64,000 bases of DNA from Cylindrotheca closterium (taxonomy: Eukaryota > Bacillariophyta > Bacillariophyceae > Bacillariales > Bacillariaceae): assembly GCA_933822405.4 (NCBI GenBank), contig CAKOGP040001758.1, positions 673,657-737,656 on the forward strand. The letters are read 5' to 3'. Below are positions 1-64,000 of the stretch, one piece after another. The position numbers and the translations under genes are program-made. Below the pieces are notes generated by a model, which worked only from the letters and a program-made list of their open reading frames with translations, searched no databases and had not been told where the DNA came from. Within the stretch, counting starts at the first letter, position 1, and each line of letters begins with the position of its first letter.

Positions 1-1
1 A

Positions 2-2263
2 GTCAATCGAGTGGAAGATTTCCCCCACCAAACTTGCCAGACGGCAGCGGACCAAGCCATTCTCGATTCCTTCTTGGGAAATAACAATAACACGTCAAAG
101 TCCCTCTTGGTGGTGGAGGACGAAATCACCTCCCAACTCGGGGCATACACGTTGAAATCCACGCATTCCATGCAACTGATCGGACGTTACGCACAGGATC
201 GCATGGAATACGATTATGACTATTTTGTCACGAACCGGATTCAACCTACCCTTCAACTCTTGCAAGGCGCTGCCACTCTGACAACCACTTTCACATCCTT
301 TCCATCAGTATTGAATCACGAGGAGCTAACACAACGCCTTGAAGATTCCTTGAAGGATTTGGAAGCTACTCTCGATGCGGCCAAGACTCAGATGGACAAT
401 TTATCCGCGAGACTACAAGATTACACCCAGAGCATTGAAGCATTCTATCAACATTATCAAGATATCTACAGTCGACTCCGAAAGGGTGCCGAATTTGTAA
501 TTGAATTCCTTCCGACTGGTTCGAAGATACCAAATATGTTTGAAATGAACAGTCTTCCCAGAGCCAACTCGCTGTTGCCACAATTCTATCATTATCCAAT
601 AGATAATGATTTTGCCCTCCAGACCCAACAAGTGTTGGAGCAAACCAAAACAAAATTTATTCTGCTGTTGGAAGAGGTCTACACCGAAGTAGAACAAGAA
701 GCAAAGCATCACTTGAGAGGGCACAGCATGGACTTGATGGACAAAATTTCTGTTTCGTTGCAAATGGAAGGCTACGATCCTCCCAAATTTCAGGGGTCAC
801 TTGACGGAATCACCACCACCGTGGAGAAAGAGTTGCAATATGTGCAATCCCTAGGCAAGCAAATGCACCAGAGTACGACTGAAGTACTGGGACCATTGAA
901 AGACTTGTACCAACAACACCTTTCCACCAGCAACTTTCCATCCAACTTGACAATAAGTGGCAGTTGGAATCAGTCGTCCGCCATTGCCGCATCCGACATC
1001 TTGCCAACCACGACCTTTGATTACCTAAAGCCGGTATTTCCAGATATCTCGATTCCAGAATTTTTGCTTTCGATCTTTTCTTGGATTCTATCCAATGCTT
1101 GGATCGTCGAGACTGTTGTCCAAGCAATACGGTTGTGGATCTTGGAGGCCAAATATACCAAAGGAGCAATCCCCGATCTACCAGTACTGGATTACGAAGA
1201 GGAGTTTCTGTCACGGACCTTTGAAAACAATGGAGAATCTCGGTCGTTGGCACTCTTGTTCAAGACTCTTTTGTCTGCCTTTGCCTCGCCTTTGTACTGG
1301 TTGGGCTTGGTCCTTGTCCCACTGACTTTGGGAATCTTGGTCATTTGGCGTCCTCATGTACAGACGAGTTGTGTGGATTCCAGAAATGGTACCTACCTTG
1401 CCAATAATTTCTTTGCACCACTGCTCATTAATGGAGCCAACGCTCCTGGACATGCTCTGTATCTGCAGGGAGAATCGGAATGTCATCAATCCAAACAATC
1501 CATTTGCAATGAGATGTCGGTAGAATTCGACGCCGCCCTTCATTCGGACACGGCAACTGTGAATGCGTTGAAAGTACACCGAAATGAGTCTCTTCAAACG
1601 ATTCATGCCTTGGAAACTTGTATCGATTTGAGCTTGAATGCTGAAGCAATGGATCTGGCATGTTGTGGATTGAAGGGATACGGAACACAGAACTGCAATG
1701 ATACAGATCTGGTTTGTCCCATTGACGAGCTCGCTCCTCACGGAGAAGCTGCATCTTTTCGACCAGTGATGGAGTATATTGAGGATGGATCTTGTGCGAC
1801 TGACCGATTTCCTTTGAACTTGGACGATGCTCGCTTCAACTGCGCAGCTCTTACCAACGCATGTTTCGATATTCCATGTACTGGTGTGAACGAGGACTAT
1901 CTTTTGGCCAAGACCATTGGAGTAGACTGCCAAATTGAGCTGTATGTTTTGGATTGCTGCTCTTTTATCATTGTGGTTCTGTATCAGGTCATTGCAGTGA
2001 GTTTGATTTGCACAATGCTGTTTCAAGGGATTCGGCAGCTCTTTTGGCGCAAGCTATGTCCAGATGGAGTTCGCTTTCACACTCAGCTCTGTGAGAATGG
2101 AAAAATTGCATTTGGCGACAGCAAAATGGATCGGTTTGAGCGAATGTCAGTGACAATCCAACGCTATGAGCGCAGTGGTAAATTCAAGTTGATACTTGGA
2201 TGCTTGGCACTGATTTGGTGGGGTATCTCATTGGTCGTATTTCGTCATTATGAGGTTTTCTGA
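2..2263 (+). CDS. Large multi-span membrane protein, 5' end outside window
   Basis: The frame is open to the left edge with no ATG near it, so the N-terminus lies outside the window; it ends at TGA 2261-2263, leaving about 754 residues. The first 340 residues (counted from position 11) are mostly helical, with a coiled-coil-like stretch around 105-150. Hydrophobic segments lie near 349-372, 421-445, 645-673 and 727-747. Between the second and third lies a Cys-rich loop of about 200 residues, probably extracytoplasmic and disulfide-bonded, with several N-x-S/T sites. The overall plan (long soluble segments between few membrane spans, Cys-rich loop) recalls tetraspan surface proteins such as prominins, but I see no diagnostic motif and assign no function. 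The 271-residue antisense frame inside it looks like a shadow. Confidence 0.75.
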   Translation, partial: VNRVEDFPHQTCQTAADQAILDSFLGNNNNTSKSLLVVEDEITSQLGAYTLKSTHSMQLIGRYAQDRMEYDYDYFVTNRIQPTLQLLQGAATLTTTFTSFPSVLNHEELTQRLEDSLKDLEATLDAAKTQMDNLSARLQDYTQSIEAFYQHYQDIYSRLRKGAEFVIEFLPTGSKIPNMFEMNSLPRANSLLPQFYHYPIDNDFALQTQQVLEQTKTKFILLLEEVYTEVEQEAKHHLRGHSMDLMDKISVSLQMEGYDPPKFQGSLDGITTTVEKELQYVQSLGKQMHQSTTEVLGPLKDLYQQHLSTSNFPSNLTISGSWNQSSAIAASDILPTTTFDYLKPVFPDISIPEFLLSIFSWILSNAWIVETVVQAIRLWILEAKYTKGAIPDLPVLDYEEEFLSRTFENNGESRSLALLFKTLLSAFASPLYWLGLVLVPLTLGILVIWRPHVQTSCVDSRNGTYLANNFFAPLLINGANAPGHALYLQGESECHQSKQSICNEMSVEFDAALHSDTATVNALKVHRNESLQTIHALETCIDLSLNAEAMDLACCGLKGYGTQNCNDTDLVCPIDELAPHGEAASFRPVMEYIEDGSCATDRFPLNLDDARFNCAALTNACFDIPCTGVNEDYLLAKTIGVDCQIELYVLDCCSFIIVVLYQVIAVSLICTMLFQGIRQLFWRKLCPDGVRFHTQLCENGKIAFGDSKMDRFERMSVTIQRYERSGKFKLILGCLALIWWGISLVVFRHYEVF

Positions 2264-3046
2264 TGAATGAAGTGCACGACGCTTATATTGCTCCCAACAG
2301 CCATCAACATAGATGTTACAACCAAATGAATAGTAATAATATAATTTGAGTGTACCATCCTTACCTATCTATTTTATGCTGCTACCATCTGAGTACCAAG
2401 TACTGTTAGGTAGAGTACAGACAGCAGCCAGCATCTGTAGTCGAAGGAATCAATCAATCAAAGCTTTCAAGTTTTCATCACCAACCGCGATGCAGTACGA
2501 CAAATTGGCGCGTGATCACTTTTGTCAAAACGAAACAAACGTCACTCACTCTTCGCATCGGTCTCCCCTACTTGGTACGTGTGATACCAGTATCACTACT
2601 CCCAACCTGCAATCTAAGGTTCTGGTTTTGCCTGAAATCCTTTCCCATTCCGAAAGCCGAAGGCCCAAAGAATGGCTGCCAATGCGAACCTCCATGTAAA
2701 TCACTATCAATGCGAACAGACACCTTTGCCGCACCGCACTATTCAAGCAACAACTTCCGTTCTGTTCACTTTCATATCACCGAAGCATGATAAGTGTTTC
2801 ACCAGTACTGGTAGTCGGAGTCTCCAGCAGGATGCGCAATCCGAAATTGGTGATTGGACGAGAACTCCTCACATTTTGAAAATTGCAAAGCAAGAAACGC
2901 ACATAAATTATACCTTTCCCCAATGTAAGTTGGTAAACAAGGAATCAACTTACTTGACTCTTTTATTTCACTTTCAACTGACACAATCCCTTTCGGAATG
3001 CAGCAACTACTGATATCATCATTTTCTTTCATCTGTTCTTACAAGA
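2264..3046. other. Intergenic, no gene seen
   Basis: This 783-bp stretch separates two plus-strand genes. It has only short overlapping frames without family resemblance or convincing splice partners. It should contain the 3' end of the upstream transcript and the promoter and leader of the SLC13 gene. Confidence 0.6.
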
Positions 3047-4852
3047 ATGAACTCACTGAAGCCCAATAAAGTTGAGCCGTTGCATCCTGATGATGTCCCA
3101 GAAGCATCCGATACCTCCAACACTGACGACTTGGAGCTCCTTGAGAAGGCTCCACACCAATCTTTCTCTACGACGGACATGACTGGCACTGTTGAATCTC
3201 ACAACTATGAAGACTCGGAGCTTCTTGAGAAAGCTCCTCCAGTCCAAGAAGACAACGATATGGGCCCAGAAGACAACGAAGAAAGTGGCAAGAGTTGGTT
3301 TCGAATCATCATTTTTCTTGCTGCTTTCATATTTGGAATTGTCCTCTGCTTCATCGAAGTCGGTGGAGACGATAAGATCAGCAAGACTATGGCTGTCGCT
3401 ATTTGGATATCTACTCTTTGGCTGACTGAGTTGATCCCTCTTGTCGTCACTGCATTCATGCCACTATTCCTTTTCCCTATGTTTGGCATTGTAAGCTCTG
3501 CAACTGTTGCCGGAGCCTACATGAACAACACTATCTTCTTGTTTTTGGCTGGGATGCTTATGGCTTTGACACTTGAGCGTTGGGACTTACACCGTCGCTT
3601 TGCTTTCAAGATCTTATCTTGGTGTGGTGCAAAGCCTGGTGCTCTACTGTTCGGCATGATGTTTGCGACCTTCATCCTTTCGATGTTTGTTTCAAATACT
3701 GCTACAGCATTAATGATGGTACCAAATGCGATTCCTATCATTGACTGCCTAGAGCGTCAAGCTTCAGTCGAAAACAAGGAAGAATCCAAGCGATTTGGTG
3801 TTGCAGTCATGTTAGGCATCGCATACGCTGCCAATGTTGGTGGAATTGCAAGTTTGATTGGCACACCACCAAATCTTGTATTCCAAGCACAGCTTGAAAT
3901 CATTTATCCAGAGGCTCCCGAAGTTACCTTTGCTGATTGGTTCAGCTTTGGATTTCCTCTCGGTCTTCTCATTTTCGTCATTGAATGGATCTATCTACGA
4001 TTCTTGTACCTACGCAACTACAGTGGCGCCGTCGTCGACAAAGATATCTTTCTCAACAAGTACAAAGAACTAGGGGCATGGACGTTCGAACAAGTGTATG
4101 TCTCTATTCTCTTTACAGCCTTGGCTCTGCTTTGGATCTTTCGCGGAGATATGAATTTCTCTTCTTTCACTCTCAAAGGATGGACTAGCATCTTTGCCGA
4201 AGGCAAGATGATCTCCGATGCAACGATAGGTATGCTGGTTGCAGTCATCCTGTTTGTCACACCAGCAAAGCCCTGCAATCTTCCTGGTGCTCCCGCAGAT
4301 GCCACGAGCAAACGCACCATCACGGTATTGGACTGGGAGACGGCCAAGAAACTCCCTTTCGACATCATCTTTCTTTTCGGTGGAGGCTTTGCCCTAGCAA
4401 AAGGCTTCGTGGCGTCGGGATTATCCACTTGGTTGGGTCAGAGGCTCGTTGTTGATGCAGTCTCGCTTCCTGTCCAAGTCTTCTTGGTTACATTTGTAAT
4501 TGAGTGGGTAACCTGCTTAACTTCGAATACCGCCACTTCGAACATCATGATTCCAATTGCTGCAGAAATGGCCAATGCAGCCCAGGTGTCTCCGTACACG
4601 ATAATGATCCCTGTCACCTTGGCTTGCAGTTGTGCCTTTTGCTTGCCAGTGGCAACTCCTCCAAACATGGTGGCGTTCTCTTCTGGATACCTTCCGATAC
4701 GTGAAATGATGAAGGCTGGCGTCTTCATGAATGTTATTTGCTCGATACTAATAGTGGGATGGACCTTTTCTCTCATCCCTTCTGCCCTAGACTTGGAGCC
4801 TGATGAGTTCCCTGAATGGGCTGAGACAGCATCCTTTGCTGGCTCAGCATAA
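3047..4852 (+). CDS. SLC13/DASS-family sodium-coupled anion (dicarboxylate or sulfate) transporter
   Basis: A 601-residue unspliced membrane protein. It carries the two hallmark Ser-Asn-Thr hairpin motifs of the divalent anion:Na+ symporter family, at about Ser216-Asn217-Thr218 and Ser493-Asn494-Thr495, plus the conserved GTPPN stretch after the first; in this family these form the Na+ and substrate sites. About 11 hydrophobic segments follow an acidic N-terminal tail of about 83 residues. That tail holds two near copies of an acidic dileucine-like motif, DDLELLEKAP and EDSELLEKAP, which could be sorting signals (inference). Substrate (dicarboxylate, citrate, sulfate or silicate-unrelated anion) cannot be read from sequence. 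The ATG at 3047 has A at -3 and is the first in frame. Confidence 0.93.
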   Translation: MNSLKPNKVEPLHPDDVPEASDTSNTDDLELLEKAPHQSFSTTDMTGTVESHNYEDSELLEKAPPVQEDNDMGPEDNEESGKSWFRIIIFLAAFIFGIVLCFIEVGGDDKISKTMAVAIWISTLWLTELIPLVVTAFMPLFLFPMFGIVSSATVAGAYMNNTIFLFLAGMLMALTLERWDLHRRFAFKILSWCGAKPGALLFGMMFATFILSMFVSNTATALMMVPNAIPIIDCLERQASVENKEESKRFGVAVMLGIAYAANVGGIASLIGTPPNLVFQAQLEIIYPEAPEVTFADWFSFGFPLGLLIFVIEWIYLRFLYLRNYSGAVVDKDIFLNKYKELGAWTFEQVYVSILFTALALLWIFRGDMNFSSFTLKGWTSIFAEGKMISDATIGMLVAVILFVTPAKPCNLPGAPADATSKRTITVLDWETAKKLPFDIIFLFGGGFALAKGFVASGLSTWLGQRLVVDAVSLPVQVFLVTFVIEWVTCLTSNTATSNIMIPIAAEMANAAQVSPYTIMIPVTLACSCAFCLPVATPPNMVAFSSGYLPIREMMKAGVFMNVICSILIVGWTFSLIPSALDLEPDEFPEWAETASFAGSA

Positions 4853-5436
4853 ACCGCACGGTCTAGCTGCTATTGTATCCATTAATGTAATCTCACAATA
4901 TTATAAACAACTTCTGTTTGTACACTCTAGCTAGTGTCATTGACTTTTGCTGATTTGTGTGGCAAACGAAGAGAAGATATAAAGAATAGCACTTATCAAT
5001 AGGTTTTTTCGATTGATTGATTCGATCCCGTCGACTACTTCGTCTCTACCGGTAAGATAGCCCTGCCGTCCTCCGATCAGCTCTTATAGGAGGGAGGTTG
5101 GAAGTTGTTAGCTGCACGTCACGCTGGCCGATCGCAATGAATGAGGGCGGCGTGTAAGGAGCTGGAGTTTTTCGTTCACTTGCAGACAAAGGCTGGGTAC
5201 CAAGAGAAAAATTGAATTACCACGACACAAGTGGGTGAATTCAATCTCAGTCGATAAATTGGGCATCCTTTGCGCATCGACAACAACTTTTGACGGTCGA
5301 AGGCCGTTCGGCCTTTGTCCGTCTGTAACACGATGTAGTCAAAGTGATCGAACAAAAATATCACGTGATTTTAAAAATATTGTTGCAAAACATTCAGTGA
5401 AAGTTGCATTACATTTCAAAATCAATCACTTGCTTT
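4853..5436. other. Intergenic, contains left inverted repeat
   Basis: No coding signal is seen here. The stretch includes the 3' end of the SLC13 transcript and, at 5301-5353, the left terminal inverted repeat of the element described separately. The transporter ATG is 83 bp inside that repeat. Confidence 0.6.
5301..5353 (+). repeat. Left terminal inverted repeat, 53 bp
   Basis: Pairs with 11050-11102 in inverted orientation (50/53 identical). The outer part holds a tight hairpin, AAGGCCG-TT-CGGCCTT, with 7-bp arms and a 2-base loop. Confidence 0.8.
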
Positions 5437-7214
5437 ATGGAACCTGTTCCCTCTACCGATGACGAGCACCAAGAGCAGCACGACAATCATAACAAATTGA
5501 ATCTCTGGCAAGGTGTCGCCTTGCTCACGGCAGACTGCCTTGGTGTTGGCGTTCTTGCCTTGCCATATGACGCTTACAAATTAGGATGGTCGTTTGGACT
5601 TCCTTTTCTCATCATCAACTTTCCAATCAATTACTTTAGTGGAAATTACCTGTCTGTAATCGCATTGGATCTGGAGAGAGATTCAGATGCACAAGAAGAT
5701 GGCGAAAATGCGACAGAGCTGGATGAAACAGCCGACAATGCGGAATTAGAAATGCAAGAAAACCATTCCCATAAACAAACGTCCAGAAAGACGTACGCAG
5801 AAGTTCCAAAATCACCTTCAGCTGAGGAATCCATGGTAGATGAAGACATCTTTAACGATGAAGATATTGTTGAAGATACTTTGGAAGAAGAAGACGAGCC
5901 TCCAGTCCAGCCACCGACATCTTCAACCTATGATTTGATTTCAATCAGCGACCAAGTGTTTCACGGGCCACACGCAGCCAGACTTGTAGCTCTTCTTTAC
6001 TACACGAACTTATTTTTGGTATTGGGTGACTATTTGCTTGTGATGAGCAGAGCGGTGTCTGCGATGCTGGCGGATAAGATCTGCTTGCCCGTTGCCGGCA
6101 TAATAGCATCTCTCCTCATGTTTGCAATATGTCAACTCAAGACAATGGCTAATCTGGGGAGGAAGGTTTCTGTTGTTTCGCTACTTGCTATGGTCATTGT
6201 ACTCGCCCAGTGTCTATTCCATCACCGAATGGGTTCCGCAATTCCTATCGATTTTGCAGAAAGAGAAAATCCAAGCATGTGGCAGAAACTAGGTGCATTG
6301 GCCAGCATTGCGTTTGCAGTTGGCTCACAGAAGCTCTTCTTGAATATTCGCCATGAGCTGAAGGATAGAAAACAAGCATCAACGACCTTGGGATGGTCAC
6401 TCACTTCGTATGGAGCTACATATTTGCTTGTCATTCTGTTTGCTGGGCCACGTAAGTCACACCAATTGCCATTGAACGTATTTTACAGATAGTCGATTGT
6501 GTCTCACATGACTATATCTCGAAACGATTAGACCCGCCATCGTTTCTCTTTGACGCCATTCCTGAAGGAATAAGCAGACGGATAGCTGGGCTTCTGCTGT
6601 GGGGTCACGTTGCTGTGAGTTATGCCATCAATTGTCAGGCTCTTTGCTCTTCGATTGATAGGGCCCTGGTGTTGCGGTTTCCCGTCACATCGGATGACTC
6701 TTCGAAACGTTGGCTTGGCCTCACATTGTCAGTATGTGTATCATCATACTTGGTGGCCAACGCAATTCCGTTCTTCAAAGATTTGGTCGCCCTCATTGGT
6801 GCACTGACAAGTATACCATTGACGTTGATGCTGCCAGCTTTGCTGCATCAAAAGGCGACAAACCTTCGATTATGGCTTCCAAGGGTAGGAGAATGTTTTC
6901 CGCTTGTGGGCTCATACCCGTTACTCGTTTATTCGTTGGTCTTTTTCATCGTTGGACTCCTTGGCGCGCTATCGTCAATTGATCAAGATTGGCTGAGTCA
7001 TGGCAAACCGTTCTCTTGCCGGTAAGCTCATGTAAATTCATATAGAAAGTATATTCCCGGAGTTTGAGTTCTTGGGTATGTCTTTGGAAAGAGAGTACGA
7101 TTCATTGGAGCTATCTCAATCTCAACTTGTAGTGGTCCAAACGTGAAATGTCTTTGTCTCTGTAGGAGTGGGGATGCTGCCGATAGCATCTTGCCTTCCG
7201 ATTGCTATCCGTAA
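5437..7214 (+). CDS. AAAP-family amino-acid transporter (three exons)
   Basis: Exons 5437-6451, 6532-7021 and 7166-7214 join in frame to 517 residues. Introns are GTAAGT-TAG and GTAAGC-TAG, 80 and 144 bp. The first membrane helix carries the Aa_trans-type sequence with a G-V-G-V-L-A-L-P core, and about ten further hydrophobic helices follow, so it should move amino acids or related solutes across the plasma or an internal membrane. A long acidic loop of about 90 residues splits the helix 2-3 region (around residues 80-160), unlike compact family members. The last exon adds only 15 codons. I use ATG 5437; the frame extends upstream without ATG. It appears intact, in contrast to the broken gene facing it 155 bp downstream, and both lie between the same inverted repeats. 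Confidence 0.85.
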
Positions 7215-7369
7215 CAGAGGCGAAGATAGAAACCAGATTCATGGTTGGTTGGGAATTCAGAATCTAATAGTCCCTCTTGCGAACGATGAGCTATGGACTT
7301 ACATCCAACAATCCCAAAGAAACAAATAAAGCGACCAATAAAGATTTTTATTCTAAAGCCAGATCAACG

Positions 7370-10300
7370 CTACAGTATTCTTGGCCTCTTGGAAGAGTGC
7401 TCGTCAATTATATGATCGTAATCCTTGCGCTCTTCGGGAGCTTCACTTTCAACATCGATGTTTGAAACTGTTGATCCCGCCTCCTCTTTGATGGCGTTCA
7501 CTATCTTTGCATGTAATTTGTTTTGTTGTTGTTGATCTACAACTGTGGCAAGCTTTAAACTCCCGGCAACTCTTCGGTGTTTTTCTACCACAGTGGTATT
7601 GAACGGACAAACCTTCATGTAGAAACCAAGAAACTTCAAGTGTTTCCCCTGTCGAACGGCCTCTTGGACCTTGGCCTCATCTTGATCATCAAACACTTCA
7701 TCGTTTCCTTCTTTGTAGTCTTAGTTTGCAATGTCACCAACCTGATCTGCGACCGGGTTATTCTTGTTAGGTGCCGTAGCTTTGGTAGGCGGATAATACG
7801 TCCCGATTGTATCACATAATCCACCATCCGAAGCATCCACATGCATTTCACCTTCTGCTTCTAGAATCGATTCGTTTGTCTCTTCCCTCATCCCCCCCTC
7901 GACACCCGAAGTTTTCCGTTCCTCTTCCTTTTGTTTGCCTTTTGCAGCCATTCGAATCTTGTTGGCATTGCGCCACATTTCTTCATGTCCACCGTCTCCT
8001 GCCCAGGTGCGTCCCTCTGTAGGCTCTAGTAGCTTCGACTTTGAAATGAGAGCCTCGATTACGTTCATTTCCTGAGTTCTTTTTGGAGCAATTGGCGACT
8101 TTATATTGAAACCATGTTCATCCACGTCACTGACTTCGCCTTTTCTAACTTTGCTTTGTTTGCGATTTTGATTTTCGGGTCCTCTTCCTGTCATCCAAAA
8201 CTGCAAGAAAAGTCGACAGGCTCGAGAGAGCGCAATATACGTGCTTTGGGCTGCAAACCCCTCAGAATCTTGAACCGTTTTCATTTCAGCTAGATACCGA
8301 TTGATATGTTCCTTATTGCGTCCAATGAAATCATCGCATGGCCCTTCTTCAATCTAACGAAACGATTGCATCGAACCATATGCAGCAAATTTTCGTCCAT
8401 TTTGTAGAGTGCCTCCATTTGCCGAAGTGAACATTCCTCATATTTGTCCTTTCCGAATGCAGCAAAAACAGGGAGCCAATCCACGTAAAGCGCCTCAATT
8501 GAAACGGCGTCACCAGTCCTCGTCGACTTTGAACCATGCTCGAACTCACGCCAAATGTCCAAAAAACGAATCGAGGTCACCACCACCTCGTCCTTGCTCT
8601 CTCGCAATTTCTGTACGAACTCTTCAAAGCTCTCGGCCATAGCAACTGGACCTGCACCATGCAGAGTATTTTTTGCATTGCACCACTTTTGCCACAACGC
8701 TCGTTCCAATTCACTACCAACAAGATTGAGAAACTCTTTTGAATTCTAATATTTTTCCTTCGGGTCGGCAGTAATCGTTCGACACTCTAGGGCGTATTGA
8801 AAACACTGTAGCCAATTCCCGTAGAAACCAACAAAAAGACAGTCCAACTGGTGTACACTGAAATTGAAGTCACCTGGTATGACAGTGAGTTTTTGGAACA
8901 TAGCTTGTAGCACATCAGCTAATTCGGTTGCAGCGTTGTTCTTGTTTGTGTCTCCAACACTCTTCAATGCCTGTTTTGTCATTCTCTTTGCAAACGACAA
9001 TAGCACGTCGACCGTCATTTCGTTACCAGCCACAACGAGATTTCGTTCTTCGAACTTTTCGCCTAATGAGTATTTCACCGTTCCATCACTTCGTCTGTCC
9101 ACTTTTAGGAAGCCACTCATCTCGATGTTTTCTGAGAGTACGTTGCCGCTCCCTTCAATGCTGCTTTCCTTATGTATCAACGAGCGTAGAGGAAAGATTT
9201 TGGTGACATGGGCTTCGAATTTATTCCAACTTGCTACTGTTCGTTGTTGAAATGCTTTCGCTTTTTCACAGAGCTCTTGTTTGTCCCTTATCGCCCGAAC
9301 AACATTATTTTCATCGTTTTCTTTCCCAGTTGGGGTCAGGTCGTCCACCGGTGTCAAATCCACCGCTTCTGGCTTACATGACACTAAATAGCGCTTTATG
9401 TCACGTAGCGCTCTTGCAATCTTCAAGACCTTCTGGTACCAAATCACGCGCTTGCCATGGCTTGATGGATCGTTGTCTTCGGCGAAGGGGCGTCCAGTCT
9501 TACTCTGAAAACGTTGCAGTAAAGTCGCGTGATCCAGCTGACCCCAAATCAACTCTTCGATCATGTCGTTCCGTTGAGCATCATTCAGTTGCTCAAGGCA
9601 TTCGAACGGGAACATGCCAGGTGGAGCAGGGATCCGCTGATCAAGGTAAATCGATTTTCCTGGTTGTGCTTGCTGTGGAGTTGGAATAAATGATTTTGGG
9701 ACATTAGGTGGTATGCATAACGAACAGTGCAATGTGTGTCGGTCACAGACTTCCCAAACCTGAGAGGCTTGATGGAAGTCTTTAAGTTATCCCAGCATGT
9801 GAGAATATTTTTGTGACGCTTCAAGACTTTCAAATCCTCATCAAACTTAGAAAATCGTTTCCTTTTGTCGATGCCCAAGCTGCGAGACGAAGTGGCTAGG
9901 CCTTGCCACTCTCCCAAGCTTTGCTCCAATACAAAACCACCTTCGGTATGGAATGCGTAGGCAAGTATCAGGCCAAAGGCAGAAAAAGCCATCTGACTCC
10001 TTTGCTTCTCATTGTACAACAATCTTTGTACTACTTCGAATTCAGTGTGGTTGTTTCTCAGTTCCTTCGAAATCTTCTTGTATGTGATTGGTAGGTTATC
10101 GAGCACAATTTTGTGGATTTCATTTACATCATTTTCAGTCAACAGTGGTTTGTTGAGCTCAATGAAACCACTTGAAACACCATCCAAACTCGAGGAAAAT
10201 ATCTCGTCAATCTGATCGCATACTTTGTTCCTTTTTTCATTTTCTTCTCTTTCCTTTTCCTCTGCCGCTTTTCGCAACTCAAGAGATTTCTTTGTGCTGC

Positions 10301-11007
10301 TGAATGTAGCAGCGATCGATGCCCACCTTTCCTTCTGGAAAATTTCCACAATCTTCAATACCACAATGCGATCCCCCCTTGATTCCTGGAGCAGATGATC
10401 CATTACTCCAATTCGTTTCTCCTTATCTTTTTGGTTTTTGTACACACCTTCGAGAAAATCAGAAACTTCTTTTACTTTGTTTCCTAGTTCGCTCCACAAC
10501 TCGAAACGATTATAAGCCAAGAAGTCTTTCTTCACAGCAATGAAGTCGACAGGATTTTGTCCACCAAAAGTAAAAGACAACTTCGTGTCATCAGGTTGCT
10601 TGATGACGCTCCTATTAAGACTTGCGACTTTTGCTCCCCTTACAACAAGAACCTCTGACGCAAATTCCAATCTTCTCATTGTCGAACGAACGAGCACTTT
10701 CGTGTGTTACCTTCACAAGTCTCTGCCGCAGTTTAGTGGTGCTCCGAAATGGAACAACAATAGTAACATCCTTATCACTATCATGGTTTACAAGATCTAC
10801 AAGGCCCATGCGATTAAGGCCAACAAGTGGGTCTTTTTCAGCAACGTTGTTTGCATCCACACCCATCAGTTTTAGGGAGTCGTTCTTGGTCTCCAAACGA
10901 GCTCTACTGATTGGTCCAACGGCAAATTTTTCATCGTTTGTACATTTCTATTCGTGATATGGAGGTGGTTCGATGCCATAAGCCTCGGACAGCGAGACTT
11001 TTGACAT
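7370..11007 (-). pseudogene. Broken transposon-type gene, possibly DUF6589-like
   Basis: Reading from ATG 11007-11005, the frame stays protein-like for 3.6 kb but is broken at least six times: in-frame TAG at 10950-10948, a frame change between about 10697 and 10615, another near 9740, in-frame TAG 8748-8746, a frame change near 8320 and in-frame TAA 7723-7721. After each nonsense codon the same frame resumes with coding-like sequence, so these are lesions, not gene ends; none matches a convincing intron. The conceptual product would be about 1,200 residues, with a Glu-rich coiled middle, an RNKEHINRYL motif near 8300, and a basic C-terminus ending SSKRPRIL. The late acidic and E-H-x-N features remind me of DUF6589 proteins of eukaryotic mobile elements, a weak match from memory. 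Its start lies 42 bp inside the right inverted repeat. Confidence 0.7.
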
Positions 11008-11049
11008 TATGCATGCTGTGATGACTCCAACGTAGACCGCAGGCACACT

Positions 11050-11102
11050 GTTCGATTTCTTTGACTACATTGTGTTACAGACGGACAAAGGCCGAACGGC
11101 CT
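11050..11102 (-). repeat. Right terminal inverted repeat, 53 bp
   Basis: Inverted partner of 5301-5353 with three mismatches. It ends 135 bp before the RPB12 start codon, so it may lie in that gene's promoter. Confidence 0.8.
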
Positions 11103-11237
11103 GTAGTGATTCTAATAAATAAATTCTAATAAAATAATAGAAGTAAAATTAAGACGCTGTCTTGCCGTCGACAGAAAAAACAAAAATTCAACACCAATAA
11201 TAAAAACAAATCACTTCGTTTCACTGATTGAGGGATC

Positions 11238-11516
11238 ATGACAGAACCCAATGCAGCCGCGTCCGCTACGCCCGCAATGCTTGCCATGCGTGGAGGTGTA
11301 GAGTACAGATGTGGTGATTGTGGAGCAATCAACGTTGTCAAAGCCTCCGATCCCGTCCGTTGCCGTCAATGCGGATTTCGCATTTTGTACAAGTTGCGCA
11401 CAAAGCGATGTAGGTGCCCTCGAGCTTCCGCACATCATGTTCTTACCCATATCGATAATTAAACTCACGTCGTCCTAACTATGCTGTTTACAGTGATCCA
11501 ATTTGAAGCACGATAA
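11238..11516 (+). CDS. RPB12: RNA polymerase I/II/III shared subunit RPABC4 (Rpb12)
   Basis: Exons 11238-11409 and 11494-11516 give a 64-residue protein, the usual size for this subunit. It has the [10 protein letters not shown] and CRQCG zinc-ribbon halves and the C-terminal signature that ends TKRLIQFEAR once the 84-bp intron (GTAGGT...CAG) is removed; without splicing the conserved tail is lost. The family product is a zinc-binding peg at the Rpb3/Rpb11-type assembly platform of all three nuclear RNA polymerases. The N-terminal 20 residues are Ala-rich and variable as in relatives. The gene starts 135 bp outside the right inverted repeat of the neighbouring element. Confidence 0.95.
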
Positions 11517-11795
11517 ATGATCCATTGATGGCTGTCCAGTTTCCGAAAACGAGTTAACATCACGAATGGATCGGCTGTTGCGTGATAATAATAATTGGGG
11601 TATGTCGTTGGGAACTGCCCACAAAGAAGTGCACAACCTGATAGATTGGCACTTTTGGCTACATGTGGAGTGTTTGGGACTACTACAATAGCTTTGCAAA
11701 TGAATCTAATCTTTTATATCAAAGCATCTCTGTCGAGAAAATATGTTATGTTTTGTAGGTTCTTTTCAAACCTAGTCCTATCTGTCCTTTTTTAT

Positions 11796-12992
11796 CTAGT
11801 GCAAAACTAGCAATCGGTTCTCAGTTGATCGTGTAGTATATATAACTAGTTCTGCACTCTTGTAGCCCAGTTGCTGCTGGCAGAAAGCAGCACGCGATAG
11901 ATCAAACAGTTGCTTTATCCGTATTCCAAGCAGAGATTTCTCTTCTCTCGTGAAGTGCCTCTCGAACTCCTGTGAGGGAATGAAATCCTTTTCTAGGTCT
12001 TCCATTGCTTTCTCAAGGTTTTTCTTGGCAAGTGATGCGACTGAGAAGAGATCTGGCAAAGTGCTTGCCTCTGAATCGGATAGACTGGTGGCGTGTTGTT
12101 GTGGAATGTTTCGGGAATCTTTGGTGCCAGCTGTCGTGTCGCCCTTCTCTGCTTTTCTCCTCTTTGCTGATTTATTCTTCTTCTCCTGAAGACTTGCCCA
12201 TTGACTTACAGCAGTAGCGACGACGAAATCTTCCTCTGACAAACCGGTTGATTCCCAAAACTCCCTGCCCGAAAAGCTATCAAACGTGCAAAGGTAGTGG
12301 CAACAGGTAGCAATGGCAGTTGGTGGAGGGGGGCACTGCCCAGAGTTCTGCACTGACCTCGATAGTGCATGTAGAGTCAAGTCACAGGCTGGACCACAGA
12401 GGTGTTTGGACATGCAGAGTGTTTTCTTCCCCACTTGTCCATCGTCACAGTTGTCGAAGTAGTGATCCAGCTGCAATGATCCAATATCGACGATGACGCG
12501 TTCTATGACGGGAGCTTTTTCTTCTCTTGTTTTCTCCTCTCGTGCTTGTTCTATAACCTTCTTCTCGGATCTTGCCAACAAATGACGATCTCGGCAGTGA
12601 TTCTGTGCAAAGTTTTGGCGGTCAATCATGATATGATCCAATGTCGCATTCGTGGAACGCTGCAATCTGTCGGATAATCTCGCGGTTCCTGCTCCGAGTT
12701 CAATAGCTCGAGTAGTTTCGCTATTCAAAGCATTTATGCGTCGCAAGTGGCCAATGATGGAAACTTCTTGGAGGACATGCTTGCCACCTTCTTCCCCTTG
12801 GTTGTCGACATTGGCTTCTCCAATAATGTAGTCTTGCGATGTTAAGATTTCTTGAAAAGGAACCTTTGGTAGAAACTTTGAAATCACATCAAGCTTGGCA
12901 ATTAGTCTCTGAACTTGTTCACCCGTAATGTTCTGAACCTTCGACCTGGAGTTTTTCCCTAATCCATCTTGCCTTGAAGGTGCATGGCTCAT
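11796..12992 (-). CDS. TRM13: tRNA 2'-O-methyltransferase TRM13
   Basis: A 398-residue unspliced protein of the TRM13 methyltransferase family, which 2'-O-methylates position 4 of the acceptor stem of certain tRNAs using SAM. Visible family features are the SAM-site core ELGAGTARLSD near residue 95, the MSKHLCGPACD block near 200 and the CCHYLC motif near 230. The frame continues upstream of ATG 12992-12990 to a TTG but holds no earlier ATG, so I start here. The N-terminal CHHC and CCCH zinc fingers typical of fungal and animal TRM13 are not seen; either this lineage lacks them or an upstream exon was missed. A Lys-rich insert (about residues 270-300) looks disordered. The 3' end converges on RPB12 with about 280 bp between. 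Confidence 0.88.
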   Translation of the reverse strand: MSHAPSRQDGLGKNSRSKVQNITGEQVQRLIAKLDVISKFLPKVPFQEILTSQDYIIGEANVDNQGEEGGKHVLQEVSIIGHLRRINALNSETTRAIELGAGTARLSDRLQRSTNATLDHIMIDRQNFAQNHCRDRHLLARSEKKVIEQAREEKTREEKAPVIERVIVDIGSLQLDHYFDNCDDGQVGKKTLCMSKHLCGPACDLTLHALSRSVQNSGQCPPPPTAIATCCHYLCTFDSFSGREFWESTGLSEEDFVVATAVSQWASLQEKKNKSAKRRKAEKGDTTAGTKDSRNIPQQHATSLSDSEASTLPDLFSVASLAKKNLEKAMEDLEKDFIPSQEFERHFTREEKSLLGIRIKQLFDLSRAAFCQQQLGYKSAELVIYTTRSTENRLLVLH

Positions 12993-13436
12993 TTTTCTGT
13001 GTTGATGTCTTCGTATTTTCAGTTGTTGGCTTTGTGTGGCACAGGCAGACGACAATGAGGCACGACTATTCCAGTACCTGATTTGAATTTGAAAACTTCG
13101 CGTGTTCTAATTTTGAATCTCGTCTTGAGTCGTCGTCGATGTGTTATGGTGGTAATCGAAGTTTTATAGTACTGCTTGTGTACAGTATAGCAAAATCTTG
13201 AATATACATGTGTCTGTTACCACTGTGAACACTTATTATCCCGCGGGAACAGTTCGATGTTTGAACATTCAAACGCAGCTTTTGAGGATAAACCTCAAAT
13301 GAAGCATCGGAATTGTGCATCACTTTCCAGCCTAATGTACACTGAATCATCGACATGACTGTTGCTACCCACAGATCTGCACACAACACCAAGAGACTGA
13401 CTCTTCCAATTTCGGATGCGTCCTCTTCTATCATGA

Positions 13437-13883
13437 AGAACCCAGCTGCAAAGACGCCTCCGATACACGAAGAAACTGAATGTAGCAACAGCACCTGGGA
13501 AACTATTGACATTTTCCCTACCACCATCGAGCAGAATCAATTACTTGAGGGTCAACGGGCCAAGAAGCGATGCATCGAAAAGGAAAGCTTCGAAAAAGAA
13601 ACGACCACCTGGAACATCAGCAGCTGTGACACTATTGACACCTTCCCTTCCACCATCGAGCAGCAAGAATTACTTGATGGAAAATGTTGCAAGAAGCAGT
13701 AGACCACCAAGAAGCGATGCGTCGAAAAGGAAAGTTTCGAAAAAGGAAGGTTCACCTGTAACAGAAAGAGCTGCGAATTCAGTGACATTTTCCCTACCAC
13801 CATCGAGCAGAATCAATTACTTGAAAGTTGATGCTGCAAGCAGTAAACCAAGAAGCGATGCGTCGAAAAAGAAAAGCAAGTAA
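13437..13883 (+). CDS. Possible exon of a basic repeat protein, start not found
   Basis: One plus-strand frame stays open for 148 codons through three tandem DNA repeats and ends at TAA 13881-13883. Each unit encodes a segment like SLPPSSRINYL followed by PRSDASKRK, Lys/Ser-rich and nuclear-looking. Length differences between units are multiples of three, and one of the visible substitutions (GCA to GCG) is silent only in this frame, which supports it over the ATG-started frame at 13355-13702 that runs into a stop in unit two. No ATG precedes the repeats after the TGA at 13434-13436, so it would need an upstream exon or be a remnant. No family recognised. Confidence 0.35.
   Translation, partial: RTQLQRRLRYTKKLNVATAPGKLLTFSLPPSSRINYLRVNGPRSDASKRKASKKKRPPGTSAAVTLLTPSLPPSSSKNYLMENVARSSRPPRSDASKRKVSKKEGSPVTERAANSVTFSLPPSSRINYLKVDAASSKPRSDASKKKSK
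13497..13882 (+). repeat. Three degenerate tandem repeats of about 100-150 bp
   Basis: Units begin near 13504, 13632 and 13784 with a shared core around TTTTCCCTACCACCATCGAG and each contains AAGAAGCGATGCRTCGAAAA. The third unit is truncated. Unit lengths differ by small indels. Confidence 0.8.
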
Positions 13884-14083
13884 GAGCACATGGTGCCGCC
13901 TTCCGCCCAATATTCAGTGGACTACAAAACTAGTACCGGTAGCAGATATCAGAAGTGAGGCCGTTGGAGACAACAAGGTGCACAAGCTTACGTGCAGATC
14001 TAATATTCCTTGGGTAACTAATGTACATATGAAAATCTATACAGCTTTAATGTTTTGCAGCAAGAACGTTTGGTGGTTTTGCT

Positions 14084-17000
14084 CTAGCTCGCAGGATCGT
14101 CGCCATTCACAATTGCCTCGGCGAAGTCAAGATGATCCAGTATGTTTGACGATTTCTCGTCCCAAGTCACTTGGCATTTGCCAGGTCTTCTGGAGCTTCG
14201 CACTGTGGTACTTCTAATAGAACCGAGCTCGCCACCATCAAAACTGAACTCATCATCGGAGTATATCTTATACCAGTCTTGTTTGCGGAAGTGTTCACGA
14301 ATCTCCATTGAAGACTTGCTCTTGAGCTCGGTCGCTCCAGGGGCGCCCTTGTACGCAACAGCAATCAAGTTTCCACAAGCAGCTTCCATTTTTTTCTCGT
14401 ACTTTTTCATGACCTTTGATAGTGTTTCCACGTCGTTGACTATTTGAGATGTTAGCGTGACTGTGCTGACATCAGATTTCCCAGAGTGCACCGAGCCGAC
14501 TTCATTGCGTCGATGTCTTCTTCGTCTCGTGGCCTTTTGTAACATCGAGCGACAGAGCTCTTCGCCTTCTAACTTCCACTTCATACGGTTGTTCTTCGCC
14601 TGTCGTAAGAGTTGTTGGCAGACGATGTTCAGTACACCACATTCACTCAGGTTGGTGGCCAAAGGAATCACCCAATTGTCGAAGAACCAGAGTTCACCCT
14701 TGTACCAACCATCTGAAGGATCCTTATCTGATCGGCCTTCCGCGAACGCGTCGTACATTTCAAAGAAAAGGCATTCATTCCAAAGGCGATAGAGATTCCA
14801 CTCTTGCATAGTGTGAGCAACGTCAGACGTTTGCATAATGTGTTCCATAACAATCGTAGCTCGGCAATTCGCCTCTTCGTCTTGGCATGTGAAATCTGAC
14901 GGACCTTCCGGGAAACTCTTCTCCCAGCGCTTTTTCCTCAGAGCTCGAAGATCACTGTCGAAAATGTCAGTAGCCATGACACAGTTGACCAGAAGATTAC
15001 GAAAGCGCCCTTGCTCATTATTTGACTCAAAGAGACACTTGTGCAAATTTCGGAAGCTATCAGTCATCAATATTTCCCAAGCAATAACGATAGAGTTTTG
15101 CTCAGCGATGCTCTTGTTGCAGAACTTCTCTGCAAGTTCAGGTTTTTCTTCGGCAAGTTGCCCATTAGGCACACCCGTATGACCCACATCGTGAACCAAA
15201 GCCGAGAGGACGATTGAAAATCTAGCAAGTGGATCGCATGCAAAGCCGTTTTCGCTGGCACTGGAAAGAAGAAGATTTGCCAAATGAGCTACATGACTCG
15301 CATGGAGGAAATTGTGAAATCCATTTTTCTGGTATCCAGAAGCTATCATGGCAACCAAGTTGCGAAGCTCTGACAGAACCACAGGTGATAAATCGGGTCT
15401 CGAGATACCCTCCTTCGCTTTCTGAACTCCTTCGATTTTCTTTTGCATCTCGATCACCATCTTGATTTCATCAAACGGGGTACTCAGAGTTCCAGCCATC
15501 GAAGATTTCTGGTCGAAATTGTCTTCCGCCGCTGTGTGGCTCATGACAACATCAAACAAGAGTCTCTCGAGCAATTGGACATTAGCAGTGACGAGACTAG
15601 AAATTTTGTTTTCCGAGTCCACCTTTGCAGCAGGAAGAAGGCTCGCTGCAAGCCATTCTTTACCACTCTTCCTCCAAGTTGCCATGTTGCGAGCTGCACT
15701 GTCTGCAAGATATGATGCTTGCGGTAAGATTCTTTCCAACTCAGAGACCAGTGGAACGACAGCATCATCAAAGAATAAAGTCTGCTCGTGGTACCAACCA
15801 ACTCGAGGATCATCGGCCCGTCCATCGTCATAAGCCTGCATGACTTCTTGGAATTCGCGATGATTCCAACTCAAGAAGAGATCAAACCGTTGGCTATAGT
15901 GTCCGATTTCTGCCATTGCAAGAATTGCTGCCAAACTAGCCCCACGAGAGCTTCGTGAATCGGTACTTGGTTCATTTACTGCCCTTATGGCCTTGATGAT
16001 TTCGCGAACCGACTGTGCAGATTCGATATTCGACGATAGAACCAACTTGCGAAGGGTGCTTCGGAAGGTGGGATAGCCAAATGAAATCTCTTCGTAGAGA
16101 TCCGGAAATTCTTCTTCGAGAAGTTCGAAAGCGGAAGAAAAGGAATACCTCTCTTGGTAACAGCCTCTGTTCTTGTGTTTTTGGAAAATGATGTGGTTGC
16201 TGGCCTTCAATTGTTCATTTTTCAAGCCACTGTGATTTACGTTGTGAATCACTGCAGCGAAGAGCAGAATAAAGCGATCCCAAGGGTCTTTCCCCAGCGC
16301 AAACGGATTTGTCTCATCTTCCGACCGATCGTTCCATAAGAAGTCTGCCCTGAGGAAGACTTCTGCAGAGTGAGCAAAATTATGAAATGCATTGGTACCA
16401 CTGTGAAGCTCAGCGATAGATTCAACATAGCCGCGGAGTTGTACAGACATGATCTCCATTCTATTTCCTTCCTTATGAACACAAGCAGATAATGCAGAAA
16501 GCAGAGTCTCGTACACCTTGGAGATTAACTCCTGCTGGGACAAGGAAGTTTGCCAGCAGAGATCATCCCAATTTCTGTTCAAGCTGAAAAGCTGCTCTTG
16601 AGAAAACTCTATGATTGCACCAAACCCATCGTCAACATTATCCATGTCGATATCATCCTCAATGTCATCCTCGAGCAACTTATCATTACTGTCTACGCTT
16701 GAGTTCTCCATGAAGTCATCGAAAGATGATTCGCTGCTTCTGCAGCTTGATGCCTCGTCAAAACCGCTTGAAGACCCACCACCAGAGGATCCACCACTCA
16801 GAGAACCAGATTCTCCACCTAATCGAAACAGGCCTCCGCGTCGAAAGTAGCGTCGCATCTTCCATTTCTTTGAAGATAGCATTGCTGCAGTTTCCTCGTT
16901 GAGGCACTCTAAAGCCTCTGCGTTTGCTTCATGATTGTCTGTAGTCGCACCGTTGAGCCAATATGTATAGTGTTCTCCCTTCCCCTTCATATCCACTAGG

Positions 17001-19141
17001 CCCCTTGGCGTAAAGCTAAACTGTTGTGCATCCTCCTTGCCAAGGTGTTTCAGTCGACCGAAGAGGGCACTGGAACAGTGGATCTTTCCTGCAATAGCAG
17101 TGGATTCATGACGAGCTGTCGTGTTGACCATGTCTCCTGCAGAAGAATCACAAAACGGATGAGATGATTGTTTGATTCCAAAGGGACGTTGCAAACGCCA
17201 CATTTACGTACCAAACAAGCAATAACGAGGCGTCATTGTTCCAACAACCCCAGATGTACAACTTCCAGTGTGGATACCAATGCGTAGTTGAATTGGTTCG
17301 CCGTCCACGGGAGACTTGATGTGCTGCACACAATGTGAAACGGCAAGCGCAAAATTTGCAACATTCTCGGCGTGGTACTCACTTGGCTCCGGAAGCCCTG
17401 AGCAACACCTGTGCGAGAAAAAAAGCGAGGGGCATGAGCAATTGATATGGATGGAATGGCAACAGCAAGAAGATCCGTAGTCGTCAACTTACATGTACGC
17501 ATCTCCGACAGTTTCAACCTTGTACAGATTAAAATGCTTTACAAGGTGGTCCATCACTGAATAAAGCTGGTTCATCATATCGATGACATCCCAAGGGTCG
17601 ACCAGATCACAAATCTGAGTAAAGCCAACGATATCGGAGAAGAACAATGTGACATTACTATGGAACTTTGGCTCCACCGATTTTCCCTTTCGGAGTTCCT
17701 CAGCGACCCCTTTGGGAATGATACTATAGAGTAGTGCGTTGGATAGACGTTGTTCGTACTTGAGCTTGCGGTTGAGTTTGTCCAACTTGTGTGCCTTGCC
17801 GGCTTCTTGAGTGACATATTCGCCCAAGAAGATGGCATCGCGTTGGCTAGTAGTCAGGGGCAAATCCGACAGCGTCAATCGCATCTTCTCGAGCTCGGCA
17901 ACGTTGCCGACCTCGGGAAGGAGCGAGAACAGGATCTTGTCCTTTGAGAGCTGAATCATGGCAGCCTTGAATTTGATATCATTTTCTTCATTGGCATCTT
18001 TGTGTTGTAAATTATCAATTTGGGCAATGGCAACGCGCCTTCGGTTGCCCTTGGAAGCCGGTACCACGAAGAAGTGTTGGTCCGATACTTTCTTCAGTGT
18101 CTTCCAGTTCCAGCTTCCGTTCATATTGGGACGTGTGACTTCGAGAACATCTCCAATGTGAGTACCGACGATCTCTTCGGCACGCCTTTCCAATACTCTT
18201 GGTAATATGTCGCCTGTTTGTAGCACTTGGAAGTCTCTGTTGACGAGGACATGAAATGGAAAGACCTCCCTCATTTTCTTCATAGTGATGCCCCCAACTT
18301 GTCCCTCGTCACGAGTGGTGAGAGACAAAGAGGATTCCGGTTTGATATTCGCAGAATCATCCATGACACTATCCTCATCTTGAGAATTTTGCAGATTCGC
18401 TCTGAAGGGACACCTGTTAGTGAAGGATGTCCTACCAATCACATTCGATTCCATACCCTTTTTTCGAGAAAAGGGGCACCCATTGGGCGTGACAACGCTG
18501 TCCAAGCTGACATGGTTTTCTTCGCTTTCGACTATAGGCCTTGGCGATAACTTGAATTGTTTGGCAGCATCGACAGCCGTGATGCGCCAAGTAGTAGACG
18601 AAGCCCCATCTTCGTCCTGGAGAGCTTGCTGATCCATTCTTATCTCGACGTCAAAGAATCTGTCGGCAATTTCGGAAACAATTCCAACAACCCAAGGAAC
18701 CAAGAGGTTCCCTCGCTTGCTTGTATAGTGCAACAAGATGGACCCTTCCACCCAGTCGCAATCTTCGCACCAAAAGACTGGAGGACAGTAGTTGTCTCCA
18801 GGAAAGCTTCTTTGAATGTGATCGTGCATAGCATTCAGATTAGACAACCACTGACGTAGAGTGGAACCTTGACACTTCAAAAGGGCACCATAGCCATTAT
18901 CAAAATGATACTGAATGTTGTATCGGCCATATGACTCGAGTATATCAGTTGATGTAATATTCAACTCTTGGGAAGCAGCTTCCACAAGATCCTTCCATGT
19001 CTCGTATCGGTAGTAAGTTCTTGTGACAAATGCGTTGTCAGCAACCTCGCATCCTGCTCGAGCCTTAATGGCATGCCATGTGTCAATATCATGGTTGTGT
19101 ATCACCCAGGCTTCGAAAATTTCATAGACTAGTCCGTGCAT
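14084..19141 (-). CDS. Soluble guanylyl cyclase-phosphodiesterase fusion: H-NOX, HNOBA, cyclase, two PDE domains
   Basis: Exons 19141-17493, 17408-17212 and 17136-14084 join in frame to 1,632 residues without membrane spans. Residues 1-180 form an H-NOX domain with the proximal heme histidine His106 and the Y-x-S-x-R heme-propionate motif (Tyr139, Ser141, Arg143). An HNOBA segment follows at about 285-470, then a class III cyclase domain with metal aspartates Asp503 and Asp547 and guanylyl-specificity residues Glu543 and Cys613 (RYCLFG). After an acidic linker come two class I PDE-type HD domains. The second keeps His1223, His1264-Asp1265, AEQNS and Asp1387, so it looks active; the first has His867 and His913 but Asn914 and Glu1025 where metal aspartates belong, so it looks catalytically dead. 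By family, the H-NOX should sense NO (or O2/CO), the cyclase make cGMP and the last domain hydrolyse it. First ATG in frame used. Confidence 0.93.
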
Positions 19142-19662
19142 GATTTCCGAATTTTTTTATAATGAGCTGTGAGAAGATACCGTCCCCGAAATCGGGACAG
19201 AAGCTTAGAAGCTTGATGGGGGGTTCGGAGGCTTTTACGTGTGACAGTGAAGACGACATCATAAATGTGATCACAGTGTTCGGATCTGTGATATCAAAGT
19301 GGCCCATGTTGGACTGTAATCTCTATGTATACGAGCGCCAAATTGTCCGATTAGAAAGCTCGTGTGAAATAGCTTGGTCCAAATCCGAATCGTACTGTAT
19401 TAGATCTGCCCCTTTCGCTAAGGTGATCACAAGATAAAATATTGAAAACAACACTTCCCCTCCCCTTGAAGCTTCCTGATGCGACACTTCGCAAAGCTCT
19501 TTGCATCAGCCTTCGTCAACCATCAGCCTTCGTTGGACGCGGAGAACGGAACTATTTGAGCTCTGTTGGTCGACCAAACGGACTAGAAACCAAATCGGTG
19601 TTGCGACATTTCTCAGCGAAGCTGCCATCAGTACATGCATGTACTGTACATCCTTTGGAGCA
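19142..19662. promoter_or_regulatory. Divergent promoter region
   Basis: This 521-bp gap lies between the start codons of the cyclase-PDE gene (minus) and the NYN ribonuclease gene (plus), so it must hold both promoters unless starts are misassigned. The plus frame remains open back to 19501 but without an ATG in good context. No specific binding site is claimed. Confidence 0.4.
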
Positions 19663-21207
19663 ATGGTACGACCGAGACTAGTACAAGAAGGTGTACCGAT
19701 CTATGGGCCTGGGTCAGAAGCGGAATATTCACAAAACAGTCAGAATCATAATGACCATGCAATGGAAAGCAGACCGAACCCACCACCTGCGTCGGCGCCA
19801 TCTAGGCTCGTTGGACCACACAAAATGTCGTCATTGCAACGAGCTGCAGGTGCCTCAGCGTCACATCGAAATGCAAAGTATAGGTCATCAGCATTATCGA
19901 AAAAAAAGAAAACGAGTTACACCATTGGAGGTTCATCCACCCTTGAAGCCAAAACAACTACTTCAAGCTCTTACTCGAATGATCCCCCTTTGAAATCTCA
20001 GGATGGGATGGAATCACGCACGCAACAACAGCATTCCCACAACTATACTGTGGGTAACCCCCAGCATGAACAAGATGCCCCGTCTCACAATGGGGCGTAT
20101 CAGAAAACAGTTGAAAATGACCACATGATGGAAGACGATCCCATGTCTCCTTACAATCAGAACAACAACAACCATGGTTACAACCACGGAAATTCATCGC
20201 ATCAATACCATCGCCAACCTATTCCTCATGCTAGTCTAGGCCCGCTGTCCCCCACTCCTGAACCTCCAACCTCCTTTATTATTGGTGGCAGCAGTCCCAT
20301 TCCACCATCGCACCAATATCAACAACAACCAATTCCGCATCCAAGTCAGCCCATCTCCGCACCTCCAACGTACTATGGAGACAGCAGTCCATTGCCACCA
20401 TTGCACCACTATCAGCAACAGCCTATTCCGTATTCAAGCCCCGGTCCGATTCCACCCGCTCCTGCAACTCAAACGTCTTATGCTATTGGTGGCAGCAGCC
20501 CCGCTTCACAGTCTCGACCACAAAGCGTGGAAAAAATGGAAGGCGTGCAAGATCATGGCAGCAAAACGCCACTTGTCGTTCTGGACGGAGCCAATGTTGC
20601 TCATTATTATGCGGATGCTTTGGCGGCCATGAACACAACCTTTAGCGACAAGAGTCGTCGCAGAGGCAAACCAGAACCAGATACTCGTGGCATTCAAGTG
20701 GCCACAGATTATTTTCTATCGGTAGGCGTTCGTGTTTTAGTGGTTTTGCCGCAATACTGGATGCGCAAGAAACCAAGGCCAGGTGATACTAGTAGCCAGA
20801 ATGCAATGATGGACACCAATCAAATGGATATTTTGAAAGATTTGAATGACAAGGGTTTAATTGTGGCATCGCCTCCAGCCGATGATGACGATGCTTATGC
20901 TTTGACGATTGCCAAACGAGAAGAAATGAGGGCTGTTCGACAACGGAACGGTGAAGGGCCAGGATTTGTTTTGAGTAATGACATGTTCCGTGATGCACAA
21001 GCGCGTGATCCTACTGGAGTCATGAAAGAGTGGTTGAAGGAAGGAAGAAATGAGACCATTGGACCAGGAAGAATTTCATACGCTTTTTGTGACATGGGTA
21101 CAATGGATGATCATGGAGACCGAATCTTGGATTTTGTGCCGAATCCTAGGCATCCCTTGGTGATTTACGTGGAGGGGCTGCATCATCAGACCATTTTGAA
21201 TAGATAA
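19663..21207 (+). CDS. NYN/PIN-like ribonuclease of the Zc3h12a type with repetitive Pro/Gln-rich N-terminus
   Basis: The 514-residue product ends in a domain of about 210 residues like the RNase_Zc3h12a (Regnase) NYN fold. Acidic residues expected at the metal site are present: Asp308 in LDGANV, the run Asp407-Asp410, and Asp440 in LSNDMF. Members of this family are Mg-dependent endoribonucleases that degrade mRNA or RNA precursors; no CCCH zinc finger is seen here. Residues about 170-290 contain roughly three imperfect copies of a 33-residue unit with HxYQQQPIP and ending GGSSP or similar, and a Lys-rich patch lies earlier. I choose ATG 19663 (G at -3, G at +4) over ATG 19639, whose context is poor. 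Confidence 0.82.
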   Translation: MVRPRLVQEGVPIYGPGSEAEYSQNSQNHNDHAMESRPNPPPASAPSRLVGPHKMSSLQRAAGASASHRNAKYRSSALSKKKKTSYTIGGSSTLEAKTTTSSSYSNDPPLKSQDGMESRTQQQHSHNYTVGNPQHEQDAPSHNGAYQKTVENDHMMEDDPMSPYNQNNNNHGYNHGNSSHQYHRQPIPHASLGPLSPTPEPPTSFIIGGSSPIPPSHQYQQQPIPHPSQPISAPPTYYGDSSPLPPLHHYQQQPIPYSSPGPIPPAPATQTSYAIGGSSPASQSRPQSVEKMEGVQDHGSKTPLVVLDGANVAHYYADALAAMNTTFSDKSRRRGKPEPDTRGIQVATDYFLSVGVRVLVVLPQYWMRKKPRPGDTSSQNAMMDTNQMDILKDLNDKGLIVASPPADDDDAYALTIAKREEMRAVRQRNGEGPGFVLSNDMFRDAQARDPTGVMKEWLKEGRNETIGPGRISYAFCDMGTMDDHGDRILDFVPNPRHPLVIYVEGLHHQTILNR

Positions 21208-21253
21208 AACAAAAGTCACAAATCTATCCCCATCATTCGATCATTTCTATCCA

Positions 21254-23740
21254 TTACGCTATTTTCGATTCAGTCCTATCAGCGCAAGTCGAAAACCAAT
21301 GCCGATACTTTTCATACATTTTGATCGAAGTCTCAAATGCGTCTCCCTGAACTGTGGTTGGATATTTGTTGGTGGACGTTGTCCAGTGGTATGCGTGGCT
21401 GGCGAATAGCTCGTCGACTGCTGTCTGATTCAGTGGTCGACCAGCTGTTTTGTCCTCTATTGCCCGGCCAAGAAGATCGGCTGCTCTCCTAATGTAGTAG
21501 TCCTTGATGAGTCCATTCCAGTGTTTCGCCGCATAGTCGATGGGGCCACCTGGTATAGACTTGCTATCCTTGGGTGTTGGGTTCCATGTTGTGATTTGGG
21601 ATCTTGCATTGAATTCGTAGAAATTGGCGCAATTGGAAAGACCTAAAATTTCGGTGTAACAATCGTCAGTTTCATTTGCCCCCCATTTTCGAGCTGATTC
21701 GAGCCATGGCCCCAGCAAGAATCCTTGATCAGTTCCGACCAAATCATCGACATCTTGAAGAAGCTTCATATAGAAGCTTCCTGATTTGATAATCTCGTTG
21801 GGACCAACTTGTGATGTGGCATCGGTAAAGTTCTTCGCTGCTGGTGTGGAGAGTTGCGCAAGTACCTCTCGTCCCAGATTGACGAGGTCGTAGCGGAAAG
21901 GTTCGTTGTTGTTCTTTAAAATAGTGTAGATGTCGATTGCCTCCAAGGATGCTTTTTGTATGGCTTGAATCATATGCTCCCAAGCAAGAAAGGTGTCACA
22001 AAGAAGGCCTTTCGGTGTATAGCGATCATCTTCGAAAAGATTGTTTCTCCCGGGATTCAAGTGTGCAATGCCAGTAAAGTCTTGTGTACTAAAGTCATTG
22101 GAATAGAGACTGCGCATCAGTAACTTCCAAGTTTGCGAAAGATGATATTTGATGATGAATACATTGTCGTCATCACCTGTCACACCGGCCAAGCCATATC
22201 GTTTCATGTTTCGTTGAGCCAGATAATCGCCCAAATCTTCCACTGGCCCATCTCGAAAAGTAGACTCGAACAAGAATTCGTAGAAAGCTGGGTTTTGATT
22301 GATGCCTTCAGGAGTTCCACCAATGCCGGCTATTGATGTTGAGGACAAGAACTCATGTGGAAAATGATTCAATCGTCGAATATCACCCTTGATACCATCA
22401 GTGCCCCCAAAATTATGAAGGGCCGTCCAAACGAATGGAGCTTCAAAGAAGGATGCATTGTTGAACTTTGTCCACTCTCCCAGGCCCGAGTACGACATGT
22501 CCAGAATCACAAACCGATCCTTGGGAACTGCATCAACAAAACCTTTGACAGCTTCCGCCTGATCTGGACTGTTCCATCCAATAAAGGCGAATCCCTGAAA
22601 CGACCAAATGGCCTTTGGATCGGTTCGATTCAACGATTCAAAGGCTTTTGTCCCTCGGCGAAACCAGTCTTCATTGTGAGACAATTTCGTGCTTTCGTCG
22701 TAGTCATGGTAGCCATGGTCATGGTAGTATTCAATGTTGTTGTGAGGATCCTTCTTCATCCATGGAGCAGTGCCACCATTGAAATAACCATCGAGTTGGT
22801 ACCAGTGATCCGTTCCAAAGGCATCCAAGAGTATTTGCATGTAATTATCGGCAATCTGACCAAATATTGGATCTAATGCATCCATCCAACCCGTGGCTCC
22901 CTCTTGCGTAATGTTCTGATCATCAAAGATATCTCTCATTTGGATGGGGACGTTTCCTTGAAATCCCGGTAGTTGACCAATGATCCCAAGATCTCTCAGT
23001 CGCGGTAGAATGAAATCACGTTGCATAAAGAATTGATCGGCCATCCATGATTTTGGCAGTGGTCCAGCAATATTGCTTCCGTATTCATTTTGTCCACGAG
23101 ACCAAGTCAGAAAAGCCGGACCATTGAACCAAGACCGAATATCTTTGTCGTTTAACCCCAACGCCAAAAAGGTTTCATAGAAGATTTGTTCTTGTCCCGT
23201 CAAGGCTACAATGTTATTGACACCCGTAAGGCTCAGCCAATCAATATATTGCTCCCAATCTTGTTTGTCATACCAGACCAGACTGTAACTATGCGTACAA
23301 ACATTCATGAAATAACTCCAAGGGACCGCCCTTGTCTTGCGAACTTTTTTGGAACCAATGGACGGCCATTGGTCTGGAATGACAATCCGAGATCCTCCAC
23401 CAGAGGGCCACCCCAAGGTCATGTTGCAATAGTGTCTCAGATACCATCCAACACCAGCACCTAGTTCAGATGCTGTCGAGCCTGTCACTAAAATATTTCC
23501 GTTGCCTTCATCTTGCAACTCAAAGTACTTGGGTTCCATTCTGAACGACGACTCGTCTGCTGCTGAAGAAGCAGAGGAGGAACCAACCAAATGAAGCTGA
23601 AAGGGATGCTCATTTTGCTTCAACACGCGAGTGATCAGCCTGTACACCGCATCCGTTGTTCCTAGAAGCTGTGATGCATATGCTGTCCGCTGGCACTGCA
23701 GGGTCAGCAGCCAAGCTAGCAGGAGTGTTGCTACCCTCAT
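21254..23740 (-). CDS. Alpha-N-acetylglucosaminidase, GH89 (NAGLU-like)
   Basis: An 828-residue unspliced protein with the full three-part NAGLU plan: N-terminal small domain, the GH89 barrel with its CTHSYSLVWYD block and GVNNIVALTGQEQIFY segment, and the helical C-terminal domain. The family removes terminal alpha-linked N-acetylglucosamine; in animals it acts on heparan sulfate in lysosomes, while the diatom substrate is unknown and could be vacuolar or extracellular glycans. ATG 23740-23738 has A at -3 and opens directly into a signal peptide with a strong hydrophobic core (VATLLLAWLLTL). An upstream in-frame ATG at 23830 would add 30 basic residues ahead of it and has weaker context. Several N-x-S/T sites fit secretion. 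It converges on the NYN gene with only 46 bp between stop codons. Confidence 0.92.
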   Translation of the reverse strand: MRVATLLLAWLLTLQCQRTAYASQLLGTTDAVYRLITRVLKQNEHPFQLHLVGSSSASSAADESSFRMEPKYFELQDEGNGNILVTGSTASELGAGVGWYLRHYCNMTLGWPSGGGSRIVIPDQWPSIGSKKVRKTRAVPWSYFMNVCTHSYSLVWYDKQDWEQYIDWLSLTGVNNIVALTGQEQIFYETFLALGLNDKDIRSWFNGPAFLTWSRGQNEYGSNIAGPLPKSWMADQFFMQRDFILPRLRDLGIIGQLPGFQGNVPIQMRDIFDDQNITQEGATGWMDALDPIFGQIADNYMQILLDAFGTDHWYQLDGYFNGGTAPWMKKDPHNNIEYYHDHGYHDYDESTKLSHNEDWFRRGTKAFESLNRTDPKAIWSFQGFAFIGWNSPDQAEAVKGFVDAVPKDRFVILDMSYSGLGEWTKFNNASFFEAPFVWTALHNFGGTDGIKGDIRRLNHFPHEFLSSTSIAGIGGTPEGINQNPAFYEFLFESTFRDGPVEDLGDYLAQRNMKRYGLAGVTGDDDNVFIIKYHLSQTWKLLMRSLYSNDFSTQDFTGIAHLNPGRNNLFEDDRYTPKGLLCDTFLAWEHMIQAIQKASLEAIDIYTILKNNNEPFRYDLVNLGREVLAQLSTPAAKNFTDATSQVGPNEIIKSGSFYMKLLQDVDDLVGTDQGFLLGPWLESARKWGANETDDCYTEILGLSNCANFYEFNARSQITTWNPTPKDSKSIPGGPIDYAAKHWNGLIKDYYIRRAADLLGRAIEDKTAGRPLNQTAVDELFASHAYHWTTSTNKYPTTVQGDAFETSIKMYEKYRHWFSTCADRTESKIA

Positions 23741-24009
23741 CGTGGATCTACGCTTTGTGACAGTTTGACGAAGAAATCTTTCTTGGATTTTGCTGTGACT
23801 TTTAGAGCTAAACAATGCTCCTATAGACATTTGGGAGAAATGGAGAAAGAGAATAGAACACGAGCGGATATGGAACAGAAATGTTTGGTCATTGCTCGAG
23901 ACGCCTCAATAAATGTTTCCGTTAATTGTTGAATCTTGACACCGCTCTTCTTTTTTCAGAATAGTCATTTTGCTGACAGAAAATAAATGTTTTTTCACCA
24001 AAGATAATT

Positions 24010-24261
24010 TCAAGCTAGCCGAAAATAGCTCTTCTTATTGACCGTGAGTTCGGTTTCCAATGAAGAATTTTCTTCCATATGGTACTCAATCACACAACGC
24101 AGTGCTGGCTCGTTGGCGAATTTCGAATTTTCAATCTTCCATCTGTAGTGATCGAGTTCATTGTCCGTCATCGCTCCTAATCGTAGTACTTTTAACCTAC
24201 CTTTTGCAAGGGCATACCACTGTGGCTGCAGACCTGTCCCGAGTTTGTCACGATTGAGCAT
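24010..24261 (-). CDS. Small hypothetical protein, 83 residues
   Basis: An ATG-started frame with balanced, non-repetitive composition, including ELDHYRWKIENSKFANEP, sits in the gap upstream of the NAGLU gene on the same strand. No domain is recognised. Its size and lack of relatives known to me make it uncertain; the absence of a better explanation for the interval and the natural-looking amino-acid content are the only support. Confidence 0.35.
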   Translation of the reverse strand: MLNRDKLGTGLQPQWYALAKGRLKVLRLGAMTDNELDHYRWKIENSKFANEPALRCVIEYHMEENSSLETELTVNKKSYFRLA

Positions 24262-24393
24262 GTTCCGCTCTTCATCTTTTCAACAACAACGCGCATCCAT
24301 CGTTTCACAGTTCAGTCACAAAGACTAACGTACAGTAGGTACCACACGCTATAATACTTTTCACCACAATACGGAAGGGAGAGCATCATTAGC

Positions 24394-25397
24394 ATGCCTC
24401 TCATGACCAACCCCAATCGGCGGCAACGGAGTCGTATGCCACGGCTCCGTCGTCGGTCGTTGCCTCGGCTGAGGATGGGCAACCAGCATCCACAGCCACA
24501 ACAACCTCAACATCACGACTGTGAGGATCACGAAGAAACGGTTGCCAAGGACCTTCACCTTGATAATCCAGCAAAGAGTCCGACAAAGAATCGAGTGAAA
24601 CGTCGATCATACTCATTGCCAAGAAGGTTAATACGTGCAAAGCAGCAGGACGCTGAAGATGTCGATATTCGGCAAGAGAGTAACGAGACTATCAACACCT
24701 GGCTGGAATCATCTTCTGATTCTGTGGAAGTTATGATAGCACGGGAGCCCAAAGTTTCCTTTGGTGATAATCTTGTCGAAAAGACGTTTGAATCTCTGTA
24801 TGACAGCCAAGAGGAGTTTGAATACGATCCAACTCAACTTTGGTATCAGGTAAGGAAGGAACAATTTATTTTAGGTTTTTTGAGTACCGGTCGGACGCTA
24901 CCATGTATTCTAACTTTTTTTGCTTTTTTTTCCATTGCTTCACTCAATCAATATAATAGGAACCGGATTACACTCGTTTCAAAAAGGATCGCATCTTGAC
25001 TTCCTTTGATTACCAAGCCTCTGTCCAAGGCAAGACCAATTTCAATTACGAGGACCATTCCATTCGAGGATTGGAAACGATGATTCATCCACGGTATTCC
25101 AAACGCGTCAACTTGGAAAAAATGGACCTTTGGAAGGCTCTTCAAAAGGAAGAAGCCCACCAAAAGCAAACGGACAAATTTCCCAATTTGGAACGATTCA
25201 AGGTGGTAAGTCACCGTCATACCAAGGATGCCCAAAATCGGGCCCACTCACTTGGAGCGGAAGATGCCAAGGATGTTCAACAAGGCAAAGGTGGTAATGG
25301 TACTAGTGGCAAGTCTTGGATTTCTCGGAAACTGGCGTTTGGAGCACCAGTGGAACGAGGAGTCCAGCGTCACCGATCCATGGATTCCGAACTGTAA
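24394..25397 (+). CDS. Hypothetical basic protein with diatom-type WY motif (two exons)
   Basis: Exons 24394-24849 and 24960-25397 join in phase 0 (CAG|GTAAGG ... AATAG) to 297 residues. The N-terminal 30 residues are Arg/Pro-rich and probably disordered. The centre reads from VSFGDNLVEKTF to LWYQ and, across the splice, EPDYTRFKKDRIL, a pattern I associate with a common but unnamed family of diatom proteins in which a Trp-Tyr pair precedes an acidic-aromatic helix. Two basic stretches (near residues 70-75 and 270-280) could act as nuclear signals. Function unknown. The splice is supported by uninterrupted motif continuity and by the lack of an alternative frame. Confidence 0.7.
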
Positions 25398-26007
25398 AAC
25401 AAAAAGACATGCCATCACAGGCCATAGACAAATCACCATCCACGGCAATTCGGGGCTATTTTGCCAGCAATTCGTATTACTCTTGGCGTGATTGGCTCAC
25501 ATCAAGAAGTAGAAGAAGAAGATTGCCAGGATGGTGAAGGGAGCAATCAAGACTGGAAGGGACCAACAAAACAAAATCATATCATTTGGAACAATCGTGT
25601 GTTGCAAAACGAAAAAGGGGGGTATGTAGGACGGAGAGAAAGCGACGCAATGGTTCCCTGATCCACTACATGCTACAATGTTGGCTACCGTGCGGTGGAT
25701 ATATATTATGCACATGCGAGCATACTACACGTACCAGTCGAAATGAATAGGGTGTGAATGCACACCACAAAATCTGACTCCTTACGAGAGACAGAAATAC
25801 AACAGATATATTTTAGAATACCCCACATTATTGAATAATTGAATTGAATTGAAAAAATGAAGTGGTAGTGTAATGCTTTTGACTGTTATGTCGTGATGTC
25901 ATTCTTCATTGTAGAGTAATCGTAGTTGCTGATGTTTTATAGTACACTTCACTGGTCAACACAGCCCAGTACTGTAGCATGTCCAGCACAAAGGGAAACT
26001 TTTAATC
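25398..26007. other. Convergent intergenic region, no gene seen
   Basis: Lies between two converging 3' ends. Sequence is AT-rich toward 25800-25960 with no protein-like frame, tRNA-like or repeated structure that I could support. Confidence 0.6.
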
Positions 26008-26649
26008 CTAGTCATCTTCACTAGATTCTTCTTCACTACTGCTGCTATCACTCAAATTCATATTGGCATCCGTAGCTGGTTGTGCTTGATTCATAGCCAC
26101 TCTTCTAGCATGTTGTTGTTGCTGCTGCTTTTGTTGTTGTTGCTTCCTTTCGTTATATTCCTTATTGGCTTGTTCGGTTCTCGATTGAGCGGCTTCTTCG
26201 GCTTGTTTCTTGGCAGCTGCCTCTTGTTTTTCTTCTTCTTCCAATTGTCGTTTTCGTTTCTTGTCACTCTCGGATTGTTTGGCTCTCTCCAATTGCAAGG
26301 CCGCCATGGTACCACCCCGCAATTGATGGGGCAATGGATTCGGTGTGCTGAACCCCACCAGAGGCGCCGCAGGATTCCATCCGGCGGGAGCCGAGGTCCG
26401 GGACGCAAAGTTGCGGCCTACTGCTAGTACTTTATGAACTTCGTCCATGGTCCGGGGAATGGGTCTCACAATGGTGGCGCGGTGAATGGATGATTTGTGG
26501 TACACATTGGAGGCCATCCAGGGTTCCACCTTTTCAATGGTGGCCGTCAAGGACCGCTCGGCTTGTATCAGCGCCTTGGTACGTTCCAATAATGACATGG
26601 AATCGGAAGTGGATGATGTTGCTATGCTTGCCGCTGTTGTCGTGGCCAT
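26008..26649 (-). CDS. MED4: Mediator complex subunit 4-like protein
   Basis: A 213-residue protein whose first half matches the MED4 plan: a helical N-terminal segment, then a helix with DEVHKVLAVGRNFASRTSAP followed closely by GWNP and a Pro-rich LRGGTMA block. In MED4 this helix and the T-S/T-A-P-x-x-W-x-P turn are the best conserved part. The C-terminal half is Lys/Glu-rich, then Gln-rich (including a CAA/CAG run), and ends in an acidic Ser/Glu/Asp tail. MED4 sits in the Mediator middle module that links activators to RNA polymerase II. I start at ATG 26649-26647; the frame extends another 70 codons to ATG 26859 but that stretch has no Mediator resemblance and probably is 5' leader. Confidence 0.68.
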   Translation of the reverse strand: MATTTAASIATSSTSDSMSLLERTKALIQAERSLTATIEKVEPWMASNVYHKSSIHRATIVRPIPRTMDEVHKVLAVGRNFASRTSAPAGWNPAAPLVGFSTPNPLPHQLRGGTMAALQLERAKQSESDKKRKRQLEEEEKQEAAAKKQAEEAAQSRTEQANKEYNERKQQQQKQQQQQHARRVAMNQAQPATDANMNLSDSSSSEEESSEDD

Positions 26650-27016
26650 GTTGGAAGAGTTGGAAAACAATTCTGTACAGTAGCAACGATGCAATACAAT
26701 AATACCAACCAGCTTTGTTGTTTTGTTGTTTGCAATCTTCCAAGTCTGTCCATGCCCCCGTTGTGAAGAAGTCGAAGGGGTCGATCCAAGACTGACATTT
26801 TGAAAACCGACCCAAGACCCCGCAAGACAGTTCCGAGTGAGTGATGCCTGCAGGTTCATTGTACCGGTAGATACGGTCCCATATCATCATTGTCCATTCG
26901 TTGCTGTGTCGAACTCGCGTTGCTCGCAAAAGCAATTTGTTCAGATTCATCAACTGTTGTAATTGCACTAATCTTTCGCCGCGCGTGATAGACAAGTGGT
27001 TGAACAATTGCATTCA

Positions 27017-27048
<32 letters not shown>

Positions 27049-27114
27049 TCTACAAACGAAGCAAAAACTATCAGAATATCCACCACCACCACGACCACAG
27101 CCACCACAACAACA
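26650..27114. promoter_or_regulatory. Divergent promoter region
   Basis: The 465-bp interval separates the MED4-like gene (minus) from the LRR gene (plus) and must contain both promoters. It includes an ATC microsatellite close to the LRR start. No individual sites are claimed. Confidence 0.35.
27019..27048 (+). repeat. (ATC)n microsatellite
   Basis: About ten uninterrupted copies of the trinucleotide lie 66 bp before the LRR gene ATG, probably in its 5' leader; length variation between strains is likely. Confidence 0.9.
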
Positions 27115-28719
27115 ATGGAAGAAACTGAGATAACCATCAAGCAGCAGCATCAGCATCAGCAGCGTAATCTGTATCGTGATATAGAAGACAATGGCGAAGC
27201 GGATGAAGCAACTGCTCCCCTCAAGTCCAAGCCGCTGTCTCCTTCCACACACGTCTACGTCTATCGTGGCAAGACCTTTGAACACGTTCCCAAATGTGCC
27301 ACACACGTGTGTTTGCATCCCAGCATTCGAGAAATTCCCAAACTCTTTTTTGTGCATTATGCAAGCTTGACCGTGGTTCAATTGAATCTCGGATTGCTGT
27401 CCATTGGAGACATGGCCTTTTGGAATTGTTCTAGTTTGCAACAAATAGTGATTCCCTCCACGGTCATTTCGATTGGCCGCAAGGCACTGGCGGAGTGTGT
27501 GCATTTGCAACATGTGGATTTGCCTCTTGGCTTGTTGACCCTGGGTGATTCGGCGCTTGCCAATTGCACCAGTTTGCAATCCATTAGTTTGCCCTCGTCG
27601 CTCGTGGAAATGCGCAAACGGGCCTTTGAAAACTGCATCCAGTTGAATTTGGTGGAATTGAGGAATGGACTAGAAATCATTGGTGAAATGGCCTTTCAAA
27701 ACTGCGCCTCCTTGATGCACGTTCATTTGCCAATTACTTTGAAAGCCATTGGACAGTGCGCTTTTGCCAAATGCACCCAGTTGTTGTCGGTGGAAATGCC
27801 AAGAAAGATTGACACGATTGGTTACTCCTCCTTTGCCCAATGTGATAGTCTACGGAATATCATCATCCCCAAGACATCGAATAGCTTTGGAAATCACATG
27901 TTTGGAAGTCACACCATTATGGAAAAACAATTTCCCCACCGATCGAATCTTTGGAATACATTGAAGCGACGATTTGAGGGATTGCCGCTACACCAAGTAT
28001 GTTACTCCCACTCGTACCATCCGACTTTGCACACGATTCGCAAACTCCACAGAGCCCTGGCCAAAGGAACGGACCCTACGGCAAGAGATGCCTTTGGATT
28101 GACTCCCTTTCACCTCTTGGCACTTTCGACCAAGTTGGACCTTCATGTCTGGATGGCCCTCATGCAATCCTCCAACAACAATGCCCAATTGGTCCATGCC
28201 AAGGACTGCTGGAATTGCTCTCCACTTTACTACCTTTGTGTCAACAGTGTCATTAATTCCACAGAAGTCCTGCGGTATGTGGTCCGATCGAGCATTGAAC
28301 ATCGACTGGGATCGGTCGGCTGTTTGGAACATTGGAAACTCCAATTGATTCGCATGGTCCAAGAGGTCCACGATCATTTGCCAGTGGAGGAAAAGGTTTG
28401 CAAAATGAATCAAATCTACTGTCAATTGACGGTATTCTTGTGGCGTGAAAAGGTCTCCCTCTTGGAACTGGCCTTGTGGAAAAGGACCATTGAGGATAAT
28501 TCTACTACCAAGGAGGTGTCCTCGATGAGTCATTATCATCCTTTTGAACCATCATCGTCATCATCATCATCGTCGTCGTCATCATCATCCAACAGCAACG
28601 GCAACAAGGAAGAAGAAGAGGAACGAAGCGAATACCGCATTACGTGTGGCATTGAAGTAGTTTCGTCCAATGTGCTGCCATTTCTTGGTGACATGGAGCT
28701 GGAAAAGGTCAGTTGGTGA
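27115..28719 (+). CDS. BspA-like leucine-rich repeat protein with ankyrin-like C-terminal part
   Basis: The 534-residue product contains about seven LRR_5 (BspA-type) repeats of 23 residues between roughly 85 and 260, each with the A-F-x-N/K-C-x-S/Q-L core followed by V-x-L/I-P. A segment near residue 320 (ARDAFGLTPFHLLAL) and the next CWNCSPLYYLC block resemble degenerate ankyrin repeats, an LRR-ankyrin-like combination found repeatedly in diatoms. Such proteins are thought to be binding scaffolds; there is no signal peptide, so it should be cytosolic or nuclear. A Ser-only run encoded by TCA/TCG/TCC repeats lies near residue 480. The ATG at 27115 has A at -3. Partners unknown. Confidence 0.85.
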   Translation: MEETEITIKQQHQHQQRNLYRDIEDNGEADEATAPLKSKPLSPSTHVYVYRGKTFEHVPKCATHVCLHPSIREIPKLFFVHYASLTVVQLNLGLLSIGDMAFWNCSSLQQIVIPSTVISIGRKALAECVHLQHVDLPLGLLTLGDSALANCTSLQSISLPSSLVEMRKRAFENCIQLNLVELRNGLEIIGEMAFQNCASLMHVHLPITLKAIGQCAFAKCTQLLSVEMPRKIDTIGYSSFAQCDSLRNIIIPKTSNSFGNHMFGSHTIMEKQFPHRSNLWNTLKRRFEGLPLHQVCYSHSYHPTLHTIRKLHRALAKGTDPTARDAFGLTPFHLLALSTKLDLHVWMALMQSSNNNAQLVHAKDCWNCSPLYYLCVNSVINSTEVLRYVVRSSIEHRLGSVGCLEHWKLQLIRMVQEVHDHLPVEEKVCKMNQIYCQLTVFLWREKVSLLELALWKRTIEDNSTTKEVSSMSHYHPFEPSSSSSSSSSSSSSNSNGNKEEEEERSEYRITCGIEVVSSNVLPFLGDMELEKVSW

Positions 28720-28844
28720 ATATGGTGCTGATGGTGCTGATGGTGCTGATGATCCTTATAATGATTCGATGAACGACGAAGGCAACAGCAGATTATACCA
28801 AGACAGCTAGCTTCTACTGGTACTACACAACAAGACTCGAATTT

Positions 28845-30161
28845 TCAGTTTACCAAACAAGTCTTGTCCAAACGATTCAATCGAACTTGAGCTTCCTTCA
28901 TATTGACGGCAATGGTTCGCACAGATCCAGTCAATTGGACCAACCCCGCCTTGGCACCAGGTGGTTTCTTGACATCACGAGCCCGCGTCATGCTGACCTT
29001 GATGGTGTTTCCAGTGCATTTGGATTGTCGTGCGGCTAGAGCAGCAGCATCCTTGACGACTTCTTCGTCCACATTTTGATCCGTAATCCGAATGACCACG
29101 TGAGATCCTGGACAACCGGAACTGTAACAAAAAAGAAATGGTGGTGGTGGTGAGATTGAGATTGCAAAGAATATCATTCATAACAAAACAACGCGCTTAA
29201 AATAAAAATAGAACAATAGACGCATAGACATAAAACTCATTTCAGCCAAATACTTACGCATGCATCCACCAATTGGCACCCTCCCGGTGTTCTGGTGAAC
29301 ACGACAGTTCGTCATTGTCCTCTGCTTGCTTCCCAACCTTTAGAATTGAACAAAGAAAAGAGAAAAAGTAGCGTGAGTATATGATACTTTGAGGAAAGTC
29401 CAATGAGAGGCACACATGATCTCCCATGGTGCCGGACAATCGTCAGCTCGATCCTCTCTTCTTGTTCGTCTCACCCGAATTTCAGTTTTATTGTCGGTGT
29501 AATATCGTCGGTAGGGCAGTCGAAAGGAATTCATAACCCTGGGCCCCTTTTCCTTTTTGGGCGGCCTAGCTTTTGGAGCAGGACCTTCGTCCCGAACATC
29601 CAAGTCAATGGCCAACTGAGCAATATGTTCTGGCAGTACCACCTTCTTTCCCTTGATATCTTGGATGGAAACTTCCAATTGATTGAGTTGGGTCAGTCGT
29701 TCCCGCAAATTGTCCAGATCTTGTTCCATTTCTCCCACATTGGGACATTTGTCCAATTCTTCCAAGCTGACGTTTGGATCACCAGTCAATCGCTCGACTT
29801 CGGCGTTGGCCTTTTCGAGACGTGTATTGGCCTTGCCAATCTTTTTGTGACATCGTACCGTGAGTCGCGAAACTTCCTTTTTGAGGCCACCCAAATTCCA
29901 GGTGCTTTCTACCGTTTTGGAATCGGAATCGGAATCGCCATCATCATCAGAAGACATGAAAATTCCAGTAAAGGACCTTTGGTTGGTGTAAATGGATTGT
30001 TGTTTCATTGCCTGTTGGAGTCGTCGTCCTGGAAATGCCGGACGACCACGACGACAAATTGGGTTCCTGGCAATAGTGGAGAATGCCGAAGCAGATCTGA
30101 CGACAATCGCCAGCGATCCCAACATTGTAATGAATTGGATGGATTTCCTCCAGTAAACCAT
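28845..30161 (-). CDS. Plastid-targeted NFACT-R domain protein (three exons)
   Basis: Exons 30161-29475, 29337-29258 and 29121-28845 join in frame to 347 residues. Splicing restores the NFACT-R core: RYYTDNKTEIR|VGKQAEDND, then WWMHA|SGCPGSHVVIR, then KKPPGAKAGLV. In RqcH/Rqc2 proteins this domain contacts the ribosome and tRNA during rescue of stalled large subunits. Here only a coiled-coil region (about residues 95-165) precedes it; the NFACT-N and HhH parts of RqcH are absent. The N-terminus has a hydrophobic signal segment ending SASA|FSTIA followed by an Arg-rich transit-like stretch, the bipartite presequence with the A-F site used for complex plastids. I infer a stromal protein acting on plastid ribosomes or tRNA; an equivalent short plastid NFACT-R protein class could also serve other RNA roles. 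Confidence 0.88.
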
Positions 30162-30481
30162 CAGAGAAAGGGGAAATATATTTGGATTTCAATCAACAAG
30201 GGATTGTTTTTCTGTTTATTTCTTTGTCGTAGCATCGTTGCATCATCGTTTTCGTTGTGATGGCAAAAACACGTACGATGGAGCCTGGACTGTCGATGGA
30301 CAGACGTTTCGACTCAGTGGACTTCATGCATTGCCAGATTTGAAAATGAAGAATGATGAATGACAACCTTGAGAACTCGACATATATATAATACCTCTCT
30401 TAAAAACCCACCCAAGACTATCGTGTGTCTCGTGGATAATTCTTTGGGAGAAGGTGACAAGTCAAGCAGAACTCAGAAACA
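30162..30481. promoter_or_regulatory. Compact bidirectional promoter with TATA-like run
   Basis: Only 320 bp separate the start codons of the NFACT-R gene (minus) and the IMPACT-AlkB gene (plus). A TATATATAATAC run at 30383-30394, about 90 bp before the plus-strand ATG, could be a TATA element; this is by resemblance only. Confidence 0.35.
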
Positions 30482-31798
30482 ATGTTTGAAGATCCTTTGG
30501 GAGAGATTGCCGTGGCTGACAGCCAATTTTTGGGCTTTTGTTGTCATTGTGCGACGGTCGCGGAGGTTCGAGAGTACCAACAAAGGCTCAAGAAAGAATA
30601 TCCAAATGCGGCTCACATTCCAGTCGTCTACAAGACGGTCGATGGGAGCGAAGGTTGGGACGAGGACGGAGAACCGCCCAAATCCGTTGGTCCTCCCATC
30701 ATGTCCGTCATCCAAGAGCAATGGAGTGATAGCTACGTCGTGGTAGCAGTGGTGCGGGTTTGGAACGAGCAGCTCTTGGGAGTGACATGTGGCCGATTGC
30801 CGCAATGTTATCAATCCATTGCCCGTTTAGCCCTGCATCGGTATGGGACGGAACGTATGAATCCATTGCATCGCGATATTCGACAAGTGGATCAATCCGT
30901 CTACGGGTTGGCTGCCGGAGATTGTGAATTGATTTTGGACATTGTTCCAGATCCTTACAATACTTTGCTACAACAAGTCCAACTGGAACTCAACTTTGAT
31001 GGCTTTAAAGGTGCCGAAGGAGAGGTGCTGCCTCGACTGCAGAATTTGCAAGCCGATCTGTCGCAAAATGTCGTTCCCGTCTATCGGTATCCTGGAAATT
31101 ATCAAGGCGATGAGTGGGAAACCTTTCAGTGGTCCCCGGTATCTCTCATGATTAAGAAAGCAGTAGAAGATCAGTTGCTCTTGCCCCAAAAGATGAATCA
31201 TTGCGTCACCAATTTTTATCGAGATGGCAAGGATTTCATTGCGCATCACTCGGACAAAGATTTGGATTTGAATCGGCAAGGCGTCATCGTGAGCGTTTCC
31301 TTGGGGGACGAACGAATCATGGAATTGAGGCGCCGGGCCGAACCCAAAGATGTGACGCGGATAGTCTTGCCTCCGCGATCCATGTTGGTGCTTGGCCCAA
31401 AGACCAACAAGGAATTCAGTCATTCCATATTGCAAAAGCCAGACGCTACCCAACCCAGAATCAGTCTGACCATGCGAGAAGTCCGAACGTATTTGGATCT
31501 GAGTTCTGGCCTCTTGTATGGACAAGGGGCCAGTCGAAAGTCTTTTGCGCAGCTGCGATTACGAAATCTATTGGATAGTGCCATCCTCGTATTAGGGATG
31601 GGTGGAGCAGCTTCCAAAATACTTTCCAAAACACAAGACAACTCCATGTCGAAAACCGAAGGTGCTTTGTGGTTTGGAGGATTGCTCGCGGGATCATGGG
31701 GAATCAAGAAACTAGTCCACAGGTGGTACAAACAACAAGAGGAAAATGAAGCGAGGGAGTTCTTTTCCAAGTCTTCCATGAGTGGAACCAAGTACTGA
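30482..31798 (+). CDS. Fusion of an IMPACT/UPF0029 domain with an AlkB-type 2-oxoglutarate dioxygenase
   Basis: This 438-residue unspliced protein starts with a domain of about 125 residues like the IMPACT (YIH1/UPF0029) N-fold, with the A-H-I-P-V-V-Y and DEDGEPPKSVG blocks followed by VVVAVVRVWNEQLLGV. From about residue 225 an AlkB-type domain follows: NHCVTNFYRDG, the iron ligands His256 and Asp258 in HHSD, distal His314 in FSHS, and Arg326/Arg332 in PRISLTMR, the 2-oxoglutarate-binding pattern. It may therefore demethylate nucleic acid (or protein), with the IMPACT-like part giving a link to translation or RNA binding. The C-terminus has a weakly hydrophobic stretch (about 365-400). ATG 30482 is the first in frame. 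Confidence 0.85.
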   Translation: MFEDPLGEIAVADSQFLGFCCHCATVAEVREYQQRLKKEYPNAAHIPVVYKTVDGSEGWDEDGEPPKSVGPPIMSVIQEQWSDSYVVVAVVRVWNEQLLGVTCGRLPQCYQSIARLALHRYGTERMNPLHRDIRQVDQSVYGLAAGDCELILDIVPDPYNTLLQQVQLELNFDGFKGAEGEVLPRLQNLQADLSQNVVPVYRYPGNYQGDEWETFQWSPVSLMIKKAVEDQLLLPQKMNHCVTNFYRDGKDFIAHHSDKDLDLNRQGVIVSVSLGDERIMELRRRAEPKDVTRIVLPPRSMLVLGPKTNKEFSHSILQKPDATQPRISLTMREVRTYLDLSSGLLYGQGASRKSFAQLRLRNLLDSAILVLGMGGAASKILSKTQDNSMSKTEGALWFGGLLAGSWGIKKLVHRWYKQQEENEAREFFSKSSMSGTKY

Positions 31799-31910
31799 TG
31801 CTACGAGTGCTCTTTTTTATATATAAAAAATGTTGGGTAGTGTATTTTATCGTTATTCAATGTTAATGCAATATCGTTAGCACTGGTTTTATGGAAAGTG
31901 TCCAGCCAGA

Positions 31911-33809
31911 CTAGTTCGTGCGTCGACGAGATTTCTTTGCAGTAGGAGCACTGGGTGCAGGACGTTTGGTCCGTGTAGTACGTGTCGATGCAACTTCGTC
32001 ACCCCCTTTGGGAAACAAGACTCTGGATCTCGCCATTCTGGCTTGACCAGGACCCAATTCGGCAATGTGTTCTACCGCCAAGTTTTCCCCAGCTCGAGCC
32101 TTTTCCAAGGCCGCATCTTCGGGAGAGACAAAGGCTGGGGCTGGACCAGAGGACGCTGTAGTTGTTGCTCTTCTTTCTCGTTTCGGTGTGCTGGCCTTTG
32201 GAGAAACCGCTTCGAGTATTGTCTTGTCTTCCTTTTTCACTGTCTCGTGCAAAAGGTCCATTAGTTCTGCTTTTTTCGCTTTGGGTGGTATTTGGACACC
32301 CAATCGAGTCAATTCGTCCTTGATTTCCTTCACCTTCATATTCGCAGAGCAAGTTGTCGTCAATCTTGTTCTAGAGGGGCCTTGGTACCGTGCTCTTCGG
32401 GCTTGACTTGGACCCAACTCGGCAATGTGTTCCACAGCTAGATTCTCACCGGCCTGTGCCTTTTCCAATGCCGCGTCTTCGGAAGAAATAAAGGTTAAAT
32501 CTTGAGAAGAAGGATCCACTTCTGGTGACGTCTTTGAAGATGTTTCAGCGTCCTCGGACTCTGGTAGGTGTTTGAGGAGGAGTTCAGCCAGCTGAGCCTT
32601 TTTCTTGGCATCGGACGGGATGCTCACTCCCAACCGTGTCAGCTCCTGCTTGATTTCTTTCACAGTAAGCCGTGATGGGCCCGTCTCTTTCAATCGGAAA
32701 GCTGTACTTTCACGGGCACAATGCGAATTGAAGGGGACGTGATCTGTGGTGACAGGCTTTGAAGTGGGCGGTGGAGTTTCGGTCGATGTTCTGGGCGTTA
32801 GCGGTTGACATCGTGGGCATGCGTAGCAGGTACGGTTATTGATGGGCCAAGACTGAATGGAGGTGCCACAGCGAGGGCACTTTGCTGTATTATAAATGTA
32901 CCTTCGCAAGCGAGGTTTGCCAAGAGCCTTGGCTTCTTCCGGGTCCACTGTCAAGATGGATCCTGTCTCATATCCTCGCTCCAACAGTAGTACCGTCTGC
33001 TCCCATACACGGTTAAATTCTTCCCTTTCCAAAGAGAGACCTGGTCTATTGGGGTGTACACCAGCCTTGAAGAGAATCTCAGCTCTGTAAATATTCCCAG
33101 GACCAGTGAAGAAACTCTGGTCCATGATCAATGCTCCGATCCCCTTTTTGGATTTCTGAATGCGTGCCCACAGGGTAGCGGGGTTGGCATCCTTGCGGAG
33201 TGGATCCTCTCCCAATTTAGCTAGTTTTGTGCGATACAACTCTAGTCCACCATGCTGGACCGTCATGGCACTGAGATCGGCAACAGTTCCGTCATACTCC
33301 AAACGCAGCCTATTGGTAGGCGTAGGTTCGGGAGGCGTTTCACCGGCCAAATAGACTGCCCAAGCACCAGCCATTCCAAAATGGACGTGCACAACCACCA
33401 CACTATCATCATCATCTTGTTCTTCATCAGTGGCGCAAGCTGCTTTCCTGGCAATGTCAGAAATTCTTTTCTGATTGATATCGTCTCCAAAGAAACAAAA
33501 CAGATTCTTGCCGTGGGCTTCAATCCGAGAAAAGGTTTTGCCATTGATGGCATTGGCACCATCAGTAAACCGACCATTGGGACTCCATGCTGTAAATTTC
33601 TTTCCGACAAGTCGCTGCCGATGTAGAGTAGCGACGCGATGAACACTGTGACCTTCCACCATTCTGACTTGTTGTCGAACCACACCAAAAGCAGAAACAG
33701 AGTGTTGGGATTGGGAAGTGAGAAAGAGGGCTGCAGTGGCGGTTGTCTTGCAAGCGGTCCAGAAGAAAGGTCGTCGCTTGCTCTTGGTCCAGGAGAAAAG
33801 TACTGGCAT
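31911..33809 (-). CDS. Fpg/Nei-family DNA glycosylase with duplicated C-terminal SAP modules
   Basis: From the internal Met at 33662 the protein reads VEGHSVHR..., the Fpg/Nei N-terminus in which the amine of the residue after Met is the nucleophile; Val instead of Pro is known from NEIL3. The H2TH region (IGALIMDQSFFTGPGNIYRAEIL) and a zinc finger with CPRC...CPRC follow, so it should excise oxidised bases and nick abasic sites. The tail holds two repeats, each a SAP-type helix pair (VKEIKxELTRLGV) plus a segment of about 30 residues, DAALEKAxAGENLAVEHIAE. SAP motifs bind DNA. I give ATG 33809 (632 residues) because it supplies a hydrophobic segment and SVSAFG site resembling a plastid presequence; initiation at 33662 is equally possible. 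Confidence 0.88.
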   Translation of the reverse strand: MPVLFSWTKSKRRPFFWTACKTTATAALFLTSQSQHSVSAFGVVRQQVRMVEGHSVHRVATLHRQRLVGKKFTAWSPNGRFTDGANAINGKTFSRIEAHGKNLFCFFGDDINQKRISDIARKAACATDEEQDDDDSVVVVHVHFGMAGAWAVYLAGETPPEPTPTNRLRLEYDGTVADLSAMTVQHGGLELYRTKLAKLGEDPLRKDANPATLWARIQKSKKGIGALIMDQSFFTGPGNIYRAEILFKAGVHPNRPGLSLEREEFNRVWEQTVLLLERGYETGSILTVDPEEAKALGKPRLRRYIYNTAKCPRCGTSIQSWPINNRTCYACPRCQPLTPRTSTETPPPTSKPVTTDHVPFNSHCARESTAFRLKETGPSRLTVKEIKQELTRLGVSIPSDAKKKAQLAELLLKHLPESEDAETSSKTSPEVDPSSQDLTFISSEDAALEKAQAGENLAVEHIAELGPSQARRARYQGPSRTRLTTTCSANMKVKEIKDELTRLGVQIPPKAKKAELMDLLHETVKKEDKTILEAVSPKASTPKRERRATTTASSGPAPAFVSPEDAALEKARAGENLAVEHIAELGPGQARMARSRVLFPKGGDEVASTRTTRTKRPAPSAPTAKKSRRRTN

Positions 33810-34386
33810 GCACCAATTGGAGTGTATCCTCACGATATGGGCATGGTGAGTGGTGAGACAGGTTTTGTTTTGAGATTTTTTCTGACTCACTTTTCCCACC
33901 AAAAACGCATCCACAATTTCAGCATCAACAAAGAGTGAGTACTATCTTAGTGAAGTTTATTTTTAGTGAATTACCCATTCTGATTGGCTCAAATCACTAA
34001 AGATAGATTGATCTTTAGCGATTCGACTAACTTTCATTGGCTGAAAACCAACCAAAAATCGAGTTCAACCAGATTTCGATGTCCTTCTGGTGGGGATCGG
34101 GGATCCTAATCTTTCTAAAAAGTTGATGGCGTTATGGATGGCGCGATATCGCCGCCGCAAGGATTAGATAGTGTGAACAATGGGATACATTATCATGTAC
34201 GGGTATAGTTGTCCCCAAATGCCTATTCATTCATCCGAGAGAGATTTGGAAGATTTTGCAGTCACTCATCAGAGAGGAATAACATAATGTTGATCAATCA
34301 TTGTTCTTGTTCTGATTTACTTATGAGATGCAGTTTTGTATCAACAAAAGTGCTTTTGCTGTTATAAACAGGAGTAAAATATTTAT
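33810..34386. other. Intergenic, no gene seen
   Basis: Sits between two minus-strand genes: downstream of the RRP42 stop and upstream of the glycosylase start. The glycosylase frame continues to a GTG at 33914 without ATG. No other coding or repeat signal was seen. Confidence 0.55.
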
Positions 34387-35334
34387 CTATTGCAGCAGAA
34401 AAGTCTCCTGTAGCAAATGCTCGTGGCCACTCCCGGAGCAAACCTTTGCAGCACCGCCGTTTGCTTCCAAAACAAATGATGTTACATCTTGCAGGAGTGA
34501 AAAGGGGAGAGCGCCGCCTCCTGCCTTGTGAATGGCACAAATCAATGGTTCCTTCTGGTTTTGGTTTGATCTATCCAATACGACATGCACCTGCGAGACC
34601 GCACAGGCTTCTTCTTGTTGCGTTGCATCGAGAATCAAAATGGGTGTGGCGCTACCACTGCCAGCATTGGGTTTCAATAAAGAGACGGTCGAGATAATGG
34701 GTGCGTGCTCACTTCCTGGAATTGGAACCGCATTTTGTAAATCGGCATCAATCTGCAAGATGGGCCGACCGCCATCTGGAGCTGCTTCGGGAGTCAGTTG
34801 GGGCAAGACCGTGTTCCTTAAAGCCGCTTGGATTCCCAAACTGCAGGCATCCAATAGAGATCCACCATTCGACGCAAGAACCATGACGTCCAAGTGCAAC
34901 TTCCATACGAAATGATGCGGAACTACACATAGTTGTTTGGGATCCACCAAGTGGGGTAATAGCAAACTGGCAATAGTAGGCGCCATCGAATCGTCCTTTT
35001 TGGAATTGGTCATTCCTTGAGGATTGTGCATGTAATCGACATGAATATCCAAGGCCCCACAATCAGGGTGGCTCATAGCGGGTGTCATCAGTTCGGCCTT
35101 GACAGATACCAAGACGTGCGTTTCTCCCGTGGCCAAGAACACTCGGGCGGATCCATTGGACAGAACAAGCGGTGGATGATGTTGTTCCGATGAGTCGTCA
35201 TCGTTGCTCTCGATGGAAGGATTGCTTCCGCTTATTGTCATGTAAGATCGAATTTCATTTCGCGTTCTTCCGTCTTGCCGACAGTTCTCTCTGCAGCCAT
35301 CGACAATAAAGTCCTTTTCTGAATTGGAAATCAT
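34387..35334 (-). CDS. RRP42: Exosome complex subunit RRP42/EXOSC7
   Basis: A 315-residue RNase PH-like protein beginning SEKDFIVDGCRENCRQDGRTRNEIR, the typical RRP42 opening, followed by SNGSARVFLATGETHVLVSVKAEL, the RNase PH core strand set. In eukaryotes the six RNase PH-like subunits form the catalytically inert ring of the RNA exosome, and RRP42 belongs to it. Length is slightly above the usual 270-290 because of a low-complexity insert (about residues 38-52). The ATG at 35334 is the first in frame. DIS3, the exosome nuclease, is encoded 11 kb downstream on the same strand; no co-regulation is implied. Confidence 0.92.
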   Translation of the reverse strand: MISNSEKDFIVDGCRENCRQDGRTRNEIRSYMTISGSNPSIESNDDDSSEQHHPPLVLSNGSARVFLATGETHVLVSVKAELMTPAMSHPDCGALDIHVDYMHNPQGMTNSKKDDSMAPTIASLLLPHLVDPKQLCVVPHHFVWKLHLDVMVLASNGGSLLDACSLGIQAALRNTVLPQLTPEAAPDGGRPILQIDADLQNAVPIPGSEHAPIISTVSLLKPNAGSGSATPILILDATQQEEACAVSQVHVVLDRSNQNQKEPLICAIHKAGGGALPFSLLQDVTSFVLEANGGAAKVCSGSGHEHLLQETFLLQ

Positions 35335-36087
35335 CGTGCAGTGTTCTTGAGTGCCTTCGTTGAATGTATGTTGAATGTACAGGTATGTTGAGTGTAGATG
35401 TTGGTTTTGGTGGTTGTAACTGGCCGGATTATGGTCAGACGGATGGTCATATTAGTCAAACATCGAAACCCAAATAAAACCATTTCAAAATTCAACTTTT
35501 GCAACCCTGATGCATTTCACATTGGCACTCGGTACCTCATACTATAGTAACAACGGAATATGAATGCCACAAAAGCAGCGTTGAGCGTATATACCGCTAC
35601 AACTGCAGCGGCTATTATGTACACTACCCGTCAAACGGGAGAAAATAGGCTTCGAACCCTATCCCGATCAAATCGACTTGATTCATTCACTTTACCTTGT
35701 TCAGTGTGCTAGATGGGTCTCCATTGGAGATTCGCGTTGGGATACCTGCTGGAGAACCTCTTATGGTAACCGTGAACGGGATAAACGATTTCTTTGGAAG
35801 CAATGTAAATATTGCAGCTCTTATCGAATCCAAGGCAAATGCCCGAGAATGCTTGATCTGTGAACAGTGTTTTTGATTCTGACCCTGATCCGCTGAACAA
35901 GTTAGATAGACTATTGGCAGAAGGTTATAGCAACACAAGAGATGCGAAGTTGGAGCTTTAGGGAGTGGTTGGGTATGTCAAAGTCCGCGTCTTTGTTTTG
36001 AATTGTTGGCTAGAATTCAAACGATGATAGAGAAGGATAGAAAGATACATATTTCATTCTTTAGGTTATTATTTGCTTTGTTTTCTT
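35335..36087. other. Gene-poor stretch with a coding relic
   Basis: No intact gene is seen in this 753-bp interval. It contains the promoter side of RRP42 and, on the plus strand near 35683-35961, a broken protein-like segment listed separately. Confidence 0.5.
35683..35961 (+). pseudogene. Frameshifted coding relic, family unknown
   Basis: One plus frame runs from after a TGA near 35682 through a natural-looking segment with GSPLEIRVGIPAGEPL and NARECLICEQ, then stops at about 35872. Shifting by one base at that point opens DSDPDPLNKLDRLLAEGY to a TAG at 35959-35961. No ATG starts it and no splice pair repairs both problems, so a decayed gene end is the simplest reading. It could instead be chance. 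Confidence 0.4.
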
Positions 36088-39000
36088 CTATAGAATACCA
36101 AAGACCTTCTTCATCTTGACTACCAGTCTCCAGTCTTCGTTTTCTAGTGCATCCTTGAAGTTTGCCTTCAATGCATCAATCGATGCACGACTCAGTTGTG
36201 AGAATAAGTTATGCGTGGCATCAAACTGTCGGCCATAGGTAATGTTGGGGTTGCCCTCGTTGTGAATCTTGATGGCAATCGATTCTCCCTTCCTTGCTGT
36301 GTTTTTTTCGCGTCCATTGCTCTCAATCGAAATGACCTTACCAATTAGGAGCCCGCCAAGTGCAGGAATACACAAAGGCGTACCCACTTTCAGAATTCCT
36401 TCCACAACTTCCACACCCACAATGATTGGATCCTTTTGGTTAAAAACGTGTTGTGGAAGAATCTTGACGATACTTGGGAAGACAGCAATGGCAGCTGCAT
36501 CTTCTCGTCGTTTGGCAGTCAATTCGTCCATGAATCTTGTGAATTGATCAAACAAGTGATAAATGATATCGGCCGTCATGATTCGGACTCCCATTTCTTG
36601 GGCATGCTCTCGTGCTTCCCGCTCAATGCTCACATCGAATGCCAAAATGGTAGCGTATTCTGGATGTCCCTTTTCGTTCATGATGGAAATCTTTGTGACA
36701 TCACGCTTGTGAACAGTACCGATACCAATGGCACTGACTGGAATCGGAGGGTTGGTCTCTTCTCGAAGAAATTGCAACAGAGCTTCCAAGGCTCCAAGGG
36801 TAGATGCTTGCACCAAGACACCAGACTTATCTGTACTGAGCTTGGCCTCCAATTTGGTCAAATCAGCCATGACTTCGGACTTGATATCCTCTTCCTCGTC
36901 CTCGGGCCCAACAATCTACGACGAAAGAAGAAAAAGGCCATGTAAGATGCCACATTCAAACAACAAGCGCCATCATTTCTTTTTAAAAAGTACGTACCAT
37001 GACAGGTGTACCCGCCATGACCTTCTCGAGGTTGTTACCAATGACCTTGACACCCAAGGCTCCCTTGACTTCCTTATGATGAATGTATTCAGACTTGACA
37101 CGCATCTCCCGACTTGGCGGAGGAGTGAGCAAACCACGAATTTCAGTAACGATGGGTCCATTCAATGTACAAAAGACAGCCCTGTCACCCTCGCGCAAGT
37201 GTCCATTGACCACCAACACATCAACCGTCATACCCAAACCATCAATGGCCTTGACCTCCAAGACAGTACATTGCAAGTTGGCGCACCACATGAGTTGCTT
37301 CCAGATCTTTCGTTGGGCCATTTGACACAACAACATCAAGACATCTTGAACACCCTCTCCAGTAACAGCCGAAGTAGGGATGAGTGGAACGAAATCAGAG
37401 TTCATCCAGTCATCTTCGCCCATTTCCCAGTAAATGTTGGAGTTGACTCCTTGTTCTTGAAGTTGAACCTTGGCATCAGTGGCACGACTTCGGAACTCGG
37501 AAACGGTTCCCTCATCTTGCTCCTTCAATGCATCCCGAATGGGGGTATCCTTGCAAGTCTTCCAAGCATAACAACGATCCACCTTGTTGAGTGCAATCAC
37601 AAAGGGAACCCCACGCTTGCGAAGCATTGTCAAGGACTCAATAGTCTGTTGTTCCAAACCGTGCATCAGATCAACAACCAAAATGGCGACATCGCACAAA
37701 GAGGAACCTCGAGAACGAAGGTTGGTAAAGGACTCGTGACCAGGTGTATCAATGACAAGCATACCAGGAACCTTGAAATCAAACTTTTCGGTTACATTGA
37801 GTTTGGCTGTTTGTGCCTCTAATGTCTTCTTTTCAAAGAAAGTGGCACCAATTTGTTGTGTGATACCTCCGGCTTCTCCTTCTTGGACGTTGGTCTTTCT
37901 AATCTTATCCAGCAATTTGGTCTTTCCAGTATCGACGTGACCCATAATGACCACAATCGGACAACGCAAATCGTCGGGGGACCGTGCTTCCAAGTTGACC
38001 TTTTCTTGCAATTCCCGTTTCCGCCTTCCTTCGTTACGCTTTTGTTCGGCCATCATTTTCTTCTCGTCGGCAGCCTTCTGTTCGAGCATCATCTTTTTGC
38101 GTTTTTCTTCCTCGATACGCTCCTGTTCGGCACGCTTCTTGCCCAGTTCCTTCAATCTTTCTTGTTCCTTCCTCTTTTCAAGTTCAATCAAATCAACATC
38201 CTCATCCTCCAAGACAACCTTTTCCAAACGGGCTTCCAGATCGGCAAACTTGTCGTCACCACCATCACTGTCAGCATCCCATTCATCACCGGACGAATCC
38301 ATCTTTTCCCAATCATCGTCGTCGTCGTCATCATCTTCAGCAGGCTTTTCTTCTTCCTTTTCGGCTTCTGGCTCTGGATTGGGTGCCTTTTCTTCCACCT
38401 TGGGTTCTTCAGGCTCTGGTTGTTGACTTTCTTCTTCGTCTTGTTCTTTGCCCTTTTTACGATCGTCATAGACACTTCGCTTTTTGGGTGCCTCTCCCAC
38501 AGGCAACATTCCAGCGTCTCTCATGGCTTGTAGCCTTTGTTCGGCCAACCGTGCCTTGGCCTTTTGAGCCTTAGTCATATAAGTACCCTCTCTCTTTTGT
38601 CGTTCAATCTTTTCCTTTTGTTTTTGTCGCTTGCGTTCTCGCTCTTCTTCCTTTTTGCGCTCCTCCTCGGCCTCTTGGCGTTCCAATTCTTCAATCCGCA
38701 AGCGTTCGGCCTCTTCGGCAGCCTTGATGCGCTCTTCTTCCTCTCGTTGCTGGCGCAAGCGTTCTTGGACCATTTTACCACGAGCTGAAAGCTAAGGAAC
38801 GGCAAGCGAAAAAATAGCAGTGACAATGATGTAACAATGGGGATTGCAAATTGAAACCATGGGAGCAGAAAAAGAAGGTGAGTCTCTAAAACATTCTTGC
38901 TATAGTAACAGCAGCAATTAAAGATAACACCGTACCTTTTCTTCTTGTGGAGCAGCAGCAGCAGCAGCACCGCCTCCTTTCTTCTTCTTTTTCTTCTTCT

Positions 39001-39268
39001 TGTTCTTTCCACCACCACCTCCTCCTTCATCTCCTCCAGCAAGTCCTTGGGCTGCCAAAAATGCAGCTGCAGCATCACTGGCAGCTGCAGTTGTAGCATC
39101 TTCTTCCTTTGGTTCATCCTTTGGCTCATCCTTTGGTTCTTCAGCAGCTGCTGGTGCAGGTGCAGGAGCGGGAGCATTCTTGGAGGCTTCAGCTTCCAAA
39201 AGGGCTTCCCAATCGTCTTCTTCAGCTGGCTTTTGCTGCTGCTTCTTGCCGCCCTTTTTCTTTCCCAT
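36088..39268 (-). CDS. EIF5B: Translation initiation factor eIF5B (three exons)
   Basis: Exons 39268-38936, 38791-36998 and 36915-36088 join in phase 0 to 984 residues. The first exon encodes a Lys/Ala/Glu-rich disordered head; a charged coiled-coil region follows; the GTPase starts near residue 390 with G-H-V-D-T-G-K-T (P-loop), GGITQQIGA (switch I), DTPGHE (G3) and NKVD (G4). The last exon carries domains III-IV and ends EDWRLVVKMKKVFGIL, the conserved C-terminal helix region that contacts eIF1A in other species. eIF5B joins the ribosomal subunits in the final initiation step. The G1 motif has Thr where many paralogs have Ser or Lys contexts but matches eIF5B (HVDTGKT). Both introns interrupt between domains. 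Confidence 0.96.
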
Positions 39269-39620
39269 TTTTACTTTATCCGCGTTGGTATTCTTATTAT
39301 TGTTGCGATCAAGTCTTCTTGTATTGATGGACGCACGTTTCCCGTCTCAACCATGGACCTTGAGTTTATTTATGTCACGCCCGTTCAAAATTCATTGTCG
39401 CCACCCAATCCATCAGCCGCGCTTTTGTGCGGGTTACGCGTGTTCGGACGTGCGAATCTTGGATTCCTTCGACTGAAAGAAAGTTGACTGACGAACAGCA
39501 AATTTTATTGGTCCAGCAGCCTTCGCCATCACATCCATCGAAAATCCATCACTTGACAAGCTCTTCCTCATTAGCAACCTACAGTAATTTTCTAGTTGCC
39601 CACCTATAAGCACTAACACA
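39269..39620. promoter_or_regulatory. Divergent promoter region
   Basis: A 352-bp gap between the eIF5B start (minus) and the plastid-type repeat protein start (plus). It must carry both promoters; no motif is singled out. Confidence 0.35.
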
Positions 39621-41692
39621 ATGAAAATTCATTGCGCCGCAATCTTGGCCCTTGCTAGCATCACAGATGCCTTTTCCACTCATTCTACAACTACACAACA
39701 ACAAATTTCATCGACGAAACTCTTTTCAACTGACGAAGCCGAACCGGAAGAACCAGCTTCGGGCAGCTCTCGATTCAAGGAATTGATGGAAGCTGCCAAG
39801 AGAGATGGTGGAGGTGCCGAACCATCTGGCACAGTCATTCAAAATCCATTCTTGGCGACACCAGCTGCTCCAGCCCCCGCTGCCCCAGCTGCTGGCGGAA
39901 TCAACCTCGAAAATATGTCCATTGAAGATCAAGCTGCGTTGTTGCGTCAACTCATGGCCAATCCCGACGGAGGTGGAGACCCCAATACGCCTCCTACGGG
40001 CATGAAGGAAAAGCGCACGGATGTCGCTGGACGACCCACGGGCCGCAATCGCGATGCGGATGGGATTTCGAATACTTCTGACTTGTACTTTGCTCAATTG
40101 AAGCGGGATTCTACGGTTCGTACTTTGGCAAGACAACGAGGAGAAGATGAAGTGGCCCAGGCGGTCATGGAGGATGGCGGAATCAAGGAATTGGGCAATA
40201 TGTTGGTGGAGAATCCATATTTGACAGGGTAAGTTTGATGGGATGTTGACTTGCTTGTTGACTTGGTACATGAGTTGTAGGAAGTTCCTGGTATCTCATA
40301 CAGTATTCTATCACCATTGACAGACAAAAGAATGAAGAACAAACATTTTTTGATGCTATTCCCGAGGAGAGTCTTGGACCTCACATATATGCTTCAGACG
40401 CGCCAGCTAAACCAGTCAACACATCTGGAATCAAATACAAGGAAATCCTAAAGCAGAAGCGTTCCAAGGGTGTTGCCACAGAACCAGCAGCCACAGCAGT
40501 GGCAACACCTCCAGCACCAGAACCTGTGGCACAAGTGGCCGCAACCCAACCAGCGCCAGTTGTTGCCCAGCCACCCCAACCGGAACCAGTCGAGCTCCCA
40601 CCTCCCGCGCAGCCCACTGTCACTTCGTACGCGGACGAAGAACGGCAAAAGCTCCGCACCTTTATGGGTCTACTCCTGAAACACCGTGGTGGACCAGGAT
40701 TTGGTAAGGGTCGCCTAAAGGGAGCAGAAATTGATCGCTTTGAAACCATGTTGGGTGAAATCATGACCATGCTTCGAAAGGAAAGTATGGAAGCAGCTCC
40801 CGCTGAAGTCCCCATGATGGCTGCGCCGGTTGCTGCCACACCAGCACCAGTGGCGCCAGCAGTTCCACAACCAGCTGTCGCCAGTGCTACCACTGACTTG
40901 ACTCAAGTGGACGGAGCCGTTGCTTGCATTGAAGGAGCCACCATGATGTACAAGAACAGCCCAGCTCAATTGAGAGAAAGTCTATTGGGTGCTCTTCGTG
41001 CTGCTCTCCTCGGAGCTGTCAATACTTGTGGCCGAGCTGCTGGTGTTCCGGAAGTCACTGCCGAAGAAATTGGAGGATCCGCTGCGGCTGGTATCAGTCA
41101 AATTGATGGTGTCATTGCTTGCATCGATGGTGCTGTCACCATGTACAAGAATAGTCCTGATGCTGTCAAACCAGACATGTTGGTTGCTCTCCGTGCTGCG
41201 CTCGTCTCAGCCATTGGTATGTGCAACAGTGTCATGGCCTCCACCGGAACTAGCGTCCCACCGCCAGCTTCAGTAAGTCCCGTTCCTACAATCGAGACAC
41301 CTCCACCACAACCACAGACCGTCGTCTCATCTGCTCCTTCGATTCCAAGTCCTGAAGTACAAGCTACGCCAGTATCAGCTATTGAATCGGACGCAAACTC
41401 AAAGAAATTGCAAAAGATCTATGACCAAGTCAAGGCAGCATCAGGAAACGGCAGTCTTGGACTTCGCAGCGATTTGACATCTTCGGAAGCATCCGATTTG
41501 GCGGATAGTTTGGTCGAAATGAGAAGTGTGTTGATGAAAGAGTTAAATGAAGGAATTCCAGCAGTAGGTGAAGGAGGGGCTCAACCAGTGGTAACCAAGG
41601 CGGCACCCGCAGCCAAGTCATCGGCAGCTACTAGGTATAAGGAAATGTTGGCAAAGGCAAAAGCAGAAAAGGAAGCCAATGCAGCCGTCTAA
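39621..41692 (+). CDS. Plastid-type precursor with a duplicated helical module, function unknown (two exons)
   Basis: Exons 39621-40228 and 40324-41692 join (GTAAGT...GACAG) to 658 residues. The N-terminus is a signal peptide ending ITDA|FSTHS, an A-F site typical of complex-plastid precursors. The middle is Pro/Ala-rich. Two homologous modules of about 50 residues, near 390-445 and 450-500, share IDG/VDG-x-x-A-C-I-x-G-A-x-x-MYKNSP and L-x-ALRAAL, then a Cys; this looks like an internal duplication. A motif YKEILKQKRSKG in the middle and YKEMLAKAKAEKE at the end are similar to each other. No known family. The last 300 bp of the gene and its 3' flank exist a second time, decayed, at 45911-46271. 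Confidence 0.85.
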
Positions 41693-41778
41693 ATTAATTT
41701 AAAAAAATTGTATCATAACAATAAGAATATATGGTATCTCTATATCATTCAAAAGAATCTACTTCCCTTTGGCTTTTC
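41393..41778 (+). repeat. Left copy of a direct duplication spanning a gene junction
   Basis: Contains the functional 3' end of the plastid-type gene and about 85 bp of its flank, ending in a minus-strand remnant that reads SRKAKGK-stop, the same ending as the DIS3 gene. Partner copy: 45911-46271. Confidence 0.8.
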
Positions 41779-42155
41779 TGCTATCATTGCAAATGTACAG
41801 TACAAGTATTAATACCTGGTACCTAATACTCTTCGGTTGCCTGGTAGTATGCATATGGAACATCCAAAGTACGGTTCAATTTACAGTAGCTACCAGTAGG
41901 CTCCCCTACATTTCACAAGCAATAGTATCGGTATCATATTCGAAGATATCGAAAATTTTCCAGAAACTTTTTTCATTCGATCTAAAAATGCTCGTAATCA
42001 TTCTCCTCTCGAAAGATCCTTCTATCCATTCTTCCAAGAGTCGAAAATGTCGTTTGATTAGTTTGACTAGCCGTAAATGGCACGAATTTGGATAATGGAA
42101 GACTTTCGGGCGTGCTCCATTATCCATTTTACTATGTATTGTTATTGTCATAAAA
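41693..42155. other. Intergenic, upstream of the membrane propeller gene
   Basis: The first 86 bp belong to the left duplication copy. The rest is AT-rich without a coding signal and should include the promoter of the next gene. Confidence 0.5.
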
Positions 42156-45100
42156 ATGAGTCATCTTTATACCGAGCAGAAGAAGACAATGGTCCCTTAT
42201 GGAGACCTTCCAAGCATGGTTCCAAGTCGAGAAGGAAAAGAAACGACTGGCTCACGAACGGCTGAAAAAGATAGTAATGGCGATGCAGCAACAGGAAAGA
42301 ACAAGCCCAAGCTCGCCCTCGCCGCTGCTTCGGAAGACAAGGCTGCTAGTAGTAAAGCCAATAACGTTCATAGCTTCGACATCACTCCGGGAGCAACTGC
42401 CATCCGAGGTTCGAAGTCTGCTAATACCGCTAGGGATACTGAGAGCCTTGCTACCGTTGAAGTATCTGGTTCCAACGAGGGTGCCAATCATTCGAGTACC
42501 AGCCCGGATCCAATGCTGGTACCAGATCAGGACGAGTCGTTCTTGGCTGCTGAAGCAATAGACCATGACGAGGAAGTCGCTGCGGCCTACGAAAGAGGCA
42601 CGAAAGATGCTCGGAATGAAGCAGATCAATTGCGGCAGCAAGTCGAAGAATTGCAAAAGCAAAGAGCAGTCGCCGAAGTCGCGATCCCTGTGGAGACCAC
42701 CGAAACAGAAGACGACGAAGAAGAGGAACGAAATAAGAAGTGTTCTCCTTTCACAATCTTTTTGTTGACAATGCTGGGAATAGCCGGTATTGCTGCAGCT
42801 GTAATACTCGGAACTCGATCTAAAGCTGCTAAAGATCAAATGGCAACGGCGATACCAAGTCTTTCACCAACTTTGTCACCAACAGTGTCGCCAACTCTGT
42901 CACTTGCACCAACCAGTACACCCAAATTCTTTTTCCAGCAACTTGGAGAGCAGCTTAATGGATCGCCCGGTGATGACTTTGGCTCTTCTATTTCCCTATC
43001 CAGCGATGGGCGTGTTATGGCTGTGGGTGCCGTCGAAATAGGTTCCACGGGATATGTCAATCTATACCAACTTGATGGAGTAACGTGGACTCTCCTCAGG
43101 ACATTTAAAGGAACCAATTCAGGAGACATGTTTGGACATTCTGTTTCCGTTTCAGGAGATGGGAATAGTCTAGCCGTTGGTATACCAGGGCCTGGCAGTG
43201 ACACTCGAAACGCTAGGGAAGGGCGAGTGAAGGTATTTGATGTTGGAAGCAATGACACTTGGGAGGCGATCGGAAATGAACTATTTGGTACAAAGCGCGA
43301 CGGAGGAGGATATTTTGGGTTTTCTGTTTCCTTGTCGGAAGACGGAAAGATGCTGGCAGTTGGTGAGCCCGGGAACGGTGGCATGAATCGAGCTTATGAG
43401 CCAGATGGTGGCCGAGTCACCGTTTATGAACTGATCAATGGTTTGTGGGAAGACATTGGAAGTCCCATTGTAGACGAGTGCTGCCTGCGGCTGGGGTGGG
43501 CAGTCGAACTCAGCGCAGGGAGCCACTTGCGAATTGCTATAAGTGGACGATATGAATATGAATATTTAACACAAGGACAAGTGCTTGAGCTTGTTGACGG
43601 AGACTGGAAGCCAATTGGTCAGAGTTTCCCGAATTATGAGCTCGGAGAAACAGCTTTATCGCAAGATGGGAATGTTGTTGCATTCTCAGGCATAAACCGG
43701 TCATCGGAGTACGACAGCCAGAATACAGATCAATCATACCCTGGTGTTGTATCAGTCCATCGATATAATCCTAGTACCAACTGGACGGAAATGGGACGTA
43801 TTGAAGTTGGGAATATTACGAGGGCACCTACAGTGTCCCTGTCCCCCGATGGGGAAGTCTTGGCTATCGGCAATCCTGTTTATGATTCAGTAGGACGTGT
43901 ATTGTTGTTCTACTATGACAATTCTACAAGCACATGGGCGCCTTTTACTGAAGGAGATTTCGTTGGAAGACAACATGATGGCCGATTTGGTTCTAGCATT
44001 GCGCTTGTCGGTAGCAAAGACAACTTCACTGTTGCCGTTGGATCGTTTGCGTCAAACGTTCATGGATCTGCTGGAAGTGTGGCTGTATACAATCGCCGTT
44101 TTGGTGTCGTACCGACTGTCACAATGGGGCCGACTCCTGCGCCTACTGCAGCTACTGTTTCATTTAACGAGATTTATAAATGGCATGGTGATGATAATTA
44201 TGAGGACTTTATCGTTGGAAATGCTGTGAGTCTGTCGAAAGATGGGCGAGTGCTGGCCCAGAGCTACTTTGATGGACCACAAACTGTTGTGAAAGTTTAC
44301 GAAGATCAAAGCTGGGACGACCAACCGCACTGGAAATCAATTGGAACTCTAACGAGCCCCGACACAGAAGCAAAGTTTGCTTTATCTGCGGACGGACGTG
44401 TTGTCGCTCTTTGTAATAACATTCCATCCGAGGAAAGCAATGCCACAGTTAGCGTCTTTCAGTACACCGGAAGAGGAAGGTGGGATCAATATGGTGCTGA
44501 TATCAATAGCGCCAGAGCAGGTGATTTTCAGGAGGTTAACTATTTATCGTTGTCTCAAAATGGAAGTACAATTGCTATAGGCGCGATATTGCCGGATGAC
44601 TGGTACGAAGCACCTGTTGTTTACCGAATGGAAAATGGCCAGTGGGAGCAGCTTGGAGAGCAGGAACCATGGACCTCTGTAACGTCGCTATCCCTGTCAT
44701 GCGATGGCAATATAGTTGCGATTGGGGATAGCCTGCCGGAGCTTTTTGGTGACGATACAGGAGCAGCAGCAATATTTAAGTACGTGGATGACAAGTGGCA
44801 ACAGTTGGGTCAACGTTTTTCTGGTAGTGGACGAAAAATATATTTTGGGCGTTCAGTATCTCTATCTTGCGATGGAACTGTAGTAGCAATTGGAAGCTCA
44901 AGCAATGATATTGACAATGGAAGGAATGTGGGTCACGTTCGTGTCTATCGGTACAGTGTCATGGCCAATTGGACGCAGATTGGAAAGCCTCTTATTGCGG
45001 ATGAAAGCGGGGATGGTTTTGGCAATTCTTTTTCGCTATCTGCAGACGGAAGAAAACTTGCTATCGGAGCCGCTGCTGGTAGCTACGTGAAAGTATATGA

Positions 45101-45905
45101 ATATGACGATGAGAATGCCTATTGGCATCAAGTGGGAGCCACGTTGGAAGATGAATTAACTGGTAGTGGTTTTGGTAAGAGCGTTGCATTAGCAGACACG
45201 GGCGAAGGAACCAAGCTGGCTGTGGGGGCACCGTTCTATGTGAAATCGGCGTCCGCACTCACGGGTAGAACCCGCTTGTTCCAGGAACAACAGGTGGAAG
45301 GAACAAACTCCCCAACTGAAACCCCTCTGCTCGCAGAGAGCGTCGACTTTCCGCTCCAAAATTGCGAGGGAGATTGTGACACTGACTTCGATTGTGATCG
45401 TGGGTTGCTTTGCATGCAGCGAGACGGTGGTGAATCAGTACCTGGATGCTCCGGTGGAGAAGAAGACGACAGTCTAACTGACTATTGCATCAAGTGCCAA
45501 GATGTTCCTGGGTGGTTAGATGACGTAGATATTGAATGGGGCAAAAACTGTAAATGGTATCAGGACAATGATGCTCCTGGTTGTCCAAACTGGGGATTAG
45601 GACGTGTTGGACTTTTTGGGTTGACGGCAAAGGAGGCATGTTGTCACTGCAAGAGCAGGGACTGTGGAGATGTTCCGGATTGGTCCTACCTTGATTCCTG
45701 CACGAGCCGAGACTGCGGAGATGCTCCAGTTGTCTGGGAAGATTCATCCTCCCGTCACCTAAGATGCGATTGGTACGAAATGTTCGATGAAATTGGTTGT
45801 CCCAATACTGGTGACGATTGGGGAATCGCATATGATAATAGTGATGGTGGTGGATCCACCGGCATGTCGGCAAACGATGCCTGTTGTCATTGTCGAACCT
45901 ACTAA
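42156..45905 (+). CDS. Single-span membrane protein with propeller-like repeat ectodomain and Cys-rich tail
   Basis: A 1,249-residue unspliced protein. A charged cytoplasmic head of about 195 residues with a short coiled coil precedes one membrane helix (about 197-222), then a short stalk of SPT-rich repeats (SPTLSPTVSPTL). The ectodomain has two blocks of about 350 residues, each built of repeats with the pattern F-G-x-S-V-S-L-S-x-DG-x-x-L/V-A-V/I-G, like FG-GAP or kelch-type beta-propellers. The C-terminal 180 residues are Cys-rich: a CEGDCDTDFDC block, then two similar modules ending EACCHC and DACCHC, ShK-like in spacing. The build suggests a type II cell-surface binding protein, as is common in diatoms; ligand unknown. 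The gene lies between direct copies of its neighbours' junction, so it arrived or was duplicated locally. Confidence 0.85.
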   Translation: MSHLYTEQKKTMVPYGDLPSMVPSREGKETTGSRTAEKDSNGDAATGKNKPKLALAAASEDKAASSKANNVHSFDITPGATAIRGSKSANTARDTESLATVEVSGSNEGANHSSTSPDPMLVPDQDESFLAAEAIDHDEEVAAAYERGTKDARNEADQLRQQVEELQKQRAVAEVAIPVETTETEDDEEEERNKKCSPFTIFLLTMLGIAGIAAAVILGTRSKAAKDQMATAIPSLSPTLSPTVSPTLSLAPTSTPKFFFQQLGEQLNGSPGDDFGSSISLSSDGRVMAVGAVEIGSTGYVNLYQLDGVTWTLLRTFKGTNSGDMFGHSVSVSGDGNSLAVGIPGPGSDTRNAREGRVKVFDVGSNDTWEAIGNELFGTKRDGGGYFGFSVSLSEDGKMLAVGEPGNGGMNRAYEPDGGRVTVYELINGLWEDIGSPIVDECCLRLGWAVELSAGSHLRIAISGRYEYEYLTQGQVLELVDGDWKPIGQSFPNYELGETALSQDGNVVAFSGINRSSEYDSQNTDQSYPGVVSVHRYNPSTNWTEMGRIEVGNITRAPTVSLSPDGEVLAIGNPVYDSVGRVLLFYYDNSTSTWAPFTEGDFVGRQHDGRFGSSIALVGSKDNFTVAVGSFASNVHGSAGSVAVYNRRFGVVPTVTMGPTPAPTAATVSFNEIYKWHGDDNYEDFIVGNAVSLSKDGRVLAQSYFDGPQTVVKVYEDQSWDDQPHWKSIGTLTSPDTEAKFALSADGRVVALCNNIPSEESNATVSVFQYTGRGRWDQYGADINSARAGDFQEVNYLSLSQNGSTIAIGAILPDDWYEAPVVYRMENGQWEQLGEQEPWTSVTSLSLSCDGNIVAIGDSLPELFGDDTGAAAIFKYVDDKWQQLGQRFSGSGRKIYFGRSVSLSCDGTVVAIGSSSNDIDNGRNVGHVRVYRYSVMANWTQIGKPLIADESGDGFGNSFSLSADGRKLAIGAAAGSYVKVYEYDDENAYWHQVGATLEDELTGSGFGKSVALADTGEGTKLAVGAPFYVKSASALTGRTRLFQEQQVEGTNSPTETPLLAESVDFPLQNCEGDCDTDFDCDRGLLCMQRDGGESVPGCSGGEEDDSLTDYCIKCQDVPGWLDDVDIEWGKNCKWYQDNDAPGCPNWGLGRVGLFGLTAKEACCHCKSRDCGDVPDWSYLDSCTSRDCGDAPVVWEDSSSRHLRCDWYEMFDEIGCPNTGDDWGIAYDNSDGGGSTGMSANDACCHCRTY

Positions 45906-45910
45906 TCCAT

Positions 45911-46271
45911 GCAACTCAAAGGTATTGCAAAAGATCTATGACAAGTCAAGGCAGCATCGGGAAACGGTAGTCTGGTTCTTCGCAACGATTCGACATCTGC
46001 CGAAGAATCCGATTTGGCGCATTCAGTAGTTTGGATGAAAAGAGAAATGTTTTGGTGAAAGAGTTAAACGAGGACCTCCAGCAGCAGAGGAAGAAGTTGC
46101 TCAACCAGTGACAACCAAGTCATCCGCGGCTGTGTATGAGGAAATGTTGGCAAAGGCAAAAGCAGAAAAGAAGCCAATGCAGCTGCCTAATTTTATATTT
46201 AAATTGTATTGTATAATCTGATTATATCTCTAGAACTATCATTCCGAATCATCTACTTGCCTTTAGCTTTG
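45911..46271 (+). pseudogene. Right copy of the junction duplication: decayed 3' end of the plastid-type gene
   Basis: Aligns to 41393-41778 with many indels that break the reading frame, including shared stretches such as TTGCAAAAGATCTATGAC and GGAAATGTTGGCAAAGGCAA. Its far end overlaps the true 3' end of the DIS3 coding sequence (stop at 46253-46255). Because it lacks a start and frame, it cannot encode the plastid protein's tail. Confidence 0.85.
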
Positions 46272-49200
46272 CGAGTATTTCGTTTGTTGGCTTTAAGTCG
46301 CTGCATTCGACTTGTAATGTCCTTTTCGATTCTCCTGGTGGTATCGTACTCACTGCTTCGGGCAGCGCCTGCTAGAGCTTGTGCACGACGTTGCTCGGCA
46401 CTTTCCGCAGCCTCGTCAATGGCCGCCTCTTGTAGTGCCGATCGCGTGTCTAGATTTCGGAAACCTCCAAACACCATTCGACCTGGAATTACCGATATGC
46501 TACAAGCGTCCGACTTGGCCTTTCGAATGTTGCTTGTAAATTGCATTTCTACTAGAACAGGAGGTGTTTCCAACTTTGCAAGTTCGCTGTACATGGATGC
46601 CCATTCTTGAGGGTTTGCTTCTACAGGACCTTCGTTCGTATCATCTTGTGACTCCTGTAATGTCGAGGATGTTATTGGACTCTTTGAAGTCTGTCCATAT
46701 GCGTTGAACGAAATCTTTTTGCCCGAAGAGTCGGCAATGAGATGGATCTTTGGCATTGGAATTCGTGATCTGACATCCCATGAGTCACATGAGATTTGCA
46801 CTGTCACGACGTCGAGGACTCGCAGAGTGTATGGAGACTTTGCTTTTGGGGCAGTTACCTTCAAGTGTCTATCGGGCGATTCGACTAACATGCAGTCACT
46901 TGAAGGAATCATTCGTGCATACGGAGATGCTTCAAAAGCAAGGGTAGGATCCTCTCCAGTAGATGGATCCAAGCCTAGTAACCTTGGATCGACTTGAACT
47001 CGACCATTAGTATCGCTCAAATAAACTGGACCCCTCATATCAAATAGTGGAACATACACCCATAAGCCATTTGCCCTGAACACAAAATTATGTGGATAGG
47101 GATTGCAATTAGACACCACTGGTAAATTTATCGTTGAAGAAATGCTCTCTTTCCTTACCGCAGGTCTACTACAACAGCTTTGGTCACCTCCACATGCTTT
47201 CTGAAATAGATGGATAGGAACAAATGCTGACATTCCATCGACGAGAGCTATATTTTTTGTCAAGTCCTGAGGGCTAGTTTTGCAAACATGATCAAGTCAT
47301 AGCAGTCACAACAGTCGTACCTTTGCCATCCTATTCTGACGATTCAAGATATCGCATATCTTTGCAACAAGTCGTGGGCTGTAAACACGCTCAACACTGA
47401 ATTCATTTTCAAGCTCCGGCGGTTCTTGCGATTCAGTCACCACCACATTGTCATTGGGCTCCGTTTCGTCTGGTGTTTCAATCGTCTCGTCCCTCGTGCG
47501 GATACCTTCTCCAGCAAGAATAGAAATTGTTTTCGAGTCTGGAACAAGTGCATTGTCCACCTCTGTTCGACTTTTTACAGTGGACGCATCGCTATGATTT
47601 CCCGGAGGAGCAGCAGCGCTCAATAGTTGCTTATGCACAACAACATCTGCATATCTTCGGATCGGAGATGTGAAGTGGGTATACTTTTGAAGGCCCAATC
47701 CATAATGAGACAACTGGTCTTTGCCCACTTGCCCAGTGCACACATACTGTGCTTCGGACATGGCTCTGGACAAGAGAAGTTGAAGCGGTTAGAAAGAGGC
47801 AAGTGCAAATATAAGTTTCTTTACAATGAGCTGCGTACCTTGTCGCTAGCGATTGAAACAACGACTGCATCGTTGAATTCAATTTTGTCGCAGTCTCAGC
47901 TGCCTTCAAGGAATTTGCCAAAGCCATGTTGTCTTTGCCGTCAAACGCTATTTTGCCAGCGTCGAGTACAGCTTTCAGATCTTCGAAGCGGGAATCTTCA
48001 ACTGATCGATGGTTACGAAGTAGCGCACTGTCGGGTGACTTGTCGTAAATTGTTTTCGCGACCCATGTATTGGATAGAATCATTAACTCTGCGATTGTGT
48101 TATGGATTTCCATTTGCTTCTTTGCAGTTACCTGGATCGGATTGCTATCTTTGTCGAGGGTGAATTTCAGCTCATTGCCTTGGTCTCCACTGGACAAATC
48201 GACGGCACCACCAACATCTTCACGGTCTTTCCGCAACTTCCGCGCCAGTCGAGTTAGAATTGTCAAGTCTTTCTTCAAATTCTTGACGTTGGCAGGATCC
48301 ACCGGTGCCCCTGCAGTTAACGGCGGTGGGATTCTGTTGCCCTCGTCAGGAGGTTGATCGTGGATAATGTTGTGAGCCTGCCCGTACGTCATTGCTGTAA
48401 CCAAAGAGAGTCAGTGAGACATACTGTATTGTGCAATATTGTCCCTTCTGCTGCTGCTACACACCTTGACAGTTGTGAATCACCGTCCTTCCGTACCAGA
48501 AGGACTTTACTTCCTTGAAGTCCCGTGAAAATATCCAGACTGAAAGCGTGGAAAGAGTCACGGTTGAGTCAAATAGGCGCGTAAAGTTGTACAGAGTCGA
48601 TAGCAGGGTTACTTACTTGTTGATACAGCCAATCTGTCGGTCGATCCATGCAGGGAGCAGAGGTCTGAATAGTAATGATGAAGGGTGAGGATAGTGACTT
48701 CCGCAAAGCTAATTTCATGTTGTCGTTGTCGACGTACCCGAGCTCAATAGCGAAGGCAACATGTCAAAACGCCTATCGACTAGATAAAATGTCGTTGCTC
48801 TGACTTGCGCTTCAAGATCAAGAGGCGAGTTGTGTGGAACGAAATGCGTTACATCGGCAATATGGACACCAATTTCAATGTCTCCATTTGGTAACTCTAA
48901 AAAGAATCGATAGAAGCAAAAGAGGGTGAGATCAAACATCTTTCTTCTTTCAAAAGCGTAAAAAGCAAACGAAAGAATGCGACGAACCTCTTGCATGCAT
49001 AGTATCGTCAATATCCTGGCACCCTGGAGGATCTACGCTAAATATTCTGTACGATTCTCGTAGATCTCGGCGTTTCTCGATTTCTTCGGGAGGGATCTTC
49101 CAATCTGAACCTTCTGATGGTAAGCAAGCTAGTGCCCCAGCACTAAATGGTTCAAGGTGCAATTCGTGTTCGTGGAGCAAGCATGATATTTCAGTTTCTA

Positions 49201-50530
49201 GATCACCAATTGGGCCAACGATTTCATGGCAATGACCAGCTGGATAGTTTGAGTCAATATCCCAGGAATCCACCTGGATGAGCAGCCTTTGACCTACAAA
49301 TCGATTCCATCCGTTGGTTTTGATACGAATCTTTGGTATCCGAATATCCATTGGGGTCACTATGCATGCTGAGTCATCATTCATTGGACTATCGACCATG
49401 GTTGCAACAAATCTTCGTCGAGATGACTCGGATATCGCCACCACTCGGGCCGAGGGGACTGGCGGTGCCGAATCCACGTCAAACGAAGTAGTATCAGTTT
49501 CATCGTCATCATCTCGGTGATGAACCAAACGGCGTTTGCCCACGGGACTTCCCCATTCCGTTTTTGGAAGTACCTCGATAACAACAACATCATGATGGAA
49601 CGACCGATTAAAGTATCCAAGTTTCTGATCAATAAAATATTTTCCGCCGTCTGAGGTGGCCACAGTACCCTCTTTTGGATTGTGTTTTGAGACTTCTAAT
49701 CGTCCCTTGAACAGAGTCTTTGTTTTCAGTCCCTCCCTAACTTGATCTTCTGACAGAAATTCTCTACTATTGCTTTCAACGCTTTTGGATCGCGCCATGT
49801 TTCGTACCTTGTACTCTTCTTCGCAGCTCCGCTTCAAATTCATCAATACCTCTTCGTTAAGATGAGGGTGCAATGCCAAAAGTTCAGTGATAAAGTTATC
49901 CATTTGCAAAAGCTGAAAGCCATCCTCTGAAGGATATTTTGCTTTCAGATCTTGCGTGGATACAATTATTATTTTCTTGTTGTTTCCAATCTTTTGTCGC
50001 AATAACCCAGCAGTTCTCATCAACGCATGTTGACTTCTGTCCACAATGCTAATGGATTTGTAATCCATCATATCAAACTCGTCGTGACCATCTTCTTCTC
50101 GTATCGATAGGTCACAAAATGGGAACACTCTCCCCGAAAACAGAGTCGCAAGCTTTGCTATTTTGGAGCGCTCTTGTGGAGCTGGTTTCTCCGGTTGCCA
50201 AGTACAGTCACTGTCATTTTCGACATTACATTCGATCACTGGCGAAATGGATCGGTAATCCATCAGGTCCACAGCCGATTCGAGCAGCAGCAGATTGCAT
50301 TGGCTTTCTTTCACCAAATGCGACAAGAAGGGTAAATATTTTCTCCAAATGATGCCATCTGGTACAACCCAACAACTACCGGAAGATTCTTTCCCCACAA
50401 ACACTGGAAGATCCGTTGTGGGTCTCCAATAGCGCTCGCGATTTCGCAATTTTTCTTTCACAAAGTCACGGTAGATCCAAAGGCGATCCTCCTCGAGAAC
50501 TTTAGAAGTTCTTTCCAGTGAGGGTGTCAT
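46253..50530 (-). CDS. DIS3: DIS3/RRP44-like exosome 3'-5' exoribonuclease (seven exons)
   Basis: Exons 50530-48988, 48896-48738, 48664-48617, 48539-48465, 48394-47839, 47765-47321 and 47266-46253 join in frame to 1,279 residues. RNB-domain signatures run across junctions: [10 protein letters not shown] with Asp500, Asp506, Asp508 and Asp509, then [12 protein letters not shown] [15 protein letters not shown], the DRLAVST|IW block, and later [17 protein letters not shown]. These acidic residues bind the two metals that hydrolyse RNA 3' to 5'. Cold-shock-like segments precede the RNB and an S1-like region lies near 1180-1230. The N-terminus has a V-P-D-x-x segment where DIS3 has its PIN nuclease start, but the PDTN motif and other acidic residues are not evident, so the endonuclease site is probably lost. 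Many small exons sit within the RNB region, unusual for this window. Confidence 0.93.
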
Positions 50531-50920
50531 TGTTGGTTTACTGTTCAGAGTGAGTGAGTCTGAAGCTGGATGATGATGATGCTGATGGGGTTTGGTTATG
50601 TCGAATGCATGGTTATTGGAGTCAGTCGTCCAATGGAGAAAAGAGTGGCGGAGTTAAGAGGGAGGAACGGAGAACTTGAGGTTCGGAGAATTTGGAACAA
50701 AATCGGAAATTCTGGTGACGTTAATGACATCACTTCAACTTGTTGGTAGTTTTCTACGTTGAATCCACATGGCTAAGAATTAGATATTTGTAGGAACAAA
50801 TTCTGGCCACCTCGCATTTTTTTCTGGACCTTGCATTTTTCTTTCTCATCTTTCTGGAGAGACATTTCCTACCGGTACAATCATTGCTTACAGCAATTGC
50901 CCATCTATCAACAATCGATC
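50531..50920. promoter_or_regulatory. Divergent promoter region
   Basis: The 390-bp interval between the DIS3 start (minus) and the next plus-strand ATG. An open frame without ATG enters from 50831. No sites identified. Confidence 0.35.
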
Positions 50921-51512
50921 ATGTCATCATCCAAAGTAACAAGAAACATCTCGAGAATCAGCAAGCTGACGGCAAAGCCCCGCTTCCGAAGTACAATCTC
51001 AAGTCAAGTGGCCCCTTCAGAGGATGAAAACTACACGAAAGGTTTCTATCCCGTCTACGTGCACCACGTATCCAAGGTAGCATTGGAGCGCCTTCAGAAG
51101 GATCACTCTTCCTGGATAGAGTCGAAGGGTCTTGATAGCGGGCTTCATATTAATCCAAATGGGACTTTCACGTTGAGCTTTCCCGCAAAAGAAGGCTTTG
51201 ATTCTGGCAGAATTTGGTGCGTTGACAGAACAGTTTTGTCGGCAACTGCTATTCATGACGTGCACACACAAACAAATTCTAATTCATCGATTTCCAATTG
51301 TTTCTTATATACACAGGACTAGCTATGATTCGTCCAAAAAGCAACATTGGCTCTCTGTCTATAGGCACAAACTGGCGGTTCGTTTCTTGTTGAAGGACAA
51401 TGGTCAACTTACTGGACAAACTGATTCGAACAGGATGTCCTCGCAAATTCATGCAGCCGTGGATCAGATGTTACATTCGATCGATCGGGCGGAAGCAAAC
51501 AGATCGTCTTGA
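50921..51512 (+). CDS. Small hypothetical protein, possibly mitochondrial (two exons)
   Basis: Exons 50921-51216 and 51317-51512 join across a 100-bp intron (GTGCGT...ACAG) to 163 residues. The first 35 residues are Ser/Arg/Lys-rich without acidic residues, as in mitochondrial presequences. The body includes FYPVYVHHVSKVALERLQ and, across the splice, GRIW|TSYDSSKKQHWLSVY, followed by VRFLLKDNG. No family recognised. I start at ATG 50921 because the frame upstream has no ATG. Confidence 0.65.
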
Positions 51513-51885
51513 GAGGCACACGTGTACCCAGCCTTGCCTGATTCCTACCTACACATATTTGTACGATTATTACATTATATGGATTAGCTCTAAATCTCCG
51601 TCGTCAACGAATTCAACCACGTCGTGTTTTCCACCCATTGAATTGGCAACGGACAACGACGGAAGACCTACTTATTAAAAAAGAAAAAAGTGACAATCTG
51701 AAACAAGTATTATTATGCTATTGTTGTATGTGCTCATGGGAAGAATTCTGTCGTTTTCAATGGATGCGCCGAGGCCCAAAAAGAATAGCTACAAAGAAAA
51801 GGGCAATCTCTAGAAACTGGAAGCGTTGTATGTGCTAATAATATTAATATGAAAATGCTAATTGTAACAGGGTTGCTGTGGGAAG
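51513..51885. other. Convergent intergenic region, no gene seen
   Basis: Lies between two 3' ends. Only short shadow frames; no RNA gene or repeat recognised. Confidence 0.55.
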
Positions 51886-54600
51886 TTAAATTTCGTCATG
51901 CAGGAGGGTAGGGAATGGGACATCGTCAGTCTTTGACAGAGTTTCCGATGCGTCCTCGCGGTTAGTACTCGTGGTAGCCGTATGCACAGTTTCCAACTCT
52001 GTTTCAACCGTCAAGTTCTCTTCCTGTTCCTCCTCATTATCTTCATTGTCCTCATTGTTTTCATTCGTCACTTCGTCATCAGGTCGTTCCAATGTAGAGG
52101 AACTTTCACTCTGTTCTTCAATCTCTTCTTCTACCGTTTCCTCATCCTCTAGCACTTCTTCTTCAATCGTCTCTTCCATTGACACCACCTCCTCAGTTTC
52201 TTCTGCGTAAACGTCGTCTTCATCAAGCGTAGCCGCTATCGATGATGATGATGGCTTATCGAATGATTTGACAGCAGCAGGTGGGTCAGCCCTTCCATTC
52301 GCACTTTTAGTTGGAGCAATGGCATAGTCATCTTCATCTGCTTCTTCGTCGTCATCACCCGGCGGATCCACCTTTTTGAGCTCTTCAATGACTGGGTCAT
52401 TAAATTCTTCACTCAATGATGCTTCGCGTAGCTGTCTCTTGATGCTATCCAGAACAGATTCACCGACTAATTGATCTGCTGATATGACACCAATGCTTGG
52501 AGCGCTATCGGCTGTGCTGCGATCTTGTGAGTCATCAAGAGAATCCAAATCATTCACAGAAGCCGCCGAGGATCGGAAATCATCCGTGAGCACGGATCCA
52601 GTGTCGCCTTCTGGTAGGAAAATGGGCTCATTCAAACCTTGAGCAATCGACACTACCAAGCCTCGGACTTCAAGCTCTGATAGCTTCATACCCTTCATTT
52701 GGGCGACACCAAATCGAATGTCCTCCTTGAGCTGCACAAAGCAGTCCGCAGTCGATGCAAAAATGTCGCTGTCATCATCTTTGGCGCGCGTTCCAATCAT
52801 TTTTTGACCCGAAGTACCTCCAACGGTCGAGGTTCCTCTTGATTTGCCCATTACGGTGCTGGCCCCCATACCAGCTACGTACGATACATCCTCCCTGAAG
52901 CTTTGCATGCAATCCGCGGTCTCATCGACGCAACCGGATTCGTCGGTTTGTTTGGCAGCAATAGCTTTGTTCTGGGCTCCATCAGCAGCAGCTTTGCTCT
53001 GGGCTCCATCAGCAGCAGCGATGGAAGTGGGCTCGTCATCTCCATCAGGTAGACAGGCTTCCTGAATCTTGGAGATTCCGAGTCCTGCAACAAAGGTCAC
53101 ATCTTCCTGAAAGCTTGTCATACAGTCTTGTGTTTCTAGAAGACAGACCTTGGCTGGATCGGTTTCTTTCTGGGCTGTATTGACCGACTTTTCGTTTGAA
53201 TCAGCCTTGACTTCGGTCTTGGATTCTGCCTTGGTTTCTGTCTTTGCTTCAGGAGGTGTATCAACGGAAAATGTATCCGTTTTTTGGTTCTCGCCAGTGA
53301 AAGTGCTTTGTGCAAAATCAGCTACCTCCTTGACGTCGTTAGCCAACAACTCGGTCAACTCCTTTGTTGCAATAAGGCAAGCCTTGGTGTCGAATTCGTC
53401 AATTGACTCAGCGGCAAGCTTGCCCCTAGTCTGCTGAATCAAATGGTTTTCCACACCGTAATCTCGAGTTCTGGGAGCTTTCTCGGTATCGAAGGGCGTA
53501 ATGTCACTATCCATGCTCGGTTCAGTGTGGTTGGTGTACTCCGTACAAGAAGTGTATGCGCTATAAGCGCTAGTGTATGCGCTATCGAAAGAAGGCTGAA
53601 CTTCCTTTTTCGCTTGTTGTGGTGGCTGAGGAAGAGAAACATCGATGATCTCTTTCTTATTCAGATCAGTATGCGCTCCCGTGTCCTTTTGTCCAAAGCC
53701 TGGTCGTGATTCATTCACGGCACGCAAACGTTCGGAAATCGACATTGCACGATTCTCAGTTGGTGCTGCTCGCTTTGTTTCTTTCCTTGACTCTTGTCCG
53801 ACAGAACGGCTGTTGTGTGCGTTTCTCGAAGCCGAAGCAACGGCAAGGCGTTGTGAAGCTGAGTTCGTGGTAGCCGAAGCTTTTCCTTGAGTCGAAGCTT
53901 GTCCATCATTGGCCTTGGCCATAGGGCTCCGTGGGTTCTCGGGGCCCTTGGGCGACTCCCGAGTAATCTTGGAATCGGGAGTATTCTTAGAAGCAGCAGC
54001 AACAGGAAGGCGTTGAGCTTCTGAATGATGAGACATGACTCGAGGCTTGCGGCCCTGTTCAGGCATCACTTTGGGAATGTGAGGCTTCTGCTGTTGCTTT
54101 ACAGCCGAATGTACTGGAAGCTGATATCTCTTGGGAGGATTGATCATCGGACGATTCATCTTGGGTGGACTGATCATAGGACGATTCATCTTGAGTGCAC
54201 TGGTCCTGGGTGCGGTGATCATTGGTGCGGTTCTTTTGGACTGCATGTTATCAATATCGCGTTCATCCATATCAGTGAGATCAATCACAGAACCTTGTTT
54301 CGCCGGGGGCACTCCTCGGCGGGGTGGCGAAACAGGAACTTGTCTACTTTCCACTCTGGGCTGAGGTGGACGCATACGATTAACTGGTGGAATATCAAAC
54401 TTTCTGTTGTTGATGTTAGCGCTGGCAATTGTCACTCTTGTTGGACTCATGGTGTTTGCACTCCTAGCAGTTGGTGGGGCGACCGGTAGTCGGCCAACAC
54501 TTGAAGCGGGTCGTTGTTGTGCTGTTCCATATCCTCTATTCGAAGCTCCTCCTCCAGGGTTTCCCCATTGGGAATAATTCTGGGTCTGCACCACTCTCAT
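51886..54600 (-). CDS. Large low-complexity acidic protein with short internal repeats
   Basis: A 904-residue unspliced protein without signal peptide or membrane helix. The first half is basic and Pro/Ser-rich, with a small repeat MNRPMISPPK. The middle holds three or four copies of a segment like T-x-DCMxSFxEDVxxVAGxG (near residues 500, 570 and 620, with a weaker earlier one at TKELTELLANDVKEVADFA). The last 200 residues are strongly acidic, rich in Glu and Asp, including EEVLEDEETVEEEIEE. Such composition suggests a nuclear or cytoskeletal scaffold, but this is only inference. Codon use in the acidic tail stays mixed (GAA and GAG), arguing against simple slippage. No family named. Confidence 0.75.
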   Translation of the reverse strand: MRVVQTQNYSQWGNPGGGASNRGYGTAQQRPASSVGRLPVAPPTARSANTMSPTRVTIASANINNRKFDIPPVNRMRPPQPRVESRQVPVSPPRRGVPPAKQGSVIDLTDMDERDIDNMQSKRTAPMITAPRTSALKMNRPMISPPKMNRPMINPPKRYQLPVHSAVKQQQKPHIPKVMPEQGRKPRVMSHHSEAQRLPVAAASKNTPDSKITRESPKGPENPRSPMAKANDGQASTQGKASATTNSASQRLAVASASRNAHNSRSVGQESRKETKRAAPTENRAMSISERLRAVNESRPGFGQKDTGAHTDLNKKEIIDVSLPQPPQQAKKEVQPSFDSAYTSAYSAYTSCTEYTNHTEPSMDSDITPFDTEKAPRTRDYGVENHLIQQTRGKLAAESIDEFDTKACLIATKELTELLANDVKEVADFAQSTFTGENQKTDTFSVDTPPEAKTETKAESKTEVKADSNEKSVNTAQKETDPAKVCLLETQDCMTSFQEDVTFVAGLGISKIQEACLPDGDDEPTSIAAADGAQSKAAADGAQNKAIAAKQTDESGCVDETADCMQSFREDVSYVAGMGASTVMGKSRGTSTVGGTSGQKMIGTRAKDDDSDIFASTADCFVQLKEDIRFGVAQMKGMKLSELEVRGLVVSIAQGLNEPIFLPEGDTGSVLTDDFRSSAASVNDLDSLDDSQDRSTADSAPSIGVISADQLVGESVLDSIKRQLREASLSEEFNDPVIEELKKVDPPGDDDEEADEDDYAIAPTKSANGRADPPAAVKSFDKPSSSSIAATLDEDDVYAEETEEVVSMEETIEEEVLEDEETVEEEIEEQSESSSTLERPDDEVTNENNEDNEDNEEEQEENLTVETELETVHTATTSTNREDASETLSKTDDVPFPTLLHDEI

Positions 54601-55226
54601 CGATTACTTTGTCGTTGGTTGATGATAGTGAGCGGGTGATTGATGGTATTGTCGGTTGGAATTCGTTGATTTCCAAGATGTGGCGATAAAGAGTTAGTTG
54701 GAATGAAACGTCTAACGCTCTAAGTACCAAATGCTAGCACGCGTTGAATGAATCCAACGATAAGTAATTTAGCCGTTGGAATATTCAATTACAGTACTGC
54801 AGGAACCTGCTCGCGAGAATTTCGAAATTAAAGAATTCGGCGCGGAATTTGACAAAAGGTACATGTGAAGTCCAAAATACTCCGATCAACTCGACGCCAA
54901 TCATTTTGGGAATTTTGGCATCCTTGTTGAAAATCCTTGTATCTTCAACTTGGCATTCATTGTCTTCTATCAAAATCTTGACATGTACCAATTGTCATGA
55001 ATGGTTCCATCAACGGCAGAGATCAGTTTGAGATTCGCTATCTCCCATGTCCCAATGATGCGTTGGAACCCCAAATCTCCAAGTAGACTGTTGAAATAAC
55101 ACTTCAGGCAGGGTGCATACGCAATGTCAATTATTTCATCAAAGAAAAGCAGATTTTGAAAGCTTCGATCATCTCGAAATTCAGTTTGCCCACTCAGGGG
55201 GTGCAGTATTTTGATTAGGCTAGACC
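54601..55226. other. Intergenic, no gene seen
   Basis: Upstream region of the acidic protein gene. Short frames on both strands show no recognisable similarity or splice support. Confidence 0.5.
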
Positions 55227-55583
55227 TTGTTGGTTTATGACACAACTGGACGAAAGCTGTTTATCATGAATACGCTCGGTTCTGATAACCCATGCCATAA
55301 GTCAGACATAGCTACCTATCTTGGGTATGGATATCTGGGAGCACGCATCTATCCTGGATCATTAGAATCGTCGGAATTTCTACATCAGGCGTTTTCTGAA
55401 TGGATTACTGGATTGGGATCAAGTGGCTGACAATCTGGCCCACGCGAAACTGGCGAATCTATACTGTACGCCCTGGACGATGATGGCCAGGATTTCGGAG
55501 ATGATCTAGTGGTCACAGAGAAGGAAGAAGAGAATAGTGATGAAAACGATTCCGACGAGGACGAAGCAGCATCTGAGCTGTAA
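55227..55583 (+). pseudogene. Nonsense-broken coding relic with acidic end
   Basis: A plus frame including CHKSDIATYLGYGYLGARIY runs to a TGA at about 55428-55430, then the same frame continues with GESILYALDDDGQDFGDD and an acidic tail ending EDEAASEL at TAA 55581-55583. Continuation of protein-like sequence in the same frame beyond a stop suggests a broken gene. It has no ATG near its start (a TAG precedes it) and no family is recognised. Confidence 0.45.
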
Positions 55584-55684
55584 TTTTATTGGTCGAGAAT
55601 TTGTATCTATCGACGAGTGGAGGGAATCGAGTCTTCGTGGATGGCATGACATCATGACATCGTTTTCCCATTGGTGTTGTGTCA

Positions 55685-55783
55685 TCTATTCTTGATTTGG
55701 GTTCTTGATCGACCTGGTAGTGAGATTTTGGCCCTCTTATTTCCAACACGACTTTCTTCTGGGATCAAGATGCTATCCTCGGC
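55685..55783 (-). pseudogene. Decayed extra Myb repeat
   Basis: The minus strand encodes AEDSILIPEESRVGNK and, after that, KISLPGRSRTQIKNR, clearly the same as the Myb repeats of the gene starting just upstream (compare EDKILIREHSRLGKKW and LLPGRSPDQLKNRW). The repeat's Trp codons are lost and it lies beyond the gene's stop codon. Confidence 0.75.
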
Positions 55784-55868
55784 CTCTGCTCATCACTGTT
55801 GAGTTTTCACAACTGACAGATCAAGGTGATAGCTCTTGCAAGATCAGACTTGCACACAATATTTCTTC

Positions 55869-57228
55869 CTAGGATGGCTCAGTTTGCTTCTCGAGTCCTG
55901 ATCGACGTTGTATCTGCTTCCATCTGTTCTTGAGTTGGTCTGGGGATCGTCCTGGTAGAAGCTTTGAGATTTGTGTCCACTTTTTTCCAAGACGACTATG
56001 CTCTCGGATCAAGATTTTGTCTTCCGGCTCGGTCCACGGATTCGTCAATACTGAATAGACAAGATGACCGTTATGCACTTTTTTTCTGGTTTTCTTCACG
56101 GAGGATGGCTTGGTCTGCTTTCGGAGTCCGAATTGACGTTGTATTTGATACCATCTGTTCTTGACTTGATTTGTGGATCGGCCTGGTAGTAGTTGGGAGA
56201 TTTGTTTCCAGTTATTTCCAACACGACTTTGTTCTTGGAACAAGATCCTGTGTTCCGCTGCTGTCCATGGGGCCGTCACTACTGAAGGATCAAGATGATC
56301 GTAGTATCGAGACATCACTTGTTCATAGCAACGGCCTGGGCACTGGGTGGCGATCGCCCTCCAAGTGAAACCTTCTGATCTTAGCTTTGATATTTTTGCA
56401 TCTTCGTCTGGCATCCAGTTGCCCTTAATTTTGCTACCTATTGGAGTCTAATGTACAAAAGAGTGTGAGAGAGATGGGAGAATTGTACCGATGGTCAAGG
56501 TTTCAGACGAATTCCTACCTTTTTCCACCACCGGGCTTTACACATACTGCCAGTGCGAGAACCAGGGAAGAATGTGGAAGCGAGCAGGTTCCAGTTGGAC
56601 ACTCGGCCATTCTGACTTTCGACAGCCATTGCAAGAACGTTGTCTTCTTCCACGGTCCATCGTTTTGGATTGGTCTCGACCGTAGCAGAAAGCACATGTT
56701 GTGACACGTATTTTGCTGTGTTCTGCGATTTCTGCGTGGTGATATCATGACTTCCGGTACTAGACTTCTGGCTCACTGTAGTGGGGTTCGATGGAAGAAT
56801 TGTTGGTGCATTGCTAAAGCTTGGTCGACGATTTTCCACTTGCTGGTGTGAAATGTATGATGGGACTTCAATCGGTGACATGGTTCTCCTTTCGAACAGA
56901 GAACTTCTTCCTTTCTCAAAATTCGAAATCGTTTGCAACGGAAGAAGCCGCCTGTTCGTCAGTAGTCGAATAGGGACCCTTTCGAAAGTTTGGCCTATCG
57001 ATACATCATGATTCCTTTGAACAAACTGATGGGAATCAATGGAAGGAGGCTGCGTCTGAGGTATCATTAATTTTGAAGAGATTTAAATTCACAAAATCAG
57101 AAAACCGTTGTCCCAAATCGATAGATCGATCAGTTATCTCATGGACTTACGACTAAATCGGATTCATTCTCAGTTTTCCACGTAAGGTATACATCAAGGA
57201 TAGCTTTATCGATTTCTTCCACATTCAT
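55869..57228 (-). CDS. Four-repeat Myb/SANT DNA-binding protein (three exons)
   Basis: Exons 57228-57151, 57055-56519 and 56447-55869 join in phase 0 to 397 residues. Four Myb-type repeats follow a Ser-rich N-terminal part: about 156-205, 215-263, 264-312 and 341-390. Repeats three and four are close copies (W-T-x-x-E-x-x-I-L-x-x-E-x-S-R-x-G, LLPGRS, VKNRW/LKNRW), with the DNA-contacting helix K-N-R-W intact; repeats one and two are more divergent, one of them split by the second intron. It should be a sequence-specific transcription factor. A lysine-rich linker (about 318-330) separates repeats three and four. The first exon is only 26 codons, proposed because it begins with ATG and ends at GTAAGT in matching phase; without it translation could start at ATG 57067. 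Confidence 0.85.
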
Positions 57229-57490
57229 AATGTAAGCTGGGAAGTTGGAGGGTCTGAAAGGTTGTTCTTGCTTGTTTGAAGAAGAATGATTGCAACGGTG
57301 AAGTTTTGTGGTTTTGGATTTGGTGTCGAAATGGAGGAGCGACTGGCGGGCTAAATCGTTTTATTCATCGCGTATAGATTTGGAATGTTCCGAGGATGCA
57401 ACGAAAAATCGGATCGATCCCTTCGACTGCTATAACGTACAATTGATTACAAAGAATTTGGAAAATTGAAAATAAGAAACAAGCACACTA

Positions 57491-57966
57491 GGGGTTGTCA
57501 ATGAACCCAACCCAACTATTTTTGGTTTATTTTTATTGACCAATAGAAGGGCAGTATTTTTCCCGATATTTGACCACCCCCTTTGAAGCCACGAACCAAC
57601 TATTTTTGGGAAAAAGCCGGTAGTTTAGGGAGACGTACGATATCTCGTAGATATATTTGCCTACTTATTTTTCGTCGAAAAATAGCATGACCCAACTATT
57701 CTTTGTTTAAGTTTGGGCTACGTTTACTCAAAATTGAACTGTTCCACACGATAAATCTAAAACATTGGACAAGAATTGTAAATCTTTTATCCCGCGAATC
57801 AATTATCTCCGGGTCATTGAAGACCCAACTATAATATAGTTGGGTCTCTTTTCGGCACAACTATTTTTTTCTTTCTGACCCAAACCAACTATTTTTTTTT
57901 TGGCTCGACCAATCACAGCTGCCCAAAAAAAAGAAAAAGAGTTGGGTTGGGTTCATTGACAACCCC
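57491..57966. mobile_element. MITE-like element, 476 bp, with 27-bp perfect inverted termini and TA duplication
   Basis: The termini 57491-57517 and 57940-57966 are perfect inverted copies beginning GGGGTTGTCAATGAACCC. TA dinucleotides flank both ends (57489-57490 and 57967-57968), as for Tc1/mariner-type insertion. The inside has no ORF but carries at least five copies of a CCAACTATT-type motif followed by T-rich runs, and a 25-bp palindrome with 12-bp arms at 57822-57846. This is the picture of a non-autonomous DNA transposon. The preceding 260 bp, back to the Myb gene start, hold no other feature. Confidence 0.88.
57822..57846. repeat. Palindrome inside the MITE
   Basis: Arms GACCCAACTATA and TATAGTTGGGTC flank a single A. 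The arms contain the same CCAACTAT motif that recurs through the element and at its ends. Confidence 0.9.
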
Positions 57967-58036
57967 TACTGCACTCAAAAATTTCTATTGCTTCTTCTAT
58001 AATATGAGTAGTTTACAAAATACATTCGCATCGCAT

Positions 58037-58924
58037 TTAGAACCATTCTCCACCCTCTTTACACCTAGAGTTGACTGCAATGTAGTTTTGGCTTGTCAAA
58101 GTGATTCGCAAATCTTCATCCAAATAAAGAATTCGAAATTGGCCAAAAGGTGGGTTCAATGGTCCCTTCAGGTCGATTGGATTCGAAGACAATAGTCCTG
58201 CGACCAGCCCATCTCGTTCAACGCGACTTGCAATGCCACCACCATTGGTGGACAGTTGATCATCCTGATTCGGATTTTCCAATTCGAGACCAGCAATTTT
58301 CAGGTCGACAACATCTGGTTTCTCAGGTGATGCAGACGCTAGTGTGACAACCTTTTGCAAAACTCTGGAATCTTCGGACCCCGAAAAAGGCAAGTTGCCA
58401 GCCCAACTTGGCCGTTTCCATTCAATCACATTCTTTACATATGGTGGATTGCACTCCTGTCCAATTCTCCCAAGCGTTGCCGTGCTGAAGGGGTTTCGAC
58501 TAGTATCGAGACTCGTGATATCGGGTGCGTCTGTAAAGATCAGGTTCCATTTTCCAGAAACGGTTGGTCCTTCTGCTGCATCTGCTGCAGATTCGGTGAT
58601 ACTACTTTCATAGTATGCTGCTGCTGGAGCAGCTGTTGGATTGAGCTTCTCTAGGGAAAATGCAAGATCTCTCGCTTGCCTTCTATCCATAGAGGTCGCC
58701 TGAAATCCACGATTGGTCCGACCTGCTATTTGTCGTAGTTTGTCAATGAGCATGGATGCTTCTTTCGCGGTATCGGATGCTGTTGCCTCAGCATCCAGGG
58801 CAGATATTCTATTGTGTGTAGTCAAAAGCAAGGTTTTAGGGCCAAAACTATTTACACTGGCAGCCAGCAGCGATAATATTATCGCTAATAAGGAAGAGAT
58901 GTTGCGATGACGTCTCGTCATCAT
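58037..58924 (-). CDS. Plastid lipid-associated protein (PAP/fibrillin family)
   Basis: A 295-residue unspliced protein. The N-terminus is a signal peptide (SSLLAIILSLLAASV) ending NS|FGPK, an S/A-F type site as in diatom plastid precursors, with a transit-like stretch behind it. The body has the PAP/fibrillin features: the Asn/Gly-poor helical start, VSGKWNLIFTDAPD near residue 125, and the terminal FRILYLDEDLRITL strand with an S/T-x-N segment. Fibrillins coat plastoglobules and thylakoid margins and bind lipids or quinones. The Met-Met start at 58924 is the first in frame. It is separated from the MITE by only 70 bp at its 3' side. Confidence 0.93.
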   Translation of the reverse strand: MMTRRHRNISSLLAIILSLLAASVNSFGPKTLLLTTHNRISALDAEATASDTAKEASMLIDKLRQIAGRTNRGFQATSMDRRQARDLAFSLEKLNPTAAPAAAYYESSITESAADAAEGPTVSGKWNLIFTDAPDITSLDTSRNPFSTATLGRIGQECNPPYVKNVIEWKRPSWAGNLPFSGSEDSRVLQKVVTLASASPEKPDVVDLKIAGLELENPNQDDQLSTNGGGIASRVERDGLVAGLLSSNPIDLKGPLNPPFGQFRILYLDEDLRITLTSQNYIAVNSRCKEGGEWF

Positions 58925-59189
58925 GTTTCAAACTGTTGAAGTACTGTAGATTGGAGGATGATGCCTTATTGTTTGTGTTTGGCCGGCGGAGCACATCATA
59001 ATCATTTGACTTCTTTGACCACCGAGAATCGACCGTCCTCCTTCCGTCCAGTCGAAAAATTCATCCACGTGTTCGTTTTCATCAGCTCGGCGAAACCTGC
59101 TGCTAGACACATCACAACTTGACTCTTGCTTGTCTCTCAGCTTCGTTAAGACGCACACACAAAACAAACACAGTTAGAATAAGAAAATC

Positions 59190-60097
59190 ATGATTGGACG
59201 TATCGTACGCCTTGTTGGACTCTCGTCCTTGCTCGCAGTGGTAAGCTATCCTTAATGTCAAGTTTCCCTCTTTGATATTCAGAAGACTTTTTGCACCGTC
59301 GTTTCAATTTTTTCACCATCAACTCATTCGACATGATTATGTTTCAGCCCGCTGCAGCCCAATTCGGATTGGGAAAAAAGAAAGGGGGAAGTTTTCAAGA
59401 AATGAATGAACAAGCAAAGCAAATGGATAGTCCTACTCCAGGTGGTGCCGATGCCGGTGGTTTGGCCGGATTGGAAAGTTTGTTGGGTGATATCGACCCC
59501 AGCCAGTTGGAACAGTTGGCAGGAATTGGAGAATATTTCAATGAAGTGATGGAACTAATGGGTGATATGTCACCTGAAGAGCTTGAGAAACAAATGAAGG
59601 ATGCGATGGAAATGCTTACTGGCGGGGATATGATGAAGGGAATGATGGGTATGCAAGATGAGATAATAAAGACAATGGAAGAGTCTGGTCAAGTTTCAGC
59701 TGAAGAGCTTGCAAAGTACAAAGCTGATCCTGAATATTTCGAACAAAAAATGAAGGAGTCATTCGGTCAGATGCAAGAGCTCTTTAATGATCCAGATACA
59801 TTGAAAGCCGCCACAGAAGGAATCAAGGGTATGACTGATCTTTACAAGAATCCTGAAAAGTTGGGAGAAATGTTCCAAACACTCATGGGGGACTTTGACA
59901 ATGACGAGAAAATTGAAGAAGTCAGACAACAACTTTTGGCAAACCCTGATCTCGGAATTCCAGGATTGAGCGAGGCTTTTGAGACACCTGAGATGAAGGA
60001 GATGCTCAGCGACCCACAAAAATGGAGAGAAGCCGTCAAGGAAGGAAAAGGAATGTTCGGTGCTGGTGCAGCCGGTGCTGGTGTTGGTGAACTATAA
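59190..60097 (+). CDS. Secreted or plastid-routed helical protein, Met/Glu-rich (two exons)
   Basis: Exon 59190-59240 encodes just 17 residues, MIGRIVRLVGLSSLLAV, and joins in phase 0 across a 107-bp intron to 59348-60097, giving 266 residues. The junction completes a signal peptide (LLAV|PAAAQFG) that neither exon has alone. The mature part is acidic and helical, rich in Met, Glu and Lys, with repeated short helices such as NPDLGIPGLSEAFETPEM followed by MLSDPQKWREAV, which resemble STI1/DP-type helix groups found in chaperone cofactors and in Tic40/Hip-like proteins. I infer a chaperone-associated role in a secretory or plastid-envelope space, with low certainty. Confidence 0.78.
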
Positions 60098-60381
60098 AAT
60101 GTAGATATACCTTTGATAACGGCAGGTAATTAATTGAGTTACGAGTTGAACCTGTGAAGCTTCATTGCACTATGTCACAAAGTACAAGTAGTATAGCCAT
60201 GCGTGATGGCATTTGAAGCAAATTTGGTGCCAGGGTGGTGTGATGCGATAGGCGATAACGTGGTCTTCAACGTACGACTTTTTACATGAAGAATATCAAA
60301 GTGTGCATGCAACATGGACATGCGACATTCGACATTCAACCGTCTCGCAGCTTTTGATGGCACATGTGAATCAAACAGTTT

Positions 60382-62503
60382 TCAGGAAGGTCCGCGCCAT
60401 GACCGTGGTTTCGTATCCACTTCGGGGATCGGTGTCCATCCTCCCAATCGCGATCGAAGCTGCATTGCTAAAAAGAAGGCGACGATAATCAGAAGCAATC
60501 CAATGAGCAGTGCTCTTGGAAACATGGAAGGAGGAATAAATCCCAAGTCAGCGATGCTATCAGGGACGTCCCATTCGATTGTGTTGTAGCCCGCCGAGGC
60601 CAGACAATGTGGACCAGTCCATCCCTTTTTACATTCGCAGACCTTTCCACGTGTACAGGTTCCATGTTCGGCACCACCACAGATGTCACGAGCATTGTTG
60701 GTGACTCCCGGGCGGCAATTTCCTCGTCCTTGTTGAATTGATTTCAACGGCCGTTCCTGGAATGGCAGTAGCCGAAGGATATCAAGGTTAGCATTGTACC
60801 GTCTCATGTAGTTTTCACTCGATAGCCCTACACTTCAAACTTACATCTTTATCTTCCTTGTACAAATCAGCGTGCCCCTCAATGTACCTGCGAGTTGGAC
60901 GTTCGGGCGTCGAACAGCCAACCTTTTGTTCCTCAAAATCGGGATTTTGATATACGCGTATTGAATTGATCTTATACTCAGGATCCCCTTCCAGCATCAT
61001 TTTGCAAAAGCCAGGGGAGAATCCGCATTGCGCCGAGTAGTTGGACGAGTGACAATCAAACTCTTTACATTCGCAGCCAGCTGGGCATTGAATCGGGAAT
61101 CCCCATTGCTTTGACACGGCTGTATTGAGGATAATGTAACTCGGTTCACTCGAAATCTCGGATCCTATTGCATGGCAATCGAAGAAGAAATGGAAAGTAA
61201 GCAAGAGAAATAAAAACGACAAATTTCGCCGTTCTCGTTGTATTGTGAAGCGTGTCTTACCTTCCCCAGCAGTCGCAACTCCAGTGCCGTTGATCGCAAG
61301 GACCAATTCCCCATCAAGGAACCAATGCAAGTAACCATCCTTTTCTGCGGTCGGCACATCCCACTCGAGTCGATAAGTGTGAGATCCATTGAAGTGACTT
61401 GCGTCCAACTGTCTATTGTAACTAATGGCATCGCTCCAATAATCAGACTTCTCCGGATGAGGATCGCCTCTGAAATGATTGTAGTTGCCATAAAATCCAA
61501 CATTTAGTGACGTGTTCTTGCCTCCGACCAAACCAGTATACCATTGTCCGGGCCCAGGCCAATATCCTGGTCCTGGACGAAAGTTGCTAAGACCGGGTGC
61601 AACCTGGAAGGAAGCACTCATGAACGGCTGACCGACAGATGATCGTAGGAAGGGGCCATTGTTGGCCTTAATATCACCTGGCTGTACTTCAAAGATATCC
61701 ATTTCGGGAGATCCACGGCCGACATGGGGCAACATTCCGTAATGGCCAACTTCACGACAAGCCGAAATGTGTTGAGCACTGAAACTCTTCGTTGTGCAGA
61801 CTCCCGAGCTCCAGGGCCAAATATGTTCTGAAGATCCGACGTAGGTGTGCCGAGCAAGGTTGCCCAGTAACCAAAAGGCGGGCCACAGTCCACCAACGTT
61901 GTGCTTTCCAGGAAGTTCGACTTCTGCCTCAATGATTCCTCCTGTGAAACAGAATTTGTTCCAGGTTTGTAACATGGCGGACTTGAAGTGTTTCGTCACG
62001 TGGGTATTCTTTCTCTTTACATCGTCAAATCCCACAACATCGGTATCGGATGCTTCGGTCTTGATTACCAGGCTACCATCTTTGGTCCTGGCATTCGACG
62101 TTGAATAGTAGTGCAAAGCGTCATTCGTGTAATCATTCTTTTCTAGAGACGTCCATCGAGGATCCGTTCCATCTTCAAACGTTCGATCTGGAGTATTGAA
62201 TTCTTCAGAAAATACTAGCTCGTACTTATGTGATGAGTACGTTGGAAAAGGTGTCGGTTTAATGGTCGGAGCAAATGTTGGAGCCGCCGTTGTTGGCGCC
62301 TTGGTCTCATTCTTTTCCTTCTTTGAATCTGAATCCTCCTTTGGGGCAGTCTTTCTGACAAAGTAGGGCGTCACCGTCAAGGGTTGCGTGGTTTTGGCCT
62401 CCTCTGGAGTGTCCGGGTCGATCCAATCTGAAGCCACCAAGTTGAAGGTACAAAATTGAATCAAGAGCGCAATCACCACCAGTCGTTCCATGGAAAATGA
62501 CAT
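60382..62503 (-). CDS. KRE6/SKN1-type beta-glucan transglycosylase-like protein, GH16 clan (three exons)
   Basis: Exons 62503-61261, 61164-60845 and 60756-60382 join in frame to 645 residues. A signal peptide or anchor opens the protein; a TAPT-rich linker follows; then the GH16-like domain, with LWPAFWLLGN and the catalytic-type motif GSPEMDIFE, and after the first intron GSEISSEPSYIILNTAVS, all SKN1/KRE6 hallmarks. The end has an EGF-like Cys cluster (CGGAEHGTCTRGKVCECKKGW), a membrane helix and a short cytosolic tail, so the enzyme faces the lumen and is held at its C-terminus. Fungal relatives act in beta-1,6-glucan synthesis; in diatoms such proteins are linked to branching of the storage glucan chrysolaminarin at the vacuole. 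The first intron is free of stops in frame, so an unspliced read-through would only disrupt the GH16 fold. Confidence 0.93.
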
Positions 62504-62881
62504 TTTCAACTGAAATCTGTCTTGTTGCGTGCGTTATAGATATTGTATGAATATGTAACTGATACGGATTGTTTCGGAATGGATCAAGGCTAATTAGAGT
62601 TGACAGTGCTGCTGGAGGATAGTGAGAATGAATTTTGTTTTCCTCCTGGTTTGTGGTACTTGTTGGGGTAGATGACACAGATCAACGCAGACCTCGTCAA
62701 CGACCAGAAGAAACGTAAGCGCAATAAATCCGGGTTTCTATAAGATTCACTCGTCTGCCCGAGAACCGGGATTCAAAAATTGATGGATTCGTTGATTCAA
62801 ACGACCACATCACATCCATCGAACCACATCACACATCACACATCACATCCAACATCATCACGCAACACAGAAACCAAAAAT
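62504..62881. promoter_or_regulatory. Divergent promoter region with CACAT-rich tract
   Basis: Lies between the KRE6-like gene start (minus) and the methyltransferase start (plus). A run of CACAT/CATCA repeats at about 62806-62862 lies in the probable leader of the latter; it remains open in frame to an ATG at 62783. Confidence 0.4.
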
Positions 62882-63982
62882 ATGCAGTCGTTGTCTAGTT
62901 CGAGACCTTCGACATTATTGTTATTGTGCCTCTTAGCAATACTGCAAATTTCCAGAAATACCTGTGACGCTAGGAGCGCTGGTTGGGGATTGTCGCTATC
63001 ATGTATGGCCACTTCTCGGAAAGGACGGTCACGGCCAACCTCCAAAAGTAGTGGTGCAGGAGGGTTTGGAGAAACCCAACCAACTCCGCCAACACCTGCT
63101 GATGTCACAGCAACAACTGAGAATGAGACAAAGGACGATAAGAAAATCTACTCGCTGCCGGCACTCTACGATATGGCCTTTGGGTACCGAAACTTTGACG
63201 AAGAAATTGAATTTCTGGTCGAACAACATCAACTGCTTCACGAAGGAAAAGGGCCCGAACGTGTTTTGGAGTTGGCAGCTGGACCTGCGAGGCATTGCAT
63301 TTACGCACTGCAATCGTCAATGGTGAAATCTGCCACCGCCTTGGACAATTCAATGGATATGTTGGAATACGGTACTGATATTGCTGCCCACGAATTGGAC
63401 ATTGATACCTTTGAGACATCCTTTTCCTATCTCCAAAAGGACATGTCAAATTTTGAAGTCGACTGCGAACCCTTTGATAGTGCTTGGATTATGCTGGGAT
63501 CGTTGCAACACATGACTACCAACGACAAAGTCATCTCTTGTTTCGAATCAATCAACAAGTCTATGGTAAAAGGAGGAACTCTCATTATTGAACTCCCGCA
63601 TCCCAGAGAGACTTTCTCTCTTGTCGAATGTACCCGAAACAGCTGGCAAGTACCTTTGGAAGACGAAAATGGCGAGCAAAGTGGAGAACTAGAGATCATT
63701 TGGGGAGATGACGATGACGAATTTGACCCCATCAAACAAATTCGTCATTTCACAGTGGCCATGGGGCTCAAGGGAACACCAGAGAACGAAGACGAATCAT
63801 CATTAGTCCAGAATGTGAAAGAAGTCGTACCGATGCGTCACTTTACAGCTCAAGAAATCGATGCCTTTGCCAGGATAACTGGATTTGAAGTCACGTCTAT
63901 GCACGGAGCTGTGGCCAGAGGTGTGGACGTCAATAATGAAATTGAAGCCTTTCGGCTTGTTTCAGTCCTCCAAAAGCTGTAA
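62882..63982 (+). CDS. Class I SAM-dependent methyltransferase with signal-like N-terminus
   Basis: From ATG 62882 the product has 366 residues. Motif I appears as VLELAAGPARH (SAM-binding loop), followed by an acidic residue after strand two in ATALDNSMDML, and the post-motif CEPFDSAWIMLGSLQHM with GGTLIIELPHP, all typical of the Rossmann-fold methyltransferases related to UbiE/COQ5. The substrate is not evident. An N-terminal hydrophobic segment (STLLLLCLLAILQI) and a basic, Ser-rich stretch suggest import into an organelle or the secretory path. ATG 62783 in the same frame would add 33 His/Thr/Ser residues encoded by a CACAT-rich repeat, so I prefer the second ATG, which directly precedes the hydrophobic segment. 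Confidence 0.88.
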   Translation: MQSLSSSRPSTLLLLCLLAILQISRNTCDARSAGWGLSLSCMATSRKGRSRPTSKSSGAGGFGETQPTPPTPADVTATTENETKDDKKIYSLPALYDMAFGYRNFDEEIEFLVEQHQLLHEGKGPERVLELAAGPARHCIYALQSSMVKSATALDNSMDMLEYGTDIAAHELDIDTFETSFSYLQKDMSNFEVDCEPFDSAWIMLGSLQHMTTNDKVISCFESINKSMVKGGTLIIELPHPRETFSLVECTRNSWQVPLEDENGEQSGELEIIWGDDDDEFDPIKQIRHFTVAMGLKGTPENEDESSLVQNVKEVVPMRHFTAQEIDAFARITGFEVTSMHGAVARGVDVNNEIEAFRLVSVLQKL

Positions 63983-64000
63983 TTTATAATACTGTAGAAA

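What the first reader, a model, noticed from the sequence alone, without database searches (positions are those of the whole stretch)
14084..19141. One polypeptide joining a heme gas sensor, a cGMP-making domain and a cGMP-destroying domain
Seen directly: a frame-consistent three-exon gene encodes H-NOX (His106, Tyr139-x-Ser141-x-Arg143), HNOBA, a cyclase with guanylyl-type Glu543 and Cys613, and two PDE-type HD domains. Known: animal soluble guanylyl cyclases are alpha/beta heterodimers and their PDEs are separate proteins; cyclase-PDE fusions are known from diatoms and other protists, mainly membrane types. Inference: this is a self-contained, soluble NO (or O2) responsive pulse generator in which synthesis and removal of cGMP are physically tied, and it likely works as a homodimer because one chain has all cyclase residues.
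Basis: partly seen in the sequence, partly recalled or inferred. Interest (0 to 1): 0.88.

Follow-up and report, generated by a model that had tools for sequence, protein, structure and literature searches.

The report
Gas-sensing cGMP maker-breaker in a diatom
A diatom gene encodes one chain joining a haem gas-sensor domain, a cGMP-making domain, a broken phosphodiesterase domain and an intact one, so one molecule is predicted to switch cGMP on when it binds a gas and also to remove it; the genome carries 14 related sensor-cyclase genes, which likely form a family of differently tuned gas receptors.

Summary
The window (diatom Cylindrotheca closterium) encodes, on the minus strand with two introns, a 1632-aa chain H-NOX, HNOBA, guanylyl cyclase, PDE, PDE, identical to a public record. 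Two things change the reading. (1) Only the second PDE has the catalytic metal residues. The first has Asn914 and Glu1025 in place of two Asp, and the first PDE is altered in 28 of 28 tandem rows, yet it stays under purifying selection. First PDEs are the counterparts of the single PDE that is intact in Ditylum and others; where the second came from is unresolved. (2) It is a family: 15 H-NOX loci, 14 with HNOBA-cyclase-PDE. Two of the 14 lack the haem histidine, so alpha-like partners are possible. Position 150 is Trp in the window gene and always goes with Asn/Ser75 (15 of 15 rows, about 11 genes), so ligand choice may differ from animal sGC. NO, the pulse and homodimers are untested. I found no paper on this fusion in seven searches of a partial library. 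Verdict: a real new variant of soluble guanylyl cyclase.

The parts
14084..19141 (-). whole gene, 3 exons, 1632 aa
   Evidence: public protein P0001 identical
17409..17492 (-). intron 1, 84 bp, GT..AG
17137..17211 (-). intron 2, 75 bp, GT..AG
18632..19138 (-). H-NOX (HNOB) domain, residues 2-170
   Evidence: PF07700, 111 bits; sGC beta-1 and Nostoc H-NOX hits
18824..18826 (-). predicted haem ligand His106
18917..18919 (-). Asn75, at the column of Nostoc H-NOX Trp74
   Evidence: alignment (residue number by counting); Trp74 named in PMC7356049
18692..18694 (-). Trp150, at the column of sGC beta-1 residue 145 (by counting); distal-pocket role of that residue recalled
17693..18286 (-). HNOBA (PAS-like) domain, residues 286-483
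   Evidence: PF07701, 104 bits
17720..17845 (-). predicted long helix, residues 433-474, leading to the cyclase
   Evidence: AlphaFold2 model
16949..17671 (-). guanylyl cyclase domain, residues 491-678, both introns inside
   Evidence: PF00211, 199 bits; D503, E543, D547, R592, C613, N620, R624, K666
15701..16387 (-). first PDE domain (predicted pseudo-PDE), residues 866-1094
   Evidence: PF00233, 67 bits; N914 and E1025 in place of metal-binding Asp
16241..16243 (-). Asn914, broken HD motif of the first PDE
15908..15910 (-). Glu1025 in place of the second metal Asp of the first PDE
14642..15319 (-). second PDE domain, residues 1222-1447, metal residues intact
14693..14695 (-). Glu1430 in place of the purine-clamp Gln

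Best explanation
This is a single-chain H-NOX guanylyl cyclase with a built-in phosphodiesterase, predicted to be soluble, to raise cGMP when a gas (likely NO) binds its haem, and to remove that cGMP through its second PDE domain. Likely steps: the gas binds haem on His106 (inferred); the signal passes through the PAS-like HNOBA domain and the long helix to the cyclase (inferred from the sGC-like order of domains); two chains pair and make cGMP, with Glu543 and Cys613 choosing GTP (residues shown, activity inferred); PDE2 hydrolyses cGMP nearby (residues shown, activity and substrate inferred), so the signal would be brief and local. PDE1 has lost metal ligands (shown) and, being kept by selection (shown for paralogs), likely regulates or pairs the chains (inferred).
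For: Domains and residues. sGC-beta-like order: the exon-1 model's best match is human sGC beta (E 1e-27, TM 0.45-0.56 by query length for the human beta chains), and its H-NOX part matches Nostoc H-NOX (TM 0.93 by target length). PDE2 fold. The six PDE2 residues are intact in 11 of 13 genome rows and 22 of 28 tandem rows; Glu at the clamp is also found in 18 of 21 other PDE rows sampled from this genome, 15 of those 18 with all six residues, so it need not mark decay. PDE1 is altered at two or more of six residues in 14 of 14 genome rows while its dN/dS is 0.20-0.28 in four paralog pairs. Two NOS-domain loci lie in the same genome and NOS transcripts of C. closterium are published (PMC4648414, passages), so an NO source is likely. 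No membrane-like stretch.
Against: No activity, haem spectrum or expression of this gene was seen. Algal CYG12 and CYG56 showed no NO response in vitro and CYG11 responds to CO (PMC8728061). Asn75/Trp150 is unlike sGC, so another ligand is possible. Two haem-less paralogs with full cyclases allow heterodimers. One paralog (C556/P0023) has Ala for Cys613. PDE1 changes faster than PDE2: 39-41% against 60-64% identity to three paralogs, and against the near orthologue P0002 PDE1 (82%) is no better kept than the linker before it (81%). Nothing shows that synthesis and hydrolysis are timed to give a pulse. Many related H-NOX cyclases do without a PDE (56 of 120 proteins).
Confidence: 0.6

Rival explanations
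1. It is the haem-bearing subunit of heterodimers with haem-less paralogs (C330 type), an independent counterpart of the animal alpha/beta arrangement.
For: C330a and C330b have Ile/Phe at the haem His and altered PDE2 metal sites, yet all nine cyclase residues checked are kept. The same combination of lost haem His and altered PDE2 is in P0039, P0040, P0045 and P0050 (P0045 is from the C330 contig, so a repeat of one of the two), P0040 being an MMETSP transcript, so the type is maintained.
Against: The window chain has every cyclase residue checked and needs no partner; Chlamydomonas CYG11 is active as a homodimer (PMC8728061). No interaction data.
Confidence: 0.25
2. Same machine, but the ligand is not NO: the Asn75/Trp150 pocket stabilises O2, or the physiological ligand is CO.
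For: Trp150 goes with Asn/Ser75 in 15 of 15 rows, and none of the other 83 rows has Asn or Ser75. Asn74 belongs to the H-bond triad of the O2-sensing Cs H-NOX (PMC7356049). [quoted passage not shown] CYG11 responds to CO.
Against: The known donor is Tyr, absent here; Trp as donor was not described in the passages read. The 15 rows stand for about 11 related genes, so this may be one event. NOS-domain genes are present.
Confidence: 0.35
3. Both PDE domains hydrolyse cGMP.
For: The window PDE1 is among the least altered of the genome's 14 rows (4 of 6 residues kept), and Asn/Glu could still hold a metal weakly.
Against: Two metal Asp replaced; all 28 first-PDE rows altered, while 17 of 30 single-PDE rows are intact.
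Confidence: 0.08
4. Mainly a cGMP sink: the sensor drives PDE2, and the cyclase only sets a floor.
For: PDE2 is intact; class I PDE matches are very many in this genome (113 rows).
Against: H-NOX-HNOBA-helix is the known input of the adjoining cyclase (recalled, sGC); 56 of 120 related proteins have H-NOX and cyclase without PDE and none has H-NOX and PDE without cyclase (the query held a cyclase, so the set is biased).
Confidence: 0.08

Closest known systems
Animal soluble guanylyl cyclase beta-1 (and H-NOX cyclases)
   Same: H-NOX with haem His and YxSxR, HNOBA, helix, GC catalytic domain in the same order
   Different: Carries two C-terminal PDE domains; all cyclase residues in one chain; Asn75/Trp150 in the predicted distal pocket
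Seminavis robusta SIP+-induced bifunctional GC/PDE (PMC4726125, passages)
   Same: Cyclase and class I PDE in one diatom polypeptide
   Different: Two predicted transmembrane helices, and no haem sensor in the passages read; the window protein has an H-NOX and no membrane-like stretch
Ditylum brightwellii H-NOX-HNOBA-cyclase-PDE (P0024, MMETSP)
   Same: Same order; its PDE groups with the first PDE of the window protein
   Different: One PDE, all six residues intact and Gln kept; no second PDE
Chlamydomonas CYG11/CYG12/CYG56 (PMC8728061, passages)
   Same: Algal H-NOX-type guanylyl cyclases; CYG11 active as a homodimer
   Different: No PDE domain is mentioned in the passages read; CYG11 has two H-NOX domains
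Degenerate EAL receptors such as LapD/FimX (recalled, no call)
   Same: A dead phosphodiesterase domain kept as a possible nucleotide sensor
   Different: Different fold and nucleotide; sensing by PDE1 is untested

Membership tests
H-NOX / soluble guanylyl cyclase family | H-NOX domain with proximal His and YxSxR | tested here: met
   PF07700 111 bits; H106, Y139, S141, R143
H-NOX / soluble guanylyl cyclase family | HNOBA followed by a long helix and a class III cyclase with GTP-type Glu and Cys | tested here: met
   helix from a model
H-NOX / soluble guanylyl cyclase family | alpha/beta heterodimer | tested here: inconclusive
   single chain complete, but two haem-less paralogs exist
H-NOX / soluble guanylyl cyclase family | NO-stimulated cyclase activity | not testable with these tools
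   needs purified protein
O2-binding H-NOX (Tt/Cs type) | distal Tyr | tested here: not met
   Trp150 at the column of sGC residue 145; that this column is Tt/Cs Tyr140 is recalled
Class I cyclic nucleotide PDE (PDEase_I), second domain | metal-binding His/His/Asp/Asp and catalytic His | tested here: met
   H1223, H1227, H1264, D1265, H1268, D1387
Class I cyclic nucleotide PDE (PDEase_I), second domain | invariant purine-clamp Gln (recalled) | tested here: not met
   Glu1430; Glu also in 18 of 21 other PDE rows sampled from this genome
Class I cyclic nucleotide PDE (PDEase_I), first domain | metal-binding His/His/Asp/Asp | tested here: not met
   Asn914 and Glu1025; the Pfam family match itself is met, 67 bits
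Membrane GC/PDE of diatom mating | transmembrane helices before the cyclase | tested here: not met
   no 19-residue stretch reaches mean hydropathy 1.6; maximum 1.31

The most novel reading that the evidence does not exclude
The first PDE is a dead enzyme turned into a cGMP receptor: it lost the metal site but kept the purine-clamp Gln, and by binding the cGMP made next door it switches the cyclase off or PDE2 on. One molecule would then hold sensor, maker, meter and destroyer of its messenger, and the family would be a bank of such self-limiting gas receptors with different pockets.
Probability: 0.2. Interest if true: 0.87.

Novelty: new variant of a known kind. Interest (0 to 1): 0.7.

Why it matters
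Animals split the NO-cGMP cycle over two cyclase subunits and separate PDEs (recalled); here sensing, synthesis and removal sit in one chain, in a marine alga that also has NO synthase-domain genes. cGMP is implicated in diatom mating: a soluble guanylate cyclase rises 6.3-fold in both mating types of Pseudo-nitzschia multistriata in response to sexual cues (PMC5485032, passages). The protein makes several open questions testable: what diatoms sense with H-NOX, whether a pseudo-PDE can meter cGMP, and whether alpha-like subunits arose a second time.

Tried and rejected
Gene-prediction artefact: rejected, because an identical public protein, paralogs with the same layout and homologous MMETSP transcripts exist.

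Origin of the second PDE: left open. I first read the tree as showing that it came from the genome's Glu-type PDEs. On checking, first-plus-single PDEs and second PDEs are each well supported groups, but both hang with the Glu-type PDEs from one unresolved fork, and a test that holds first, second and single PDEs together as one clade does not reject it (p-AU 0.489). Tandem duplication is therefore not excluded. The trees are midpoint-rooted for drawing only, some branches are long, and the bootstrap had not settled.

Conserved Gln1067 as proof of cGMP binding: not accepted. It is 93% kept in first PDEs but only at the 88th percentile of columns, equal to His917, and Phe1070 beside it is kept in 46%.

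The VIA-align list for the tandem PDE model shows 50 entries, all starting near the end of PDE1 and running through PDE2 (model 219-661), so the PDE1 fold was not tested by structure. The exon-1 model has weak stretches (pLDDT under 50 at 226-282 and elsewhere), so the distal pocket was judged from sequence alone.

A residue-level match to Tt Tyr140 was not made; the one paper listed for it does not state the equivalence in the passages seen. Of the 8 papers shown for I145Y none holds that term.

dN/dS for the window gene against C568b was saturated and is not used; C101a against C101b are nearly identical and gave no PDE1 changes; C330a against C330b is near saturation.

Joining cyclase exon pieces by script gave odd residues at 613/617 in C540a, C540b, C568a and C568b; the annotated proteins P0013, P0014 (C540 contig) and P0015 (C568 contig) have Cys and Asp there, so I take these as joining errors; C568b stays unsure.

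Counts are partly repeats: P0005/C101c and P0007/C190b coincide, and P and C rows otherwise name some of the same genes. Four of the 28 tandem rows (P0035, P0067, P0074, P0091) show no H-NOX in the sequence held. Of 16 single-PDE rows with an H-NOX, 6 are intact.

A C. closterium transcriptome paper lists a cyclase and a PDEase among strongly regulated genes, but the passage does not say which genes (PMC7058042). Passages of PMC1592074 and PMC12558739 mention no H-NOX-cyclase-PDE fusion.
Full report
What is there. The finding is correct in its sequence part. On the minus strand an ATG at 19141 opens a gene that ends at 14084. Removing 17409-17492 and 17137-17211, both GT..AG, restores one frame of 1632 residues. 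The public protein P0001 from Cylindrotheca closterium equals it letter for letter, which also names the organism. Pfam gives HNOB, HNOBA, Guanylate_cyc and PDEase_I, the last in two stretches.

Residue-level reading. The H-NOX part aligns with sGC beta-1 and Nostoc H-NOX and has His106 and Tyr139-x-Ser141-x-Arg143. The cyclase part is closest in the PDB to membrane guanylyl cyclases, then sGC beta, and keeps Asp503, Asp547, Glu543, Cys613, Arg592, Asn620, Arg624 and Lys666 (roles recalled). The first PDE aligns with PDE4 and others, but the Asp of the HDVDH motif is Asn914 and the later metal Asp is Glu1025. The second PDE has all six residues; its purine-clamp Gln is Glu1430.

A family, not a single gene. 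The genome has 15 HNOB matches. Fourteen are followed by HNOBA, cyclase and PDE; the fifteenth, C340, is H-NOX without cyclase. Two of them, C101a and C101b, are nearly identical. One (C540b) has a single, altered PDE. The haem His is present in 12 of the 14; C330a and C330b have Ile and Phe. PDE1 is altered in 14 of 14; PDE2 has all six residues in 11 of 13, the exceptions being C330a and C330b. The wider searches gave 36 homologs of the window protein and 288 of the Ditylum protein, of which the best 120 were listed. Among the 120 proteins held, 20 show H-NOX-HNOBA-cyclase-PDE-PDE, 17 the same with one PDE (one of them, P0086, on a 40-residue match only) and 56 without PDE (sums over its rows, split HNOBA or cyclase hits merged).

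History of the PDEs. In 28 tandem rows the first PDE is altered in 28 (one residue in P0074, two to five in the rest) and the second intact in 22. Of 30 single-PDE rows 17 are intact, Ditylum among them. In the tree first and single PDEs form one group and second PDEs another. I added 21 PDE rows from 20 loci that I picked among the 113 PDE matches of this genome. The two groups stay apart, but the fork that joins them and the genome's Glu-type PDEs is unresolved, and one common clade of first, second and single PDEs is not rejected (p-AU 0.489). So the first PDE has intact counterparts elsewhere and likely lost catalysis; whether the second is a duplicate or a captured family member is open.

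Selection on the dead domain. dN/dS of PDE1/PDE2 is 0.20/0.18 (C101a-C101c), 0.22/0.24 (C190b-C371), 0.23/0.22 (C190a-C371) and 0.28/0.19 (C540a-C568a), ratios taken. So PDE1 is constrained in paralogs. It is less constrained than PDE2 over longer times: 39-41% against 60-64% identity to P0003, P0006 and P0015, with the linker before it at 24-33%. Against the near orthologue P0002, PDE1 is 82%, PDE2 85%, that linker 81% and the first linker 52%.

Sensor pocket. In 98 H-NOX rows His106 is kept in 92; all six exceptions are the C330 type. Trp150 occurs in 15 rows (about 11 genes), always with Asn or Ser75; none of the other 83 rows has Asn or Ser75. Fisher p is 5e-18, but relatedness and repeats make that figure far too strong. 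By the alignment, position 75 is Nostoc Trp74; the same-numbered residue of the O2-sensing Cs H-NOX is Asn74, in an H-bond triad with Tyr140 and Trp9 (PMC7356049, passages; equivalence inferred). Position 150 is sGC residue 145. [quoted passage not shown] The window gene therefore may not share the ligand choice of animal sGC.

Mechanism. I commit to gas-triggered cGMP synthesis with built-in hydrolysis by PDE2, with a regulatory pseudo-PDE between. Shown: architecture, residues, selection in paralogs, family. Inferred: haem, gas, activities, pairing, pulse. NO is plausible because NOS-domain genes are present (C. closterium NOS transcripts in PMC4648414, passages), but CYG12 and CYG56 of Chlamydomonas did not answer NO in vitro and CYG11 answers CO (PMC8728061, passages).

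Prior knowledge. Membrane GC/PDE fusions of diatoms are published (PMC4726125; PMC5485032; passages of both). In searches of an open-licence library, seen as listings plus passages of the papers named in this report, I found no description of an H-NOX-cyclase-PDE fusion; subscription papers are mostly not held. The proteins are deposited under automatic names such as 'guanylate cyclase'. I rate it a new variant of a known kind.

Noticed in passing
L027 (G000:C340:213000-222900), 269-1756 - and 2064-7154 +: Head-to-head pair: an H-NOX protein without cyclase (495-aa frame) and a 1696-aa frame with HNOBA, HisKA, HATPase_c and receiver domains. By eye the H-NOX protein's C-terminal part resembles a repeated module of the kinase, suggesting a split gas-sensing hybrid kinase.
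   Followed up: partly
L018, L019 (G000:C330): Two paralogs lack the haem His and the PDE2 metal Asp but keep all nine cyclase residues checked: candidate alpha-like subunits.
   Followed up: partly
L029 (G000:C478:43500-53400): Two NO_synthase matches on opposite strands about 5 kb apart, 382 bits and 215 plus 54 bits.
   Followed up: partly
G000, 113 rows: Very many class I PDE matches (exon by exon, so fewer genes); Glu in place of the purine-clamp Gln in 18 of 21 rows sampled.
   Followed up: partly
window 13560-13874: 147-bp tandem repeat, 2.2 copies, just downstream of the gene's 3' end.
   Followed up: no
L013 (G000:C568:84000-93500), 2-2534 +: Another cyclase-PDE gene between two H-NOX cyclase genes of the same contig; no H-NOX match in the part fetched, whose start is cut.
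   Followed up: no
window 11796-13106 - and 19480-21207 +: Neighbouring genes: TRM13 tRNA methyltransferase and a Zc3h12a-like NYN ribonuclease domain.
   Followed up: no
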